Source: Sphingomonas sp. dw_22 (GTDB lineage Bacteria; Pseudomonadota; Alphaproteobacteria; Sphingomonadales; Sphingomonadaceae). From it: a stretch of DNA of 64,000 bases. The notes beneath the pieces are model-generated. The model made no database searches. It was not told where the DNA came from and saw only the letters and a list, made by a program, of their open reading frames with translations. A program made the translations under genes and the position numbers. The DNA lies in the NCBI RefSeq assembly GCF_018449795.1, contig NZ_JAAVVE010000011.1, positions 1-64,000 on the forward strand. The letters are read 5' to 3'. This document shows positions 1-64,000 of the stretch, piece by piece (within the stretch, counting starts at the first letter, position 1; every line of letters begins with the position of its first letter).

Positions 1-1096
<1,096 letters not shown>

Positions 1097-1097
<1 letters not shown>

Positions 1098-1675
1098 TGC
1101 GCCTGCTCCCCGCCGCTTCTCGCACGGCCATGCCGTGGCGGAACGGCGGCGGGGTGACGACCGAGGTCGCGGCCTCTCCCGAAGGCGCCGGCATCGCCGA
1201 TTTCGACTGGCGCGTGAGCATCGCCCGGATCGATGCCGACGGGCCGTTCTCGGCGTTTCCCGGCATCGACCGGACACTCGTCCTCCTGTCCGGCGGCCCG
1301 GTCGTCCTGACCGCGCCGGACTGGGAGGAGACGCTGACCGAGGGATCGGCCCCGATCGTCTTCGACGGTGCCGATCCCGTCGCGGCGCGCATCGCCGCCC
1401 CCTCCACCGATCTCAACGTGATGAGCCGCCGCGAGCGTTGCCGTCACGTGCTGCGCCTGCTCACACTGCCACAGATCGTGACCGGCGAAGCGCTGGTGAT
1501 CGCCGCCGATGCCGGCATCGCCTGCAACGATCTGGCGCTCGAACCGATGGATGCGCTGCACCTCGCACAGGGCGAAACCGCCGCCCTCCACGGCCCGGCC
1601 GGCGCCCGAATCTGGGCAGTTTCGATCCGAAGCGCCGCGAAAAGCCGCAAATTGCGGGAAACACCCCAGCCGTAA
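1097..1675 (+). CDS. hutD: HutD family protein
   Basis: A 192-residue HutD/Ves-family cupin. The family co-occurs with histidine-utilisation genes; it has been proposed to bind a pathway intermediate and limit Hut flux, but no enzymatic activity is established. The N-terminal MPWRNGGGVTTEV stretch and the following DFDWRVSIARI segment are characteristic of the family. The ATG at 1097 shares its A with the hutU stop codon, which fixes the start and implies co-translation. A longer in-frame reading upstream is only antisense-like noise across hutU. Confidence 0.93.
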
Positions 1676-1759
1676 ACCGGCTGCATCAGTCGGCCCGACA
1701 TGCAATTGGTCGACCGGCTCACCGATACAGGCCCACCTCCTGCCCGGTCGGCACGAAAG

Positions 1760-1776
1760 GTTCATTCGGGGTTCAT
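1760..1776. promoter_or_regulatory. Direct repeat GTTCAT-N5-GTTCAT upstream of the ABC exporter
   Basis: GTTCAT occurs at 1760-1765 and again at 1771-1776, a period of 11 bp (one helical turn), about 75 bp before the exporter start. Head-to-tail repeats with this spacing are typical of OmpR-type response-regulator sites. The repeat is seen directly; the regulator is inference. Confidence 0.35.
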
Positions 1777-1848
1777 GCAGGCACCGCTCTTTCCGTCCAA
1801 GGGTCTGCTGCGCCGCAAAATTAGAATGGACCAATAAGGGTCGAACCA

Positions 1849-3723
<1,875 letters not shown>

Positions 3724-3790
3724 GGCTGCCCGGTTCTTTCCGGGACCGATCGGCGGTCGCGCCTCCAGCATAAACCCCACCCCAATCGTC

Positions 3791-4046
3791 CCCCGGCCGA
3801 AGTGCCGGGGTCCACCGTGCGGCTGGGAGAGCCCCTGGAGCCTGATCCACCGATGTTGAAACACTTTTCCCCGGCGAAGGCCGGGGCCCAGTTTCCACGA
3901 AGTCGAGACGGCAGGATGACGCCTCCAATGCCTCGCGACTGGGCCCCGGCCTTCGCCGGGGAAACCGATTCCAATCGGTTGAATCCGACTCTGGAAACGT
4001 GAGGGGTTCTCTCGCGGATACGTAGACCCCGGCACTTCGGCCGGGG
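3791..4046. repeat. Facing palindrome pair, family R1 (first copy)
   Basis: CCCCGGCCGAAGTGCCGGGG at 3791-3810 is followed by its exact reverse complement at 4027-4046, enclosing an R2 pair. Each arm is itself a near-palindrome with an asymmetric centre (GCCGAAGTGC) that gives it a direction. The same arm, extended by flanking bases GTCCACC, recurs near 12960/13040 and 47326/47406, always as a facing pair. Confidence 0.85.
3866..3964. repeat. Facing palindrome pair, family R2 (first copy)
   Basis: TTTCCCCGGCGAAGGCCGGG begins at 3866 and continues through GCCCAGTTTCC. The reverse complement of the core is at 3939-3964. The pair is nested inside an R1 pair. The same unit forms another pair at 45930-46043. 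Confidence 0.85.
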
Positions 4047-4103
4047 TGCCGTGGGAATTTTACCGCACGCGGCACCCACCAATCCGCGCCGCGGCCCCTT
4101 GAA

Positions 4104-4216
4104 AAATAGGATTTGAGAGCCGACCCCAAGGATCGGCTCTTTCTCATCGTCGAAGCATCTGGAAAGCGCGCGCCGCGCGGAAAGACTCACGCGTGATGGA
4201 GTCAAATGAGTCAACC
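4104..4216. repeat. TAGGATTTG / tandem-9-mer element, copy A
   Basis: It shares with copies at 42014 and 52662 the left block TAGGATTTG and the block GGCTCTTTCTCATCG (ending near 4149), then a variable middle. It ends in two 9-bp units, GAGTCAAAT and GAGTCAACC (4199-4216), the diverged form of the (GTGTCAACC)x2 seen in the other copies. In this copy the left part folds into a perfect 11-bp hairpin (AGAGCCGACCC / GGATCGGCTCT region). Confidence 0.7.
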
Positions 4217-4302
4217 GGCCGGTCAACGGCATCCTGCCGGACCCACGGATTTCCACCAGTCTTCAGTCGACCCGCAACTCGGTGCGGGGACATCCACCAA
4301 AG

Positions 4303-4331
4303 CGAAAAGGGGGCGCCTCACGGACGCCCCC
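4303..4331 (-). terminator. Rho-independent terminator of the M14 peptidase gene
   Basis: Read on the minus strand, GGGGGCG (from 4331) pairs with CGCCCCC across a 9-nt loop and is followed by TTTTCGCTTT. It lies just past the peptidase stop codon at 4338. Confidence 0.7.
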
Positions 4332-4337
4332 TCCCTC

Positions 4338-6920
4338 TCAATGTGCGTACATCAGGTTGAACAGCAGCTTGTAATTGCCATGCGACTGGCCGCGCCACTG
4401 CGGCTCGAAGCCGTAGAGATAGATCTTGCCCTTGCCATAGGGCACTTCCATCGCCGCGGCCTTGCCCTGGATCTTCTCCGGGTGGAGCAGCACGCCGCTG
4501 CGCAGCGGATTGCCGCTGGCCGCATAGGACGCGAGGATCTTGCCGTTGAAGCCGGCCTTGGGCGCGAAGGCCGGGCTGCGCTCGAACATCACGATCGGAT
4601 CGGTGGGCATGCCCGCCGAGGCCGCCGTGCCCGGCTCCAGCAGGATCTGGAGCAGCGCACCCGAGCAGAAGAACTCGTCGCTCTTCACGCCCTTCAGGAT
4701 GTTGGTCACCGGCAGGTCGAACAGGTCGATCACCGCGTCCGAGGCGTTGTTCATCGCGACCAGCGTGCCGCCGTCCGCGACGAACTTCTTCAGCGCCGCG
4801 CCGCCGTCCTCGCCGATACCGCCGGCATAGGGAGCAGGCGCTTCCTTCTCGCTGAAGCCGTTGATGAGCGCGCCGATCGATCCCCGACGCTGCGGGGCCG
4901 CACCCGCCACCGGCGCCGTCGTCGCCGCGGCGACCTGGCGGCCGCCGCTGATGTCCGGCAGGACGATCGTATCGTACTTGCCCGCCAGCCCGGCCTTCAC
5001 ATCGGCGTTGTAGACGCTCTTCGCGCCGAAGCCGTATTGCTCGAAGACCCAGCGGGTCCAGCCCTCGTCGATGTTCGAGCCCCAGGGACGATAGAGGCCT
5101 ACCCGGCCCTTGCGGACCACCTGCCCCATCGGCGCCTGGCTGACGGCCGTGGCGGTCACGCCCAGCGGCGTCACGATCTTCTCCAGCTTGGCGCGGTCGA
5201 TCCCCGAGACCACGATCGACTCGTCCGATCCGGCCGCGAAGCTCGCCTTGCCGCCGGCCGCGAGCACGGCGTTCAGCACCTTGAAGCTGCCGTTGACCTT
5301 GCGGCTGAGAACATAGCTGCTCCCCTGCCCGGTCACGCCGCCCGCCGGCGCATCGGCCTTGGCGACCTTCACCAGCGCGTCGGACAGCCCGGCATCGAGC
5401 GGCGTCTTCACCGCATCGACCTTCACGCCCAGCTGCATCGGCAGCGTCCAGCCGGTGACGTCATAGGGCAGGTCGACGGGCTTGCCGTCGCCGTCCATGA
5501 TCGCGTCCGGATATTTCTGCGGCTCGAACAGCTCCTTGGCGAGGCCCGCGAAAGGCTGCGCCATCAGCACGACGAACGAGCCCGCCGGATAGCTGGTGCC
5601 GCCGATCGTCGCCGGGCTCTTGAGCTGGTGTACGTCCAGTCCATGGCTGATCATGAGCTGCGCGAGCGAGGCCGCCTCGGGCATGTCGGCCTGGCCCGAG
5701 GGGATGACATAGGCGAACGGCCCCTCGGTCGAATAGAGCTTCACCGCGTCGCGGCCCGCCTGGTAGCGGTTATAGAGCAGCGTCTCGCGATATTTCTGCG
5801 CGGTCTCCAGCACCGACATCGACGCGGTGACCATATAGTCCACCGAGTCCTTCAGGTGCCATTCGCCGCCCTTCCAGGGGTCCGGATACCAGATCTGCGC
5901 CTTCAGATCCTTCATGTTGTCCGGGAAGTCCTTGACGTCATAGGTCTTGGGCGTGGCGCTGTCGTGCGCGGTCTCGGTGAAGAACGAGATCGTGTTGCGG
6001 AAGACGTGGATGTAGTCGAGGAAGCCCGGATACCAGTTGTCGAACCGCGCCATCGCGATCGCGCCCGGCTTCTGCTCCTTCTCGAAGCGCGCCATCATGT
6101 TGGTGCCGATCGCGTTGGTCCAGATGCGCATATAGGGGCTGATGTTCGACGAGACCGGATCGGCAAAAGGCGGCATCCAGATGCGCGCGGGGAACGGCGC
6201 GGTCTGATGCTGCGAATACCAGATGACCGGCGAATATTCCTGCTCGGCCGAGTTCACCGCGCGAGTCTCGATCATGTTGAGCATGTAGCCGTCGCGATTG
6301 TTGTCGTGGCCGACATATTCCTGATACAGCCACGGCATCCGGCTCGTCTCATAGGGCGTGCCCAGATACTTGCGATACCAGTCGACGATCATGTCCTGGC
6401 CGTCCGGGTTCAGCGTCGGCCACAGCACCAGGATCACGTCGTCCAGAATCTTGTCGATCTCGGCGTCGTTCTTGGCGGAGAGCAGCTTGTAGGCGAGCGC
6501 CATCGGAAGCTGGTGATCGGCCACTTCGGAGGCGTGCATGCCGCCGTCGATATGGACGATGATCTTGCTGTCCTTGGCCAGCGCCTTCGCCTCGGCGTCG
6601 CTCAGCCCGCGCGGATCGCCCAAGCGGCGCGAGACTTCCTTGTAATGCTCGTACTTGGCGAGATTCTCGGGCGATGAGATCACCGCATATTCGAACGTCT
6701 TGCCCTGCGTGGTCTTGCCCGCGGTGAACATCTTGATGCGGTTGCTCGACGCCGCGAGCTTGTGGAAATAGGCGACCTCTTCCTCGTAGCGTGCGAGATA
6801 GCGATCCTCGCCCACGTCATGGCCCAGCACCGATTTCGGCGTCGGCACTTCCTGGGCGGCGGCCATGCCGGCGCCCAAGGCGATGGCGAGAATGGCGACC
6901 CCGGTCTTCAACTTGCGCAT
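4338..6920 (-). CDS. Secreted M14-family zinc carboxypeptidase-like protein
   Basis: An 860-residue exported peptidase. The chosen ATG at 6920 gives a clear signal peptide (MRKLKTGVAILAIALGAGMA, cleavage near AAAQ, residue ~23) and has GGGAGA upstream; the longer reading adds 21 residues before the signal. The M14 zinc motif is visible as H129-A-S-E132 in GGMHASEVADHQ, and a further His lies in the WYSQHQTAPFP region. The second half is a long non-catalytic region common in large sphingomonad and bacteroidete M14 proteins. It probably trims peptides in the periplasm or outside the cell. It is transcribed alone from the operator-bearing promoter at 7046-7070. Confidence 0.88.
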   Translation of the reverse strand: MRKLKTGVAILAIALGAGMAAAQEVPTPKSVLGHDVGEDRYLARYEEEVAYFHKLAASSNRIKMFTAGKTTQGKTFEYAVISSPENLAKYEHYKEVSRRLGDPRGLSDAEAKALAKDSKIIVHIDGGMHASEVADHQLPMALAYKLLSAKNDAEIDKILDDVILVLWPTLNPDGQDMIVDWYRKYLGTPYETSRMPWLYQEYVGHDNNRDGYMLNMIETRAVNSAEQEYSPVIWYSQHQTAPFPARIWMPPFADPVSSNISPYMRIWTNAIGTNMMARFEKEQKPGAIAMARFDNWYPGFLDYIHVFRNTISFFTETAHDSATPKTYDVKDFPDNMKDLKAQIWYPDPWKGGEWHLKDSVDYMVTASMSVLETAQKYRETLLYNRYQAGRDAVKLYSTEGPFAYVIPSGQADMPEAASLAQLMISHGLDVHQLKSPATIGGTSYPAGSFVVLMAQPFAGLAKELFEPQKYPDAIMDGDGKPVDLPYDVTGWTLPMQLGVKVDAVKTPLDAGLSDALVKVAKADAPAGGVTGQGSSYVLSRKVNGSFKVLNAVLAAGGKASFAAGSDESIVVSGIDRAKLEKIVTPLGVTATAVSQAPMGQVVRKGRVGLYRPWGSNIDEGWTRWVFEQYGFGAKSVYNADVKAGLAGKYDTIVLPDISGGRQVAAATTAPVAGAAPQRRGSIGALINGFSEKEAPAPYAGGIGEDGGAALKKFVADGGTLVAMNNASDAVIDLFDLPVTNILKGVKSDEFFCSGALLQILLEPGTAASAGMPTDPIVMFERSPAFAPKAGFNGKILASYAASGNPLRSGVLLHPEKIQGKAAAMEVPYGKGKIYLYGFEPQWRGQSHGNYKLLFNLMYAH

Positions 6921-7045
6921 TTGCTTTGTCTCCCTTTGCCCGTGAAACCCCTGCGCCTGCGCAAGATCTTGTCCGGCGAGCACGGATCGGGCGGGAGAAC
7001 CGCGCGACCCGGACTACATGGCGATCTTTTCGCTCGTGCAGCATC

Positions 7046-7070
7046 CTAGCCGCGCAATTTGTATATACAA
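7046..7070 (-). promoter_or_regulatory. Promoter and 12-bp palindromic operator of the M14 peptidase gene
   Basis: TTGTATATACAA (7059-7070) is a perfect 12-bp palindrome of the TNGT...ACNA type bound by many GntR-family regulators. On the minus strand its first half can serve as a -35 (TTGTAT), followed after 16 bases by TAGGAT as -10 (~7043-7048). The operator would then overlap the -35, which fits repression. The transcript would carry a ~115-nt leader. The palindrome is seen; the regulator family is inferred. Confidence 0.5.
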
Positions 7071-7095
7071 GAAGGAAAATGGGAGTTCGAAAATA

Positions 7096-9693
7096 TCAGC
7101 CGCCCACCAGCGCGGCGAGATCGATCAAGGCGCGCGGCGCCGAGAGCCCCGGCGAGGTGCCGATATAGCGCGGCACCCAGACGGGGCCGAACTTCGCCTT
7201 GAACGCCCGCAGCCCGGAAAAGCCGTAGAGCCGCTCGCCATGGCCATAGACCGCAGCGCCCAGCCGCGACCAGATCGGCGCCAGCGGCCCGCCCATCAGC
7301 CCCGACAGCGGCGCCAGCCCCAGGTTGAACCGCTCGAACCCCTGCGCCGCACCATATTGCAGCAGCCGCACGAACAGGAAGTCCATCGTGCCGTTGGGTG
7401 TATCGGGCAAATGCCGCATCAGGTCGATCGACATCTCCTCGCGGTTCGGCGTCGCCCAGATATTGGCGAAGGCGATGATCGCGCCGCCCTGCAGCAGCAC
7501 CGCGCAATCGGATCGCGAGAGGTAATCGAGGTCGAACCGCCCCAGGCTGAACCCCTTCTCCGCCCCCGGCTTGCGCGCCAGCCAGGCGTCGGAAACGCGG
7601 GTCAGCTCCTCGCCATGGGCGCGCACCTCGGCCGCCGGGATCACCTCGAAGCTGATGCCGGAGGCCACCGCCTTGTTCACCGAATGCCGCAGCGACTTGT
7701 ACGGGGCACCGGCCAGCTCGAACCCGCCGCGCAGGTCGACCATTGCCTCCTCGCCATATTTCATCGGCTGGAGCCCCAGCTCGACGACGAGCGGCAGCAT
7801 GTCGATGCTCACCTGGAACAGGCAGAGCCGCCCGCGCGCCGCGTCGCAGCGCCGCCGCAGCTCCCAGATCAGCTCCGGCCAGGCCGCCGCCGGGCCGACG
7901 GGATCGCCCATCACGATCCAGGTGCGCCCCTGCACGCGATACATCAGGAAGGCGTCGCCCGCCGGCGAGACCAGGAAGTCCTTGTCGCCGGTGAAGGCGA
8001 GCATCGCATCCGCCCTGCCCGACTCCGCGATGGCGCGTTCGGCGACATCCGGGGGCAGCGTGTCCCGTCCGCCCGCGCGCGGCGCCGCCGACATGAGCTG
8101 CCAGAACGCCCAGCCGCCGACCAGCATCGTCGCCCCCAGCGAGGCGCGCAGGAAGCGCGGCGCATTGCCCCGCCACGCGAAATCCCACCACAGGGCGTCC
8201 GAATACGTCACGTGCTTATAGGCGAAGAAGCCCGCCCAGATGCTCAGCGCCAGCGCGATCAGCGCCGCCGCCCACCACCAGCGCGCGAACGGCGCCGCGC
8301 CGATCCCCGTCGTCCGGTAAAAGGCCGGCCGGCTATATTGCAGCAGCCCCGCGACCATGAGCAGCACGATCGCCTCCTCATAGTCGAAGCCCTTGAGCAG
8401 CGAGAACAGCGCGCCCGCCAGCAGCAGCGCCCGCCCCGCCAGGAAGCCGCTGCGCAGCCGTGCCTGCAGGGCAGGCGCGGTCAGCAGCAGCGCCGTCCCC
8501 ACCAGGCTCGCGACGAAGTGCGAAGTCTCGACGAACGGCAGCGGCAACATGCCCTCGAGCGAGAGCATGCGGCCATGCACCGCGGGCAGCGCGCCCGACA
8601 CGAGCAGCACGATCCCGCCGCCGAATACCAGCAGCGCCGCCAGCGAAGGCGCCAGCGCCTGTCCCACGCGCTGCGCAGCCGATAGCCCGGCCGCCAGCGG
8701 GTGCCGCAGCCGATGCCCCTCCAGCCCGATCATCATGCCCCCGGCAACGCCCAGCGGCAGCAGGTAATAGATCACGCGATAGAGCAGCAGCGCCGCGAAC
8801 AGGTCGCTGCTCGCCATCGGCACCAGCGCCAGGATCGTCGCCTCGAACACGCCGACGCCGCCCGGCACATGCGTAATCATCGCGACGATGACCGCCAGCG
8901 CATAGGCAAGGAAAAAGCTGCCGAACAATGCCGGATCGGCATGCGGCACCAGCACGAACAGAGCGCCCGACGCGCAGGCCAGATCGAACGCCGCCACCGC
9001 GATCTGCGCCAGCATCGTCCGCGCGCCCGGCAGCGGCATGCTCGCCGCGCCGATCCGCAGCTCGCGAAGGCCCCGCGCCCTCAGCGCCACCACCAGCACG
9101 ATCGCGCCGACGAACAAGGCACCGATCGCATGCTGCAATCTCGGCCCCAGCTGGAACACGCCGATGTCGATCGGCAGATGCGCGAACAGCAGGGCGACCG
9201 AAGTCACCGCGACGATCCCGGCCCAGAACGTGCCCGAGGCGATCAGCGTGATCCGCGCGACGTCCGCGAACTCCAGCCCCGCCGCCGAATAGGCCCGCAG
9301 CCGCGCCGATCCGCCGGTGAACAGCGACAGCCCCAGGTTATGGCTGAGCGTATAGCTGGTGAACGAAGCCAGCGCCGCCGTCCGCCATTTGAGCCGCTTG
9401 CCGATCGTGCGCACCGCGAACCAGTCGTACAGCGTCAGCGCCAGATAGCTGCACGCCGTCAGCACCAGCGCGATCCCCATCCGGTCCGGTCCGATCGCGT
9501 GCAGCGCGTGGCGCACGTCCTTCAGATGCACCTCGGCCAGGATCGAGCGCAGCGCCTCGAACCCCAGCAGCGCGACCGCCAGGATCGCCAGCCCGATCAG
9601 CAGGCGGCGGTTGCGCTTGGCAAGGGCGGCGATGCGGCCGCCGGGACGGGCGGCTGCGCCGGTCAGACTCGTGTCCAGTCCTGTGATTTGCAT
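7096..9693 (-). CDS. mprF: Bifunctional aminoacyl-phosphatidylglycerol synthase/flippase
   Basis: An 865-residue MprF/LpiA homologue. The N-terminal half (to about residue 520) is a multi-helix membrane flippase domain containing SLFTGGSARLRAY and VPGGVGVFEA. The C-terminal ~320 residues form the DUF2156 synthase domain, with MDFLFVRLLQYG and FNLGLAPLSGL. The family transfers lysine (sometimes alanine) from aminoacyl-tRNA to phosphatidylglycerol and flips the product, lowering envelope negative charge and protecting against cationic peptides and acid. It is the last gene of the virJ-DUF2147-mprF operon; its ATG lies inside the end of the DUF2147 gene (31-bp overlap). The amino acid specificity cannot be read. 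Confidence 0.92.
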   Translation of the reverse strand: MQITGLDTSLTGAAARPGGRIAALAKRNRRLLIGLAILAVALLGFEALRSILAEVHLKDVRHALHAIGPDRMGIALVLTACSYLALTLYDWFAVRTIGKRLKWRTAALASFTSYTLSHNLGLSLFTGGSARLRAYSAAGLEFADVARITLIASGTFWAGIVAVTSVALLFAHLPIDIGVFQLGPRLQHAIGALFVGAIVLVVALRARGLRELRIGAASMPLPGARTMLAQIAVAAFDLACASGALFVLVPHADPALFGSFFLAYALAVIVAMITHVPGGVGVFEATILALVPMASSDLFAALLLYRVIYYLLPLGVAGGMMIGLEGHRLRHPLAAGLSAAQRVGQALAPSLAALLVFGGGIVLLVSGALPAVHGRMLSLEGMLPLPFVETSHFVASLVGTALLLTAPALQARLRSGFLAGRALLLAGALFSLLKGFDYEEAIVLLMVAGLLQYSRPAFYRTTGIGAAPFARWWWAAALIALALSIWAGFFAYKHVTYSDALWWDFAWRGNAPRFLRASLGATMLVGGWAFWQLMSAAPRAGGRDTLPPDVAERAIAESGRADAMLAFTGDKDFLVSPAGDAFLMYRVQGRTWIVMGDPVGPAAAWPELIWELRRRCDAARGRLCLFQVSIDMLPLVVELGLQPMKYGEEAMVDLRGGFELAGAPYKSLRHSVNKAVASGISFEVIPAAEVRAHGEELTRVSDAWLARKPGAEKGFSLGRFDLDYLSRSDCAVLLQGGAIIAFANIWATPNREEMSIDLMRHLPDTPNGTMDFLFVRLLQYGAAQGFERFNLGLAPLSGLMGGPLAPIWSRLGAAVYGHGERLYGFSGLRAFKAKFGPVWVPRYIGTSPGLSAPRALIDLAALVGG

Positions 9694-10067
9694 AGGAACC
9701 CCGCGATCAGGCAGCCCGAGATGCGCAGCGTGTTGGGCGCGCTCTGGACGATGTGCGAGGAGAAGCTGCGGCCCATGTCGGGCACATAGACGGTGCCGGA
9801 CCAGCGCTGACGGCCCGAAGGGCGATAGTCGCGCAGCAACTGCGTGCCGATCAGGTTGGTCACGCCGGCTTCACGCGCATCCGCCATCGCCTCGGGCGTG
9901 GCGTTGACGATCTTGCCGCAAAGCTCGTTGCCGCATTGCTCCACGCGCACCGCGATCGTGTGCTTCGGGTTCTCCCAGGTGCCGATCGGCGTGTCGGCGA
10001 CGGGCGGGGCCGCCCAGGCCGCGGTCGCGGCGCCGATCAGCAGCAGGGGCAAGGCCAACACTCTCAT
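9663..10067 (-). CDS. DUF2147 family exported protein
   Basis: A 134-residue protein with a signal peptide (MRVLALPLLLIGAATAAWA) and then a DUF2147-type small beta-barrel: GTWENP, a conserved Cys pair in EQCGNELCGKI, and later GCLIAGFLCKSQDWTRV. Its function is unknown; DUF2147 proteins are periplasmic and are induced by envelope stress in some species. It sits between virJ and mprF, overlapping the stop of the first (4 bp, ATGA) and the start of the second (31 bp), so its production is tied to theirs. This suggests a part in phospholipid aminoacylation or envelope charge control, which is inference from position. Confidence 0.85.
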   Translation of the reverse strand: MRVLALPLLLIGAATAAWAAPPVADTPIGTWENPKHTIAVRVEQCGNELCGKIVNATPEAMADAREAGVTNLIGTQLLRDYRPSGRQRWSGTVYVPDMGRSFSSHIVQSAPNTLRISGCLIAGFLCKSQDWTRV

Positions 10068-10834
10068 TTCGAAGGCTCCATCGGTTCGGGAACAAGGGTG
10101 CCGAGCGCGGCGAAGATCGTCCGCACCAGCAGATCGTGATCGTTGTTCAGGAAATGCCCGCCCGGCAGCGCGATCCGCCGCACGTTCGGCGTCAGCATCA
10201 GCGGGCAGAGGCTGTCGGGCTCCAGTTCGCCGCGGATGCAGGTGATCGGCACCCAATCGAGCTTGCGCGTGCTGGAGGCATCGGCATCGGGCGTGCCGTG
10301 ATAGGCGATGTTGGTGGGATCGGCACGGAAATAGGCGGTTTCCCCCGGCACGACGAGCACCACCGCCGCGATCCGCGCGCGCAGGTCCGGCGCCAGCGAC
10401 ACCAGCCCCACGCGCACCATGTCGGCGCCGAAGGATTGCCCCATCACGATCAGCCGCTGCGCGCCGGTCCGCTTGAGCGTGTCGCGCATGGCATCGGCGA
10501 CGATCGCATCGACCTCCTCCTGGCTGCGATGCGTCGCGAATGCAGTCGAGGAACTCACGGCCAGCACCGGCACGCCCGCCTTGGCCAGCGCGCCCGCGAC
10601 ATAGGGGCCCATGCCGAAGCGTAACCCCATGTCGCCGGAGAAATAGACCGCCGCCACCGGCTTGCGCCCGCCCTCGATGCCGAACAGGTGGATCGGATCG
10701 CGATCGAAGAAACCCGCGGCGGCATACAGCGCCAGGACCGCTCCTGCGAATATGGCGGTGGCGAGCGCGGTCCATCCCTTCCAGCCGCGCGGGATGATCC
10801 GGAAGCGACGTTGCGCCTGAACAGGTTGAATCAT
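10064..10834 (-). CDS. virJ: VirJ/AcvB-type hydrolase (lysyl-phosphatidylglycerol hydrolase family)
   Basis: A 256-residue membrane-anchored alpha/beta hydrolase. One N-terminal membrane segment (~residues 22-40) precedes the VirJ domain, with VYFSGDMGLR, nucleophile Ser in VMGQSFGADMVR and a C-terminal His in LPGGHFLNNDHDLL. AcvB of Agrobacterium, of this family, hydrolyses lysyl-phosphatidylglycerol, and related atvA genes accompany lpiA (mprF) in rhizobia. Here the gene leads the operon that ends in mprF, giving a synthesis/hydrolysis pair. ATG 10834 is chosen because GAGGG precedes it; a GTG seven codons upstream (10855) is possible. Confidence 0.85.
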   Translation of the reverse strand: MIQPVQAQRRFRIIPRGWKGWTALATAIFAGAVLALYAAAGFFDRDPIHLFGIEGGRKPVAAVYFSGDMGLRFGMGPYVAGALAKAGVPVLAVSSSTAFATHRSQEEVDAIVADAMRDTLKRTGAQRLIVMGQSFGADMVRVGLVSLAPDLRARIAAVVLVVPGETAYFRADPTNIAYHGTPDADASSTRKLDWVPITCIRGELEPDSLCPLMLTPNVRRIALPGGHFLNNDHDLLVRTIFAALGTLVPEPMEPSK

Positions 10835-11076
10835 CGCATTGCCCTCACGCGGCACCCGGAAATCGTCGCGAGATCCCGCCTGCCGCCCAGTTTTCGCGCC
10901 CTCGATCGCGCCCGCTACGCCTGACTACATGAATGGACGATAGACGAAACGCCCCAAATCCACGTTCGGGCGAGATACATAGGCGCGCCGAAGGGACGAT
11001 GCGCTCACCCTTTAGGATGATGGCGATTCGGCCGAACGCGCCTAGCGTGGCGACACCCAGCAGAAAGGGGTTTCCC

Positions 11077-11997
11077 ATGCGCCTGATTCTCTCGGCGATT
11101 CTCGCCTGGCTTTTCGCGACGATTCCCGCCTCCGCCCAGAATTTCGATTTCCCGGCCGGCTTCAAGAGCCAGGACATCGCCACCAACGGCGCGACGATCC
11201 ATGTCCGCACCGGGGGCAAGGGGCCGGCCGTCGTGCTGCTCCACGGCTATGGCGAGACCGGCGACATGTGGATCCCGATGGCCGCCGATCTGGCGCGCGA
11301 TCATTTCGTCATCGTCCCCGATCTGCGCGGCCTCGGCCTCTCCTCCAAGCCCGCGGGCGGCTTCGACAAGAAGACCCAGGCGGGCGATCTCGCCGGCGTG
11401 CTCGCCGAGCTCCACGTCACGCGGATCGATCTCGTCACCCATGACATCGGCAACATGGTCGGCTTCGCCTTCGCCGCGCAGCATCCGGATCAGGTCCGCG
11501 CCTTCGCGCTGATCGACGCGCCGGTGCCCGGCATCGGCCCCTGGGAGGAGATCCTCAAGAACCCGCTGCTCTGGCATTTCCGCTTCGGCGGGCCGGACAT
11601 GGAGCGCCTGGTGGCGGGCCGCGAGCGCATCTATCTCGATCGCTTCTGGAACGAATTCTCCGCCGATCCCGCGCATTTCACCGAAGCCGCCCGCCGGCAT
11701 TATGCCGCGCTCTACGCGCTTCCCGGCGCGATGCATTCCGGCTTCGCCCAGTTCGCCGCCTTCGATCAGGACGCGATCGACAACCGCGCCTGGCTCGCCA
11801 CCGGCGCGCGGCTGCCCATGCCGATCCTCGGCGTCGGCGGCGAGAAGTCGTTCGGATCGACCATGGCCGAAGTGATGCGCGCCGCCGCGCCCAATGTGCA
11901 GACCGCGATCGTCCACGGCTCGGGCCACTGGATCATGGAGGAGAATCCGGTCGAGACGACCCGGATCATCCGCGCCTTCCTCGAATCGGTGCAATAG
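11077..11997 (+). CDS. Exported alpha/beta hydrolase, epoxide-hydrolase/dehalogenase type
   Basis: A 306-residue enzyme with a signal peptide (MRLILSAILAWLFATIPASA). Oxyanion-side motif HGYGET, nucleophile-elbow HDIGNMVG with Asp in the nucleophile position, and late catalytic His in HGSGHWIMEENP are visible. Asp rather than Ser as nucleophile places it with epoxide hydrolases and haloalkane/haloacetate dehalogenases, not esterases. The start follows AGAAAGGGG at 11062-11070; longer readings begin in sequence without coding character. It is a single gene; the substrate is unknown. Confidence 0.85.
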   Translation: MRLILSAILAWLFATIPASAQNFDFPAGFKSQDIATNGATIHVRTGGKGPAVVLLHGYGETGDMWIPMAADLARDHFVIVPDLRGLGLSSKPAGGFDKKTQAGDLAGVLAELHVTRIDLVTHDIGNMVGFAFAAQHPDQVRAFALIDAPVPGIGPWEEILKNPLLWHFRFGGPDMERLVAGRERIYLDRFWNEFSADPAHFTEAARRHYAALYALPGAMHSGFAQFAAFDQDAIDNRAWLATGARLPMPILGVGGEKSFGSTMAEVMRAAAPNVQTAIVHGSGHWIMEENPVETTRIIRAFLESVQ

Positions 11998-12053
11998 CCG
12001 GCTTGCTCCCACACCGGCTCCGCCACTAGGGACATGGGGAAAGGAGACGCGGC

Positions 12054-12926
12054 ATGAAACTCGGATTTCTCGGCCTGGGCCAGATGGGTGCCGGCATCGC
12101 CGCCAATCTGCTGAAGGCAGGCCATGAACTTCATGTCTGGAACCGCTCGCCCGAAAAGGCCGGGCCGCTGGTCGCCAAAGGCGCGGTGCTGGCCCGCTCG
12201 CCGCGCGAGGCGGCGGAAGGCGCCGATGCGATCTTCTCGATGATCGCCGACGACGCGGCGCTCGCCACCGTCATGGAGGGCGAGGACGGCCTGCTCGCCG
12301 GGCTTCCCGCGGGCGCGCTCCACATCTCGCACAGCACGATATCGGTCGCCGCCGCCGATCGCGCCGCCGGCCTCCACGCGGAGCGCGGCCAGCGCTTCGT
12401 CTCCGCCCCCGTCTTCGGCCGCCCGCCAGTCGCCGAGGCCGGCCAGCTCTGGATCGTCGCCGCCGGCGCCTCCGACGCGATCGATGCCGCCCAGCCGCTG
12501 TTCGACGTTATCGGCCGCACCGTGTTCCGCGTGGGCGGCACGCCCTCCGCCGCGAACCTCGTCAAGCTGGCCGGCAACTTCATGATCATGTCGACCGTCG
12601 AAGCCTATGGCGAGGCGATGGCGCTCGCCGAGCGCGGCGGCGTGCCGCGCGACCGCATGCTCGAAGTCCTCTCGGGCACGATCTTCGACGGCACGATCCA
12701 CAAGATCTACGGCCCAATGATCGCCGAGCAGCGCTATCGCCCCGCCGGCTTCGCGGCCCCGCTCGGCCTGAAGGACATGCGCCTCGCCGGGGAGGCCGCC
12801 GCGACTGTGGGCCAGCCCATGCCGCTGCTCGATCTGCTCAAGGCGCACCTGACCGAAACCGTCGCGACCGAAGGCGACGATGTCGACGTGACCGCGATGG
12901 CCGCCACGATCGCGAAGCTGGGGTAG
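12054..12926 (+). CDS. NAD(P)-dependent 3-hydroxyisobutyrate-dehydrogenase-like enzyme
   Basis: A 290-residue beta-hydroxyacid dehydrogenase (GLYR/3-HIBDH superfamily). The N-terminal Rossmann fingerprint is MKLGFLGLGQMGAGIAANLLKAGH. The conserved FVSAPVFGRP loop occupies the place of the substrate-binding DAPVSGG motif, and KLAGNFMIMSTVEAYGEAM carries the catalytic Lys and Asn. AAAGGAGA precedes the ATG. It reduces or oxidises a small hydroxy acid or semialdehyde in the cytosol. The divergent substrate loop (PVFGRP) argues against true 3-hydroxyisobutyrate dehydrogenase. Confidence 0.88.
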   Translation: MKLGFLGLGQMGAGIAANLLKAGHELHVWNRSPEKAGPLVAKGAVLARSPREAAEGADAIFSMIADDAALATVMEGEDGLLAGLPAGALHISHSTISVAAADRAAGLHAERGQRFVSAPVFGRPPVAEAGQLWIVAAGASDAIDAAQPLFDVIGRTVFRVGGTPSAANLVKLAGNFMIMSTVEAYGEAMALAERGGVPRDRMLEVLSGTIFDGTIHKIYGPMIAEQRYRPAGFAAPLGLKDMRLAGEAAATVGQPMPLLDLLKAHLTETVATEGDDVDVTAMAATIAKLG

Positions 12927-12954
12927 GATGGGCCGGCTGCCAGCCTCTTCTCTT

Positions 12955-13065
12955 CGTCACCCCGGCCGAAGTGCCGGGGTCCACCCATCCTCCAGAGAGC
13001 CCCTCACGCCTCTAGCTGCTCTCCCAGCATCTCGGTGGACCCCGGCACTTCGGCCGGGGTGACGG
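12955..13065. repeat. Facing palindrome pair, family R1 (second copy)
   Basis: CACCCCGGCCGAAGTGCCGG starts at 12959 and runs on through GGTCCACC; the inverse arm GGTGGACCCCGGCACTTCGG starts at 13034 and ends in GGTGACGG. The arms are separated by ~50 bp and sit between two convergent genes. Confidence 0.85.
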
Positions 13066-13114
13066 AGGAAGCTTTCACGCGGACTGATCTTCGTCGCGGG
13101 AATGTCGACCCACC

Positions 13115-14800
13115 CTAATCGTCGATACTCCGCCGGAAGGTCTCGGGCAGCAGGAACACCCCGATCACCACCGTCGCCGCGGCGACCACCACCGGATACC
13201 AGAGGCCGTAATAGATATCCCCCGTCGCCGCGACCATCGCGAAGGCGGTCGCCGGCAGGAACCCGCCGAACCAGCCATTGCCGATATGATAGGGCAGCGA
13301 CATCGAGGTGTAGCGGATGCGGCTGGGGAACAGCTCGACCAGCATCGCCGCGATCGGGCCATAGACCATCGTCACCATCAGGATCAGCGCGGTCAGGATC
13401 GCGATCACCAGCGGCTTGTTCACCTGTGCCGGATCGGCCCTGGCCGGATAGCCGGCCGCGCCCAGCGATGCCTGCATCGTCGCCTGATATTGCTTGACCA
13501 CGTCCTTGCGCGTCGCCGGATCGAGCAAGGTGCCGTCGTCCATCTCCAGCACCAGCCGGCCGCCGATCAGCAACTGCGTCCGTGAGGGCGCGACGCCCGC
13601 ATCCGGATCGCGCGGCCACGCCGCCGCCGCATAGGGTATGCCCGCCTTAGCGAGGAACGCCTTGGCGATATCGCAGGTCCGCTCGTCGAAAACGTTCCGG
13701 CCGATCGGATCGAACTGCACCGAGCAATGCGCCGGATCGACCACCAGCCGCACCGGCGCGTTGCGCTGGGCCGCGGCCAGCGCCGGATTGGCGGCCTGGG
13801 TCAGCGCGCCGAACAGCGGGAAATAGGTGATCGCCGCCAGCGCGCAGCCGGTCAGCACGATCGGCTTGCGGCCGATCCGGTCGCTCAGCCAGCCGAAGAA
13901 CACGAAGAACGGAGTCCCGATCACCAGCGCGATCGCGATCATCATGTTGGTGGTAACGCCGTCCACCTTCAGCATCTTCTCCAGGAAGAACAGCGCGTAG
14001 AACTGCCCGGCATACCAGACCACCGCCTGCCCCATCACCGCGCCGAACAGCGCGATCAGCACCAGCTTGAGGTTGCCCCATTTGGCGAAGGATTCCCTCA
14101 GCGGCGCCTTCGAAGTCTTCCCCTCCGCCTTCATCTTCTGGAACACCGGGCTCTCGGCGAGCTGGAGCCGGATCCACATCGAGACCGCGAGCAGCACGAT
14201 CGAGACGAGGAACGGCACCCGCCAGCCCCAGTCGGCGAACGCCGCCTCGCCCATCGCCGCGCGCGTGCCGATCACCACCAGCAGCGCGGCGAACAGCCCC
14301 AGCGTCGCGGTCGTCTGGATCCAGCTCGTATAGAGGCCGCGCTTCCCCTCGGGCGCATGCTCGGCGACATAGGTCGCGGCCCCGCCATATTCGCCGCCCA
14401 GCGCCAGCCCTTGCAGGAGCCTGAGCGCGATCAGGATGAACGGCGCCGCGAGCCCGATCATGTCGAATCCGGGCAGCAGGCCGACGCAGAAGGTCGAGAG
14501 CCCCATGATCCCCATCGTGACCAGGAAGGTGTTCTTGCGCCCCACCAGGTCGCCGATCCGCCCGAACACCAGCGCGCCGAACGGCCGCACGGCGAAGCCG
14601 GCCGCGAACACCCCCAGCGCGAAGATGAACCCCGTCGTCTCGTTGAGCCCGGTCAGGAAATGTGCGGTGATGTTGGAAACGAGCAGCCCGTACAGGTAGA
14701 AATCATACCATTCGAAAACCGTACCCAACGAGGAAGCGGCGATCACCAGCTTCTCGCTCTGCGTCGCGCGGTGATGCTTCGGCAGCGTCTCTTCGGCCAT
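13115..14800 (-). CDS. MFS transporter, metabolite:H+ symporter (MHS) type, with a periplasmic insert
   Basis: A 561-residue inner-membrane carrier with 12 predicted helices. Family features include FEWYDFYLYG in helix 1, RPFGALVFGRIGDLVGRK between helices 2 and 3, and LLQGLALGGEYGGAATYVAEHAP in helix 4, as in ProP/ShiA-like symporters. A soluble stretch of ~120 residues (about 338-460) is inserted between helices 9 and 10, a periplasmic loop, and contains Cys residues in AHCSVQF and ERTCDIA. The ATG at 14800 has GGAGAG upstream. The substrate is probably a small organic acid or osmolyte, not determinable here. Confidence 0.88.
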   Translation of the reverse strand: MAEETLPKHHRATQSEKLVIAASSLGTVFEWYDFYLYGLLVSNITAHFLTGLNETTGFIFALGVFAAGFAVRPFGALVFGRIGDLVGRKNTFLVTMGIMGLSTFCVGLLPGFDMIGLAAPFILIALRLLQGLALGGEYGGAATYVAEHAPEGKRGLYTSWIQTTATLGLFAALLVVIGTRAAMGEAAFADWGWRVPFLVSIVLLAVSMWIRLQLAESPVFQKMKAEGKTSKAPLRESFAKWGNLKLVLIALFGAVMGQAVVWYAGQFYALFFLEKMLKVDGVTTNMMIAIALVIGTPFFVFFGWLSDRIGRKPIVLTGCALAAITYFPLFGALTQAANPALAAAQRNAPVRLVVDPAHCSVQFDPIGRNVFDERTCDIAKAFLAKAGIPYAAAAWPRDPDAGVAPSRTQLLIGGRLVLEMDDGTLLDPATRKDVVKQYQATMQASLGAAGYPARADPAQVNKPLVIAILTALILMVTMVYGPIAAMLVELFPSRIRYTSMSLPYHIGNGWFGGFLPATAFAMVAATGDIYYGLWYPVVVAAATVVIGVFLLPETFRRSIDD

Positions 14801-14897
14801 GCCCTCTCCCCTTGTCGCCGGCAACCAACCACAGCCCGGCGCAACTGCAAAGCCTGAAAGGGTTCACAGGAGCCTCGCCGCAGCGTAATCAGCGCGC

Positions 14898-15164
14898 ATG
14901 ATCGACCGTATCTTCCTCTCCCACCCGCGCAGCGTCGGCGAGAGCTATGCCGAGCATGCCGCGACGGCGGCGCGCTTCGGGTTCACGATGATCGTCGGGG
15001 GCGCCGCATGCCTCCTCCATGCGATCGTGCCGGCCGTCTTCCCGCGCACCGCCAGCGATCGCGTCAAGAAGCTCTACATGCAGATGAAGGCGCGCCAGCC
15101 CGCCTTCGCCCAGTCCCGCCCGGCGTTCCAGGAACCCGAGTGGCAGATCGAGTACGAAATCTGA
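14898..15164 (+). CDS. DUF6356 family protein
   Basis: An 88-residue protein of a small alphaproteobacterial family of unknown function, recognisable from IDRIFLSHPRSVGESYAEHAA and the central membrane-like segment GFTMIVGGAACLLHAIVPAVFP, after which a charged tail follows. Probably a small single- or two-pass membrane protein. The next gene begins inside its 3' end, so the two are likely co-expressed. Confidence 0.8.
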   Translation: MIDRIFLSHPRSVGESYAEHAATAARFGFTMIVGGAACLLHAIVPAVFPRTASDRVKKLYMQMKARQPAFAQSRPAFQEPEWQIEYEI

Positions 15165-16510
15165 TCGATCACGTCGCCATTATCGGCGCGGGGTTTTCGG
15201 GCACGCTGCAGGCGATCAACCTGCTCCGCCACGACGGCCCCCGCGCCACGCTGATCGAGCGCGCACCCGTGGCCGGCACCGGCCTCGCCTATGGCGCCGC
15301 GCATCCCAGCCACGTCCTGAACGTCCGCGCCGCGAACATGAGCGCCTTTCCGGACGATCCCGGCCATTTCGTCCGCTGGCTGGAGGCGCGCGGCATGGCC
15401 GATGCCGCCACCGCCTTCATCCCCCGCGTGACCTTCGGCGAATATCTGCGCGAGTTGCTGGAGGAAGCGCTGCGCACCTCCAACGGCCGGCTGACGCTGG
15501 TCCGTGGCGAAGTGGTGGATCTCGAATCGAACAATCGCGGCGTGCATGTCGTCCTGAAAGACCGCACGATCGAAGCCGATGCGGCCGTGCTCGCGGTCGG
15601 CAATCTCCCGCCGCACACGCCGCCTGGGCTCGACCCCGACGCGCTCTCGCCGACGCGCTACAAGGGCGACCCCTGGGATCCCAGCGTCCCCGAAAACCTC
15701 TCCGACGACGATACCGTCCTCGTCATCGGCACCGGGCTGACGATGGTCGATGTCGTGCTGCTGCTCGACGCGCGCGGTTTCCGCGGCAGGATCGTCGCCC
15801 TTTCGCGCCGTGGCCTGCTCCCACGCCCGCACGCCCCCGGCTCGGACTGGCAGAAGATCGCCGAGCGCCCCGCCCTTTCCGCATCCGACCTGCTCCACGC
15901 CGTCCGCCGGCGCGGCAAGGTGATCGGCTGGCGCAACGCCGTGGATGAGCTCCGCCCCTTTACCCAGGCGATGTGGGGCAATGCCAGCGAGGACGAGCGT
16001 GCCCGCTTCCTCCGCCATCTGCGCCCCTGGTGGGACGTCCACCGCCACCGCCTCGCGCCCGAGGTCCATGCACGCCTCCAGGCGATCCTCGATCGCGGCC
16101 AGCTCGAAGTCGTCGCCGGCAAGACGCTCGGCTTCGAGGAGCGCGCGGACGGCATCCAGGTCGCCTTCCGCCGCCGCGGCCAGGACGCGACCGAGACGCT
16201 GCTCGCCCAGCGCATCGTCAACTGCACCGGTCCCCTGGGCGACCTGGAGCGCACCGAGGAGCCCCTTCTCCAGCGCCTGGCCGCACGCGGCCTGATCCGC
16301 CCGGACGCGGGCCATCTCGGCATCGACGTCGACAATCAGGGCCAGACGATCGCCGCGGACGGCAGCCCCAATCGCACGCTCTACGCGCTCGGCCCGATGA
16401 CGCGCGGCGCCTTCTGGGAAATCGTCGCGGTGCCCGACATCCGCACCCAGACCTGGAACGTCGCCCGCCGCCTTTCGAACGCGCACTGGGTGGGCGGCGA
16501 GGGGCTGTAA
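15140..16510 (+). CDS. FAD/NAD(P)-binding oxidoreductase (NAD_binding_9 type)
   Basis: About 456 residues. The N-terminal FAD fold is HVAIIGAGFSGTLQAINLL, with FAD-associated segment AYGAAHPSHVLNVRAANMS. A second dinucleotide fold is VLVIGTGLTMVDVVLLL, and NCTGPLGD lies toward the C-terminus. The family comprises uncharacterised flavoproteins distantly related to amino-acid N-hydroxylases. The frame has no ATG near the beginning; GTG 15140, with AGGA at 15130-15133, gives a compact N-terminus and a 25-bp overlap with the DUF6356 gene. CTG 15161 is a weaker alternative. Confidence 0.8.
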   Translation: MADRVRNLIDHVAIIGAGFSGTLQAINLLRHDGPRATLIERAPVAGTGLAYGAAHPSHVLNVRAANMSAFPDDPGHFVRWLEARGMADAATAFIPRVTFGEYLRELLEEALRTSNGRLTLVRGEVVDLESNNRGVHVVLKDRTIEADAAVLAVGNLPPHTPPGLDPDALSPTRYKGDPWDPSVPENLSDDDTVLVIGTGLTMVDVVLLLDARGFRGRIVALSRRGLLPRPHAPGSDWQKIAERPALSASDLLHAVRRRGKVIGWRNAVDELRPFTQAMWGNASEDERARFLRHLRPWWDVHRHRLAPEVHARLQAILDRGQLEVVAGKTLGFEERADGIQVAFRRRGQDATETLLAQRIVNCTGPLGDLERTEEPLLQRLAARGLIRPDAGHLGIDVDNQGQTIAADGSPNRTLYALGPMTRGAFWEIVAVPDIRTQTWNVARRLSNAHWVGGEGL

Positions 16511-16584
16511 GCCTTAAGTTCGCCATTTATCTCACCGGAAGCCACAACTCACCGCTCCGGCATCGCCGCCGCAACTAGTATCAA

Positions 16585-16621
16585 TTGACACCATTAGCCG
16601 GCCAGCGGTAGAACCGCCCCA
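16585..16621 (+). promoter_or_regulatory. Sigma-70-type promoter placing +1 at the hppD start codon
   Basis: TTGACA (16585-16590), an 18-bp spacer and TAGAAC (16609-16614) end six bases before the ATG at 16621. There is no Shine-Dalgarno sequence in between, so the transcript is probably leaderless. Confidence 0.55.
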
Positions 16622-17658
16622 TGACCGATCCCGCGAATCCCCTCGGCCTCAACGGCTTCGAGTTCGTCGAGTTCACCTCCCCGAATCCGGACGCGATGGC
16701 GCGCCAGTTCGAGCAGCTCGGCTTCGTGCCGACGCACCGGCACCTCAGCAAGAACATCACCCGCTACAAGCAGGGCCGCATCAACCTGATGCTCAATCGC
16801 GATGCCGACGGCCGCGTCGCGCAGTTCCGCAACGAGCATGGCGCCTCCGCCAGTGCGATGGCGTTCCGCGTCGCCGATCCCAGGCTGGCGATGCGCTGGG
16901 CGCTCGATCACGGCGCGCAGCCCACGATCGAGGACGACACCGTCATCGAAGGCATCGGCGGCTCGTACCTCTATTTCATCCAGGACGGCATCGATCTCTA
17001 TGCCGACTGGGCCGAGATCCCCGGCTGGCAGGAAGCCGAGGCGCAGAACAATGTCGGCCTCGACCTGCTCGATCACCTCACCCACAATGTCCGGCGCGGC
17101 CAGATGCGGGTGTGGTCGGACTTCTACAAGACGCTCTTCGGCTTCGAGGAGCAGAAATATTTCGACATCAAGGGCCAGGCCACCGGCCTGTTCAGCCAGG
17201 CGATGATCGCGCCCGACAAGGCAATCCGCATCCCGCTCAACGAGAGCCAGGACGACAAGAGCCAGATCGAGGAATTCCTCCGCGAATATCATGGCGAGGG
17301 CATCCAGCACCTCGCGCTGACCACGGACGACATCTTCGATACCGTCGAGCGGCTCCGTGCGAGGGGCGTGCGCCTCCAGGACACGATCGAGACCTATTAC
17401 GAGCTGGTCGACAAGCGCGTCCCCGGCCATGGCGAGGATCTGGAACGCCTGCGCCGCAATCGCATCCTGATCGACGGCAATATCGGCGAAGAGGGCATCC
17501 TGCTCCAGATCTTCACCGAGAACATGTTCGGCCCGATCTTCTTCGAGATCATCCAGCGCAAGGGCAATGAAGGCTTCGGCAACGGCAATTTCCAGGCGCT
17601 GTTCGAGAGTATCGAGCTGGATCAGATCCGGCGCGGGGTAATCAAGGTCGACGCTTGA
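16621..17658 (+). CDS. hppD: 4-hydroxyphenylpyruvate dioxygenase
   Basis: A 345-residue non-haem iron enzyme converting 4-hydroxyphenylpyruvate to homogentisate, the second step of tyrosine catabolism. The three iron ligands are visible: His152 in LLDHLTHNV, His230 in GIQHLALTTDDI and Glu309 in FFEIIQRKG. The C-terminal GFGNGNFQALFESIELDQ helix that closes over the active site is intact. hmgA, the next enzyme, follows 255 bp downstream. Length and motifs are normal for the bacterial enzyme. Confidence 0.97.
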   Translation: MTDPANPLGLNGFEFVEFTSPNPDAMARQFEQLGFVPTHRHLSKNITRYKQGRINLMLNRDADGRVAQFRNEHGASASAMAFRVADPRLAMRWALDHGAQPTIEDDTVIEGIGGSYLYFIQDGIDLYADWAEIPGWQEAEAQNNVGLDLLDHLTHNVRRGQMRVWSDFYKTLFGFEEQKYFDIKGQATGLFSQAMIAPDKAIRIPLNESQDDKSQIEEFLREYHGEGIQHLALTTDDIFDTVERLRARGVRLQDTIETYYELVDKRVPGHGEDLERLRRNRILIDGNIGEEGILLQIFTENMFGPIFFEIIQRKGNEGFGNGNFQALFESIELDQIRRGVIKVDA

Positions 17659-17836
17659 TCCGCGATGCAGCGCGAAGGCGCCCGCCGTCGACCGGACGGC
17701 ACGGCAAGCGAGCCCATAGGGCACGGCTTTGCCGGGACCGACGGGATGGCGGTTGATAGAGTTTGGAGGGGAGAGCCGGGACCAACCCGGCCCCAAATTT
17801 TCCCTCTCCTCCCCATGGGGAGAGGGAACCGCAGGA

Positions 17837-17875
17837 GGATGAGGGAGACGGCGCCACCGCGCCTCTCCCTCATCC
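17837..17875. repeat. Stem-loop between hppD and hmgA
   Basis: GGATGAGGGAGA (17837-17848) pairs perfectly with TCTCCCTCATCC (17864-17875), a 12-bp stem with a 15-nt loop. A second palindrome, CTCCCCATGGGGAG, lies just upstream (~17810-17823). The 255-bp gap contains no gene. The stems look like another REP-type unit and could also attenuate transcription into hmgA. Confidence 0.6.
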
Positions 17876-17913
17876 GACTTCTCCGGCCAGCGAAGAGCGA
17901 TTAGGAAGCGGCC

Positions 17914-19191
17914 ATGCCCGATTATTTCCCCGGCTTCGGCAACCACGTCTCCACCGAAGCCGTTCCCGGTGCGCTCCCCATCGGCCGCAACTCGCCGCAA
18001 AGGCCCGCCTTCGGCCTCTATGCCGAGCAGCTCTCCGGCACCGCCTTCACCGCGCCCCGCCACGAGAACCGCCGCTCCTGGCTCTATCGCCTCCGCCCCA
18101 GCGCCGAGCATCCGCCCTTCACGCGTTACGACGGTGCTGCAAACTTCGCCCCTGGCACGGTGGGCCATCCCCTGCCCCCCAATCGCCTGCGCTGGGATCC
18201 GATCCCCGGCCCGTCCGAGCCGACCAACCTGATCGACGGCATGACGACGATGCTCGTCAACCGCGATCCCGCGGACCTGGAGGGCGTCGCGGTCCATCTC
18301 TACGCCGCCAATCGCGACATGGACGCCCGCGTCTTCATGGATGCGGACGGCGAACTGCTGTTCATCCCCCAGGCCGGCCGCCTGACGCTCCTCACCGAGC
18401 TCGGCCGCATCGACATCGCCCCCGGCCAGATCGCGCTGGTCCCGCGCGGGTGCAAGTTCCGCGCGCTGCTCCCCGACGGCGAGGCGCGCGGCTATGTCGC
18501 CGAGAACCACGGCGCGCTGTTCCGCCTCCCCGATCTCGGCCCGATCGGCGCCAATGGCCTCGCCAATCCGCGTGACTTCGAGACCCCCACCGCCTGGTTC
18601 GAGGATAACGACGAACCGTTCGAACTGGTCCAGAAATATCTCGGCAGCCTGTGGACGACCACGCTCGACCACAGCCCGCTCGACGTCGTCGCCTGGCACG
18701 GCAATCTCGCGCCCTGGCGCTACGATCTCGCCCGGTTCAACACGATCAACACGGTCAGCTTCGACCATCCCGATCCCTCGATCTTCACCGTGCTCACTTC
18801 GCCCAGCGACGTGCCGGGCCGCGCCAATGCCGATTTCGTGATCTTCCCGCCCCGCTGGATGGTGGCGGAAGACACGTTCCGCCCGCCCTGGTTCCACCGC
18901 AACGTGATGAGCGAGGCGATGGGCCTGATCCACGGCGCCTACGACGCCAAGGCGGAGGGCTTCGCCCCCGGCGGCCTCTCGCTCCACAACCTCATGGCCG
19001 GCCACGGCCCCGATCTGACGAGCTGGCAGGGCGCGACCAACGCCGATCTCAAGCCCCACAGGATCGAAGGCACCATGGCCTTCATGGTCGAGACCTGCTG
19101 GCCCTACAGGCCCACCCAACACGCCCTCGACCACGCCCAGCCCGACTATGACGCGGCATGGAAAGGCTTCCCCAAGGCCAGGCTCCCATGA
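17914..19191 (+). CDS. hmgA: Homogentisate 1,2-dioxygenase
   Basis: A 425-residue Fe(II) dioxygenase that opens the homogentisate ring to maleylacetoacetate. The N-terminus [19 protein letters not shown] is diagnostic. The iron-ligand region [16 protein letters not shown] shows the H-x5-E arrangement, and the later His lies in [19 protein letters not shown] precedes the ATG. The isomerase and hydrolase that finish the pathway (maiA, fahA) are not in the window. The last base of its TGA is the first base of the 133-bp inverted-repeat element downstream. Confidence 0.97.
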
Positions 19192-19323
19192 ATTCCTCCC
19201 CGGAACGGGGAGGGGGACCATCCGAAGGATGGTGGAGGGGCGGCGGCGAAGCCGCCGTCTTCGACGGCGCCCCTCCACCACGCCCTGCGGGCGCGGTCCC
19301 CCTCCCCGTTCCGGGGAGGAATT
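19191..19323. repeat. 133-bp element: facing pair of three-hairpin units (family R3), 'empty' form
   Basis: The outermost 29 bp are perfect inverted repeats (19191-19219 against 19295-19323), beginning AATTCCTCCCCGG and ending CCGGGGAGGAATT. Each half reads hairpin 1 (CCCCGGAACGGGG), AGGGGGACC, hairpin 2, GGTGGAGGGGC; the left half continues into hairpin 3 (CGGCGGCGAAGCCGCCG). The left end supplies the final base of the hmgA stop; the right end supplies GGAGGA, the Shine-Dalgarno of the next gene. The same unit encloses a DUF559 gene at 25996-26486. Confidence 0.9.
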
Positions 19324-19325
19324 GA

Positions 19326-19679
19326 GTGCAGCACCTCTCCGAAACCCCACCCAACGTCATCCTCGGCCCTCTCGCCCTCGTCCCCGACGGCAAGGCCCGC
19401 AACTTCGTCCTGGAGATGCGCGCCGGCCGTTTCCACGGCTTCGTCGTGCGCTGGGGCGAGACCGTCCACGGCTATGTCGATCGCTGCGCGCACATGGCCC
19501 TCCCCCTCGCCCAGCAGCTCGACCAGTATCTCACCGAGGACGGTGCCCTCATCCAATGCTCCTGGCACGGCGCGCTCTACCGCATCGAGGACGGCGTCTG
19601 CGTGGGTGGCCCTTGCGCCGGCGCGCGGCTAAGGGCTTGGCCGGTAGCGGTGCGCGACGGGATGATCGTGACCGCCTGA
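19326..19679 (+). CDS. Rieske [2Fe-2S] domain protein
   Basis: A 117-residue single-domain Rieske ferredoxin. The two cluster motifs are RCAHMALPL (C-x-H) and [14 protein letters not shown] (C-x2-H), with [13 protein letters not shown] closing the domain. It carries electrons in the cytosol, presumably for an oxygenase or reductase; its place between hmgA and ivd does not identify the partner. The start is GTG at 19326. Its ribosome-binding site (GGAGGA, 19315-19320) is contributed entirely by the right end of the upstream repeat element. The next gene starts 11 bp after its stop. Confidence 0.9.
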
Positions 19680-19689
19680 GAGGATGACG

Positions 19690-20841
19690 ATGGAACCGAC
19701 CCTGGATTTCGACCTCGGCGAAACCGCCGACATGATCCGCGATACGACGCGGCGCTTCTCCAGCGAGAAGATCGCTCCCCTGGCGGCGAAGATCGACGCC
19801 GAGGACTGGTTCCCGCGCGACCTGTGGCCCGCAATGGGCGAGCTCGGCCTGCACGGCATCACCGTGGAGGAGGAATATGGCGGCCTGAACCTCGGCTATC
19901 TGGAACATGTCATCGCCTGCGAGGAAGTGTCGCGCGCGTCCGCCTCGATCGGCCTCAGCTATGGCGCCCATTCCAATCTCTGCATCAACCAGATCCGCCG
20001 CTGGGCGACCCCTGAGCAGAAGGCGAAATACCTCCCCAAGCTCGTCTCCGGCGAGCATGTCGGCAGCCTCGCCATGTCCGAGGCCGGGGCCGGCTCCGAC
20101 GTGGTCAGCATGAAGCTCCGCGCCGAGAAGACCGACACGGGCTACATCCTCAACGGCACGAAATTCTGGATCACCAACGCGACTTACGCCGATACCCTCG
20201 TAGTCTATGCGAAGACCGGCGAAGGCAGTCGCGGCATCACCACCTTCCTGATCGAGAAGGACATGCCCGGCTTCTCGATCGGCCAGAAGATCGACAAGAT
20301 GGGCATGCGCGGCTCCCCCACCGCCGAACTGGTGTTCGACGATTGCGAGGTGCCCGAGGAAAACGTCATGGGGCCGCTCAACGGCGGCGTCGGCGTGCTG
20401 ATGTCGGGCCTCGATTACGAGCGCACCGTACTGGCCGGCATCCAGCTCGGCATCATGCAGGCCTGCCTCGACGTGGTCCTGCCCTATCTGCGCGAGCGCA
20501 AGCAGTTCGGCCAGGCGATCGGCCATTTCCAGCTCATGCAAGCCAAGGTGGCGGACATGTATGTCGCGCTCAATTCGGCCCGCGCCTATGTCTATGCCGT
20601 GGCCAAGAGCTGCGATTCCGGCCGCACCACCCGCTTCGACGCGGCCGGCGCGATCCTGCTCGCCTCGGAGAATGCCTTCCGCGTCGCCGGCGAAGCGGTC
20701 CAGGCGCTGGGCGGCGCCGGCTATACCAAGGACTGGCCGGTCGAACGCTTTCTCCGCGACGCCAAGCTGCTCGATATCGGCGCGGGAACGAACGAAATCC
20801 GCCGCATGCTCATCGGCCGCGAACTGATCGGCGCAGTCTGA
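19690..20841 (+). CDS. ivd: Isovaleryl-CoA dehydrogenase
   Basis: A 383-residue acyl-CoA dehydrogenase oxidising isovaleryl-CoA to 3-methylcrotonyl-CoA in leucine degradation. FAD-binding motifs [11 protein letters not shown] and KFWITNA are present, the catalytic Glu lies in [12 protein letters not shown] (the position peculiar to isovaleryl-CoA dehydrogenases), and [21 protein letters not shown] and [14 protein letters not shown] close the protein. Two ATGs are six bases apart; 19690 is preferred because AGGA (19681-19684) is correctly spaced for it and abuts the first. It feeds the carboxylase encoded by mccB/mccA downstream. Confidence 0.95.
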
Positions 20842-20848
20842 CCTATAG

Positions 20849-20960
20849 CCCTCTCCCGCTTGCGGGAGAGGGTTGGGTGAGGGCTCAGCGCAACGCACTC
20901 TCGATCGCACCTTCACCCGACTCACCCTCACCCCGGCCCTCTCCCGCAAGCGGGAGAGGG
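20849..20960. repeat. Facing pair of CCCTCTCCCGC palindromes (family R4)
   Basis: CCCTCTCCCGC-TT-GCGGGAGAGGG occupies 20849-20872 and is followed by TTGGGTGAGGG. Its inverse, CACCCTCACCCCGG then CCCTCTCCCGC-AA-GCGGGAGAGGG, ends at 20960. It lies between two convergent genes and may act as a two-way terminator. Confidence 0.8.
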
Positions 20961-20971
20961 AGAGTTACAAG

Positions 20972-22153
20972 CTACCGAAACAACCCCAACGGGATCGCCT
21001 CACCCATCTTCGTCTCGCCGGCCGCATTCGGATGGAGATTGTCCCCGAACTGCAGCGCATCGGCCAGCCGCCGGGGATTGGCCGGATCGCCAACCACCTT
21101 CTCCATGTCGATCACGGCATCGAGCTCGCCCGAGCTGCGCATCCAGTCGTTGACGCGCACGCGGATCGCCTCGCCCTCGGGCCGCGCATATTTGGCGCCT
21201 TCGAACGGCAGGATCGTCATCGCGATCACCTTGATGCCATGCCCATGCGCGCGCTCGACGAGCTGGCGAAAGCCCTGGATCAACTGCGCCGCGGTGACCT
21301 CCGGATTCTTCACCCCGTTCCGCTCCAGCCCCGAATTGCCGATATCGTTGATCCCTTCGAGCAGCACGACATGCGTCACGCCGGGCATCGCCAGCACGTC
21401 GCGATCGAACCGGGCAAGCGCGCTAGGCCCCGCGCCCGTCGCCAATATCCGGTTGCCCGAGATCGCCTGCGTCACCACCACCTGCGGCATCCCCGCCCTG
21501 GCGAAGCGCCGCCCGAGCACATCGCCCCAGCGGCAGATCGGCACCGCATCATTGGCGCACCCGGTATTGTCGGTGATCGAGTCGCCATAGGCGACCACCA
21601 CCGGCCGCGCCTTCGCCCCCAGCACGTCGATCCCGGCGATCAGCGGCCGGAAGCGCGTGGTCCGCGCCGGCACGAAGTCGCCGCCGCTATGGTCGCCGGG
21701 GCCGGAAACCTGCGTCGGCTGGCCGCCCGCGTCGTGCACCGTCTCGATCTCGGCCCGCTCCGGCAGGAACAGCGAGACCTCCACCACGTCGAACGCCCTG
21801 ACCGGCAACGCCACCGGATCGCTCACCAGCGGTGCCCCCTGGGGCAATTGCGTGGAGCCCTGCCCGTCGAACGTCACCCGCACCGTCGGCCCGCCTGCGA
21901 TCCGTACCGTCGCCGCGCCGATCGCCAGCGCCGCGCCATACTCATTGGCAAGCCGCAGCCGCAGCTTGCTTCCGCCCATCCCGACCCGCACCGCGGCGCG
22001 GATCGTGGCGTTCTCGACCAAAACGCGCTGGTCCGGATTGGTCGCCTGCCACATGCTCGCGGTCCAGGCCGGCGTCCACGCATCCGGCGAGGGCGCCGCC
22101 GCCCCGGTCGCAGCCAGAGCCGCGGCGGCAAACGCAATCCGAAACCAGCGCAT
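20972..22153 (-). CDS. Secreted SGNH/GDSL hydrolase
   Basis: A 393-residue exported esterase-like enzyme. The signal peptide is MRWFRIAFAAAALAATGAAA. The first ~160 residues form a beta-rich domain. The SGNH hydrolase follows: block I Ser in VVAYGDSITDN, GINDIGN with the block III Asn, and the C-terminal Asp/His dyad in FGDNLHPNAAGE. It is likely to deacylate carbohydrates or lipids outside the cytoplasm. The start has GGAGGGG upstream. It lies with the M13 peptidase gene on the minus strand, splitting ivd from mccB. Confidence 0.88.
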   Translation of the reverse strand: MRWFRIAFAAAALAATGAAAPSPDAWTPAWTASMWQATNPDQRVLVENATIRAAVRVGMGGSKLRLRLANEYGAALAIGAATVRIAGGPTVRVTFDGQGSTQLPQGAPLVSDPVALPVRAFDVVEVSLFLPERAEIETVHDAGGQPTQVSGPGDHSGGDFVPARTTRFRPLIAGIDVLGAKARPVVVAYGDSITDNTGCANDAVPICRWGDVLGRRFARAGMPQVVVTQAISGNRILATGAGPSALARFDRDVLAMPGVTHVVLLEGINDIGNSGLERNGVKNPEVTAAQLIQGFRQLVERAHGHGIKVIAMTILPFEGAKYARPEGEAIRVRVNDWMRSSGELDAVIDMEKVVGDPANPRRLADALQFGDNLHPNAAGETKMGEAIPLGLFR

Positions 22154-22180
22154 ATCCCCTCCTATGTTCGTCGTCCTATC

Positions 22181-24238
22181 TCACCATATCTTCACGCGCT
22201 TGTCCGGCGCCAGGTACAGTTTCTGCCCCGGCTGGACGTCGAACGCCGGATACCAGGCGTCGAGGTTGCGCACCGTCATCGCCCGCCAGCGCCCCGGCGC
22301 ATGGCCGTCGGTCGCCACCTCGGCGCGCAGCGACTGCTCGCGCTGCTTCTCGCGCCAGCTCTGCGCAAAGGCCAGGAAGAAGCGCTGGTCGCCGGTCAGC
22401 CCGCCGATCACCGGCGCCGCCTTGCCGCCCAGCGAGGCGCGATACGCCTCATAGGCCGCCGTCAGCCCCGCCACATCGGCGATATTCTCGGCCAGCACCT
22501 GCTTGCCGTTCAAATGCAGCCCCGGCAGCACCGCATAGGCGCTGTACTGGTCCGCCAGCGCCCCCGCCGCCGCCTCGAAATGCTCCAGGTCCGCCGGCGT
22601 CCACCAGTTGCGCAGCGTGCCGCTCGCATCGAAGTCCGCGCCGGTATTGTCGAAGCTGTGGCTGATCTCATGCCCGATCACCGCACCGATCGAGCCGTAA
22701 TTGGTCGCCGCATCCGCCTTGGGATCGTAGAAGGGCGCCTGGAGGATCGCCGCCGGGAAGTTGAGCGCGTTCTGCAGCGGCAGATTGACCGCGTTCACCG
22801 TCTGCGGCGTCATCCACCATTCGCCGCGATCGACCGGCTTGCCGATCTTGCCGAGCTGGTGGCGATATTCGGCCAGTTCGGCGCGGCGCAGATTGCCGAC
22901 CGGATCGTCCGCCTTCACCTCCAGCGAAGCATAGCTGCGCCAGGTCTCGGGATAGCCCACCCCGACGCGCATCGTCTCGATCTTACGCCGCGCCTCTGCC
23001 TTGGTCGCGGGCGCCATCCAGTCGAGCTTGGCAACACGGGCGTCAAACGCCGCCAATATGCCCTTCACCATCTGCTGGATGTCGGTCTTGGACGAAGCCG
23101 GAAAATAGTCCTTCACATAGAGTTGCCCCACCGCGTCGCCCAGCCAGCTGTTGACGTTGGCGATCGCCCGTTTGTCGCGCGGGCGCGCCTTGGGAACGCC
23201 GTTCAGCGTATGGCTGAAGAACTCGAAATGCGCATTGTCGATCGCCGCCGGCAGCACGCTCGACACGTCGTCGATCCGATGGAAGGTCAGCCAGTCCTGC
23301 CACGCCTGGAGCGGCTCGCCCGCCACCAGCTTCGAAAGCCCTGCCACGGGCCCCGGATGCCAGACGACGAACTGCTGCTGCCCGCCAAGCTGCGCCGCGC
23401 TCCAGAAGGCATCCCAGTCGATCCCCGGCGCCTTGGCGGCGAAATCGCCCTTGCCCCAGACATTGTTGGCCTTGTGGACGTCCTGGCTGGAAACGCGATC
23501 GGCATGGACCTGGGCGATCTTCGTCTCCAGCGCGAAGATGCGCTCCGCCCGCGCGGCGGGATCGCTCACCCCGGCCAGCGTCAGCAACTGCGCGATATAG
23601 GCTTTGTAGCCGGTGCGGATCTTCACCATCTCGGGATCGGCCGAGAGATAATAGTCGCGGTCGGGCAGCCCCAGCCCGCCCTGGAGCACATAGGGAAAAT
23701 TGGTGCCGGACTGCTCCAGCCCCTGCGCCACCCAGATGCCGACGATGTTCGTCGTCTCGAAATTGGTGGCGTTGAGCGGATCGACATCGGCACGGACGTT
23801 GCCGCCCAGCATCGCCGAAAGCGCCTTCTTGTCCTTCAGCCCCGCAATCGCCGCCAGCTCGGCCTTCACCGGCGCCAGCCCGCGCGCCTCGATCCCCGCC
23901 GTATCGGTAAAGCCGCGATACCAGTCGGCGATGCGCCGCGTGTCGCTGCCCGGTGCGGCATTGGCGTTCACCGCGGCGGCGATGATCGCGGCATTGTTCG
24001 CCTCGGCCTTGTTGAACACCTCCAGGAAGATGCCCACGCTCGAACGGTCGGCCGGGATCTCGGTCCTCGCGCGCCAGCCGCCATTGGCATATTGGTCGAA
24101 ATCGTCGCCCGGCTTCACGTTGGCATCGATGCCGGTCGTATCGGGATCGACCGCCACCACGCGATCGCTCGCCACGCCGCCGGAAGTCCAGGCCGTCGTC
24201 GCCAGCAATATGGCCAGCATCATGGTGCCACGCTTCAT
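22181..24238 (-). CDS. M13-family zinc metallopeptidase (neprilysin/PepO-like)
   Basis: A 685-residue exported endopeptidase. ATG 24238 begins a signal peptide (MKRGTMMLAILLATTAWTSG) and has GAGAGGG upstream; the longer reading adds 25 residues without one. The zinc site is complete: HEISH in AVIGHEISHSFDNTGADFD and the third ligand in ENIADVAGL. The substrate-backbone motif NAVNLPLQNALNFPAAIL is present (NAxx type). It degrades peptides in the periplasm or outside the cell. The 27-bp gap to the SGNH gene suggests one transcript. Confidence 0.93.
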   Translation of the reverse strand: MKRGTMMLAILLATTAWTSGGVASDRVVAVDPDTTGIDANVKPGDDFDQYANGGWRARTEIPADRSSVGIFLEVFNKAEANNAAIIAAAVNANAAPGSDTRRIADWYRGFTDTAGIEARGLAPVKAELAAIAGLKDKKALSAMLGGNVRADVDPLNATNFETTNIVGIWVAQGLEQSGTNFPYVLQGGLGLPDRDYYLSADPEMVKIRTGYKAYIAQLLTLAGVSDPAARAERIFALETKIAQVHADRVSSQDVHKANNVWGKGDFAAKAPGIDWDAFWSAAQLGGQQQFVVWHPGPVAGLSKLVAGEPLQAWQDWLTFHRIDDVSSVLPAAIDNAHFEFFSHTLNGVPKARPRDKRAIANVNSWLGDAVGQLYVKDYFPASSKTDIQQMVKGILAAFDARVAKLDWMAPATKAEARRKIETMRVGVGYPETWRSYASLEVKADDPVGNLRRAELAEYRHQLGKIGKPVDRGEWWMTPQTVNAVNLPLQNALNFPAAILQAPFYDPKADAATNYGSIGAVIGHEISHSFDNTGADFDASGTLRNWWTPADLEHFEAAAGALADQYSAYAVLPGLHLNGKQVLAENIADVAGLTAAYEAYRASLGGKAAPVIGGLTGDQRFFLAFAQSWREKQREQSLRAEVATDGHAPGRWRAMTVRNLDAWYPAFDVQPGQKLYLAPDKRVKIW

Positions 24239-24370
24239 CCCACGTCCCTCTCGTGATGTGCTGTATGGCAGCGCAGCTACACCCGCTTCCCGCCCCGCGC
24301 CAGCACCTTCCAATCGCTGCCGCGCCGGTGTAGGAGAAACGAAAACTAGGACAGGAAGGATGCCCTATTT

Positions 24371-25972
24371 ATGAGCGCGCCGGTGCTGGACACGAAGGTC
24401 TCGGCCGATAGCGAGGCTTTCCGCGCCAATGCCGCGCATAATCGCGCGCTCGCCGATCGCCTGCGCGCCGATGTGGCGCAGGCGGCGCTGGGCGGCAGCG
24501 AAGCCTCCCGCGAACGCCACACCGCGCGCGGCAAGCTCCTCCCCCGCGACCGCGTCGAGCGGCTGCTCGATCCCGGCTCGCCCTTCCTCGAAATCGGCCA
24601 GCTGGCCGCCTGCGACATGTACGAAGGCGAAGTGCCCGGCGCCGGCATGATCGCGGGGATCGGCCGCGTCTCGGGCCGCACCGTCATGATCGTCTGCAAC
24701 GACGCGACGGTGAAGGGCGGCACCTATTACCCCCTGACCGTCAAGAAGCATCTCCGCGCCCAGGAGATCGCCGAGCAGAACCGCCTGCCCTGCATCTATC
24801 TGGTCGATTCGGGCGGCGCCAACCTGCCCCACCAGGCCGAAGTCTTCCCCGATCGCGACCATTTCGGCCGCATCTTCTTCAACCAGGCCAATATGTCCGC
24901 CAAGGGCATTCCCCAGATCGCCTGCGTGATGGGAAGCTGCACGGCGGGCGGCGCCTATGTCCCCGCCATGTCCGACGAGACGGTGATCGTCCGCGAGCAG
25001 GGCACGATCTTCCTCGCCGGCCCGCCGCTGGTGAAGGCGGCGACGGGCGAGGTCATCTCGGCCGAGGATCTCGGCGGCGGCGATCTCCATGCGCGCAAGT
25101 CGGGCGTAGTCGATCACCTCGCGGAGAATGACGAGCACGCCCTCACCATCGTTCGCGACATCGTCAGCCACCTGCCCGCCGACGCTACCCCCGACATCAA
25201 GCTGCTGGATCCCCGCGCGCCAAAGTACGACGCGAGCGACCTCTACGGCATCGTCCCCCAGGATGTCCGCGCGCCCTATGACGTCCACGAGGTCATCGCC
25301 CGGCTGGTCGACGGCAGCGAATTCCACGAGTTCAAGGCGCTCTACGGCACCTCGCTGGTCTGCGGCTTCGCGCATATCTGGGGCATGCCGGTGGGCATCA
25401 TCGCCAACAACGGCATCCTGTTTTCGGAGAGCGCGCAGAAGGGTGCCCATTTCATCGAGCTCGCCTGCCAGCGCCGCGTGCCTTTGCTGTTCCTCCAGAA
25501 CATCTCGGGCTTCATGGTCGGCGGCAAGTACGAGGCCGAAGGCATTGCGAAACATGGCGCAAAGCTGGTGACGGCCGTCGCCACCGCGACGGTCCCCAAG
25601 ATCACCGTCCTGATCGGCGGCAGCTTCGGCGCCGGCAACTACGGCATGTGCGGCCGCGCCTACAGCCCGCGCTTCCTCTTCACCTGGCCCAACAGCCGCA
25701 TCAGCGTGATGGGCGGCGAGCAGGCCGCCAGCGTGCTGGCCACGGTCCACCGCGACGCCGAAAAATGGACCCCGGAAGAGGCCGAAGCCTTCAAGGCCCC
25801 GATCCGCCAGCGCTACGAGGACGAAGGCAATCCCTGGCACGCCACCGCGCGCCTGTGGGACGACGGCATCATCGACCCCGCCCAGACCCGCGACGTCCTC
25901 GGCCTGGCGCTAGCGACAACGCTCAACGCCCCGATCCCCGAACGCCCGGCCTTCGGCGTGTTCCGGATGTGA
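24371..25972 (+). CDS. mccB: 3-methylcrotonyl-CoA carboxylase, carboxyltransferase (beta) subunit
   Basis: A 533-residue carboxyltransferase that moves CO2 from biotin to 3-methylcrotonyl-CoA. Typical stretches are [48 protein letters not shown] (distinctive for the methylcrotonyl enzyme), [29 protein letters not shown] and the [15 protein letters not shown] oxyanion region. It pairs with the biotin subunit encoded at 27325. An AGGAAGG lies 11 bases before the ATG. Confidence 0.95.
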
Positions 25973-25992
25973 TGGAAGAACGCACGCTCCCT

Positions 25993-26403
25993 TCAATCCT
26001 CCCCCAGCTCCGCTGGGGGAGGGGGACCGTCCGAAGGACGGTGGAGGGGCGCGCGCTTGCGCGCGTGCTCGGTCACCAACCGAACAACGCCTTCAAGGTT
26101 ACCCAGCACCTCCGCAGCCGGAATGCGCAATGTCGTAATGCCATGCACCGCCAACCAGGCATCGCGCTTCGCGTCCCGATCCGGCCGGTCGCCACGCTCA
26201 TGCGCCTCGCCATCAACCTCGATGCAAAGCTTTGCAACATCGCAGTAGAAGTCGAGCGAGTAAGGCCCTGCGGGATGCTGCTTGCGCCAATGCTGGTCGA
26301 TCGCCCGCCCGCGAAGTCGTTGCCACAACAGCACTTCGGGAAGCGTAAGCTCGCGCCGGAGTTCCCGCGCGCGTCGATAGGCTTTGCCGCTACCCTTCAG
26401 CAT
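25993..26403 (-). CDS. DUF559 protein, Vsr-like PD-(D/E)XK nuclease fold, inside a repeat pair
   Basis: A 136-residue protein of the DUF559 family, related to very-short-patch-repair endonucleases. Recognisable are TLPEVLLWQRLRG, the WRKQHPAGPYSLDFYC strand with Asp51, and LCIEVDGEAH with Glu62 and Asp64, the expected metal-binding residues, followed by GITTLRIPAAEVL. Residues ~114-136 are encoded by the flanking R3 repeat itself and the stop lies at the repeat's outer end; the start codon begins ~10 bp inside the other repeat. Strand and position are alien to the leucine cluster around it. Function is not known; a nicking role on hairpin DNA is a hypothesis. Confidence 0.85.
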   Translation of the reverse strand: MLKGSGKAYRRARELRRELTLPEVLLWQRLRGRAIDQHWRKQHPAGPYSLDFYCDVAKLCIEVDGEAHERGDRPDRDAKRDAWLAVHGITTLRIPAAEVLGNLEGVVRLVTEHARKRAPLHRPSDGPPPPAELGED

Positions 26404-26486
26404 TCCGCCCTAGCCCCTTCGCGCTTCGCGCGCCCCTCCACCATGCTTCGCATGGTCCCCCTCCCCGAGACAAGCTCGGGGAGGAT
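25996..26486. mobile_element. 491-bp cassette: R3 three-hairpin units facing each other around a DUF559 gene
   Basis: The left unit (25996-26063) and right unit (~26418-26486) are inverted copies sharing ATCCTCCCC at the ends and the invariant linkers GGGGAGGGGGACC and GGTGGAGGGGCGCGCG. The hairpins between linkers differ but stay paired: CCCCCAGC/GCTGGGGG against CCCCGAGC/GCTCGGGG, and ACCGTCC-gaa-GGACGGT against ACCATGC-gaa-GCATGGT. This is the same unit as at 19191-19323, there without a gene. Calling it mobile is inference; no target-site duplication could be confirmed by eye. Confidence 0.65.
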
Positions 26487-26501
26487 CTGAAAGGTCCGAA
26501 G

Positions 26502-27020
26502 ATGCTCCTCCCCCTCCTCCTCATCCTCGCCGCCCAGAGCACGCCCCTTCCCCCACCGGCGGCGAACCCCACGCCCAGCCCAAAGCCCGCGGACAAGCTC
26601 CCGCCGGCGAACGCCCTCCCCTATGAGGATGCCGAAGCCACTGCCGTCCTCGCCCCGATCAACGCGCTCTTCGCCAGCCTCGCCGCGCGCGACGGCGCCG
26701 CCATCGCCACCAGCGTCCTCCCCGATGGCCGCGCCACCGGCGTCGCCATCAAGCCCGATGGCAGCCAGACCGTCCGCTCGCTGAGCTGGGCCGAGTTCGC
26801 CGCCAACCTCAAGCCCGGCCCCGAGCGCTATGAGGAGCGCATTACCGACCCCGCGATCGAGGTCGACGGCGATATCGCGATGGTCTGGGCGCCCTACACC
26901 TTCCGGATCGACGGCAAGGTCCATCATTGCGGCGTCGATCATTTCGACCTGGTCCGCCAGGGCGGCGCCTGGAAGATCCTCAACGTCACCTGGTCCTCGC
27001 GCACCACGGGGTGCCAATGA
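26502..27020 (+). CDS. Exported NTF2-like (SnoaL-fold) protein
   Basis: A 172-residue protein. A short hydrophobic N-terminus (MLLPLLLILAAQS) suggests export, then a Pro-rich linker and an NTF2-like domain from about residue 45 (AVLAPINALFASLAARDGAAIATSVLP ... VDGDIAMVWAPYTFRIDGKVHHCGVDHFDLVRQGGAWKILNVTWS). Most such proteins are of unknown activity. An AAAGG lies just before the ATG. Its stop overlaps the DUF3088 start (ATGA), placing it in the mccA operon. Confidence 0.8.
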   Translation: MLLPLLLILAAQSTPLPPPAANPTPSPKPADKLPPANALPYEDAEATAVLAPINALFASLAARDGAAIATSVLPDGRATGVAIKPDGSQTVRSLSWAEFAANLKPGPERYEERITDPAIEVDGDIAMVWAPYTFRIDGKVHHCGVDHFDLVRQGGAWKILNVTWSSRTTGCQ

Positions 27021-27328
27021 GCCGCGACACGCTCTTCCTGCTCGATCCCGACTGGGCCGATCCGGCGTTCGGCGGCAAGCGGCGCTTCTATTGCAAGGAG
27101 TGCATGATCGTCGAAGGGCTGCTCGCCACCTTCCCGGAGCGCGCCGCGAACATCGACGTCGTCCGTATCGCCTGGCCGCGCCCCCGCGCCGCGGTGATGG
27201 AGGCGATCGGCGAGGCGAACCAGAATCTCCCCGCGCTCGTCTTCGCGGACGGCGGCTTCGCCAACGAGATCGAAGCGCTGCTCGCCGCGCTCCACATCCG
27301 CCACGGCTTTCCGGAGCGCCACCCGTGA
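27017..27328 (+). CDS. DUF3088 family protein
   Basis: A 103-residue protein of unknown function, recognisable from DTLFLLDPDWADPAFGGKRRFYCKECMIVEGLL, with a CKEC pair (C-x2-C) in a thioredoxin-like position, and VDVVRIAWPRPR. Its start overlaps the stop of the NTF2-like gene (ATGA) and its stop overlaps the mccA start (GTGA), so all three are translationally coupled. The Cys pair would allow a redox role; that is inference only. Confidence 0.82.
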   Translation: MSRDTLFLLDPDWADPAFGGKRRFYCKECMIVEGLLATFPERAANIDVVRIAWPRPRAAVMEAIGEANQNLPALVFADGGFANEIEALLAALHIRHGFPERHP

Positions 27329-29199
27329 TCGAATCGCTGCTCATCGCCAATCGCGGCGAGATCGCCTGCCGCATCATCCGTACTGCGCGGACGATGGGCA
27401 TCCGCACCGTCGCGGTCTATTCGGACGCCGACGCGAAGGCCCTCCACGTCCGCCAGGCCGACGAGGCGGTGCATATCGGTCCCTCCCCGGCACGGGAAAG
27501 CTATCTGGTGGGCGAAAAGATCATCGCCGCGGCCAGGGCGACCGGCGCCCAGGCGATCCACCCCGGCTACGGCTTCCTCTCGGAGAACGCCGATTTCGCC
27601 CAGGCCGTGATCGACGCAGGCCTGGTCTGGGTAGGCCCCAGACCGGACAGCATCCGCGCGATGGGCCTGAAGGACGCCGCCAAGGCGCGGATGATCGCCG
27701 CCGGCGTGCCGGTGACGCCGGGCTATCTGGGCGACGACCAGTCCCCCGAACGCCTCCAGGCCGAGGCCGATGCGATCGGCTATCCGGTGCTCATCAAGGC
27801 GGTCGCGGGCGGCGGCGGCAAGGGCATGCGCCGCGTCGATGCGCCCGAGGATTTCGCCGACGCCCTCGCCTCCTGCCAGCGCGAGGCCGCCAGTTCCTTC
27901 GGTGACGACCGCGTGCTGATCGAGAAATACATCCTCTCGCCCCGCCACATCGAAGTGCAGGTGTTCGGCGACACACACGACAATGTCGTCCACCTGTTCG
28001 AACGCGACTGCTCGCTCCAGCGCCGCCACCAGAAGGTGATCGAGGAAGCGCCCGCTCCCGGCATGGACGAAGTGACCCGCGAGGCGATCTGCGCCGCCGC
28101 CGTCCGCGCGGCGAAGGCGGTGGACTATGTCGGCGCGGGCACGATCGAGTTCATCGCCGATGCGAGCGAGGGTCTGCGCGCCGACCGCATCTGGTTTATG
28201 GAGATGAACACCCGCCTCCAGGTCGAACATCCGGTGACCGAGGAGATCACCGGCGTCGACCTGGTCGAATGGCAGCTTCGCGTGGCCTCCGGCGAACCGC
28301 TGCCGAAGCGGCAGGAAGAGCTGGCGATCAACGGATGGGCGTTCGAGGCACGCCTCTATGCGGAGGATCCGACCACCTTCCTTCCATCGACCGGCACGCT
28401 GGAGCAATGCCATTTTCCGGAGGATTATGTCCGGATCGAAACCGGCTTCGAGAAGGGCTCGACGATCTCGCCCTTCTACGATCCGATGATCGCGAAGGTC
28501 ATCAGCCATGCCGATAGCCGCGGGAACGCCCTCGCCCTTCTGGCGCAGAAGCTCGAAGGCGTCGCCATCTGGCCCGTCAAATCCAATGCCGGATTCCTCT
28601 ATCGCGCGGCGACCCACCCCGTCTTTGAGGACGGCGACGTCACGACCGCCTTCCTCGCCGACCACGCGGACGATCTCGCGGTGCCGGCTGAGCCAAGCGC
28701 GGCAATGCTGCGCCAGGCCGCGCGCGAACTCGTCTCGCAATATGAAGAGCCCGGTCGGCGCGCCTTGAACGGCTTCAGGCTCAATGCCGCTCCTGTCGCA
28801 GCCGTGCGGATGAAAGCGGCGGGGCAGACCTACACTGTCGATGCGCCCGCCGACTTCGACGGCGACGTCTATTCCTCACGCGCCGCGCCGGATGTCGCCC
28901 TGGTGACCGAGCACGGACAAAGCTTCGGAATCACGCTCGCCCGGCACGAAGGCGGCACCGCCGGCACCACCGCCGACGGCGCGATCCTCGCCCCGATGCC
29001 CGGCCGCATCGCCGCCGTCGAAGTCGCCCCCGGCGCCTCCGTCACCAAGGGCCAGCGCCTCGTCACGCTGGAGGCGATGAAGATGGAGCACAGCCTCACC
29101 GCTCCATTCGACGGCACCATCGCCGAGCTCAACGCCGAAGCCGGCGCGCAGGTCAGCGAAGGGGCACTGCTCGTCCGCGTGGGAAAAAAGGAAGGCTGA
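27325..29199 (+). CDS. mccA: 3-methylcrotonyl-CoA carboxylase, biotin (alpha) subunit
   Basis: A 624-residue biotin carboxylase plus biotin-carrier protein. It opens with SLLIANRGEIACRIIRTAR, has HPGYGFLSENADFA, the ATP-grasp glycine loop GGGGKGMR and EMNTRLQVEHPVTEEITG, then a linker and a carrier domain with the biotinyl Lys586 in LEAMKMEHS. GTG 27325 overlaps the preceding TGA by three bases, which fixes the start; a longer frame upstream is a shadow. It carboxylates biotin for the mccB subunit in leucine catabolism. The downstream MaoC gene overlaps its stop by one base. Confidence 0.95.
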   Translation: MIESLLIANRGEIACRIIRTARTMGIRTVAVYSDADAKALHVRQADEAVHIGPSPARESYLVGEKIIAAARATGAQAIHPGYGFLSENADFAQAVIDAGLVWVGPRPDSIRAMGLKDAAKARMIAAGVPVTPGYLGDDQSPERLQAEADAIGYPVLIKAVAGGGGKGMRRVDAPEDFADALASCQREAASSFGDDRVLIEKYILSPRHIEVQVFGDTHDNVVHLFERDCSLQRRHQKVIEEAPAPGMDEVTREAICAAAVRAAKAVDYVGAGTIEFIADASEGLRADRIWFMEMNTRLQVEHPVTEEITGVDLVEWQLRVASGEPLPKRQEELAINGWAFEARLYAEDPTTFLPSTGTLEQCHFPEDYVRIETGFEKGSTISPFYDPMIAKVISHADSRGNALALLAQKLEGVAIWPVKSNAGFLYRAATHPVFEDGDVTTAFLADHADDLAVPAEPSAAMLRQAARELVSQYEEPGRRALNGFRLNAAPVAAVRMKAAGQTYTVDAPADFDGDVYSSRAAPDVALVTEHGQSFGITLARHEGGTAGTTADGAILAPMPGRIAAVEVAPGASVTKGQRLVTLEAMKMEHSLTAPFDGTIAELNAEAGAQVSEGALLVRVGKKEG

Positions 29200-29651
29200 T
29201 GGCAGGCAGATTCTACGACGAATGGCAGGTCGGCGACCGGATCGAGCATGATCTGCGCCGCACCGTGACGGAGACCGACAATCTCCTCTTCTCCACCCTC
29301 ACCCACAACACCCAGCCGCTCCACATCGACGCGGAATCCGCCCGCGCAAGCGAGTTCGGCCAGATCCTCGTCAACGGCACCTTCACCTTCAGCCTGATGG
29401 TCGGCATCACCGTGGGCGACACCACCGCCGGCACGCTCGTCGCCAATCTCGGCTATGACAAGCTGGTGATGCCCAAGCCGGTCTTCCTCGGCGACACCCT
29501 CCGCGCCTCCAGCGAAGTCGTCGAGCTGCGCCCCAGCAAGTCCCGCCCCGGCCAGGGCATCGTCACCTGGCGCCACCAGATGCACAACCAGCGCGGCGAA
29601 CTGGTCTGCGAATGCCTGCGCTCCGCCTTGTTGCGGAGCCGTTCGGCCTGA
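29199..29651 (+). CDS. MaoC-family (hot-dog) acyl-CoA hydratase
   Basis: A 150-residue MaoC-like hydratase. The hydratase motif is recognisable in DNLLFSTLTHNTQPLHIDAESARAS (D...H, the R-hydratase catalytic pair) and NGTFTFSLMVGITVGDT. Its ATG shares a base with the mccA stop (TGATG). The next leucine-pathway step is hydration of 3-methylglutaconyl-CoA, usually done by LiuC of the crotonase family; no such gene is in this cluster, so the MaoC protein may take that step. That assignment is inference. Confidence 0.85.
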   Translation: MAGRFYDEWQVGDRIEHDLRRTVTETDNLLFSTLTHNTQPLHIDAESARASEFGQILVNGTFTFSLMVGITVGDTTAGTLVANLGYDKLVMPKPVFLGDTLRASSEVVELRPSKSRPGQGIVTWRHQMHNQRGELVCECLRSALLRSRSA

Positions 29652-29668
29652 CGCGCGTTGGCACCCGT

Positions 29669-30883
29669 ATGAGCGAGTGGGATATCGTCGTGATCGGCGG
29701 CGGCGCGGCCGGAGTCGCCGCGCTTCGAACCTTGGCGGACGCCGGCGCGAAGGCGCTGCTGGTCGAGGCGAGCGATCGCCTGGGCGGCCGTGCCTGCACG
29801 GTCCATGTGGAGGGGATGCCGCTCGATCTCGGCGCCGGCTGGCTCCACTCCGCCCAGCACAATCCCTGGGTCGGGATCGCTCAGAAGAGCGGCTTCACCG
29901 TCGATCGCACTTTGCCCCGCTGGCGCGAGCAATGGCGCGAGCTCGGCTTCTCAAAGGCCGAGCAACAGGCCGCCCGCGACGCCTATGCCGCGTTCGACCG
30001 GCGCATGCGCGATGCCCCGCCCGCCAGCGATCGCGCATCCGACGCGCTCGACCCGGAAAGCGAATGGAACGGCTATCTCGAGGCGATCAGCGGCTTCATC
30101 AACAGCGTCGGCAATGCCGAAGTCTCGATCGCCGACTATCTCGCCTATGAGGACGCCGCGACCGAGACCGATTGGCGCTGCGAGCAGGGCTATGGCGCGC
30201 TCGTCTCGCGCCACGCCGCCGATCTCCCCGTGGCGCTGGCCACGCCGGTCACGGCGATCGACCGCTCGGGCAGGCGTCTCCGCATCGAGACCCCGCGCGG
30301 CACCCTCACCGCGAACAAGGCGATCGTCACCGTCTCCACCAACGTCCTCGCCGGCGACGCCATCGCGATGCGCGGCATGGACGACATCTATCACGCCGCC
30401 GCCTGCCTGCCCCTGGGCCTGGCCGACAAGCTGTTCCTCGCGCTCGACCAGGGCGGGGAGCTCGACGCCGACGCCCATCTGCTCGGCGATCCCCGCAATG
30501 CGATCACCGCCGCCTATACGCTGCGCCCCTTCGGCCGCCCGGTGGTCGAGTGCATGTTCGGCGGCGAAAGCGCCCGCGAGATGGAGGCGCGCGGGCTCGA
30601 CGGTGCCGCCGATTTCGCGATCGAGGAGCTGTGCGGGCTGCTGGGCAGCCAGTGGCGCAAGCGGCTGCGCCTGATCGCGGGCTCGACCTGGGGCCGCGCC
30701 GACTACATCCTGGGCGGCTACAGCCACGCGCTTCCCGGCCGCGCCGCCGCGCGCCGGACGCTCGCCACCCCGATCGATGAACGCATCCGCTTCGCCGGAG
30801 AGGCCGTGTCGGAAACCGAATTCTCCACCGTCCACGGCGCCTACAGGACCGGCGTCGCCGCGGCGAAGGCGCTGATCGGCTAG
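29669..30883 (+). CDS. FAD-dependent amine oxidase-like protein
   Basis: A 404-residue flavin-containing amine oxidase/NAD(P)-binding_8 protein. The FAD fold is DIVVIGGGAAGVAALRTLADAG, followed by EASDRLGGRACTVHVEGMPLDLGAGWLH (the arginine-bearing GGR motif of monoamine oxidases), and the C-terminal FAD site is IRFAGEAVSETEFSTVHGAYRTG. The substrate could be a polyamine or other amine. ATG 29669 sits 17 bp after the MaoC stop; the ribosome-binding site is weak. Confidence 0.88.
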   Translation: MSEWDIVVIGGGAAGVAALRTLADAGAKALLVEASDRLGGRACTVHVEGMPLDLGAGWLHSAQHNPWVGIAQKSGFTVDRTLPRWREQWRELGFSKAEQQAARDAYAAFDRRMRDAPPASDRASDALDPESEWNGYLEAISGFINSVGNAEVSIADYLAYEDAATETDWRCEQGYGALVSRHAADLPVALATPVTAIDRSGRRLRIETPRGTLTANKAIVTVSTNVLAGDAIAMRGMDDIYHAAACLPLGLADKLFLALDQGGELDADAHLLGDPRNAITAAYTLRPFGRPVVECMFGGESAREMEARGLDGAADFAIEELCGLLGSQWRKRLRLIAGSTWGRADYILGGYSHALPGRAAARRTLATPIDERIRFAGEAVSETEFSTVHGAYRTGVAAAKALIG

Positions 30884-30907
30884 GCCGGTGCGCTTATTGG
30901 AGGTGCC

Positions 30908-31096
30908 TCACGGGCATTTGGTGAACTGTCCCTTCTTCGGCCCGGAAGCAATCTGGCAACGGCCGTTGCTCAGCTTCGTCACGGCAGGCGCAGCAGGGCA
31001 TTTCACGAACTTGCCCTTGGCGTCCTTGCAGGGCGCGGCGATTGCGGGAGTGGTCACGAGAGCGGCGACAGCGAAGGCAACAGAAAGACGGAACAT
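30908..31096 (-). CDS. Small exported protein with duplicated Cys motif
   Basis: A 62-residue protein: signal peptide MFRLSVAFAVAALVTTPAIAA, then two similar segments, PCKDAKGKFVKCP and RCQIASGPKKGQFTKCP, each C-x(7-12)-F-x-K-C-P. ATG 31096 has GGAGGAAAAG upstream; a reading ten residues longer lacks a signal start. Probably a periplasmic protein with two disulfides. No function is known. Confidence 0.75.
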   Translation of the reverse strand: MFRLSVAFAVAALVTTPAIAAPCKDAKGKFVKCPAAPAVTKLSNGRCQIASGPKKGQFTKCP

Positions 31097-31178
31097 GGTC
31101 TTTTCCTCCAAAACCGCGAGCATCATCTACCTTGTGCGCGATTAATCAAGCGGCAGGCGCGTTCAGCGCTGATCGGAC

Positions 31179-32645
31179 TCAGGCCGCCGCCTTCACCTTG
31201 GGCACCGGATTGGAGAACGCCATCTCCTGGTCCAGCCCGCCATATTTCAGCGCCATCACGTCGCGGGTATAGCTCTGGTCCACCCGCCACGGCGCGCGCG
31301 TGCCCCGGCGGGGGAACTTGTCCATAGCCCGCTGGACATAGCCCGAAGTGAAATCGAGGAACGGCGCCTCCTCGATCGGCGCGCCCAGCCGCGGCGTCAC
31401 CTGCCGCATCCCGCGCTTCTTCATCGCATTGAGCAGCCGCGTCACATAATTGGCGGTCAGGTCCGCCTTCAGCGTCCAGGATGCGTTGGTGTAGCCGAAC
31501 GACAGCGCCAGGTTCGGCACGTCGGAGAACATCATCCCCTTGTAGCTTACATGGCGAGACCATTCGACCGGTTGCCCGTCCACGCTGAACGGGATGTCGC
31601 TCATCAGCTGCACTTCGAGCCCCGTCGCCGTCACCACCAGATCGGCCTCCAGCGCCTTGCCCGATCCGAGCCGGATCCCCGTGGGCGTGAAGCGATCGAT
31701 CGTGTCGGTCACCACGTCCGCGCGTCCCTCGCGGATCGCGGCGAACAGGTCGGCGTCCGGCACCAGACACAGCCGCTGGTCCCAGGGATTGTAGCTGGGC
31801 GTGAAATGCGTGCCGATATCATAATCCGGCCCCAGCTCGCCGCGGACCATCTCGATGAGCCGTTCCTTCGCCTTTTCGGGATGCTTGCGCGCGGCGCGGA
31901 AGAAATATTGCTGGAGCAGCACGTTCTTCCACCGCGTGATCGCATAGGCCGCCCTGGACGGCAGCTTGCGCCGCAGCCAGTTGGCGATCCCGTCCTCCGA
32001 AGGCCGCGCGACGATATAGGTCGGCGAGCGCTGGAGCATCGTCACGCTCGCCGCCTCGCGGGCGAGCTCAGGCACCAAAGTCACCGCCGTCGCGCCGCTG
32101 CCGATCACGACGACGCGCTTGCCCTTGTAGTCGATGTCCGGCGTCCAGAATTGCGGATGGACGATCCGCCCCTTGAAGTCCCCGGCCCCGGCGAACTCCG
32201 GGGCATGGCCCCGCGCGTAATTATAATAGCCGGTACACATGAACAGGAAGCCGCAGGTGAACACCCGCTCCTCCCCGTCCTGCTCGGCGGTCACCGTCCA
32301 CAGCGCGTCCGCGCTCGACCATTCCGCGCGCTGCACCCGGTGGCGATAGCGGATATGCCGGTCGATCCCATATTCGCGCGCGGTCTCGTCCAGATAGTTG
32401 AGGATCGAGGGGCCGTCGGCGATCGCCTTGCTCTCGGTCCAGGGCCGGAACGAGAAGCCCAGGGTGAACATGTCCGAGTCGGAGCGTATCCCCGGATAGC
32501 GGAACAGATCCCAGGTGCCCCCCAGCCGCTCGCGCCCTTCCAGGATCACATAGCTGCGATCGGGGCTGTTGGCCTGCAAATGATAGCCCGCGCCCACGCC
32601 GGATATCCCGGCGCCCACCACCACCACGTCGAAATGTTCGGTCAT
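31179..32645 (-). CDS. Flavin-containing / Baeyer-Villiger monooxygenase
   Basis: A 488-residue class B flavoprotein monooxygenase. FAD fold VVVVGAGISGVGAGYHLQ, fingerprint FKGRIVHPQFW (F-x-G-x3-H-x3-W), NADPH fold VVVIGSGATAVTLVPEL and ATGLEVQ near the C-terminus are present. Such enzymes insert oxygen into ketones or oxidise heteroatoms. ATG 32645 has GGAGAGG upstream; an in-frame ATG six codons earlier (32663) lacks one and abuts the palindrome at 32665. Much longer readings are antisense to tamB. Confidence 0.9.
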   Translation of the reverse strand: MTEHFDVVVVGAGISGVGAGYHLQANSPDRSYVILEGRERLGGTWDLFRYPGIRSDSDMFTLGFSFRPWTESKAIADGPSILNYLDETAREYGIDRHIRYRHRVQRAEWSSADALWTVTAEQDGEERVFTCGFLFMCTGYYNYARGHAPEFAGAGDFKGRIVHPQFWTPDIDYKGKRVVVIGSGATAVTLVPELAREAASVTMLQRSPTYIVARPSEDGIANWLRRKLPSRAAYAITRWKNVLLQQYFFRAARKHPEKAKERLIEMVRGELGPDYDIGTHFTPSYNPWDQRLCLVPDADLFAAIREGRADVVTDTIDRFTPTGIRLGSGKALEADLVVTATGLEVQLMSDIPFSVDGQPVEWSRHVSYKGMMFSDVPNLALSFGYTNASWTLKADLTANYVTRLLNAMKKRGMRQVTPRLGAPIEEAPFLDFTSGYVQRAMDKFPRRGTRAPWRVDQSYTRDVMALKYGGLDQEMAFSNPVPKVKAAA

Positions 32646-32664
32646 CGGCCTCTCCACCGACATG

Positions 32665-32680
32665 CTTACACCAATGTAAG
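32665..32680. promoter_or_regulatory. Operator-like palindrome before the monooxygenase gene
   Basis: CTTACACCAATGTAAG is a perfect 6-4-6 inverted repeat, 20 bp upstream of the monooxygenase start and 16 bp from the tamB stop. TTACA/TGTAA half-sites are common among TetR-type operators. No regulator gene is adjacent. Confidence 0.45.
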
Positions 32681-32695
32681 TAGAGCAGCCAGCCC

Positions 32696-35600
32696 TCAAT
32701 AATCCCTGGAATAGCGCAGGCTCGCGCTCGATCCGCCGAACGATCCCATCTGCGAGAGCAGGCTCAGCGAGCGGGTGAGCGAGATTTCGAGCTGGGTCGC
32801 GGTGAAGCCCTGCGCGTCGGTGATGATCTCGACATAGATGTCGTTGGTTATGTACTTGCCCGCCGCCAGCGAGGTGCCGCGCCCGGTGGTGTCGTCGGCG
32901 CCCAGGATGCGCAGCCGGTCGATCCCCGTCGCGGACTTGAGCTGCCCCAGCGGATTGAGTCCCCCGCCCGACGCACGCAGCGAATTGAGCGCGGCGGCAA
33001 GCTGGATCGCCTCGGTCGCCGAGAGATTGGTGACGTTGGTCCCGAAGAACAGCCGCGACAGCACTTCCTCCTGCGGCAGGCTGGGCGTCGAGGTGAAGGC
33101 GATCTGGGGCTGCTGCGCGGTGCCATCGATGTTGAGGATCGCCGTCACGCCCTCGGCCGTGGTGTTGGCCGATATGTCGATGCTGGGGTTGGTCAGCGTC
33201 GATCCCTGGAAGCGGATGATGCCCCGGCTGATGTCGAAGCGGCGGCTGGCGAAGCTGTAGGTGCCGCGCACGATCTCCATGGTGCCGCGAATGTCGGGCG
33301 CGGTGGTGGTGCCGCCCACGGTGACCCGCGCGCTCCATTCCGATTCGAGCCCCATGCCCGATACGAAGAGCTGGTTGTCGGCGCGGACCTGAAGCGCCAG
33401 GTCGAAATTGCTGAACGCCCGGCGCGGCTTCGCCTGCGTCTCGCCGTTCGCCGCCATCTCGCTCTTGCGGCGCACGCCGGTCAGCTCGGGCACTTCGGCG
33501 GCACCCTGGCGGATGATCTCGTAATTCGCCTTGGGGATCGTCAGCCGCCCCTCGATCTTCTGCACCTGATCGTTCTTGGTGATCGTGATCTTGCCGGTCG
33601 CGGTGGCCCCCAGCGATTCGCTGCGCGCCAGCCGAGCATTGTCGAAGCTGGCGTTGATGAGCATCGGGAAGCCGTTCTCGGCCGACAGGCCCACCCGGCC
33701 CTGGGCAGTCACCGTCCCGTCGCCCGCCGTGGCGCTCGCCTGGTCGAGGATGAACGCGTCGTTCGAGAAGCGTCCGTCGATCTTCAGCTTCGTCAGCCGC
33801 GTGCCGAAATTCTCATTGTCATAGGTCAGGTTCTCGCCCCGCACCACGCCGGTCAGCACCGGTGCGCGCACCTGCCCGGCAAAGTCCGCGGCGATCCCGA
33901 TCGGCCCGGTCAATTGCTGGTTCGAGAGTCCGGCGAGCGAGAAGGGCAAGGCCGCCGGCCCATTATAGCGGATGCCCCCCGAAAGCGGCGCGGCGAGCAG
34001 CCGCTGGTTCCAGCTTCCCGCCGCCGGCCCCAGCGGCCGCAGCGTCGCCACCATCCGCCCGATCGTCGCCCCGCCGCGCTTGATGAGCGCCCGCGCGTCG
34101 CCGCCATCGGGCAGCAGCTTGCCGACGAAGCTGATGTTCACCGGCGTCGAGACCGTCGCGAGGCTCGACCGGGTGAAATCGGCGATCTCCAGCCGCGCAT
34201 CGGCGCTCGGGAAGGCGCTCGCGCTCGCCTGGGCGAAGTCGAGGCTGCCGGAGGCGCTGCCGCCGATGCCGATATCGGGCACGAAGCCGTTGACCACCGC
34301 CAGGTCGAGCTTGTCGAGCCGTACCTGCAGCGCCATGCCGTCGCCATAGCTCCCGGCGATCCGCGCGCTGCCCTGGTCGAAATCGAGCTGGGTCGGCAGC
34401 AGATGATAGCTCCCGTCCCGGATCGCGATCCGCGCAGGGTTCACGGTGTGGAAGTTGATCCCGCTCCCCTGCCCCTTGAGCGCGACCAGCCATTGCTCGG
34501 GCGAGAGCTTCGCATTCGCCGCGATCTGGAACGGCACCCCGGTCGATCCCGTCGCCACCGCCTGGGCAGTGCCGTTGCCGCCCCGATAGTCGATCTTCGC
34601 CCGCGCAGTCTTCAGCACGAAACGGCCGCTGCGCAGGTTGGCGATCTGGGCGTCGGCCAGGATCTGCGGCGTATCGGCCAGGACGATGCTCGCGGTGACC
34701 AGCGCCCGCCCGATCGTCAGCCCCGCATCGCCGGGGATGACCGCGTTCAGCGCGGTGGCCTTCAGGTCGGCGCGCTGCACATCGCCCTGCGCCGCCAGCT
34801 CGGCGCTGCCGGTCACGCCCGATCCCTGGAAGCTCAGCCGCCCCGCGAACGGCCCCGCCGCCGTCTGCTGGAGCTGCCCGGCGATATCCATGCCCGCAAA
34901 GCGCGCGGCCTGGATGTCGAGCGCCAGCGCCTCACCCGTCCGCACCAGCACGTTGGCGCTGAACGGCCCGTAATTCGTCCCGCCCGTCGCCTCCACGGCA
35001 TAGGCATTGCCCTGCCCGCGCACGCGCGCCTCGAGATCGACCAGCCCGACGCCCAGCCCCGGCCGCGGCGCGCGCAGCAGCACCTGCGGCGCGTTGAGCG
35101 TCCCCGTCACCCGCGCCGTCAGCGGGCCGTATTGGTTGGATTCCGCATCGGCGTCGATCAGGATCGGCCCCGCCGGATCGTACCGCCCCGAGCCCCGGAT
35201 GATCCGGAACTCCGGCGCCTTCATCCGAAGGTCGCTCACCGCCACGATCCCGCGCGGATCGAGCGCCACGCGCGCCGAAGCCACCGCATTGCCGCCCAGG
35301 AATTTCCGCGCGCCGTCGCTGAATATCCTGCGGCTCTCGCCCGCGATCGTGCCCTTGATCCCCCAGCCGCCGCCCGGCGCCGCATAGAGCTGCGCGTCGG
35401 TCCTCAGATCGACCACGCCGACGCCGTTGATGACGTAATCGTTCACCCGCCCCTTGAGCGCGCCGGTATAGCGCCCCTTGGCGACGTCGGCGGCGATGAT
35501 CGCGGTCGCATCGACGCGATCGGACTTGAGCTTCAGATTGTCGGACAGGATCCGGCTGCCCGAAATGGCGAGATCGCCGTTGAGCGTCAGGTTGGTCACC

Positions 35601-36913
35601 AGCCCGCCCACTGCGGCGTTGAGTCCGGAAACGCGCGCCGCGCGCGCCTTCACCGGCACCAGGATATGATCGGCATCCACCCGCGCCCGCCCTTCGGCAT
35701 AGAGCTGCTCGGCCACCGTCTCGCCAAAGCCGATCGCCGCCGCCTGCACCTTGTAATCCACCACCGGCGTCGCGAACGGCCCGTTGAGCACCAGCGCGGC
35801 CCGCACCGATCGCCCGCTGAGGTTCGGCGCGATCGCCCCCGGCGTCAGCAGCATCGCCTCGACGCGCAGGTTGCCGAACCGGTTGTTGCCGAGATCGACC
35901 AGCCCGGTCCCCTCCACCGACAGCGCTTTCGAGCGGAGCTTGAGCGTCCCGTCCGCCTTGCGGTCGCTCCACTTGGCGTCCAGCGCCACATCGAGCTGCG
36001 GCGCCGCCAGCCGCTCGACCGGCTCCTTCATGTAGAGCCCCGGATGGGTCGGCCCGCGCACCTGGAAACGCCCGTCCTGCGCGAGGATGGTCAGGTTGGC
36101 GAGTTCCTTCCCGCCCAGCGTCCCCTGCGCCCGGCCGCGCCAGTTCTTCCAGTTGCCCTTGCCATCCACGTTCAGCGTCAGCGGCGCATCGATGCGGGCC
36201 AGCCCCGCCACCAGCCCCTTGGCGGGCGCATCGAGCTTCAGGTCGATATCCAGCCTGTCGCGATCCGGCACCGCGTCGAGCCTGAGCGCCAGCCGGTCGC
36301 CCCCCGCCACGCCCGGCGCGACGATCGTGGCAGCATCCGCCACGATCCGCGCCCGCCCGTCGGAGAGATGCGCGCTGCCGCTCAGCCGGGCGATATGCCG
36401 CTGGCCGTCCACCGCCGGGTCGATGTCGATCCGCGCCACGGCGAGCCGCGCGATGTCGAGGTTGATGTCGGGCAGGATCGGCGCATTGGGATCGCCGGAG
36501 GACTTCAGCTCCGGCAGCCGCATCAGCCGCACCTCGGGGCTCGCCAGGTTGCGGATGTCGATCCGGTTCCTCAGATAGCTGAACGGCCGCCAGTCGAGCG
36601 CGATCTCGCGCGACGTGGCGAACACGCCCTTGGGGTCGCGCGCCTGCACGTCGTGCAGCACCATCGCGCCATAGAGCGACCCGTCGATCCGCCCGACGCG
36701 GATGTTGAGCCCCGAAGCCAGCGTCAGGTCGCTGATCTTCTGCGCCACGAAGCGCCGCCCCGGATCGGTGTTGAGCGCGATCACCGCCGCCGCGATCAGC
36801 ACCGCCACCGTGACGACCGCGATCGCCGCCCATTTGATGATGCGCTGCCACAGCGGCGGCCGGGCGCGGACCGTCTCCACCGGCGCCTCGGCCTCGGGGG
36901 TTTCGCCTTCCAT
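32696..36913 (-). CDS. tamB: Translocation and assembly module inner-membrane protein TamB
   Basis: A 1405-residue periplasm-spanning AsmA-like protein. After a charged cytoplasmic start there is one membrane anchor (IIKWAAIAVVTVAVLIAAAVIAL, about residues 25-47), then a very long beta-rich repeat region and the conserved C-terminal DUF490/TamB domain (EEVLSRLFFGTNVTNLSATEAIQLAAAL ... SLARSLSLLSQMGSFGG-like end, finishing SLRYSRDY). With TamA it helps assemble outer-membrane proteins and move phospholipid outward. Its ATG overlaps the tamA stop by one base (TGATG). Confidence 0.95.
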   Translation of the reverse strand: MEGETPEAEAPVETVRARPPLWQRIIKWAAIAVVTVAVLIAAAVIALNTDPGRRFVAQKISDLTLASGLNIRVGRIDGSLYGAMVLHDVQARDPKGVFATSREIALDWRPFSYLRNRIDIRNLASPEVRLMRLPELKSSGDPNAPILPDINLDIARLAVARIDIDPAVDGQRHIARLSGSAHLSDGRARIVADAATIVAPGVAGGDRLALRLDAVPDRDRLDIDLKLDAPAKGLVAGLARIDAPLTLNVDGKGNWKNWRGRAQGTLGGKELANLTILAQDGRFQVRGPTHPGLYMKEPVERLAAPQLDVALDAKWSDRKADGTLKLRSKALSVEGTGLVDLGNNRFGNLRVEAMLLTPGAIAPNLSGRSVRAALVLNGPFATPVVDYKVQAAAIGFGETVAEQLYAEGRARVDADHILVPVKARAARVSGLNAAVGGLVTNLTLNGDLAISGSRILSDNLKLKSDRVDATAIIAADVAKGRYTGALKGRVNDYVINGVGVVDLRTDAQLYAAPGGGWGIKGTIAGESRRIFSDGARKFLGGNAVASARVALDPRGIVAVSDLRMKAPEFRIIRGSGRYDPAGPILIDADAESNQYGPLTARVTGTLNAPQVLLRAPRPGLGVGLVDLEARVRGQGNAYAVEATGGTNYGPFSANVLVRTGEALALDIQAARFAGMDIAGQLQQTAAGPFAGRLSFQGSGVTGSAELAAQGDVQRADLKATALNAVIPGDAGLTIGRALVTASIVLADTPQILADAQIANLRSGRFVLKTARAKIDYRGGNGTAQAVATGSTGVPFQIAANAKLSPEQWLVALKGQGSGINFHTVNPARIAIRDGSYHLLPTQLDFDQGSARIAGSYGDGMALQVRLDKLDLAVVNGFVPDIGIGGSASGSLDFAQASASAFPSADARLEIADFTRSSLATVSTPVNISFVGKLLPDGGDARALIKRGGATIGRMVATLRPLGPAAGSWNQRLLAAPLSGGIRYNGPAALPFSLAGLSNQQLTGPIGIAADFAGQVRAPVLTGVVRGENLTYDNENFGTRLTKLKIDGRFSNDAFILDQASATAGDGTVTAQGRVGLSAENGFPMLINASFDNARLARSESLGATATGKITITKNDQVQKIEGRLTIPKANYEIIRQGAAEVPELTGVRRKSEMAANGETQAKPRRAFSNFDLALQVRADNQLFVSGMGLESEWSARVTVGGTTTAPDIRGTMEIVRGTYSFASRRFDISRGIIRFQGSTLTNPSIDISANTTAEGVTAILNIDGTAQQPQIAFTSTPSLPQEEVLSRLFFGTNVTNLSATEAIQLAAALNSLRASGGGLNPLGQLKSATGIDRLRILGADDTTGRGTSLAAGKYITNDIYVEIITDAQGFTATQLEISLTRSLSLLSQMGSFGGSSASLRYSRDY

Positions 36914-39075
36914 CAGAAAGCCTGCCCGATCGAGATGTAGAGCGAGATCTTCGATTCGCCCGGCTTGCGCGCGATCGGCGTCGCCACATCGACGCGGATC
37001 GGCCCGAAATTGGTGTAGAGCCGCCCGCCGATGCCCGCGCCGAAGCGCAGATTCTGCCCGGTCGGATAAATGCCCTCATAGACCTGACCGGCATCGACGA
37101 ACGGCACGATGCCGTAATTGCCGAAGCGATAGCGCGCCTCCAGCGCGAACTCGTTGACCGATCGCCCGCCCACCGGCCGCCCGTCGGGCGAACGGGGCCC
37201 AAGCTCCTGATAGCCGAACCCGCGCACCGATCCGCCGCCGCCCGCATAATAGCGCCGCGAGGGCGGCAGGTCGTTACGCGCCACGCCCGCAATCGATCCC
37301 GCCCGCGCCCGCCCGGCGATCACGATATTGCCCGTCACCGGATAATAGGCCGTCCCCTCCAGCATGAACCGCTCATAGGGCCGCGCGGAGACGCGCACCG
37401 ACATTTCCGGGCTCACATTGGCCTTAATCCGGAAACCCCGGGTCGGATTGAGCAGGTTGTCGGTGCTGTCATAGCCGCCATACATCGGCAGCGCCGCGAT
37501 CAGCCAGGTGCCGCGATCGCGCCCGCCGGTGTTGAAATTATACCGGTCCTCGTTCGATCCGACGAGCTCGACGCCGTAATAATAGGTCCAGCGCTTCTGC
37601 CAGATCGGCGTCGAATCGCGCGACATGCGCGCGGAGAGCGACCCGGTATAGGATTCGAACGCAGCATAATCCTGGTGGTTGAGCGAAGCCGACATCTGGA
37701 AGGTCCGGTCGCGCAGCCCCGCGTTCGAGCGGCGGAACGTGCCGGTCACCCCCTGTTCCTGCGTCCCCAGCACGCCGCTGCCGATCAGCGCGCCTTCGGG
37801 CGGGAACAAATTGCGGTGCGTCCAGCTTCCCTCCAGCCGGATGCCCTGGCCGGTGCTGTAGCCCAGTTCGGCGGCGATCGTCCGCGGCCGCCCCGCCACC
37901 TGCCTGACCAGCAGGTCGACCACCTCGGTTCCGTCGGCTCCGGCCTGCCCGGTCTTCTGCGGCTCCACCGAAATGGTCGAGAACAGGCTTGTCGCGATCA
38001 GCGCCTCGCGCAGGTCGTCCACCTGGCGGGCGTCATAGATCGCGCCCGGCTTGTAGCGCCGGAGCAGCTCGATATGGTCGGCCTCGAATACCCGGCGCCG
38101 CCCTTCGGTGACGATCTTGCCGAAGCGCGCCCGCGGCCCCAGCGTCACCGGCAGCGTATAATCGCCGATATGGGTTTCCTCATCGAGCAATATGTCGCGC
38201 TCGCCCAGCGTGACGAACGGATAGCCCTGTTGCGGCAGGCGCAGGCTCACATTGGCCTCGGCGCCCTGCACGCGATCCGCCTGGATCGGATCGCCCGGGT
38301 TCAGGTTCAGCTCGCGGTCGAGCAGCCCGGGCGGCACGGTCGGATCGCTGACGATCGTGATCGTCCCCAGCCGATAGACCGTGCCCGGCGTGGCGGCGAT
38401 CGTCGCGCGGACATTGCCCGAATTCTTGGGGTTCTGCTCGATCGTCGAGATCGCGGTGCCGTCATAATAGCCGAGCGACTGCATCAGCCGCACCGCCAGC
38501 TTCTCGTCCTCGCGCGCCCGCGCCGAGACCATCGCGGCGTTGACCGCCTTGCCGTCGCCATTCTCCAGCGACGAAAGCGCGCGGAACCGGTCCTCCAGCC
38601 GCACCTTCTCCAGCCCCTCGACCACGGTCGTATAGCGGATCGTCGGAGCCTTCTCATCGGCGTCGTCGCTCCTGGCAGGCTCGACCTTGAACTCGGCAAG
38701 CGGCTGGAGCGGCTCGGCGAACTCGGGCGCTTCGGCGGCGGCCGGCGCGAAATCCTGCTCGATCTGCCGAGACACTTCCGGCACCGTGGGCACGGCCGAG
38801 GGCGCCGGTGCGGCCGGCTGCGCCTGGAAATCCTGCATAGGCTCCAGCGGCGCGTTGATGTCGTCGCTCAGCTTGGGAAGCGCCGCCTCGAATTCGGCAT
38901 CGGGAACGATCGGCTCCTGCTGCTGCGGCGAGACCGTCGGCACCGGATCGGGAAGCGCCGGCGCCGGGGCGCCCTGGCCGGGCTTCGGATCGGAAATCTG
39001 CGCATGCGCGACCGCCGGCAGGGCCGCAGTCCCCGCCAGCGCAGCAATCCAGACCCCCCTTACGCCTTTGCGCAC
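36913..39075 (-). CDS. tamA: Translocation and assembly module outer-membrane protein TamA
   Basis: A 720-residue Omp85-family protein. Start GTG 39075 has an excellent GGAGGA and begins a signal peptide (MRKGVRGVWIAALAGTAALPAVAHAQ); an earlier TTG at 39117 gives an odd Cys-rich leader. A Pro/Ala-rich segment (~25-130) precedes three POTRA domains (~145-400) and a C-terminal 16-strand barrel with YYAGGGGSVRGFGYQELGP, the Omp85 loop-6 VRGF motif, ending in LYISIGQAF with a terminal aromatic residue. It forms the TAM complex with TamB, encoded next. Confidence 0.93.
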   Translation of the reverse strand: MRKGVRGVWIAALAGTAALPAVAHAQISDPKPGQGAPAPALPDPVPTVSPQQQEPIVPDAEFEAALPKLSDDINAPLEPMQDFQAQPAAPAPSAVPTVPEVSRQIEQDFAPAAAEAPEFAEPLQPLAEFKVEPARSDDADEKAPTIRYTTVVEGLEKVRLEDRFRALSSLENGDGKAVNAAMVSARAREDEKLAVRLMQSLGYYDGTAISTIEQNPKNSGNVRATIAATPGTVYRLGTITIVSDPTVPPGLLDRELNLNPGDPIQADRVQGAEANVSLRLPQQGYPFVTLGERDILLDEETHIGDYTLPVTLGPRARFGKIVTEGRRRVFEADHIELLRRYKPGAIYDARQVDDLREALIATSLFSTISVEPQKTGQAGADGTEVVDLLVRQVAGRPRTIAAELGYSTGQGIRLEGSWTHRNLFPPEGALIGSGVLGTQEQGVTGTFRRSNAGLRDRTFQMSASLNHQDYAAFESYTGSLSARMSRDSTPIWQKRWTYYYGVELVGSNEDRYNFNTGGRDRGTWLIAALPMYGGYDSTDNLLNPTRGFRIKANVSPEMSVRVSARPYERFMLEGTAYYPVTGNIVIAGRARAGSIAGVARNDLPPSRRYYAGGGGSVRGFGYQELGPRSPDGRPVGGRSVNEFALEARYRFGNYGIVPFVDAGQVYEGIYPTGQNLRFGAGIGGRLYTNFGPIRVDVATPIARKPGESKISLYISIGQAF

Positions 39076-39171
39076 ACGCTTCCTCCGGGAGCCGCAATAC
39101 CCACAGCCCTCACGCAAGCGTAACGACCAAATTCCCTTTTGGCTCCGCCTGCAATCGATCTCCCAACAAAA

Positions 39172-41256
39172 TCAGGCACTAAGCGCCTTCACCTTGGCGC
39201 GGAACCGGTGCAGCAGCGGCTCGGTATAGCCGTTGGGCTGGGTCAGCCCTTCGAACACCAGCGCCCGCGCCGCCTGGAAGGCCAGGCTGGTCGCCGCATT
39301 CCCCGCCATCGGCCGGTAGAGCGGATCGCCCGCATTCTGCGCGTCCACCTTCGCCGCCATCCGCTCGAACGCGGCGTCGATCTCCCCGGCGCTCGCCACG
39401 CCGTGGAGCAGCCAGTTCGCCATGTGCTGCGACGAGATGCGCAGCGTCGCACGGTCCTCCATCAGGCCCACATCATGGATGTCGGGCACCTTGGAACAGC
39501 CCACGCCCTGATCGATCCAGCGCACGACATAGCCCAGGATCCCCTGCGCATTGTTGTCGAGCTCGCGCGCGATCTCCTCGGCGCTCCAGTTGCGCCCCGG
39601 CGCCACCGGCACGGTCAGCAGATCGTCCAGCGAAGGCACGCCGCGCGCGATCTCCTCCTGCCGCCTGAACACATCGACCTGATGATAATGCATCGCGTGC
39701 AGCGTCGCCGCCGTGGGGCTCGGCACCCAGGCGGTGGTCGCACCGCTCAGCGGATGCGCGATCTTCTGCTCGATCATGTCGGCCATCCGGTCGGGTGCCG
39801 CCCACATGCCCTTGCCGATCTGCGCCTTGCCCGAGAAACCGCAATCGAGCCCGATCCGCACGTTGCGCGCCTCATAGGCGGCGATCCAGCGCGACGATTT
39901 CATCTCGCCCTTGGGCACCATCGGCCCGGCGCGCATGCTGGTGTGGATCTCGTCGCCGGTGCGATCGAGGAAGCCGGTGTTGATGAAGAAGATCCGGTCC
40001 TTCACCGCATGGATGCACGCCGCGAGATTGGCCGAGGTCCGCCGCTCCTCGTCCATCATCCCGATCTTGACCGTGCCGCGCCCAAGCCCGAGCAGATCCT
40101 CGACCGCGTCGAACAGCCGATTCGCGAACGCCGCCTCGTCCGGCCCGTGCATCTTGGGCTTCACGATATAGACCGAGCCCGCCCGGCTGTTGCGGAACGT
40201 GCCCAGCCCGCGCAGGTCGTAGAGCGCGATCAGGCTGGTCACGATCGCATCCAGAATCCCCTCGGGCGCCTCGCTCCCGTCCGCCAGCAGCACCGCCGGC
40301 GTCGTCATCAAATGCCCGACATTGCGAATCAATAGCAGCGCCCGGCCCGGCAGAACCCGATCGGAACCGAGCGGCACCGCGAAGCTGCGATCCGCCGCCA
40401 GCCGCCGCGTCAGCATCTTGCCGCCCTTGTCGAAGCTCTCCTCCAGGTCGCCCCGCATCAGCCCCAGCCAATTGGAATAGGCCGCAACCTTGTCCTCGGC
40501 ATCGACCGCCGCGATCGAATCCTCCAGGTCGACGATCGTCGTGAGCGCCGCCTCCAGCACGACATCGGCGATCCCCGCCGGATCGTTCCGCCCGATCGGA
40601 TGCGCCCGGTCGATCACCACTTCGACATGCAGCCCGTGATGGCGGAACAGCAGCGATTCGCCGCGATGCCCCACGAACTGGCCGGGATCGGAAAGCGGCA
40701 GGTCGCCCCCGGCGAAATCGGCCCAGAACATCCCTTCAAGCGGCACCGCCATGTCAAGAAACGCCTTGGCCCGCGCGATCACCGCGCTCCCACGCTCCGC
40801 ATCATATCCACCCGGACTGGCGACGCCGGGCAGCGCGTCGGTGCCATACAGCGCGTCGTACAGGCTCCCCCAGCGCGCATTGGCCGCGTTGAGCACGAAC
40901 CGCGCATTGAGCACCGGCACCACGAGCTGCGGCCCTGCCATGTGCGCGATCTCGTCATCGACATCGGCCGTGCCGATCTCGAACGGCGCCGGCTCGTCCA
41001 CCAGATAGCCGATCCCGCGCAGCCAGCCCTCGTCCGCCGCCTCGCCGCCTTCCAGCCGCGCATCGATCAGGGCCTGGAGCGAATCCCGCCGCGCCAGCAG
41101 CGTGCGATTCTCCGGCGCGAATCGGGCGAAGATATCCGCCGCGCCCGTCCAGAACCCGCCGGCATCGATCCCCAGCCCCGGCAATACCCGCTCCTCGACA
41201 AAGCGCGCGAGCGGCTCGGCGATCTTCAGTCCGGCGCGGTCGGTATAAGCGGTCAT
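39172..41256 (-). CDS. glcB: Malate synthase G
   Basis: A 694-residue monomeric malate synthase condensing glyoxylate with acetyl-CoA. Evident motifs are [74 protein letters not shown] and [19 protein letters not shown] with the catalytic acids. The start at 41256 has AGGAGG upstream. The MarR gene upstream is on the same strand with a 73-bp gap and could be its regulator or co-transcribed. Isocitrate lyase is not in the window. Confidence 0.96.
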
Positions 41257-41329
41257 GAATCCTCCTGGCTTTGTGATCGATAGCCTGGGGAGGGCGTATT
41301 CGCGATTAGAGCGGCCGAGGCAACGGGGA

Positions 41330-41791
41330 TCAACCCTCGTCGAGCGCGCCCGCCGCCGCTTCCAGCCGTTCGAGCATCGCGCCGAGCTGGTCGCGTTCCG
41401 CCTGCGAGAAGCCCGCGAAGATGCGCCGCTCCAGCTCGATCGCCTTGGGCGCGACCTGCTCGTAGAGCGCCCAGCCCGCCTTGCTGAGCGTCAGCAGATG
41501 CGAGCGCTGGTCCTCGGGATTGGCGGTACGCGCGATCAGCCCGCGATCGGCCAGCGCGATCGCGGCGCGGCTCACCGTCACCTTGTCCATCCGCGTCCGC
41601 CCGCACAAGGCCTGCTGGCTCATCGCCCCGCCCTCGGCGAGCACCGCTACCAGCCGCCATTCGGGGATGCGCAGGCCGAACAGCGTGCGATACGCCGTCG
41701 CCACCGCGTCCGACACCGCATTGGACGCGATCGACAGGCGATAGGGCAGGAATGCGTCGAGCTTCAGCGTCGCGGGCTGCTTGGTAGACAT
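41330..41791 (-). CDS. MarR-family transcriptional regulator
   Basis: A 153-residue winged-helix regulator: dimerisation helices at both ends and a DNA-binding core [62 protein letters not shown], with the typical wing DQRSHL. ATG 41791 is preceded by GAGG; a longer reading starts in AT-rich promoter sequence. It probably binds the palindromes at 41830-41850 and controls itself, glcB, or the small RNA reading the other way. Confidence 0.9.
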
Positions 41792-41829
41792 GACCTCACC
41801 TCTTCCCCACCCGCCGCATTTTGCAAGTG

Positions 41830-41850
41830 ACAACGTTGTAGGATTGCAAT
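41830..41850. promoter_or_regulatory. Candidate MarR operator palindromes
   Basis: ACAACGTTGT is a perfect 10-bp palindrome and ATTGCAAT an 8-bp palindrome four bases later. They lie ~40 bp upstream of the MarR start and overlap the proposed -35 region of the divergent transcript, a usual place for MarR binding. Confidence 0.4.
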
Positions 41851-41870
41851 TCTTGCACTGATACCGGTAA

Positions 41871-41979
41871 CACTACGCACTTGCAGCAAGAGCCGCCGCG
41901 TTGCACAAAGATCGGGCCTTTCAGGCATCCTCTCCTAAAACTTTCCAAAGGCCGCCCCTCGGGGCGGCCTCTTTTTTTG
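41871..41979 (+). ncRNA. Candidate small RNA (~108 nt) ending at a rho-independent terminator
   Basis: A promoter TTGTAG (41836-41841), 17-bp spacer, TGATAC (41859-41864) points to a start near 41871. The transcript would contain a pyrimidine-rich, unpaired ATCCTCTCCTAAAACTTTCC stretch, able to pair with Shine-Dalgarno sequences, just before the terminator hairpin. No open frame with coding character lies inside. It diverges from marR. This is predicted from layout only. Confidence 0.4.
41949..41978 (+). terminator. Strong rho-independent terminator
   Basis: AGGCCGCCCC (41949-41958) pairs with GGGGCGGCCT (41961-41970) and is followed by CTTTTTTT. There is no plus-strand protein gene upstream for it to end, which is why a small RNA is proposed. 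Confidence 0.85.
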
Positions 41980-42013
41980 TCGTTATCATACCGGCTCCTG
42001 CGAAATCGCTGGA

Positions 42014-42161
42014 AATGTAGGATTTGGCCTGCGACTCTCCACCGGCTCTTTCTCATCGTCGGTTTCTGCAAAGGCTGCCTTCTTCTCGCCAGGGCAGGCT
42101 CCAAAGCGTCTCGATCGGGCCCCCAGGTTTTTTCGCAATACTGGTGTCAACCGTGTCAACC
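42014..42161. repeat. TAGGATTTG / tandem-9-mer element, copy B
   Basis: It begins AATGTAGGATTTGGCCTGC, has CGGCTCTTTCTCATCGTCG after ~15 variable bases, a variable middle, and ends with two exact units of GTGTCAACC (42144-42152 and 42153-42161). The end lies 12 bp beyond the calB stop codon. Confidence 0.8.
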
Positions 42162-42173
42162 TGGGCCGGTCGC

Positions 42174-43583
42174 TTATCCCTTCATCTGGCGGCGGATCGT
42201 CGCCCAGGTCGCCTTGCCATAGGGCGGCTTCATCCCCGCCAGCTTCGCCACATCGAGTCGCGACTGCTTGAAGACGCTGCGCGCATGGCTGAAGGTGCGG
42301 AAACCCGCCTCGCCATGATAGGCGCCCATTCCCGACGGCCCGATCCCGCCGAACGGCAATTCTTCCTGGCCGACATGGAAGATCACGTCGTCCAGCGTCA
42401 CCCCGCCGGAGATCGTCCGGTCCAGCACGCGCCGTCGCTCCCCGGCATCGCTCCCGAAATGATAGAGCGCCAGCGGCCGATCGCGCCGGTTGACCTCGCC
42501 GATCGCCGCATCGATATCGCGATAGCTGCGCACCGGCAGCACCGGGCCGAAAATCTCCTCCTGCATCACTTTCATCTCGTCGGTCGGGTTGCGGACGATG
42601 TGGAGCGGCATCTTGCGCGCATTGGACGCGCCGAAATCCTCGTTCGCCGGATTGACCGCGATCACCTCCGCGCCCTTGGCCCGCGCATCCTCGATCCATT
42701 CGGTCAGCCGGGCATGATGCCGGTCGTTGATGATCGCGGTATAGTCGGGATTGTCGAGCAATGTCGGATACATGCGCGTCGCCGCGGCGGTCAGCCCCGC
42801 CACCACTTCGGCCTCCTTCTCCTCGGGCACCAGCATGTAATCGGGCGCGAGGCAGATCTGCCCGGCGTTCATCATCTTGCCCAGCGCCACCCGCTCGGTG
42901 GCCCGCGCGATGTCGGCCGATCGCCCGACCAGCACCGGAGACTTGCCGCCCAGCTCCAGCGTCACCGGCACCAGATTGTCCGCTGCGGCATGCAGGATAT
43001 GCCGCCCGATCCCGGTAGCGCCGGTGAACAGCAGGTGATCGAACGGCAACTCGGAGAAAGCTTTGCCCATTTCCGCCCCGCCGCCGACGAACGCCAGTTC
43101 CTCGGGCGCGAAATAGCGGCCCGCCAGTTCCTCGAACAGCGCCGCGACCACGGGCGTATATTCGCTGGTCTTCACCATCGCCCGGTTGCCCGCCGCGAGC
43201 ACGCCCGCGAGCGGCCCCATCACCAGGTTCACCGGAAAATTCCACGGCGCGATCACGCCCACCACGCCCTTGGGCTGATATTCGATCCAGGCCCTGGCCC
43301 CGAGCAGGCCCAGCGGAAACAGGGTGGGCTTGCGCTCGGAGCGCGCCCAGCGCTCGACATGCTTCATCGCATGCCGGAGCGGCGCCACCGACGCGGCAAT
43401 ATCGGTAATCATCGATTGCTCGCGGCTGCGATGCCCGAAATCCTCGGAGAGCGCGTCGCAGAAGCGCTCGGCATTCTCCGCCACCATCGCGATCGCGCGC
43501 GCCAGCCGGTCCTTGCGCGTCGGAACCGAAACCGGAAGCTCGGCCATGAAGGCGGCCTGCTGGCGTTCGAGAAGTTCGCGCAT
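42174..43583 (-). CDS. calB: Coniferyl aldehyde dehydrogenase
   Basis: A 469-residue NAD(P)+-dependent aldehyde dehydrogenase oxidising coniferyl-type aldehydes to the acids. Active-site features are VIAPWNFPVNLVMGPLAGVLAAGN, catalytic Glu in LELGGKSPVLV and Cys in NAGQICLAPDYM. The APDYMLV and QEEIFGPVLPVRSYRD contexts match this short ALDH subgroup. Its ATG directly follows the stop of the prepilin peptidase gene with no gap. Other lignin-type genes are not nearby, so the natural aldehyde is uncertain. Confidence 0.88.
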   Translation of the reverse strand: MRELLERQQAAFMAELPVSVPTRKDRLARAIAMVAENAERFCDALSEDFGHRSREQSMITDIAASVAPLRHAMKHVERWARSERKPTLFPLGLLGARAWIEYQPKGVVGVIAPWNFPVNLVMGPLAGVLAAGNRAMVKTSEYTPVVAALFEELAGRYFAPEELAFVGGGAEMGKAFSELPFDHLLFTGATGIGRHILHAAADNLVPVTLELGGKSPVLVGRSADIARATERVALGKMMNAGQICLAPDYMLVPEEKEAEVVAGLTAAATRMYPTLLDNPDYTAIINDRHHARLTEWIEDARAKGAEVIAVNPANEDFGASNARKMPLHIVRNPTDEMKVMQEEIFGPVLPVRSYRDIDAAIGEVNRRDRPLALYHFGSDAGERRRVLDRTISGGVTLDDVIFHVGQEELPFGGIGPSGMGAYHGEAGFRTFSHARSVFKQSRLDVAKLAGMKPPYGKATWATIRRQMKG

Positions 43584-44396
43584 CTATCGCTCCGCCGGAA
43601 TCTCGACAGTCTGGCCGAAGTCCGGGCCGGGTTCCAGTGCCGCCATCGCCGACACCATCCACACCGCGAAGGCGGCCGCCGCGAGCATCGTCCCGAAAGG
43701 CAACCGATCGGTCGCCGCCGGCCTGCCTCTCCGCATCCAGAGCGCCAGCGCCAGCGCCACCGCCAGTCCGATCAGGCACGCTGCCAGCAGCACTAGCGGC
43801 AGCGCCCGCCAGCCCAGCCAAAGCCCGATCGCCCCGAACATCTTGGGGTCGCCCCCACCCAGCCCCCGCCGCCCGCGCAGCCGCAGATAGGCTTCGCTCA
43901 CCAGCCACAGCACGCCGAACCCCGCCGCGCCGCCGATCAGCCGCTCCTCCAGCGGCACGCCGATCCCCGCCAGCCCAACGGCCACGCCCGCCACCGCCAA
44001 TGCCCCCGTCAGCACATTGGGAAGCCAGAAGGCGGACAGGTCCAGCGCGGCCAATGCCAGCAACAGCCAGCCGAATGCCGCGCCCGCCGCCGCTTCCACG
44101 GGCGATGCCGCCAGCGCCGCCGTCACCCCGATCAGCAGGGCGATCAGCTCCACCAGCAAATGGCTCGGCCGGATCGCGGCGCCGCAGGCCCGGCACCGCC
44201 CGCGCTGGAGCACGAAGCTCAGCACCGGCACCAGCTCGTGCCCCCGCAGCGCCTTGCCGCACGCATCGCAGGCCGATCGCCCCTTCGAAACCGCCCGCCC
44301 CTCGGGCCAGCGGATCGCCAGCGTCGCGATGAAGCTGCCGAAGACCAGCCCCAGCACCCCCAGCAGCACCGGCATCCCCCAGGCCTCAACCGTCAT
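43584..44396 (-). CDS. Prepilin peptidase (A24, type IV leader peptidase)
   Basis: A 270-residue polytopic membrane protein that cleaves and N-methylates type IV prepilins or pseudopilins. The N-terminal FGSF motif (GLVFGSFIATLAIRWPEG), two CxxC zinc-like pairs (CDACGKAL and CRACGAAIRP), and the two catalytic aspartates in ALDLSAFWLPN and GGGDPKMFGAIGLWLG are all present. Length is normal for PilD/GspO. No pilus or secretion structural genes are in the window. Its start overlaps the end of the small membrane protein gene by 11 bp. Confidence 0.93.
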   Translation of the reverse strand: MTVEAWGMPVLLGVLGLVFGSFIATLAIRWPEGRAVSKGRSACDACGKALRGHELVPVLSFVLQRGRCRACGAAIRPSHLLVELIALLIGVTAALAASPVEAAAGAAFGWLLLALAALDLSAFWLPNVLTGALAVAGVAVGLAGIGVPLEERLIGGAAGFGVLWLVSEAYLRLRGRRGLGGGDPKMFGAIGLWLGWRALPLVLLAACLIGLAVALALALWMRRGRPAATDRLPFGTMLAAAAFAVWMVSAMAALEPGPDFGQTVEIPAER

Positions 44397-44646
44397 GCCG
44401 CGGCGGCCGCTTGCGGATCAGATAGCGATAGACGCCGAAGCAGTTGATCCCGAACAGCACCATGTTCTGCGTCCATAGCGGTTCGTCCCTGGTCAGCAGC
44501 GCGCCGCTGATCCAGCAGATGCTGGAGCCCACGAACAGCGCGAATCCCCATCCCGTCACCCGCCGCCCCAGATCGAGCGAGACCATGAAGCACGCCGCGA
44601 TCCCGCTGATCGATGCGGACCATTTGAGGATGTCGACCAGCGTCAT
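44386..44646 (-). CDS. Small inner-membrane protein, function unknown
   Basis: An 86-residue protein with about three membrane segments (SASISGIAACFMVSLDL, GWGFALFVGSSICWISGALL, TQNMVLFGINCFGVYRYLI) and a basic tail RKRPPRHDG. It resembles the small SemiSWEET/PQ-loop-like proteins in length and helix number, but no PQ motif is clear. ATG 44646 has AAGGAAAG upstream. It overlaps the prepilin peptidase gene and probably shares its transcript. Confidence 0.72.
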   Translation of the reverse strand: MTLVDILKWSASISGIAACFMVSLDLGRRVTGWGFALFVGSSICWISGALLTRDEPLWTQNMVLFGINCFGVYRYLIRKRPPRHDG

Positions 44647-44734
44647 GCACGAGCTTTCCTTGGAGGGGCGACGCGGCTTTTGCAAACCGGCCCCGGGGGC
44701 ACTAGATCGCCCCCAACCAATGAGAGGATCGCTT

Positions 44735-45922
44735 ATGTCCGCCGACGACGTCGTCATCGCCTCCTATGCCCGCACGCCGATGGGCAGCTTCCAGGGCGTC
44801 CTGACCGACGCGCCCGCCACTGAGCTCGGTGCCGCCGCCGTCGGTGCCGCGGTCCAGCGCGCCGGGCTCCAGGGCGAGGCGATCGAGCGCATCTATATGG
44901 GCTGCGTCCTCCCCGCCGGCCTGGGCCAGGCGCCCGCGCGCCAGGCGGCGCTCAAGGCCGGCCTGCCCAACCATATCGAGGCCACTACGGTGAACAAGAT
45001 GTGCGGCTCCGGCATGCAGGCCGCGATCATGGCCGCCGATGCGCTCGCCGCCGGATCGGTCGACCTGCTCATCGCCGGCGGCATGGAGAGCATGACCAAC
45101 GCGCCCTACCTCTCGCTGCGCCACCGCGCCGGCGCTCGCATCGGCCATGACGTGCTCAAGGACCATATGTATCTCGACGGGCTCGAGGACGCCTATGAGC
45201 CCGGCAAGCTGATGGGCAATTTCGCCGAGGAGGTCGCCCAGGAATATCAGTTCACCCGCCAGGCGCAGGACGAATTCGCGATTCAGTCGCTCCTGCGTGC
45301 GAAGAAAGCCCAGCAGTCCGGCGCCTTCGATCGCGAGATCGTCCCCGTCGAGGTCAAGGGCCGCAAGGGCGTGACCACCATCACTGCCGACGAGCAGCCC
45401 ACCAAGGCCGATCCCGCCAAGATCCCCACGCTCAAGCCCGCCTTCGCCAAGGACGGCACGATCACCGCCGCCAATGCCTCCTCGATCTCGGACGGCGCCG
45501 CCGCGCTGGTGATGACCCGGCTCAGCATCGCGGAGAAGCTCGGCCTCACCCCCGTCGCCCGCATCGTCGCCCACGCCGCCCACGCCCATGCTCCGTCGCG
45601 CTTCACCACCGCCCCGGTCTTCGCGATGAAGAAGGCGCTGGAAAAGGCGGGCTGGAGCACGACCGACGTCGACCTCTACGAAGTCAACGAAGCGTTCGCC
45701 TGCGTCGCGATGATCGCGATGAAGGAGCTGGGCCTCAGCCACGACGTCATCAACGTGAACGGCGGCGCGTGCGCGCTCGGCCACCCGATCGGCGCCAGCG
45801 GCGCACGCATCCTCGCCACGCTCCTCTCGGCGCTGGAGACCAACGGCCAGAAGCGCGGCCTCGCCTCGCTCTGCATCGGCGGCGGCGAAGCCACCGCGAT
45901 GGCGGTGGAGCTGCTGGATTAA
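44735..45922 (+). CDS. Acetyl-CoA C-acetyltransferase (thiolase)
   Basis: A 395-residue biosynthetic/degradative thiolase interconverting acetoacetyl-CoA and two acetyl-CoA. Nucleophile Cys in NKMCGSGMQA, NEAFACVAM, catalytic His in NVNGGACALGHPIGASGARI and the second Cys in LCIGGGEATAM are visible. ATG 44735 has GAGAGGA upstream; the longer frame before it is a shadow. It can consume the acetoacetate formed by both the tyrosine and leucine routes earlier in the window. Confidence 0.93.
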   Translation: MSADDVVIASYARTPMGSFQGVLTDAPATELGAAAVGAAVQRAGLQGEAIERIYMGCVLPAGLGQAPARQAALKAGLPNHIEATTVNKMCGSGMQAAIMAADALAAGSVDLLIAGGMESMTNAPYLSLRHRAGARIGHDVLKDHMYLDGLEDAYEPGKLMGNFAEEVAQEYQFTRQAQDEFAIQSLLRAKKAQQSGAFDREIVPVEVKGRKGVTTITADEQPTKADPAKIPTLKPAFAKDGTITAANASSISDGAAALVMTRLSIAEKLGLTPVARIVAHAAHAHAPSRFTTAPVFAMKKALEKAGWSTTDVDLYEVNEAFACVAMIAMKELGLSHDVINVNGGACALGHPIGASGARILATLLSALETNGQKRGLASLCIGGGEATAMAVELLD

Positions 45923-45929
45923 AGGTCAA

Positions 45930-46043
45930 CTGGAATCTTCCCCGGCGAAGGCCGGGGCCCAGTGTCGGCGAAGTCGAGGCGGCGGGATGCCGTCTCCAAC
46001 GCGTCGCGACTGGGCCCCGGCCTTCGCCGGGGAAAGGATTCCA
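45930..46043. repeat. Facing palindrome pair, family R2 (second copy)
   Basis: TTCCCCGGCGAAGGCCGGGG starts at 45938 and continues GCCCAGTG; the inverse CTGGGCCCCGGCCTTCGCCG starts near 46010 and ends GGGGAAAGGATTCCA. Outer TGGAATC/GATTCCA bases extend the inverted arrangement. It separates convergent genes. Confidence 0.85.
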
Positions 46044-46107
46044 GCAGGTTGATCGGCCTCTAAAGCGGCGCGCGCCTATGAGGAGGACGCGCGCCGCTTC
46101 CCCAGGA

Positions 46108-46854
46108 TCAGCGCAGGCCGCCGCTCGCGAGGAGATTCTCACCGGTCAGCCAGCGGGAATCGTCGGAAGCCAGGAACACCGCGACGGCAGCGATGTCGTC
46201 CGGCTGGCCCACCCGGCCGAGCGGAGTCTGGGCGATGAACCCAGTTTCAAGCTCGGAACCAACCACGCCCGCAGCATGGGTGCCCTCGGTTTCCACCACG
46301 CCGGGCCTGATGGCGTTCACGCGAATCTTGCGAGGGCCGAGTTCGTTGGCGAGCACGCCCGTGATGGCATCCACCGCGCCCTTGGTGCCGGTATAGACCG
46401 CGGATTGGGGCATCAGGACGCTGGTCACCGCCGAGGAGATGTTGATGATGCTGCCGCCCTCGCCCAGATGCCTGGACGCCGCCTTGGTGGTGAGCAGCAC
46501 GCCCAGCACGTTGATGTCGAACATCCGGCGATAATCCTCCTCGGTCACCGCTTCGATCGGCGCGAAGGCATAGACGCCGGAATTGTTGACCAGCACGTCC
46601 AGCCGGCCGAAGTTCTGCACGGCGGCCTCGATCACGCCCTCCGCCTGGTCGGCCTTGGAGACGTCGCCCTGCACCGCGACGGCCTTGCCGCCGGCTTCGG
46701 TGATGGCCTGGACCACCGCGTCCGCCCCGGCCTTGCTCGATGCGTAATTGACCACCACCGCGGCGCCTTCCGCCGCGAGCGCCTTGGCAATGCCGGCGCC
46801 GATGCCCTTGGAAGCCCCGGTGACCACCGCTACCTTGCCTGCGAGTTTCGACAT
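46108..46854 (-). CDS. SDR-family NAD(P)-dependent oxidoreductase
   Basis: A 248-residue classical short-chain dehydrogenase. Cofactor loop TGASKGIG, NNSG in place of NNAG, catalytic Ser in IINISSAVTS and Tyr/Lys in YTGTKGAVD, and the C-terminal TGENLLASGGLR are visible. The substrate is unknown (glucose-1-dehydrogenase-like by overall pattern). It is divergent from an ArsR-type regulator across a 114-bp gap with an inverted repeat, so regulation by that protein is likely. Confidence 0.92.
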   Translation of the reverse strand: MSKLAGKVAVVTGASKGIGAGIAKALAAEGAAVVVNYASSKAGADAVVQAITEAGGKAVAVQGDVSKADQAEGVIEAAVQNFGRLDVLVNNSGVYAFAPIEAVTEEDYRRMFDINVLGVLLTTKAASRHLGEGGSIINISSAVTSVLMPQSAVYTGTKGAVDAITGVLANELGPRKIRVNAIRPGVVETEGTHAAGVVGSELETGFIAQTPLGRVGQPDDIAAVAVFLASDDSRWLTGENLLASGGLR

Positions 46855-46913
46855 GATTGCATTTCCCTAATGACGGCTGGGCCGGCCGCCGGGATGGCGC
46901 GCCTTAGTCCAGT

Positions 46914-46932
46914 AGTTCTGGAAATCGGAACT
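46914..46932. promoter_or_regulatory. Inverted repeat AGTTC-N9-GAACT between the SDR and ArsR genes
   Basis: AGTTC (46914-46918) and GAACT (46928-46932) form an inverted repeat immediately upstream of the -35 of the regulator's promoter and in the promoter region of the divergent SDR gene. It is a good candidate operator for the ArsR-type protein. Confidence 0.45.
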
Positions 46933-46933
46933 G

Positions 46934-46969
46934 TTGAACCAAGCATCAAGTCCCCCTAGATAAATTTCA
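46934..46969 (+). promoter_or_regulatory. Sigma-70-type promoter of the ArsR gene, probably leaderless
   Basis: TTGAAC (46934-46939), exactly 17 bp, then TAGATA (46957-46962), with the ATG at 46969. The expected +1 falls on or beside the start codon and no Shine-Dalgarno sequence is present. Confidence 0.55.
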
Positions 46970-47304
46970 TGCGCCCCCTGCTTCATCCCTCGGTGGAAGA
47001 CCTGCGACCGGAAGCGATTCTCCATGCGCTGTCCGATCCCGTGCGCGCGGAGATCTTCGCGCAGATCGCCGGCCAAGGCTGCGTGCAGAACTGCTCGACC
47101 TTCTCGCATGTCGGCGACCGGGACATTCCGAAGTCTTCATTGTCCCAGCATTTCAAGGTGTTGCGTGAGTCTGGTCTGATCCGTTCCGAACGGCAAGGCG
47201 TGGAGATGCGCAACACGTCACGCTGCGGCGAGGTGGATGAGCGATTCCCCGGCCTGGTCGCCGCGATCCTGAACGCCTATTCCTGCGATGCCGCGTTGAA
47301 ATAG
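46969..47304 (+). CDS. ArsR-type winged-helix transcriptional regulator
   Basis: A 111-residue regulator: LRPEAILHALSDPVRAEIFAQIAGQG, recognition helix region KSSLSQHFKVLRESGLIRSERQGVEMRNTSR. Cysteines occur at GCVQNCS and CGEV/YSCD, but the classic ELCVCDL metal site is absent, so it may sense a small molecule or redox state rather than arsenite. It is divergent from the SDR gene it probably represses. Confidence 0.9.
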   Translation: MRPLLHPSVEDLRPEAILHALSDPVRAEIFAQIAGQGCVQNCSTFSHVGDRDIPKSSLSQHFKVLRESGLIRSERQGVEMRNTSRCGEVDERFPGLVAAILNAYSCDAALK

Positions 47305-47323
47305 GTCTGAACCAAAATCCCCT

Positions 47324-47434
47324 CGTCACCCCGGCCGAAGTGCCGGGGTCCACCGGGAGGCTGGGAGAGCCGCTCGAAGCTTGAGGGGCTCGTTCGCGGC
47401 GAAGTGGACCCCGGCACTTCGGCCGGGGTGACGG
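47324..47434. repeat. Facing palindrome pair, family R1 (third copy)
   Basis: CGTCACCCCGGCCGAAGTGC starts at 47324 and continues CGGGGTCCACC; the inverse GTGGACCCCGGCACTTCGGC starts at 47404 and ends GGTGACGG. Once more it sits between convergent genes. Confidence 0.85.
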
Positions 47435-47473
47435 ATTAAAGGCTACGGCAATGCCCCTTCAGCAGCGCCCGCC

Positions 47474-47950
47474 TCAGCGCACGGTCTCGCCCGGCTCGGT
47501 CCCCCAGATGCGCGACTGGTCGACATAGCCGCCGCGCCCGCCCACATCGAACCAGCACCAGCCGCTCGCGCAACGCTTGATCGTCCCCACCACGCCCGGC
47601 TCCGCACGCCAGTTCACCCGCGCGCTGGCATCGGGCGCGGCGCGCATCTCGACGATCGTGCCCGCCACCATCGCGGTACGCGCGTCATCGAGCAGGCCCG
47701 ACAGCATCCAGCCCTGGGTGCCGTCCGGATCCTCGACCTTGCGCCACTCGCCATAGATGTCGACCACCTTCACCGGCAGCCCCTTGCGCTTGTAGAGCCA
47801 GCTCGCCGGATAGTTGCGCCCCGGCCCGGCGCGCATCAGCGCCTTGTTGGACTTGAGCGACAGGAAATAGGGCAGCTTGCGCTGCGCCCAGGCAGGCGCC
47901 GTCGCCGCGAGCACCGCCGCGCCCGCCACCAGCCACACCCAAGTCCGCAT
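47474..47950 (-). CDS. Exported SH3-domain protein
   Basis: A 158-residue protein: signal peptide MRTWVWLVAGAAVLAATAPAWA, then two bacterial-SH3-like segments (LKSNKALMRAGPGRNYPASWLYKRKGLPVKVVDIYGEWRKVED and VEMRAAPDASARVNWRAEPGVVGTIKRCASGWCWFDVGGRGGYVDQSRIWG). Such proteins bind peptidoglycan or modulate envelope enzymes. GGGGGA lies close before ATG 47950; an ATG five codons upstream (47965) is possible. The longer upstream reading is antisense to the neighbouring gene. Confidence 0.85.
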   Translation of the reverse strand: MRTWVWLVAGAAVLAATAPAWAQRKLPYFLSLKSNKALMRAGPGRNYPASWLYKRKGLPVKVVDIYGEWRKVEDPDGTQGWMLSGLLDDARTAMVAGTIVEMRAAPDASARVNWRAEPGVVGTIKRCASGWCWFDVGGRGGYVDQSRIWGTEPGETVR

Positions 47951-48040
47951 GCGTCCCCCGTTCATTTCCGATATGTATCCCGAGCATTGCACCAGCTTCA
48001 ACCGTTGACTGGCGCTCCCGCGCCCGCCAATCCGGTCCGG

Positions 48041-49039
48041 ATGGCACAGGCCCTTCGCCCTTCCCGCCCCCGGGTGACGATCACCCGCGCGCTTCCGCAG
48101 GCGATCGAAGCGCGCATGGCCGAATTGTTCGACGCTGTCATCAGGACAGACGACCGGCCGATGGACCAGGCCGCGCTCGCCGCCGCGATGGCAGATACCG
48201 ACGTGTTCGTCCCCACCGTGACCGACCGGATCGATGCCGAGCTGATCCACGCCGCGCCCGAACGCCTCCGCCTCATCGCCAATTACGGCAACGGCATCGG
48301 CCATATCGACCTCAAGGCCGCGCGCGAACGCGGCATCGTCGTCACCAACACCCCGGGCGTCCTGACCGAGGATACCGCCGACATGGCGATGGCGCTGATC
48401 CTCGCCGCCCCGCGCCGGCTGGTCGAGGGCGACAAGCTGCTGCGCTCCGGCCAATGGACCGGCTGGTCCCCCACCGGCATGCGCGGCCACCGCATCGGCG
48501 GCAGGAAGCTCGGCATCCTCGGCCTCGGCCGCATCGGCCAGGCGGTGGCGATGCGCGCCCGCGCCTTCGGCCTCCAGATCCATTATCACGGCCGCCACCG
48601 CGTCCCCGAAGTGCTGGAGGCGCAACTGGGCGCGACCTTCCACGCCGATCTCGACGCGATGCTCGCCGCGATCGACATATTGACGATCCACACGCCGCAC
48701 ACCGCGACCACCGCCGGGTTGATCGACGCCCGCCGGCTCGATCTGCTCGGCCCCGACGGCTGGCTCATCAACACCGCGCGCGGCGAGATCATCGATCCCG
48801 AGGCGCTGGTGACGGCGCTCGTCACCGGCCGCATCGCCGGCGCCGGGCTTGATGTCTATGTGAACGAGCCGGCGGTCGACCCGCGCCTGATCGCGCTGGA
48901 GAACGTCGTCCTGCTCCCCCATCTCGGCTCCGCCACCTTCGAGGGCCGCGAGGCAATGGGGCTGAAGGTCATCGCCAACATCCGCTCCTGGTCCGACGGC
49001 CATCGCCCGCCCGATCAGGTGCTGGAGGGATGGCTCTAG
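48041..49039 (+). CDS. D-2-hydroxyacid dehydrogenase (glyoxylate/hydroxypyruvate reductase type)
   Basis: About 332 residues. NAD fold LGILGLGRIGQAVAMRARAFG, substrate-side GNGIGHIDLKAARERGIVVTNTPGVLTEDTADMAMALIL, catalytic Arg in INTARGEIID, Glu in VNEPAVDP and His in VVLLPHLGSAT. It reduces a 2-oxoacid such as glyoxylate or hydroxypyruvate in the cytosol. The start is uncertain: ATG 48041 is used, but TTG at 48005 or 47987 is in frame. It overlaps the convergent DUF421 gene by 4 bp. Confidence 0.9.
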   Translation: MAQALRPSRPRVTITRALPQAIEARMAELFDAVIRTDDRPMDQAALAAAMADTDVFVPTVTDRIDAELIHAAPERLRLIANYGNGIGHIDLKAARERGIVVTNTPGVLTEDTADMAMALILAAPRRLVEGDKLLRSGQWTGWSPTGMRGHRIGGRKLGILGLGRIGQAVAMRARAFGLQIHYHGRHRVPEVLEAQLGATFHADLDAMLAAIDILTIHTPHTATTAGLIDARRLDLLGPDGWLINTARGEIIDPEALVTALVTGRIAGAGLDVYVNEPAVDPRLIALENVVLLPHLGSATFEGREAMGLKVIANIRSWSDGHRPPDQVLEGWL

Positions 49040-49554
49040 GCGCCGTCCTGCTTCGCCTTCTCGACGAAGCTCAGCCTGCCGTTGCGCTCGATGCGGACCA
49101 TCGCGATCCGATCGAGCGAGTCATAGCCGCGCTCGCGCAGATCCTCCTCCAGGTCGTGCATCGTCAGATGCTCGTCGCGCATGGCGGCATGGTCGATCAC
49201 CCCGTCGCACACCAGCACGCGGTTGCGCCCCTTCACCAGTGCGCCGATCGCACGGGAGTGCATCGCCCCGAGCGAGAACAGCCAGTGCAGCGCGATCAGC
49301 GTCGCCATCGCCGCGAGCGACGGCAGGATCGGCGAGCCGCCGACGATCGCCCGCGCCGCGATCGAGCCGATCACGATCGCGATCACCACATCGAACGGCG
49401 TGCCGCGCCCCAGGAAACGCTTCTTGCCCAGCCGGATCAGCGCCAGCGTGGCGACATAGAGCAACGCCGCCCGCGCGGCCGCCTGCCCCATATCGATATG
49501 CGCGGTGCCGCTGCTCAGGCCCAGCAGGGCGGCCCAGGCATCGTTCCAGTTCAT
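49036..49554 (-). CDS. DUF421 (YetF-like) membrane protein
   Basis: A 172-residue protein with three N-terminal membrane segments and a cytoplasmic DUF421 domain (RLGKKRFLGRGTPFDVVIAIVIGSIAARAIVG ... SLDRIAMVRIERNGRLSFV). Related proteins have been linked to envelope stress and metal homeostasis, without a defined activity. ATG 49554 is used; its ribosome-binding site is weak, and a TTG seven codons upstream overlaps the stop of the nitronate monooxygenase gene. Confidence 0.85.
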   Translation of the reverse strand: MNWNDAWAALLGLSSGTAHIDMGQAAARAALLYVATLALIRLGKKRFLGRGTPFDVVIAIVIGSIAARAIVGGSPILPSLAAMATLIALHWLFSLGAMHSRAIGALVKGRNRVLVCDGVIDHAAMRDEHLTMHDLEEDLRERGYDSLDRIAMVRIERNGRLSFVEKAKQDGA

Positions 49555-49571
49555 GCCGCCGGGCGCAGGGT

Positions 49572-50975
49572 TCAATCGCCCGTCAGGATGCGATCGACGA
49601 GCTGCTTCACGGTCGGCACGAACCCGTTCGAATAGAAGGGATCGCGCTTGAAATTATAGGCGCCGTGCCCCGCGAACATCAGGTTCTGCTCGACATCGCC
49701 GCCATGGGCGATGTCCTGCAGCGTCTTCTGGATGCAGAAGCTGCGCGGATCGGCGAGCCGGCCGGTCGAGTTGGTCTCGCTGTCCGCCCAGGACGAGAAC
49801 TGGCACTGGCTGAGGCAGCCCATGCAATCGGCCTGGTCCTTGCGGATGATCGCCTGTTCCTCGGGCGTGACGAAGACGAGCGTGTTGTCCGGCGTCTTGA
49901 GCGCGCTGGTGAAGCCCTCGCCGAACCACTGGCGCGCGCGCAGCAGGTCGTTGCGCGTCACCCAGAAATTCTTGCCCTTCACGCCCACGTCGAGCTGGAA
50001 GATGTGATCCCCGGCATGCTCGGTCGAATAGGCGATCTGCCGCTCGGATCGCGCTTCCAGGTTGCGCAGGAACGGATTGCGGACAGCGGACGAATAGAAG
50101 CCCGTCGGCGAGAAGCGATGCAGCAGCACCTCGCCTTCCTCAATATTGGTCAGCCGCGCCTTCCACTCCTCGGGAATCGGGCTTTCCCGGGTCAGCAGCG
50201 GCCGCGTCCCGAACTGGAACGCGATCTTGCCGAGCTCGGGATTGTCGATCCAGTCGTTCCAGTCGCGCAGATACCAGACGCCGCCGGCCATCACGATCGG
50301 CACATCGTCCGAAACGCCGCCCTCGCGCATCATCGCGCGCAGTTCCTTGACGCGCGGATAGGGATCCTGCGGCTGCAGCGGATCTTCGGCATTGGACAGG
50401 CCGTTATGCCCGCCGGCCAGCCAGGGATCCTCATAGACCACCGCTGCCAGCCATTCGCTCGCCTTGGAATAGGCGCGCTTCCACAGCGCCCGGAAGGCGC
50501 GGCCGGAGCTCACGATCGGCAGGTAATTGACGTTGTACGACGCCGCGATCTCGCTGAGCTTGTAGGGCATGCCCGCGCCGCAGGTGACGCCCGCCACCAT
50601 GCCGCGCGTCCGCTCCAGCACGCCGTGCAGCACGCGCTGCGCGCCGCCCATCTCCCACAGCACGTTGATGTTGATCGCGCCCTTCCCGCCGGCGATCTCG
50701 AACGCCTTCTTCACCTGCTGGACGGCGCCCTCGATCGCATACTGGACCAGCTCCTCATGCCGCTCGCGGCGCGTGAGCGCGCGATAGATCTGCGGGACGA
50801 TCTTCCCCTCGGCATCGTAGCTGTCGGCATTCACCGCGCTCACCGTGCCGATGCCGCCCGCGGCGGCCCAGGCGCCGGCGCTGGCATGATTGGTGGCAGC
50901 CACGCCCTTCCCACCCTCGACCAATGGCCAGACCTCGCGGCCGTTATAGTTGATGGGAGAAAGACCCTTGAACAA
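49572..50975 (-). CDS. Nitronate monooxygenase-family FMN protein with Cys cluster
   Basis: A 467-residue TIM-barrel FMN enzyme of the nitronate monooxygenase/2-nitropropane dioxygenase family (GVAATNHASAGAWAAAGGIGTVSAVNAD, GVTCGAGMPYKLSEIAA, GHNGLSNAEDPLQ, VPIVMAGGVWYLRDWNDWI, FGTRPLLTRES). A C-terminal extension holds C384-x2-C387-x3-C391 and C414, an arrangement able to bind a metal or iron-sulfur cluster. The start is TTG at 50975 with GGAGGT five bases upstream. It probably oxidises nitronates, but the longer architecture suggests a different substrate. Confidence 0.87.
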   Translation of the reverse strand: MFKGLSPINYNGREVWPLVEGGKGVAATNHASAGAWAAAGGIGTVSAVNADSYDAEGKIVPQIYRALTRRERHEELVQYAIEGAVQQVKKAFEIAGGKGAININVLWEMGGAQRVLHGVLERTRGMVAGVTCGAGMPYKLSEIAASYNVNYLPIVSSGRAFRALWKRAYSKASEWLAAVVYEDPWLAGGHNGLSNAEDPLQPQDPYPRVKELRAMMREGGVSDDVPIVMAGGVWYLRDWNDWIDNPELGKIAFQFGTRPLLTRESPIPEEWKARLTNIEEGEVLLHRFSPTGFYSSAVRNPFLRNLEARSERQIAYSTEHAGDHIFQLDVGVKGKNFWVTRNDLLRARQWFGEGFTSALKTPDNTLVFVTPEEQAIIRKDQADCMGCLSQCQFSSWADSETNSTGRLADPRSFCIQKTLQDIAHGGDVEQNLMFAGHGAYNFKRDPFYSNGFVPTVKQLVDRILTGD

Positions 50976-51040
50976 CGATACCTCCAGAAAAATTCCGCGC
51001 GACGCTAGCCGGAAGCGTCGCTACAAGCGAGTGGCAATCG

Positions 51041-52174
51041 TCAGCCGAGCACGCCCGGCCGGCCCATCGCCTCGCCATAAAGCCGCGCATAGGCCGCGAC
51101 CATGTCTGCCTCATCGAACAACGCGCGGGCACGTTCCCGGTTCGCCTGGCCGATGTGCCGCGCCCCGTCCGGGTGCTTGGCCAGCGTGTCGAGCCGGTCG
51201 CGGATCGCCACTTCGGTCCGCTCCGGCGCGAGATACATCTGATTGATCTCGGATACCATCGCCGGAATGTCCCCCACCCGTGGCGCCACCACCGGCAGCC
51301 CGGCCGCCATCGCCTCGATCACCGAGATCGGCGCCTGCTCGCTCCTGGACGAAAGCGCGAAGATATCGAACAGCCCCATGTAACGATGTGGCTCGGGCAG
51401 GAATCCCGGCAGGATCACCTGGTCCTCGATCGCCATCGCCTCGGCCGCATCTAGGATCGCCTGGCGCTCCGGCCCCTCCCCGATGATGACGAGCTTGAAC
51501 CGCGCGCTCATCCCCGCCGCCGCGCGCACCAGCATCGGCAGATCCTTGACCGGGCGCAGCCCCGCCAGGCAGCCGATGAACATCTCCCCAGGCCGCCGCT
51601 TCTGGAGCTCGGGGATCAGCGAGGGATCGGGCTTCTGCGCATAGAGCGCGGTCGGCACGCCGTTAGCGATGCGCCGGATCCGCTCGGGCGGCTGCTTCCA
51701 ATGCTTGAGCGCCACCCGCTCGAGCACCGCAGACGGCACCACCAGCGCATGGGCGGCAGGCAGCGCGATCCGGCGATACATGTTGCGCACCGGGTTCAGC
51801 CGCTCGGCCTCGTCGGCGTTGAAGCCGTCCTCGTGATGGATGACCGGCGGCAGTCCCTTGCCGAACACCCGCGCCGCCATCACCCCGTCGATCGCGCCCC
51901 AATTATAGGTCAGCACCAGGTCGAAGCGCCGCATGAACCGCGCGATCGCCTCATAGCGCCTGACCGAGGGCTTGCCGGAGAGCGGCGGCGGATCGAGCGC
52001 GATCTCGTACTTGATCCCTTTGGCGATATAGTCCCGCGCGCCGAGCTGGTCGGGCATCGCCGAGACGATCATATGCCGCGCCCTGTCGCCGAACGCATTC
52101 ATCAGCCGCACGGCGCGCGCTTCCTTGCCGCCCAGCGCGAAGGTGGAGTGGAGGTGAAGGACGTGGATCGACAT
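51041..52174 (-). CDS. Family 4 glycosyltransferase
   Basis: A 377-residue GT-B glycosyltransferase: N-terminal HLHSTFALGGKEARAVRLMN (donor-side GGKE), middle KLVIIGEGPERQAILDAAEAMAIEDQVILPGFLPE and the retaining E-x7-E motif in SRSEQAPISVIEAMAAGLPVVAP. It would transfer a sugar from a nucleotide donor to a cell-surface glycan; its isolated position gives no acceptor. Confidence 0.9.
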   Translation of the reverse strand: MSIHVLHLHSTFALGGKEARAVRLMNAFGDRARHMIVSAMPDQLGARDYIAKGIKYEIALDPPPLSGKPSVRRYEAIARFMRRFDLVLTYNWGAIDGVMAARVFGKGLPPVIHHEDGFNADEAERLNPVRNMYRRIALPAAHALVVPSAVLERVALKHWKQPPERIRRIANGVPTALYAQKPDPSLIPELQKRRPGEMFIGCLAGLRPVKDLPMLVRAAAGMSARFKLVIIGEGPERQAILDAAEAMAIEDQVILPGFLPEPHRYMGLFDIFALSSRSEQAPISVIEAMAAGLPVVAPRVGDIPAMVSEINQMYLAPERTEVAIRDRLDTLAKHPDGARHIGQANRERARALFDEADMVAAYARLYGEAMGRPGVLG

Positions 52175-52271
52175 GGAGGCGCGACTTAGCTCTCTCTTGC
52201 GCCTGCGTCACCCGGTGATGGAAGCGACCCCATTCTGCGCTGGGACAGGTCGGATCGAGCGGGGGAAAGAG

Positions 52272-52670
52272 ATGCAGAAAGATTTTCGTGTGATCACGTG
52301 CGCTGCGATGGCCTGTTGCGCCACGCTGCCTGTCACAGCGCAAACCAGTGCGGCAGCCACGCGCGAATGCCCGATCGCCGCGACAAGAAACATCGGCAAA
52401 TTGCAGGCTTTACTTAGCCGCCGCGCCGTCGAAATCGTCGAGCGGGCAAGCACTTCCAGTTGGAATTGCGATACCCATCTGCGCGCGCTGCTTGCTCCCG
52501 AGGCCGAGTTCGATCTGGGCTCGGGCGACGTCGGGCGCCCCATGGGCACCGGTCCTGCGGGCGCCCATGCACTCGCTACCGGAATGAAGGCAGATTCGTT
52601 CCGCTTTCTCAGCTGGAGCAGCATTCCGATGGAAATCGAGGGAATTGCGGGCATCGGTTGCAATGTAGGA
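52272..52670 (+). pseudogene. Truncated exported-protein gene, interrupted by repeat copy C
   Basis: The reading frame starts at ATG 52272 with GGGGGAAAGAG upstream and a signal-like start (MQKDFRVITCAAMACCATLPVTAQ). A domain follows with CPIAATRNIGKLQALLSRRAVEIVERAS and EFDLGSGDVGRPMGTGPAGAHALATGMKADSFRFLSWSSIP, an NTF2-like look. At ~52662 it runs into the repeat element and the rest of the domain is missing. The frame stays open to 53132, but only across the repeat and antisense to the next gene. Confidence 0.6.
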
Positions 52671-52837
52671 TTTGACCTGCAACCCTCTGCGGGCTCTTTC
52701 TCATCGCGAATATTATCCAGCCACGAGCGGCCTCGCGCGCGGGGAACCGGTGGCTCCAGGGTATCCTGGCTACCGCCCGAGCGGCAAAATTCGGGAAGGA
52801 ATGTTTTTCCGCATAGCGGGTGTCAACTGTGTCAACC
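52662..52837. repeat. TAGGATTTG / tandem-9-mer element, copy C
   Basis: It begins AATGTAGGATTTGACCTGC, has GGGCTCTTTCTCATCG 19 bases later, a longer variable middle than copies A and B, and ends GTGTCAACT then GTGTCAACC (52820-52837). It breaks a plus-strand gene at its left end and stops 21 bp from the end of the minus-strand hydrolase gene. Confidence 0.8.
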
Positions 52838-52858
52838 TAACGGCGCTTTTAACCCGGC

Positions 52859-53728
52859 TCAGGACGCCACTTTCGCCAGCAATCGCGCGATCCCCGCGAC
52901 CGCTTCCGGCTCGTCGAGCGTCGGCGCATGGCCCACGCCCGGCACCGTCACCAGCTCCGCGCCCGGCACCCGCGCGATCATCTTCTCCGCCGTCGCGGCG
53001 CTCAGGATATCCGAACGCTCACCGCGCACCACCAGCAGCGGATGCCCGCCCAGCGCGTCGATCGTCGGCCACATGTCCGGCCCGGCCTCGTTGCCCGGCA
53101 CACGGAAGGGCTCGGCGATTTTCATGTCGTAATCGAGCACGATCCGCCCCGAGCTGTTCACCCGGTAGAGGTGCTTCGCCATGCGCAGCCAGTCCTCGAT
53201 CCCGTAATCGGGATAGACGTCGCCATTGCTCTCAGCCACCGATCGGGCGGCGTGCATCCAGGTCGGGTGCCACACCGACTTGCCGACATAGGTGCGGATC
53301 CGCGCCAGCCCCGCCGGATCGAGCTCGGGGCCGACATCGTTCAGCACCACGCCCGCCAGCCTGCCGCCGTCGGTAGCCGCCAGCAGCATCGTCACGATCC
53401 CGCCCAGCGACGTCCCCACCGCGACGAACTTCGCGATCCCCAGCTCGGCCAGCAGCGCCTCGACATCCTGGAGATAGACCAGAGGCACATAGGTCATCGG
53501 ATCCTTGGCATATCCGCTCTCGCCGCGCCCGCGGAACTCGACGCAGATCACCCGCCAGTCGCCCGCCAGCCGCTCGGCCAGCACCTCGTAATCGCGCGCG
53601 TTGCGGGTCAGCCCCGGAAAGCAGATCAGCGGCGGCTTGTCCGCCGGCCCCGCATAATCGCGATAATGCAGCCGCAGGCCGTCCTTGGACCACCAATAGC
53701 CGTTCGAATAGTTGCGCCGCTCGCCCAT
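52859..53728 (-). CDS. Alpha/beta hydrolase
   Basis: A 289-residue serine hydrolase: LICFPGLTRNARDYEVLAERL, EFRGRGESGYAKD, nucleophile elbow VGTSLGGIVTML, and the catalytic His in VPGVGHAPTLDEPEAVAG. The overall pattern resembles enol-lactone or ester hydrolases; the substrate is unknown. The start has a G-rich ribosome-binding site. The SelO start lies only 18 bp away on the other strand, so the promoters must overlap coding sequence. Confidence 0.88.
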   Translation of the reverse strand: MGERRNYSNGYWWSKDGLRLHYRDYAGPADKPPLICFPGLTRNARDYEVLAERLAGDWRVICVEFRGRGESGYAKDPMTYVPLVYLQDVEALLAELGIAKFVAVGTSLGGIVTMLLAATDGGRLAGVVLNDVGPELDPAGLARIRTYVGKSVWHPTWMHAARSVAESNGDVYPDYGIEDWLRMAKHLYRVNSSGRIVLDYDMKIAEPFRVPGNEAGPDMWPTIDALGGHPLLVVRGERSDILSAATAEKMIARVPGAELVTVPGVGHAPTLDEPEAVAGIARLLAKVAS

Positions 53729-53746
53729 TGCCCCCCATATCGCCGC

Positions 53747-55102
53747 ATGGCCTTCTCTCCGCAACAGGCGATCCTCGAACTCGGCGATGCGTTCTACGAT
53801 CCGGTCCATCCCGCCCGGTTCCCGAAACAGATCCTCCGCTTCCGCAACGATCGCGCCGCCGCAAGCGTCGGCCTCGACGGCCTGAGCGACACAGAGTGGC
53901 TGGCCCATTTCGCCCGCTTCGAGCCGCTCCCCGGCAGCCTCGAACAGCCGCTGGCCCAGCGCTATCACGGCCACCAGTTCCGCGTGTACAATCCCGAGAT
54001 CGGCGACGGCCGCGGCTTCCTGTTCGCGCAGATGACCGACGACCAGGGCCGCTTGATGGACCTCGGCACCAAGGGCTCGGGCCAGACGCCGCACAGCCGC
54101 TTCGGCGACGGCCGCCTGACGCTCAAGGGCGGCGTCCGCGAGATCCTCGCCACCGAGATGCTGGAGGCGCTCGGCGTGGAGACCTCCCGCACCTTCTCGC
54201 TGGTCGAGACCGGCGAGGAGCTGCATCGCGGCGACGAACCCTCGCCTACCCGCTCCTCGGTGCTGGTGCGGCTCAGCCACGGCCATATCCGCATCGGCAC
54301 CTTCCAGCGCCTCGCCCATTTCGGCGAGACCGAGGCGATCGCGAAGCTCACCGCCTATGTCCTGCGCCATTATTACGGCGAAGAAGCGGGTGACAACGCT
54401 CCCACCCGCCTGCTCGCCCATGTCGTCGCGCGCACCGCGCGGCTGGCGGCCCAGTATATGGCCGCGGGCTTCGTCCATGGCGTGCTCAACAGCGACAATA
54501 TCAACGTGACCGGCGAGAGCTTCGACTACGGCCCCTGGCGCTTCGCGCCGATCTGGGCACCGCGTTTCACCGCCGCCTATTTCGATCATGCCGGGCTCTA
54601 TGCCTATGCCCGCCAGCCCGAGGCGATCTATTGGGACGCGGCCCAGCTCGCCAGCGCGCTCAGCCTGGTCGCGCCCGAGGATTCGCTGGTCGCCGCGCTC
54701 GACGGCTTTCCGGACGCCTATCACCGCGAATCCGCCACTGCGATCCTCTGGCGGCTCGGTGTCCTCCCCCGCGATCCCGAGCAGGACCGCGCGCTCGCCC
54801 AGACGGTGGAGCAGACCCTCGCCGCGACCGACTCCCCGATCGACCTCTTCTATTTCGACGTCTTCGGCGGCGTTCTGCCCACAAGCTATGGCGAGCCCTT
54901 CGCTCAGCTACGCGCGCAACTCGCCCCCTATCGGCCGCGAAAGCCGCGCGATCACCCCTATTGGTCCGATCCGGAGCCCTGCGCGATGCTGATCGACGAG
55001 GTAGAGGCGATCTGGGCGCGGATCGCCGAGCAGGACGACTGGTCGATACTCCATGCCAAGGTCGCCGCGATCCGCCGCATGGGCGAAGCCCTGAAAGCAT
55101 AG
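53747..55102 (+). CDS. selO: Protein adenylyltransferase SelO (pseudokinase)
   Basis: A 451-residue YdiU/SelO protein, which transfers AMP to hydroxyl side chains of proteins and affects redox homeostasis. The family's inverted-ATP pocket is visible: QRYHGHQF, DLGTKGSGQTPHSRFGDGRLTLKGGVREIL with the Lys/Arg ligands, and GVLNSDNINVTGESFDYGPW with the metal-binding Asn/Asp. The N-terminus is somewhat shorter than in E. coli (478). Frames extending upstream are antisense to the hydrolase gene. Confidence 0.93.
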   Translation: MAFSPQQAILELGDAFYDPVHPARFPKQILRFRNDRAAASVGLDGLSDTEWLAHFARFEPLPGSLEQPLAQRYHGHQFRVYNPEIGDGRGFLFAQMTDDQGRLMDLGTKGSGQTPHSRFGDGRLTLKGGVREILATEMLEALGVETSRTFSLVETGEELHRGDEPSPTRSSVLVRLSHGHIRIGTFQRLAHFGETEAIAKLTAYVLRHYYGEEAGDNAPTRLLAHVVARTARLAAQYMAAGFVHGVLNSDNINVTGESFDYGPWRFAPIWAPRFTAAYFDHAGLYAYARQPEAIYWDAAQLASALSLVAPEDSLVAALDGFPDAYHRESATAILWRLGVLPRDPEQDRALAQTVEQTLAATDSPIDLFYFDVFGGVLPTSYGEPFAQLRAQLAPYRPRKPRDHPYWSDPEPCAMLIDEVEAIWARIAEQDDWSILHAKVAAIRRMGEALKA

Positions 55103-55120
55103 CATCGTCGGAAGGAGGAA

Positions 55121-55145
55121 TAGGCCAGGCTCTGGCCTAGCTTTC
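55121..55145 (+). terminator. Hairpin after selO
   Basis: TAGGCCAG (55121-55128), a 3-nt loop, and CTGGCCTA (55132-55139) are followed by GCTTTCC, a weak U-tract. It lies 18 bp after the selO stop. Confidence 0.5.
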
Positions 55146-55197
55146 CAATTTCGTGCAAGAGCGCGAGACCATTTCAAGGCACGTTAACCAAAACCGA

Positions 55198-56613
55198 ATG
55201 TCCGGACAGGAAATCATCTCCACCGAACCCGCGACCGGCGCCATATTGTGGCGCCAGATGGCGGGCGATGCCGACACCGAAGTCGCGATCGCGCGGCGGA
55301 GCTGGGCCGAATGGGCCGCGCGCCCGCTCGCCTATCGGATCGAGGCGCTGCGCCGCTTCGCCAATGTGGTACGGCAGAAGTCCGATGCCTTCGCCGATCT
55401 GCTCGCGCGCGAGACCGGCAAGCCGCTCTGGGAAGCCCGCACCGAAGTCGAGACGGTGATCGCCAAGGTCGATATCTCGGTGACCGCCTATTCCGAGCGC
55501 ACCGGACAGCGCCGCGTCGACGCGCCGATGAACTCGCGGCTGGCGCTCCGCCACAAGCCGCACGGCGTGCTCGCGGTGCTCGGCCCCTATAATTTCCCGG
55601 CGCACCTGCCGAACGGTCATATCGTCCCCGCGCTGCTCGCCGGCAACGCCGTCGTCTTCAAGCCGTCGGAGAAGACCCCGGCCTCGGGCGCGTTCCTGGT
55701 CGATTGCTTCCATGCCGCCGGCATTCCCGAAGGCTGTGTCCGGCTGCTGATCGGCGGCCCCGATCAGGGCAAGGCACTCGCCGGCCATCCCGATATCGAC
55801 GGGCTGCTCTTCACCGGTTCCGCCAATACCGGCATCGCGCTCAACCGCCAGTTCGCCACCCGGCCCGAGAAGATCCTCGCGCTGGAGATGGGCGGCAACA
55901 ATCCGATCGTCGTGTGGAACACGCCCGATCTCTATGCGGCGGCCGTGCTCGTGATCCAGTCGGCCTTCACCACCTCCGGCCAGCGCTGCACCGCCGCGCG
56001 GCGCCTGATCGTCGACCAGAATCTCTTCGACCCGCTGATGGCGGAGATCAACAAGCTGATCGGCCGACTCATCATCGGTGAGCCCCATGCCGATCCCCAA
56101 CCCTTCATGGGACCGGTGATCGACAATGACGCGGCCGACATGCTCACCGAGAGCTTCGTCGCCCTGCTCACCCGGGGCGGCCGGCCGCTGCGCCACATGG
56201 AGCGCCCGATCGAGAACCGCCCGTTCCTGACTCCGGGCGTGATCGACATGACCGAGGCCAGCGAGAAGCCCGATATCGAGCTGTTCGGCCCGATCCTCCA
56301 GGTCTATCGCGCCGAAACCTTCGAGGCGGCGATCGCCGAGGCCAACGACACGCGCTACGGCCTCTCCGCCAGCCTGGTGAGCCAGGATCCGCGACTCTAC
56401 GACCAGTTCTGGGCCAATATCCGCGCCGGAATCGTCAACTGGAACAAGCCGACCAACGGCGCATCGTCGGCCGCCCCGTTCGGCGGCATCGGCTGGTCGG
56501 GCAATCACCGCCCCAGCGCCTATTATGCCGCGGATTATTGCGCCTATCCGGTGGTCAGCTCCGAATCCGATCAGGCGCGCGCCGCCATGGGCGTGGGCCT
56601 ACGCGACGCCTAA
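55198..56613 (+). CDS. astD: N-succinylglutamate 5-semialdehyde dehydrogenase
   Basis: A 471-residue aldehyde dehydrogenase. It opens with ISTEPATGAILWRQ and has VLGPYNFPAHLPNGHIVPALLAGNAVVFKPSEKTP, catalytic Glu in LALEMGGNNPIVVW (the MGGNNP form is typical of AstD) and Cys in TSGQRCTAARRL. It oxidises succinylglutamate semialdehyde in arginine succinyltransferase catabolism. The other ast genes are not adjacent. ATG 55198 begins at the usual AstD N-terminus, although no good Shine-Dalgarno is seen. Confidence 0.9.
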   Translation: MSGQEIISTEPATGAILWRQMAGDADTEVAIARRSWAEWAARPLAYRIEALRRFANVVRQKSDAFADLLARETGKPLWEARTEVETVIAKVDISVTAYSERTGQRRVDAPMNSRLALRHKPHGVLAVLGPYNFPAHLPNGHIVPALLAGNAVVFKPSEKTPASGAFLVDCFHAAGIPEGCVRLLIGGPDQGKALAGHPDIDGLLFTGSANTGIALNRQFATRPEKILALEMGGNNPIVVWNTPDLYAAAVLVIQSAFTTSGQRCTAARRLIVDQNLFDPLMAEINKLIGRLIIGEPHADPQPFMGPVIDNDAADMLTESFVALLTRGGRPLRHMERPIENRPFLTPGVIDMTEASEKPDIELFGPILQVYRAETFEAAIAEANDTRYGLSASLVSQDPRLYDQFWANIRAGIVNWNKPTNGASSAAPFGGIGWSGNHRPSAYYAADYCAYPVVSSESDQARAAMGVGLRDA

Positions 56614-57719
56614 GCCGTCGCGACCGCAATCCGCCGCACTTCCGGCAGCCGTCCATTCAGCAGCAGCGACAGGGCCGGCGAACGCGCGACCAGCCGGAAG
56701 TGCAGCGCATAGCAGAAAACGGCCGTAAAGCTCACCGCCGCCGCATATTGGAGATAGGGATTCACGCCCCAGGGCCGCACCGCCGCGTTGATCGCGACCA
56801 GCACCGGATAGTGGAGCATGTAGATCGTGAAGGACGCCGCGCACAGGCGATCCATCACGGGCGGCACCTGGCGAGTCGTCAGCGCCGAACGCAGGATCAG
56901 CGCGGCTGCGGCCGGCGGGCAGACCACGCTCAGCAACCACCGCATCGTGCCGTCCCAATCATTGCCGGCGACAGGCTCCGCGATGAAGCAGAGCAGCGCC
57001 GCAGCCGCGGCCAGCGCCAATATCGTGATCGGCACGGCGACGGTGCCGAGCATCGCCACCCGGAACGCACGGGAAAGACCCAGCAGAAAGCCCAGGAAAT
57101 AGAGCGGCATATAGCCGATGATCGACCCCAGTTGCAGCAGCATCGACCAATGGGCTTCCGGCGCGAAATCGAATGTTGCCTTCAGCGCCATGCCGGTCAG
57201 CACCAGCGAAACCGCGCTCATGACCGTAAGCACCCGCGTCTGCCCCTGCACGCAAAGCCACCGCAACAGACGCGCCGAACGGCGCCGATCGATCCGCGTG
57301 AACAGCAAATACGCGATCGGCTGGTAGAGCAGCAGCGCGAACAGGAACCAGAGGTGGTGCCAGTCGAACAGCGCGATCCCCGCGGCCTGCGCGGGATCGA
57401 TCGCGCCGCGCATGATCGCCGCGATGATCGGGCTGAGCGCCAGGATGCCGAACAGTGCCGGAACCCCCACCCGCACGCTCTGTTTCCCGAACCAGTCGAT
57501 CGGCCGGCGGCGCGTCATCACCAAGGCTGCGAGCATCCCGGAAATCGCGAAAAAGGCCCCCATCCGAAACGCCGCCGATATCCATGCCATCCCCTCGAAC
57601 AGGCGCAAATGCTCCGACAGCACCGATCCATGGACCAGCAGCCCGCCAAGCATCAGCGCCGCCCGCCAGGCGTTCAGGCCGGCGATCCGGCCCTGGATGC
57701 TGAATTCCCCCTTCGCCAT
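56610..57719 (-). CDS. Acyltransferase-3 family membrane protein
   Basis: About 369 residues and ten membrane helices, an OafA/OpgC-type acyltransferase that decorates surface glycans or osmoregulated glucans with acyl groups. The family start is RIAGLNAWRAALMLGGLLVHGSVL (His early in helix 1), with FRMGAFFAISGMLAALV, HHLWFLFALLLYQP and SFTIYMLHYPVLV. ATG 57719 is used; a GTG 13 codons upstream (57758) has a GGATAGG-like site and is possible. It overlaps the convergent astD end by 4 bp. Confidence 0.87.
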   Translation of the reverse strand: MAKGEFSIQGRIAGLNAWRAALMLGGLLVHGSVLSEHLRLFEGMAWISAAFRMGAFFAISGMLAALVMTRRRPIDWFGKQSVRVGVPALFGILALSPIIAAIMRGAIDPAQAAGIALFDWHHLWFLFALLLYQPIAYLLFTRIDRRRSARLLRWLCVQGQTRVLTVMSAVSLVLTGMALKATFDFAPEAHWSMLLQLGSIIGYMPLYFLGFLLGLSRAFRVAMLGTVAVPITILALAAAAALLCFIAEPVAGNDWDGTMRWLLSVVCPPAAAALILRSALTTRQVPPVMDRLCAASFTIYMLHYPVLVAINAAVRPWGVNPYLQYAAAVSFTAVFCYALHFRLVARSPALSLLLNGRLPEVRRIAVATA

Positions 57720-57784
57720 CTCAGGTCTTGCCGATCGGTCCCATAGGCGGTTCTCCACGGAACCTATCCACCCGAAGCGACTAA

Positions 57785-57866
57785 GGCCCGCTTAACGCGA
57801 GGCGGGCCACCACCTTCAGCTTGGCGATAGATCGCCTAAACCCGGCCCAAGCAACCTTCGGGTTGC
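57785..57866 (+). promoter_or_regulatory. Structured leader of the sulfur assimilation operon
   Basis: Three consecutive hairpins precede cobA: GGCCCGC (57785-57791)/GCGGGCC (57802-57808), GGCGAT/ATCGCC (57823-57836) and GCAACC-TTCG-GGTTGC (57851-57866), the last with an ultra-stable UUCG loop. The cobA ATG (57900) has no clear Shine-Dalgarno. The arrangement suggests leader-based control; no known riboswitch consensus was recognised. Confidence 0.4.
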
Positions 57867-57899
57867 CCCCGGCGCCGCGGCGGCCCATTGGCTCCTCTC

Positions 57900-58685
57900 A
57901 TGGCTACTCTTCTCGATCCCTCGTCGCGCGGACGCGTGATTCTAGTCGGCGCGGGTCCGGGCGATCCCGGCCTGCTCACCGTGCGCGCCGTCGAGGCGCT
58001 GCGCCAGGCCGACGTCGTCGTCCATGACGGGCTGGTCGATCCGCGCGTGCTCGATCTCGCGCCCCAGGCGCACCGCATCTCGGTCGCCAAGAGCCGCGCG
58101 CGCCACACGCTGCCCCAGGAAGCGATCAACGCCCTCATCATCGCTCATGTGAAGACCGGCGCGATCGTCGTGCGGCTGAAGGGCGGCGATCCGTTCATCT
58201 TCGGCCGCGGCGGCGAGGAGGTCGAGGCGGTGCGCGCCGCCGGCCTGCCCGTCGAAGTCATTCCCGGCATCTCCGCCGCGCTCGGCGCCGCGGCCGAGGC
58301 GATGCTGCCGCTCACCCATCGCGACTGGTCGAGCGCGGTCAGCTTCGTCGCCGGCCAGTGCAAGGGCCTGACCGATCAGGACTGGTCCGGCCTCGCCGGC
58401 AAGGGCCGCACCCTCGTCATCTATATGGGCGTCGCCACCTGCCCGGAGATCAGCGAGAAGCTGATGAACGACGGCGTCGCCCCCGACATGCCCGTCGCAG
58501 TGCTCGAGCGCGGCACGCTGGAGGGATCGCGCGCGCTGCGCACCCTGCTCGCCGATCTCGGCCCGATGGTTGCGCGCGAGAAGGTGCGAAGCCCGGCGAT
58601 CATCGTCGTCGGCGAAGTCGTGATGCTCGCCGATGCCGACGACAAGCTCGCCGCCTGGGCCGATGCCGCGGAGGCGCTCGCATGA
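57900..58685 (+). CDS. cobA: Uroporphyrinogen-III C-methyltransferase
   Basis: A 261-residue SAM-dependent methyltransferase making precorrin-2, the precursor of the sirohaem needed by sulfite reductase. Family motifs are VILVGAGPGDPGLLTVRAVEAL, VVHDGLVDPRVL, VVRLKGGDPFIFGRGGEE and VIPGISAALGAAAEAMLPLTHRD. It lacks the CysG oxidase/ferrochelatase domain, so those steps must be encoded elsewhere. It heads the operon; its stop overlaps the DUF2849 start (ATGA). Confidence 0.95.
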   Translation: MATLLDPSSRGRVILVGAGPGDPGLLTVRAVEALRQADVVVHDGLVDPRVLDLAPQAHRISVAKSRARHTLPQEAINALIIAHVKTGAIVVRLKGGDPFIFGRGGEEVEAVRAAGLPVEVIPGISAALGAAAEAMLPLTHRDWSSAVSFVAGQCKGLTDQDWSGLAGKGRTLVIYMGVATCPEISEKLMNDGVAPDMPVAVLERGTLEGSRALRTLLADLGPMVAREKVRSPAIIVVGEVVMLADADDKLAAWADAAEALA

Positions 58686-58978
58686 AACTGCTTACCGGCA
58701 ACGATCTCGCCACCGGCGACGTGACCTGGTGGACCGGCTCGGGCTGGTCGCGCCATGTCGAGGACGCTGCGGACGTGGCCGAGCAGGGCGAGGCGATCGC
58801 GGCAGTCGAGGAAGCCGCGCGCCGCGTCAACGGACCCTATGTGATCGACGCGACGGGAACCCCCGAAGGCCCCCGCCCCGCGCACATCAAGGACCGCATC
58901 CGCGCCCTCGGCCCCACCGTGCGCCCGGACCTGACCCTCAAGCCCGCCGACCCCAACGCCGGCTCCTGGGTGATCTGA
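58682..58978 (+). CDS. DUF2849 protein of the sulfite reductase operon
   Basis: A 98-residue protein: MKLLTGNDLATGDVTWWTGSGWSRHVEDA ... GPRPAHIKDRIRALGPTVRPDL. The family is found almost only between cobA/cysG and cysI in alphaproteobacteria, so it is probably an accessory of sulfite reduction, but no activity is established. It overlaps cobA by 4 bp and ends one base before cysI. Confidence 0.88.
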   Translation: MKLLTGNDLATGDVTWWTGSGWSRHVEDAADVAEQGEAIAAVEEAARRVNGPYVIDATGTPEGPRPAHIKDRIRALGPTVRPDLTLKPADPNAGSWVI

Positions 58979-58979
58979 C

Positions 58980-60611
58980 ATGTACCAATATGACCAATAT
59001 GACCAATCGATCGTCGATGCTCGCGTCGAGGAATTCCGCGACCAGGTGAACCGCCGCCTCGCCGGCCAGATCACCGAGGACCAGTTCAAGCCGCTGCGGC
59101 TGATGAACGGCCTCTATCTCCAGCTTCACGCCTATATGCTGCGCGTCGCCATCCCCTATGGCACGCTGAACGGCCGGCAGATGCGGATGCTGGGCCATAT
59201 CGCGCGCAAATATGATCGCGGCTACGGCCATTTCACCACGCGCCAGAACCTCCAGTACAACTGGATCAAGCTCGCCGACGCGCCGGACATCCTCGCCGAG
59301 CTCGCCACGGTCGAGATGCACGCGATCCAGACCAGCGGGAACTGCATCCGCAACATCAGCTCGGACCAGTTCGCCGGCGCCGCCGCGGACGAAGTGGCGG
59401 ACCCCCGCCCCTGGGCCGAGCTGCTCCGCCAGTGGAGCACTTTCCACCCCGAATTCACCTACCTGCCCCGCAAGTTCAAGATCGCCGTGATCGCGTCCGA
59501 CGAGGACCGCGCGGCGATGCGCCTGCACGATATCGGCATCCAGCTCGTGAAGCGCGACGGCGTGCTCGGCGGCCGCATCTTCGTCGGCGGCGGCATGGGC
59601 CGCACCCCGATGATCGGCCCCGAGATCCGCGATTTCGTCACTGCCGACGATCTGCTGAGCTATGTCGAGGCGTGCCTGCGCGTCTATAATCGCTACGGGC
59701 GGCGCGACAATATCTACAAGGCGCGGATCAAGATCCTCATCCACGAGATCGGCGCCGACGAATATCGCCGCCAGGTCGAGGAGGAGTTCCTGGAGGTCAA
59801 GAAGCTCGGCATCGATCCCCCGGCCGCCGAGTTCGAACGCATCAAGGCGTTCTTTGCCCCACCCGCCTTCGATTCCGATGCGAGCGACGATATCGATCGC
59901 TCGGACCCCGATTTCGCCGTCTGGCTCGATCAGAACGTCTCGGCGCACCAGGTGCCCGGCTATGCGATCGTCACGATCAGCCTCAAGTCCCAGGGCGGCA
60001 TCCCCGGCGACGCGACCGCCGACCAGATCGAACTGATGGCCGATCTCGCCGAGCGCTACAGCTTCGATGAGCTGCGCGTCACTCACGCCCAGAACATCGT
60101 CCTGCCGCACGTCCGGAAGAGTCAACTTGGTCAACTTTGGCAGGCCCTGCATGGCGCCGGCCTGGCCGAACCGAACCTCGACCTCATCAGCGACATCATC
60201 GCCTGCCCCGGCCTCGATTATTGCAGCCTGGCCAATGCCCGCTCGATCCCCGTGGCGCAGAAGATCACGGCCCGCTTCGCCGATCTCGGCCGCCAGCGCG
60301 AGCTGGGCGAGCTGAAGCTCAAGATCAGCGGCTGCATCAACGCCTGCGGCCACCATCATGCCGGCCATATCGGCATCCTGGGCGTCGATCGGAAAGGCAC
60401 CGAGAACTACCAGCTCCTGCTCGGCGGATCGGGTGCCGAGGACGTGTCGCTCGGCACGATCACCGGCCCCGGCTTCTCCGAGGACGGGATCGTCGACGCC
60501 GTGGAGAAGGCGACCGACGTCTATCTGCGCGAGCGGGTCGAGGGCGAGCGTTTCCTCGACACCTATCGCCGCATCGGCATGGCGCCGTTCAAGGAGGCGC
60601 TTTATGGCTGA
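58980..60611 (+). CDS. cysI: Sulfite reductase haemoprotein (nitrite/sulfite reductase family)
   Basis: A 543-residue sirohaem/[4Fe-4S] enzyme reducing sulfite to sulfide. Substrate-side motif GYGHFTTRQNLQYNWI, and cluster cysteines C409-x5-C415 (ACPGLDYCSLA) and C452-x3-C456 (SGCINACGHHHAGHIG). No cysJ flavoprotein is in the operon, so a ferredoxin or the DUF934/DUF2849 proteins may serve electron delivery. The N-terminus MYQYDQYDQS comes from a tandem 9-bp repeat. Its end overlaps the DUF934 start by 8 bp. Confidence 0.94.
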   Translation: MYQYDQYDQSIVDARVEEFRDQVNRRLAGQITEDQFKPLRLMNGLYLQLHAYMLRVAIPYGTLNGRQMRMLGHIARKYDRGYGHFTTRQNLQYNWIKLADAPDILAELATVEMHAIQTSGNCIRNISSDQFAGAAADEVADPRPWAELLRQWSTFHPEFTYLPRKFKIAVIASDEDRAAMRLHDIGIQLVKRDGVLGGRIFVGGGMGRTPMIGPEIRDFVTADDLLSYVEACLRVYNRYGRRDNIYKARIKILIHEIGADEYRRQVEEEFLEVKKLGIDPPAAEFERIKAFFAPPAFDSDASDDIDRSDPDFAVWLDQNVSAHQVPGYAIVTISLKSQGGIPGDATADQIELMADLAERYSFDELRVTHAQNIVLPHVRKSQLGQLWQALHGAGLAEPNLDLISDIIACPGLDYCSLANARSIPVAQKITARFADLGRQRELGELKLKISGCINACGHHHAGHIGILGVDRKGTENYQLLLGGSGAEDVSLGTITGPGFSEDGIVDAVEKATDVYLRERVEGERFLDTYRRIGMAPFKEALYG

Positions 60612-61029
60612 TGCCCTGCGCTTCCGCGACGACGAGCCGCATGACGAGCCCGCCGTCACGCTCGATTCCTTCCTCGGCCAGTCCAACGCCACCGCCGTCC
60701 GCATCGAATCGGGCGAGGATGCGCGGTTGCTGCTGCCCTATCTCGATCGCCTCGCGCTGGTGGAGGTCGCCTTCCCCAAGTTCCGCGACGGCCGCGGCTA
60801 TTCCACCGGCCGCATCCTGCGCGAAGCCGGCTACACGGGAGAGCTCCGCGCCCAGGGCGACGTGCTGGTCGATCAGATCGTGCCGATGCGCCGCTGCGGC
60901 TTCGACAGTTTCGCTCCCGAGGCCCCGATCGACGAAACGGTCCTCAAGGCCGCGCTCGCCCGCTACGACCATGTCTATCAATCCGCAGCCGATGCCGCCG
61001 TGCCGGTGTGGAAGCTCCGGCATGGCTGA
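60604..61029 (+). CDS. DUF934 protein of the sulfite reductase operon
   Basis: A 141-residue protein: FLGQSNATAVRIESGEDARLLLPYLDRLALVEVAFPKFRDGRGYSTGRILREAGYTGELRAQGDVLVDQIVPMRRCGFDSF. DUF934 genes consistently follow cysI and are taken to be an accessory or electron-transfer component of sulfite reduction, without biochemical proof I can cite. It overlaps cysI by 8 bp and cysH by 8 bp, so it is tightly coupled to both. Confidence 0.9.
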   Translation: MADALRFRDDEPHDEPAVTLDSFLGQSNATAVRIESGEDARLLLPYLDRLALVEVAFPKFRDGRGYSTGRILREAGYTGELRAQGDVLVDQIVPMRRCGFDSFAPEAPIDETVLKAALARYDHVYQSAADAAVPVWKLRHG

Positions 61030-61798
61030 ACTCGCCCGCAAGCTGGACCGGATCGACATCGCTCCGCGCTTCACCGCGCATGAGGCGATCCGGCTGAACA
61101 ACATGTTCCGCGGCATCGGCACCGACGAGCTGCTGCGCACCGTGCTCGGCGAGCATATGCTGGGCGACATCGCCCTGATCTCTTCCTTCGGCGCGGAATC
61201 CGCCGCGTTGCTCCATCTGGTCGCCTCGGTCGATCCGGCGATCCCGGTGCTGTTCCTCGATACCGGCAAGCATTTCCCCGAAACGCTCGCCTATCGCGAT
61301 ACGCTGGCCAAACGCCTGGGCCTCACCGATCTGCGCAGCCTGACGCCCGATCCCGAAACCCTCGCCAAGCGCGATGAGACCGGCCTGCGCTGGTCCTACG
61401 ATCCCGACGGCTGCTGCGAGATCCGCAAGGTCGCTCCGCTCGCCCGGGTCATGGGGGGCTTCGACGCCAGCATCACCGGCCGCAAGGCGTTCCAGGCGAG
61501 CACCCGCAACGCCCTGCCCCGCTTCGAGGTGGACGCCGCCGATCCCATCGGCCGGATGAAGTTCAATCCGCTCGCCGATTGGACCAGGGACGACATCTCC
61601 GCCTATTTCGACGCGCACGATCTGCCCCGCCATCCGCTGGAGGCGCAGGGCTATCTCTCGATCGGCTGCGCGCCCTGCACCAGCATCGTCAAGCCGGGCG
61701 AAGACCCCCGCTCGGGCCGCTGGCGCGGCTGGGACAAGACCGAATGCGGCATCCATACCCCCGTGGACGACAACGACCCCAACCTCCCGGCCTTCTGA
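61022..61798 (+). CDS. cysH: Adenylyl-/phosphoadenylyl-sulfate reductase
   Basis: A 258-residue PAPS-reductase-family enzyme that reduces activated sulfate to sulfite. The P-loop-like SSFGAESAALLHLV, FLDTGKHFPETL and the catalytic ECGIH near the C-terminus are present. The pairs CC (GCCEIRK) and C-x2-C (IGCAPCTS) are the [4Fe-4S] ligands found in enzymes that use APS, so APS is the likelier substrate. It is the last gene of the operon. Confidence 0.94.
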   Translation: MAELARKLDRIDIAPRFTAHEAIRLNNMFRGIGTDELLRTVLGEHMLGDIALISSFGAESAALLHLVASVDPAIPVLFLDTGKHFPETLAYRDTLAKRLGLTDLRSLTPDPETLAKRDETGLRWSYDPDGCCEIRKVAPLARVMGGFDASITGRKAFQASTRNALPRFEVDAADPIGRMKFNPLADWTRDDISAYFDAHDLPRHPLEAQGYLSIGCAPCTSIVKPGEDPRSGRWRGWDKTECGIHTPVDDNDPNLPAF

Positions 61799-61994
61799 TC
61801 GCAATTCTCTACCAGGCGGCGTCGGCGAAGAAGTCGGCGGCGCCTATGCGGGCAATACGAGCGGCTATCGCTGGACGGTCGGCCTTCCCAACAGCGGAAT
61901 GTCGCTGGCCGTGATCGCGCCTGGCGCGCCGCCGTCGCGCTCCTGCAGCAACGCTGGACCGATCCCCGTCAGGCGGTCTGCCCGACGGAATCGA
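61799..61994. other. 196-bp gap between cysH and dnaB
   Basis: No gene is supported. The sequence keeps a coding-like composition (for example a frame reading VGGAYAGNTSGYRWTVGLPNSG), so it may be the remnant of a lost gene. No terminator with a clear U-tract was found. Confidence 0.4.
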
Positions 61995-63491
61995 TCAATA
62001 AGCCTCGTGCGCGAGATCGCTGAACTTGGTGAACTGCCGGTCGAAACGCATATGCACCGATCCCGTAGCGCCATGGCGCTGCTTGGCGATAATCACGGTC
62101 GCCTTGTTCGCCACTTCGAGCTGCTTGGCCTGCCATTCCTCATAGGCCATGCGCTCCTCGGCGGTCTCGGTGCCGTCGGGAATTTTGGTCGGCGCCTTGA
62201 AATCATGATAATATTCGTCGCGATAGACGAACAGCACGATGTCCGCGTCCTGCTCGATCGATCCCGATTCGCGCAGGTCCGATAGCTGCGGGCGCTTGTC
62301 CTCGCGGCTCTCCACCGCGCGGCTGAGCTGGGAAAGCGCCAGCACCGGCACGTTGAGTTCCTTGGCCAGCGTCTTCAGGCCGCGGCTGATCTCCGAGATT
62401 TCCTGCACGCGTCCATCGCCCGAAGCCTTGGCGCTACCGGTCAGGAGCTGGAGGTAATCGACGATCACCATGCCGATCTTGTGCTGGCGCTTCATCCGAC
62501 GCGCCCGGGTGCGCAACGCGGCGATGGTGAGGCCCGGCGTATCGTCGATGAACAAGGGCAGCCGCTCCAGATCGCCCGCCGCCCGCGCGAACTTCTGGAA
62601 TTCGGACGTGCTGATCTGCCCCGTGCGCAGCTTCTCCGACACGACTTCGGCCTGTTCGGAAAGGATACGCATCGCGAGCTGATCGGCCGACATTTCAAGG
62701 CTGAAGAACGCGACCGGCGCGCCGATCGACTTCTCCTCGGGAATGCCGCCTTCGATATCGTCGGCGTAGCGCTTGGCCGCATTGAACGCGATGTTGGTCG
62801 CAAGCGAGGTCTTGCCCATGCCGGGGCGGCCGGCGAGGATCAGCAGATCCGATCGGTTGAAGCCACCGGTGGATGCGTTCAGGTCGGTAAGGCCGGTGGT
62901 GATGCCCGAGATGCCGCCGCCCGAATTCATCGCCTTCTCAGCCTGGCGGACCGCCATGGTCGCCGCGCGGGTGAAGCTTTTCAGGCCCGCCTCGGTATCG
63001 CCCTTCTCGGCGACTTCGTAGAGCTTGAGCTCGGCCTGTTCGATCTGCTTGGCGGGATTGATGTCCTGGCTGGTGTCGAGCGCCCCGTCCACCAGATCGC
63101 GCCCCACCGTCACCAGCGCGCGCAGCATCGCCAGGTCGTAGATCTGGTCCGCGAAGGAGCGCGCGCCGATCAGGCTCGCCGGGTTGCCGGTGAGCTGCGC
63201 CAGATAGGCCGGGCCGCCCAGTTCCTTCATCGCGCTGTCGTTGATGAACAGCGGGCGCAGCGTCACCGGCGTTGCCAGCCGGTTGTCGCCCACCATCGTC
63301 GAGATCGCGTCGTAGATCCGGCCGTGCAGCGGCTCGAAGAAATGCTCGGGACGCAGCTTCTGCAGCACGTCCTCGGCCACGCGATTGTCGATCATCATCG
63401 CGCCCAGCAGCGCGGCCTCCGCCTCGATATTCTGGGGCAGGCTGGTGCCTTCGGGCATTTCGGGCGCGGGGAACGGGATCGGCTGGGCCAT
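61995..63491 (-). CDS. dnaB: Replicative DNA helicase DnaB
   Basis: A 498-residue hexameric helicase. The N-terminal primase-interacting domain (LPQNIEAEAALLGAMMIDNRVAEDVLQKL) is joined to a RecA-like motor with Walker A AGRPGMGKTSLA, FFSLEMSADQLAMR, Walker B IGMVIVDYLQLL, QLSRAVESREDKRPQLSDLRESGSIEQDAD and the C-terminal KQRHGATGSVHMRFD arginine-finger region. Length and motifs are complete, with no intein. It is divergent from the UPF0262 gene across 82 bp. Confidence 0.97.
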   Translation of the reverse strand: MAQPIPFPAPEMPEGTSLPQNIEAEAALLGAMMIDNRVAEDVLQKLRPEHFFEPLHGRIYDAISTMVGDNRLATPVTLRPLFINDSAMKELGGPAYLAQLTGNPASLIGARSFADQIYDLAMLRALVTVGRDLVDGALDTSQDINPAKQIEQAELKLYEVAEKGDTEAGLKSFTRAATMAVRQAEKAMNSGGGISGITTGLTDLNASTGGFNRSDLLILAGRPGMGKTSLATNIAFNAAKRYADDIEGGIPEEKSIGAPVAFFSLEMSADQLAMRILSEQAEVVSEKLRTGQISTSEFQKFARAAGDLERLPLFIDDTPGLTIAALRTRARRMKRQHKIGMVIVDYLQLLTGSAKASGDGRVQEISEISRGLKTLAKELNVPVLALSQLSRAVESREDKRPQLSDLRESGSIEQDADIVLFVYRDEYYHDFKAPTKIPDGTETAEERMAYEEWQAKQLEVANKATVIIAKQRHGATGSVHMRFDRQFTKFSDLAHEAY

Positions 63492-63573
63492 CCGCCCCTA
63501 TTCCTCCAATGCCGGGGCCACGGCAACCGTCCCGCTTGTGAAAAGCGGTGATTGTCCCCAAAGCAACGTCAAC

Positions 63574-64000
63574 ATGGCCGATCCGCGGATCATCGACATC
63601 TCCCTCGACGAGCGCACGATCCTCTGGCGCTCGGCCGATATCGAGCAGGAGCGCCGCATCGCGATCTTCGACCTGCTTGAAGACAATCATTTCGCCCCGC
63701 AGCGCCAGCATCCCGACGGCTATGCCGGCCCCTACAAGCTGCACCTCAGCGTCGAGGAGGGCCGGCTGGCGCTGGAGATCCGCCGCGCCGACGGATCGCC
63801 GCTGGAGACGCTGGTCCTGGGCCTTGCCCGCTTCCGCCGCCCGATCCGCGACTATTTCGCGATCTGCGACAGCTATTACCAGGCGATCCGCAATGCCGCG
63901 CCCGCCCAGATCGAGACGATCGACATGGCCCGGCGCGGCATCCACAACGACGCCGCCGAGCTTCTCCGCGAGCGGCTGGAGGGCAAGATCACCGTCGATT
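63574..64000 (+). CDS. UPF0262 family protein (3' end outside window)
   Basis: The frame is open from ATG 63574 to the window edge, 142 codons of a family usually ~155-165 residues long. The start ADPRIIDISLDERTILWRSADIEQERRIAIFDLLEDNHF and later RFRRPIRDYFAICDSYYQAI identify UPF0262, a conserved alphaproteobacterial protein of unknown function. It is divergent from dnaB; the gap contains a small hairpin CCGCTT/AAGCGG at 63532-63548. Confidence 0.9.
   Translation, partial: MADPRIIDISLDERTILWRSADIEQERRIAIFDLLEDNHFAPQRQHPDGYAGPYKLHLSVEEGRLALEIRRADGSPLETLVLGLARFRRPIRDYFAICDSYYQAIRNAAPAQIETIDMARRGIHNDAAELLRERLEGKITVD

Follow-up and report, generated by a model that had tools for sequence, protein, structure and literature searches.

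A DUF559 nuclease gene between facing two-hairpin units in Sphingomonas: a candidate repeat-nuclease element comparable to REPIN-RAYT

Beside mccB in the genome of Sphingomonas sp. dw_22, a small gene for a DUF559 protein is enclosed by two inverted copies of a hairpin-bearing repeat, an arrangement that raises the question of whether gene and repeat belong together and, if so, in what kind of element. An earlier note on this DNA, made from the sequence alone, had answered by analogy, giving the DUF559 nuclease the part that the RAYT transposase plays for REP repeats. The window (the whole stretch of DNA analysed, 64,000 nucleotides) contains the following features.

24371 to 25972, plus strand: mccB (carboxyl transferase), left neighbour and anchor of the empty-site comparison
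25993 to 26403, minus strand: DUF559 (EDxHD/Vsr-like) nuclease gene, 136 aa (from the ORF list, Pfam and an 18-sequence alignment)
25996 to 26049, plus strand: left unit (hairpin 1 at 25998-26022, hairpin 2 at 26026-26042, linker GGAGGGG to 26049)
26048 to 26069, plus strand: third hairpin (CGCGCG...), well formed beside the left unit only and not conserved
26433 to 26486, minus strand: right unit, facing the left one (hairpin 1 at 26460-26484, hairpin 2 at 26440-26456)
about 19193 to 19323, no strand assigned: gene-less facing pair of the window-type repeat family, inner gap 29 bp
20849 to 20960, no strand assigned: gene-less hairpin pair of a second repeat family (CCCTCTCCC...GGGAGAGGGTTGGGTGAGGG)

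Each unit is ordered hairpin 1, linker GGGGAGGGGGACC, hairpin 2, GGTGGAGGGG, and both linkers, which had been called invariant, are exact in both window units; GGGGAGGGGGACC overlaps bases of hairpins 1 and 2. The motif GGTGGAGGGG occurs 6 times in the window versus 0.23 expected, and the left and right units each fold 5.3 to 5.5 sd better than shuffles. The earlier note described a three-hairpin, ~68-bp unit, but the third hairpin lies outside the family, leaving hairpins 1 and 2 as the conserved pair in a unit of ~54 bp. ORF and unit coordinates likewise place the 136-aa gene between two inverted copies, though not "exactly between" them: its 3′ end overlaps the left unit, which covers the last 18 codons, and the ~23 repeat-derived codons once counted are reached only by including the CGCGCG stretch. 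The gene-less pair noted at 19191-19323 is real, at the slightly different bounds listed above, and the second family, at 20849-20960, belongs with a different DUF559 gene of the source genome (L010), which it boxes. Neighbours of the window gene are the carboxyl transferase, a lumazine-binding/SnoaL-like ORF, and a DUF3088 ORF, with no methyltransferase among them. A search of the window for regulatory RNAs (Rfam, gathering thresholds) gave a sole match away from the cassette, the suhB/mmgR small RNA at 41909-41985 (plus strand, 53 bits).

The window protein matches Pfam DUF559 at 82.2 bits, and its AlphaFold2 model has a mean pLDDT of 82.9. The best PDB match is 3hrl (gonococcal NGO0050), followed by 3r3p, the catalytic domain of the homing endonuclease I-Bth0305I, which ranks second both by sequence (E 1.9e-6) and by structure (Foldseek E 5.2e-5); further structure matches include Toxoplasma mitoribosome chains and PvuRts1I, with Vsr at ranks 15 and 18. 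Residues E23, D51, D64, H68, and D77 fall at invariant columns of the 18-sequence alignment, and sequence and model comparisons both point to an EDxHD core similar to that of I-Bth0305I. No Y1 HUH transposase was recognized: Pfam returned DUF559 and, below cut-off, MTES_1575 and DUF2726, and the PDB relatives are Vsr/EDxHD endonucleases. Since the enzyme is no HUH protein, a REP-type system in the strict sense is not supported; nor is a new nuclease family, as had also been proposed, because a DUF559 gene was already placed in the EDxHD homing-endonuclease family in the available text of PMC9403480. The window protein has no listed match to Vsr (TIGR00632), to which two relatives score 19.2 and 17.9 bits against a cut-off of 97.85, and in a PADLOC search for anti-phage defence it covers 60 of the 1078 positions of the DpdF model, too little for an assignment. 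The Caulobacter DUF559 protein VsrA has been interpreted as a mismatch-repair nuclease, with a proposed active site of E73, D102, D115, H119, and D124 (PMC12907096, as far as its text was available).

Boxing was scored by aligning the 300 bp upstream of a gene to the reverse complement of the 300 bp downstream, a score of at least 16 (a threshold set after a first look at the scores) being counted as boxed; the loci were the best-scoring matches per search plus chosen extra matches (60 further places), a sample that is not random. Across Pseudomonadota overall, 93/125 DUF559 places are boxed: 6/6 in the source genome (one a broken gene), 44/49 in the genus set, and 43/70 in the Pseudomonadota set; L066, entered as unboxed in the 125, scores 16 with the right bounds. 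Several repeat families do the boxing in the source genome (e.g., GCCCTCTCCCGCTTGCGGGAGAGGGTTGGGTGAGGGTG flanking L010). The broken gene there (L015, G000:C12:195462-195765), interrupted by a stop or shift, keeps inverted repeats on both sides; L015 and L016 are its two pieces, and L015 alone was counted. Pairing the flanks of different loci gave no usable control, given the many orthologous loci and related repeats among them; further genes from these loci and from the window, together with distant viral homologues, served instead. Among these control genes, 1/79 is boxed (0/33 in the window, 1/46 in the loci), the single match lying in L104, whose DUF559 gene has another ~5 kb away; size-matched control ORFs (100 to 250 aa) gave 0/41. 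On viral contigs, close relatives are boxed in 15/22 cases and distant homologues in 0/50 tested (6/56 loci were left out, their bounds being too short). A second set, of 80 named loci, reached other phyla; 55/79 of these are boxed (L346 was dropped as an N-run artefact), and closely similar cores (CCCTCTCCC...GGGAGAGGG, TT/TA, GGG(T/A)GAGGG) recur in loci labelled Desulfobacterales, Planctomycetota, and Rickettsiales, although many records of this set are metagenome bins, whose phylum labels are only as sound as the binning. Genes of the window type are boxed at 26/30 loci (partly overlapping the earlier places), and boxed named records include Novosphingobium, Sphingobium, and Sphingomonas parapaucimobilis (scores 23 to 24). 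On the question raised in the earlier note, whether DUF559 genes sit inside unit pairs above chance, boxing is far commoner for them (93/125 and 55/79) than for control genes (1/79).

Below the threshold are 32/125 places (L066 included) and 24/79 in the second set, among them E. coli ycjD (score 8) and the genes of N. gonorrhoeae (10) and Azospirillum brasilense (12). At one orthologous site in four genomes (L086, L095, L120, L121), the DUF559 gene is kept but unboxed, possibly as a domesticated copy. Facing units are the rule, though not a universal one: the G-rich tail points gene-ward in 71 of the 93 boxed loci, away in 10, and ambiguously in 12, with corresponding figures of 40, 9, and 6 in the second set (n = 55). 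By base counts, the seemingly outward units are those of L012, L015, L043, L074, L079, L092, L113, L124, L140, and L147 in the first set and of L297, L298, L300, L317, L321, L322, L324, L364, and L366 in the second. At L012, a further palindromic insert (AGTTGCAGG...CAACT) seems to split one flanking unit (~470-575), and a poly-G run at 1-100, the start of contig G000:C2, is probably an assembly artefact.

The layout is shared by a second enzyme type. Small GIY-YIG genes of the same genus are boxed at 20/27 testable loci (L262-L291; 350-bp flanks, without a control of their own; 3/30 loci were too short and were left out), and GIY-YIG is a homing-endonuclease fold as well (PMC3943268, available text). 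Their boxing repeats differ from those of DUF559 genes (e.g., CCGTTCGCCCTGAGCTTGTCGAAGGGC, GTCATGCTGAACTTGTTTCAGCATCC), and those tested are absent from the window.

Genome-wide, the pattern GAGGGGGACC-N(2-26)-GGTGGAGGGG yields 80 exact units in the source genome versus 0 for the reversed pattern, and 60 of the 80 form 30 facing pairs (counted by hand from the list), two of which enclose a DUF559 gene, in the window and on contig C27. The fetched loci contain 22 readable facing pairs: the gene is absent from 20, whose units stand 29 to 54 bp apart, and present in 2, with gaps of 350 and 383 bp. The paired compensating changes that had been read from the window copies hold for hairpin 2, which occurs in 33 distinct sequences among the 80 units: its outer four positions pair in 95% (G-T allowed), compared with 65% when the halves are re-dealt (maximum 76% in 1000). 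Inspected by eye, aligned unit copies have an outer edge of AATTCC or GATCC, the outer flanks of the 22 facing pairs revealed no direct repeat, and G-runs, considered for a G-quadruplex reading, vary and are not kept in every repeat family. Plasmid records searched for closely matched sites offered no base-exact empty site, every match being <60% identical; in the sampled species, the flanks are too diverged to resolve a target duplication or a base-exact junction.

Unit number goes with the cognate gene. Across 61 genomes, the median is 19.5 units where a window-type DUF559 gene is present (40 genomes) and 1 where it is absent (21 genomes; Mann-Whitney p 5e-9; Spearman 0.79), figures that ignore relatedness and include the gene's own two units; the expectation that repeat number tracks DUF559 presence agrees with this difference. 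The window-type class comprises matches of at least 87.1 bits, a cut set by eye, with units checked for some members only. Every genome with at least 16 units has a window-type gene (25/25), and three genomes have the gene with at most two exact units. The correspondence extends to subtypes: with the cassette's own units subtracted, units carrying the window-subtype hairpin 1 are commoner in the 9 genomes that have that subtype's gene at mccB (p 6e-5), although such units also occur in genomes without it there (G020, 20; G014, 11; G003, 8). More broadly, 41 of 299 Pseudomonadota genomes have both a general form of the motif and DUF559, 7 the motif only, 71 DUF559 only, and 180 neither, giving an odds ratio of 14.8, for which weak DUF559 matches to E 0.001 were included and relatedness was ignored. 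These comparisons support the view that units are numerous in genomes holding the cognate gene.

Protein type and repeat type also covary at non-orthologous sites. With 88/125 loci boxed at a threshold of 18, and with pairs having homologous flanks removed, protein and repeat similarity correlate across all loci (r 0.30; 0/1000 permutations as high) and across the 49 genus loci (Mantel r 0.46; 0/1000 as high), where the nearest protein has the same repeat in 30/49 cases versus 4.8 expected (unrelated-flank comparison). At one orthologous site present in 13 genomes, two repeat forms broadly track two protein groups. The comparison thus supports DUF559 nucleases and two-hairpin units as cognate pairs.

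The mccB-mccA junction permits a comparison of occupied and clean sites. We read downstream from 60 mccB loci in 58 genomes (a second, 53%-identical match in G010 was left out); L165 and L248 were unreadable, leaving 58 junctions, of which 15 hold a window-type cassette, 26 are clean (0 to 54 bp to the next gene), 1 has a lone outer hairpin in 57 bp, and 16 contain other sequence. Empty-site variation, whose absence the earlier note had named beforehand as refuting its reading, is therefore present. The lone outer hairpin (CCTCCCCCTTCCGGGGAGG), at the otherwise empty site of L172, is possibly a scar. Where six genomes have a GIY-YIG ORF at this same site (L247, by eye only, L189, L231, L186, L185, and L188, all among the 16 other-sequence junctions), others have the DUF559 cassette. 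A single window-type unit occurs next to another gene at three junctions (two of the six GIY-YIG ones and L250), and a gene-less facing pair of window-type units at 0/58.

On a tree of 30 mccB genes, the presence of the cassette requires at least six changes. Nine cassettes are oriented against mccB and six with it, and hairpin 1 follows orientation, being ~25 nt in 9/9 of the former and 19 nt in 6/6 of the latter; Sphingobium sp. RAC03, in which an endonuclease domain gene lies opposite the carboxyl transferase gene at the mccB site, fits this rule with a ~25-nt hairpin. Subtype matches orientation in 15/15 cassettes, although shared descent lowers the number of independent cases below 15, and this match is better explained by separate arrivals than by inversion in place. 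In-situ inversion between the units, suspected from the mixed orientation, was dropped because of this match and because orientation is constant within other orthologous site groups. At several such sites the gene keeps one orientation across many species, a pattern that reflects inheritance rather than recent movement. At mccB, comparison supports repeated arrival of the unit-gene-unit cassette at a position that relatives have clean.

Taken together, these sequence comparisons lead us to read the cassette, with a probability of roughly 0.6, as a repeat-nuclease element working like REPIN-RAYT with a different, homing-type enzyme. In such an element, the DUF559 nuclease would recognize its own unit and cut or nick it, probably when replication lets the two facing units fold into hairpins or a cruciform; as the break is repaired, cassettes, and gene-less pairs in trans, would be copied to fresh intergenic positions. 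At certain sites, vertical inheritance maintains the gene over long periods, much as it does single-copy RAYTs.

Three other explanations were weighed. A chance association, in which G+C-rich terminators flank many small genes and boxing is meaningless, would fit the terminator-like, G+C-rich arms of the units, but the same test passes only 1/79 control genes, 0/41 control ORFs, and 0/50 distant viral homologues, and the copy-number and cognate tests speak against it too; we consider it highly improbable. The gene could instead be a homing parasite of repeats that spread by other means, entering existing pairs by cutting and being copied in via repeat homology. Such a history accords with the nature of the nearest characterized relative, a homing endonuclease, and with the position of the gene between units, where gene-less pairs have a 29- to 54-bp gap. 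Against it, the 58 readable mccB-mccA junctions, the only site compared, include no gene-less facing pair of window-type units, and a gene that was purely a passenger would not need to be matched by repeat number, as the cognate gene is. We judge this origin unlikely.

Rather less likely still is a house-keeping role, whereby a Vsr-like repair enzyme trims or repairs palindromes or T:G mismatches and adjoins them by action or regulation. The fold similarity to Vsr, the VsrA report from Caulobacter (PMC12907096, in its available text), the long-term inheritance at some sites, and the unboxed state of E. coli ycjD all lean in this direction; left unexplained are the two cassette orientations, the occupation of a site that relatives have clean, and the matching repeat of each protein type.

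A broader generalization comes close to an even bet, slightly on the doubtful side: that small homing-type nucleases (EDxHD/DUF559 and, in parallel, GIY-YIG) form an unrecognized class of mobile element, moving themselves and gene-less hairpin pairs between intergenic sites, and may be a hidden source of abundant G+C-rich palindromes in several phyla. DUF559, a domain of unknown function, would thereby gain a likely job, and orphan palindromes, which are widespread, would gain a probable enzyme. Because gene-repeat pairs of several types can coexist in a single genome, they constitute a natural set for testing how small nucleases recognize hairpins and whether homing-type nucleases can drive transposition-like spread. 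Our searches of the open PubMed Central literature brought up no account of a link between DUF559 and repeats, although one may be printed elsewhere.

Several known systems resemble the cassette in part. MITEs, also short gene-less inverted-repeat elements, are presumed to depend for their movement on an enzyme with its gene in another place, and they differ in that no known transposase family occurs at the present cassette. At L123, a DUF559 gene is boxed by a repeat that we take to resemble the ABC motif. RIME and ABC of Rhizobium are intergenic palindromic elements of unknown function in rhizobia, for which the available text of PMC2573895 names no enzyme. I-Bth0305I (PDB 3r3p) has a similar catalytic fold but is described as longer and multi-domain (PMC3943268, available text), whereas the window gene is free-standing, bacterial, intergenic, 136 aa long, and boxed by multi-copy repeats. 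The protein model suggests a fold similarity to Vsr, and five residues given for VsrA match E23, D51, D64, H68, and D77 by order and kind (from the published residue list only); the window gene, for its part, is boxed by repeats and adjoins no methyltransferase.

The closest parallel is with REP/REPIN-RAYT systems, including TIRtrons, which likewise combine one enzyme gene between inverted palindromic units with many gene-less pairs elsewhere; the available text of PMC3733652 describes REPs or other inverted repeats on either side of RAYT genes. Two RAYT-like traits recur here: a palindromic repeat found throughout the genome has inverted copies on both sides of the enzyme gene, and repeat number follows the cognate gene (relatedness being ignored). 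The enzyme differs, being an EDxHD/Vsr-like nuclease, whereas RAYT is a Y1 HUH transposase; no GTAG or CGTC tag was noticed by eye in the aligned units. The proposal that DUF559 plays the RAYT part accordingly keeps strong comparative support (boxing, copy number, repeat type, and site variation) and loses strict REP membership: the analogy with RAYT suits the proposed way of working but not the classification.
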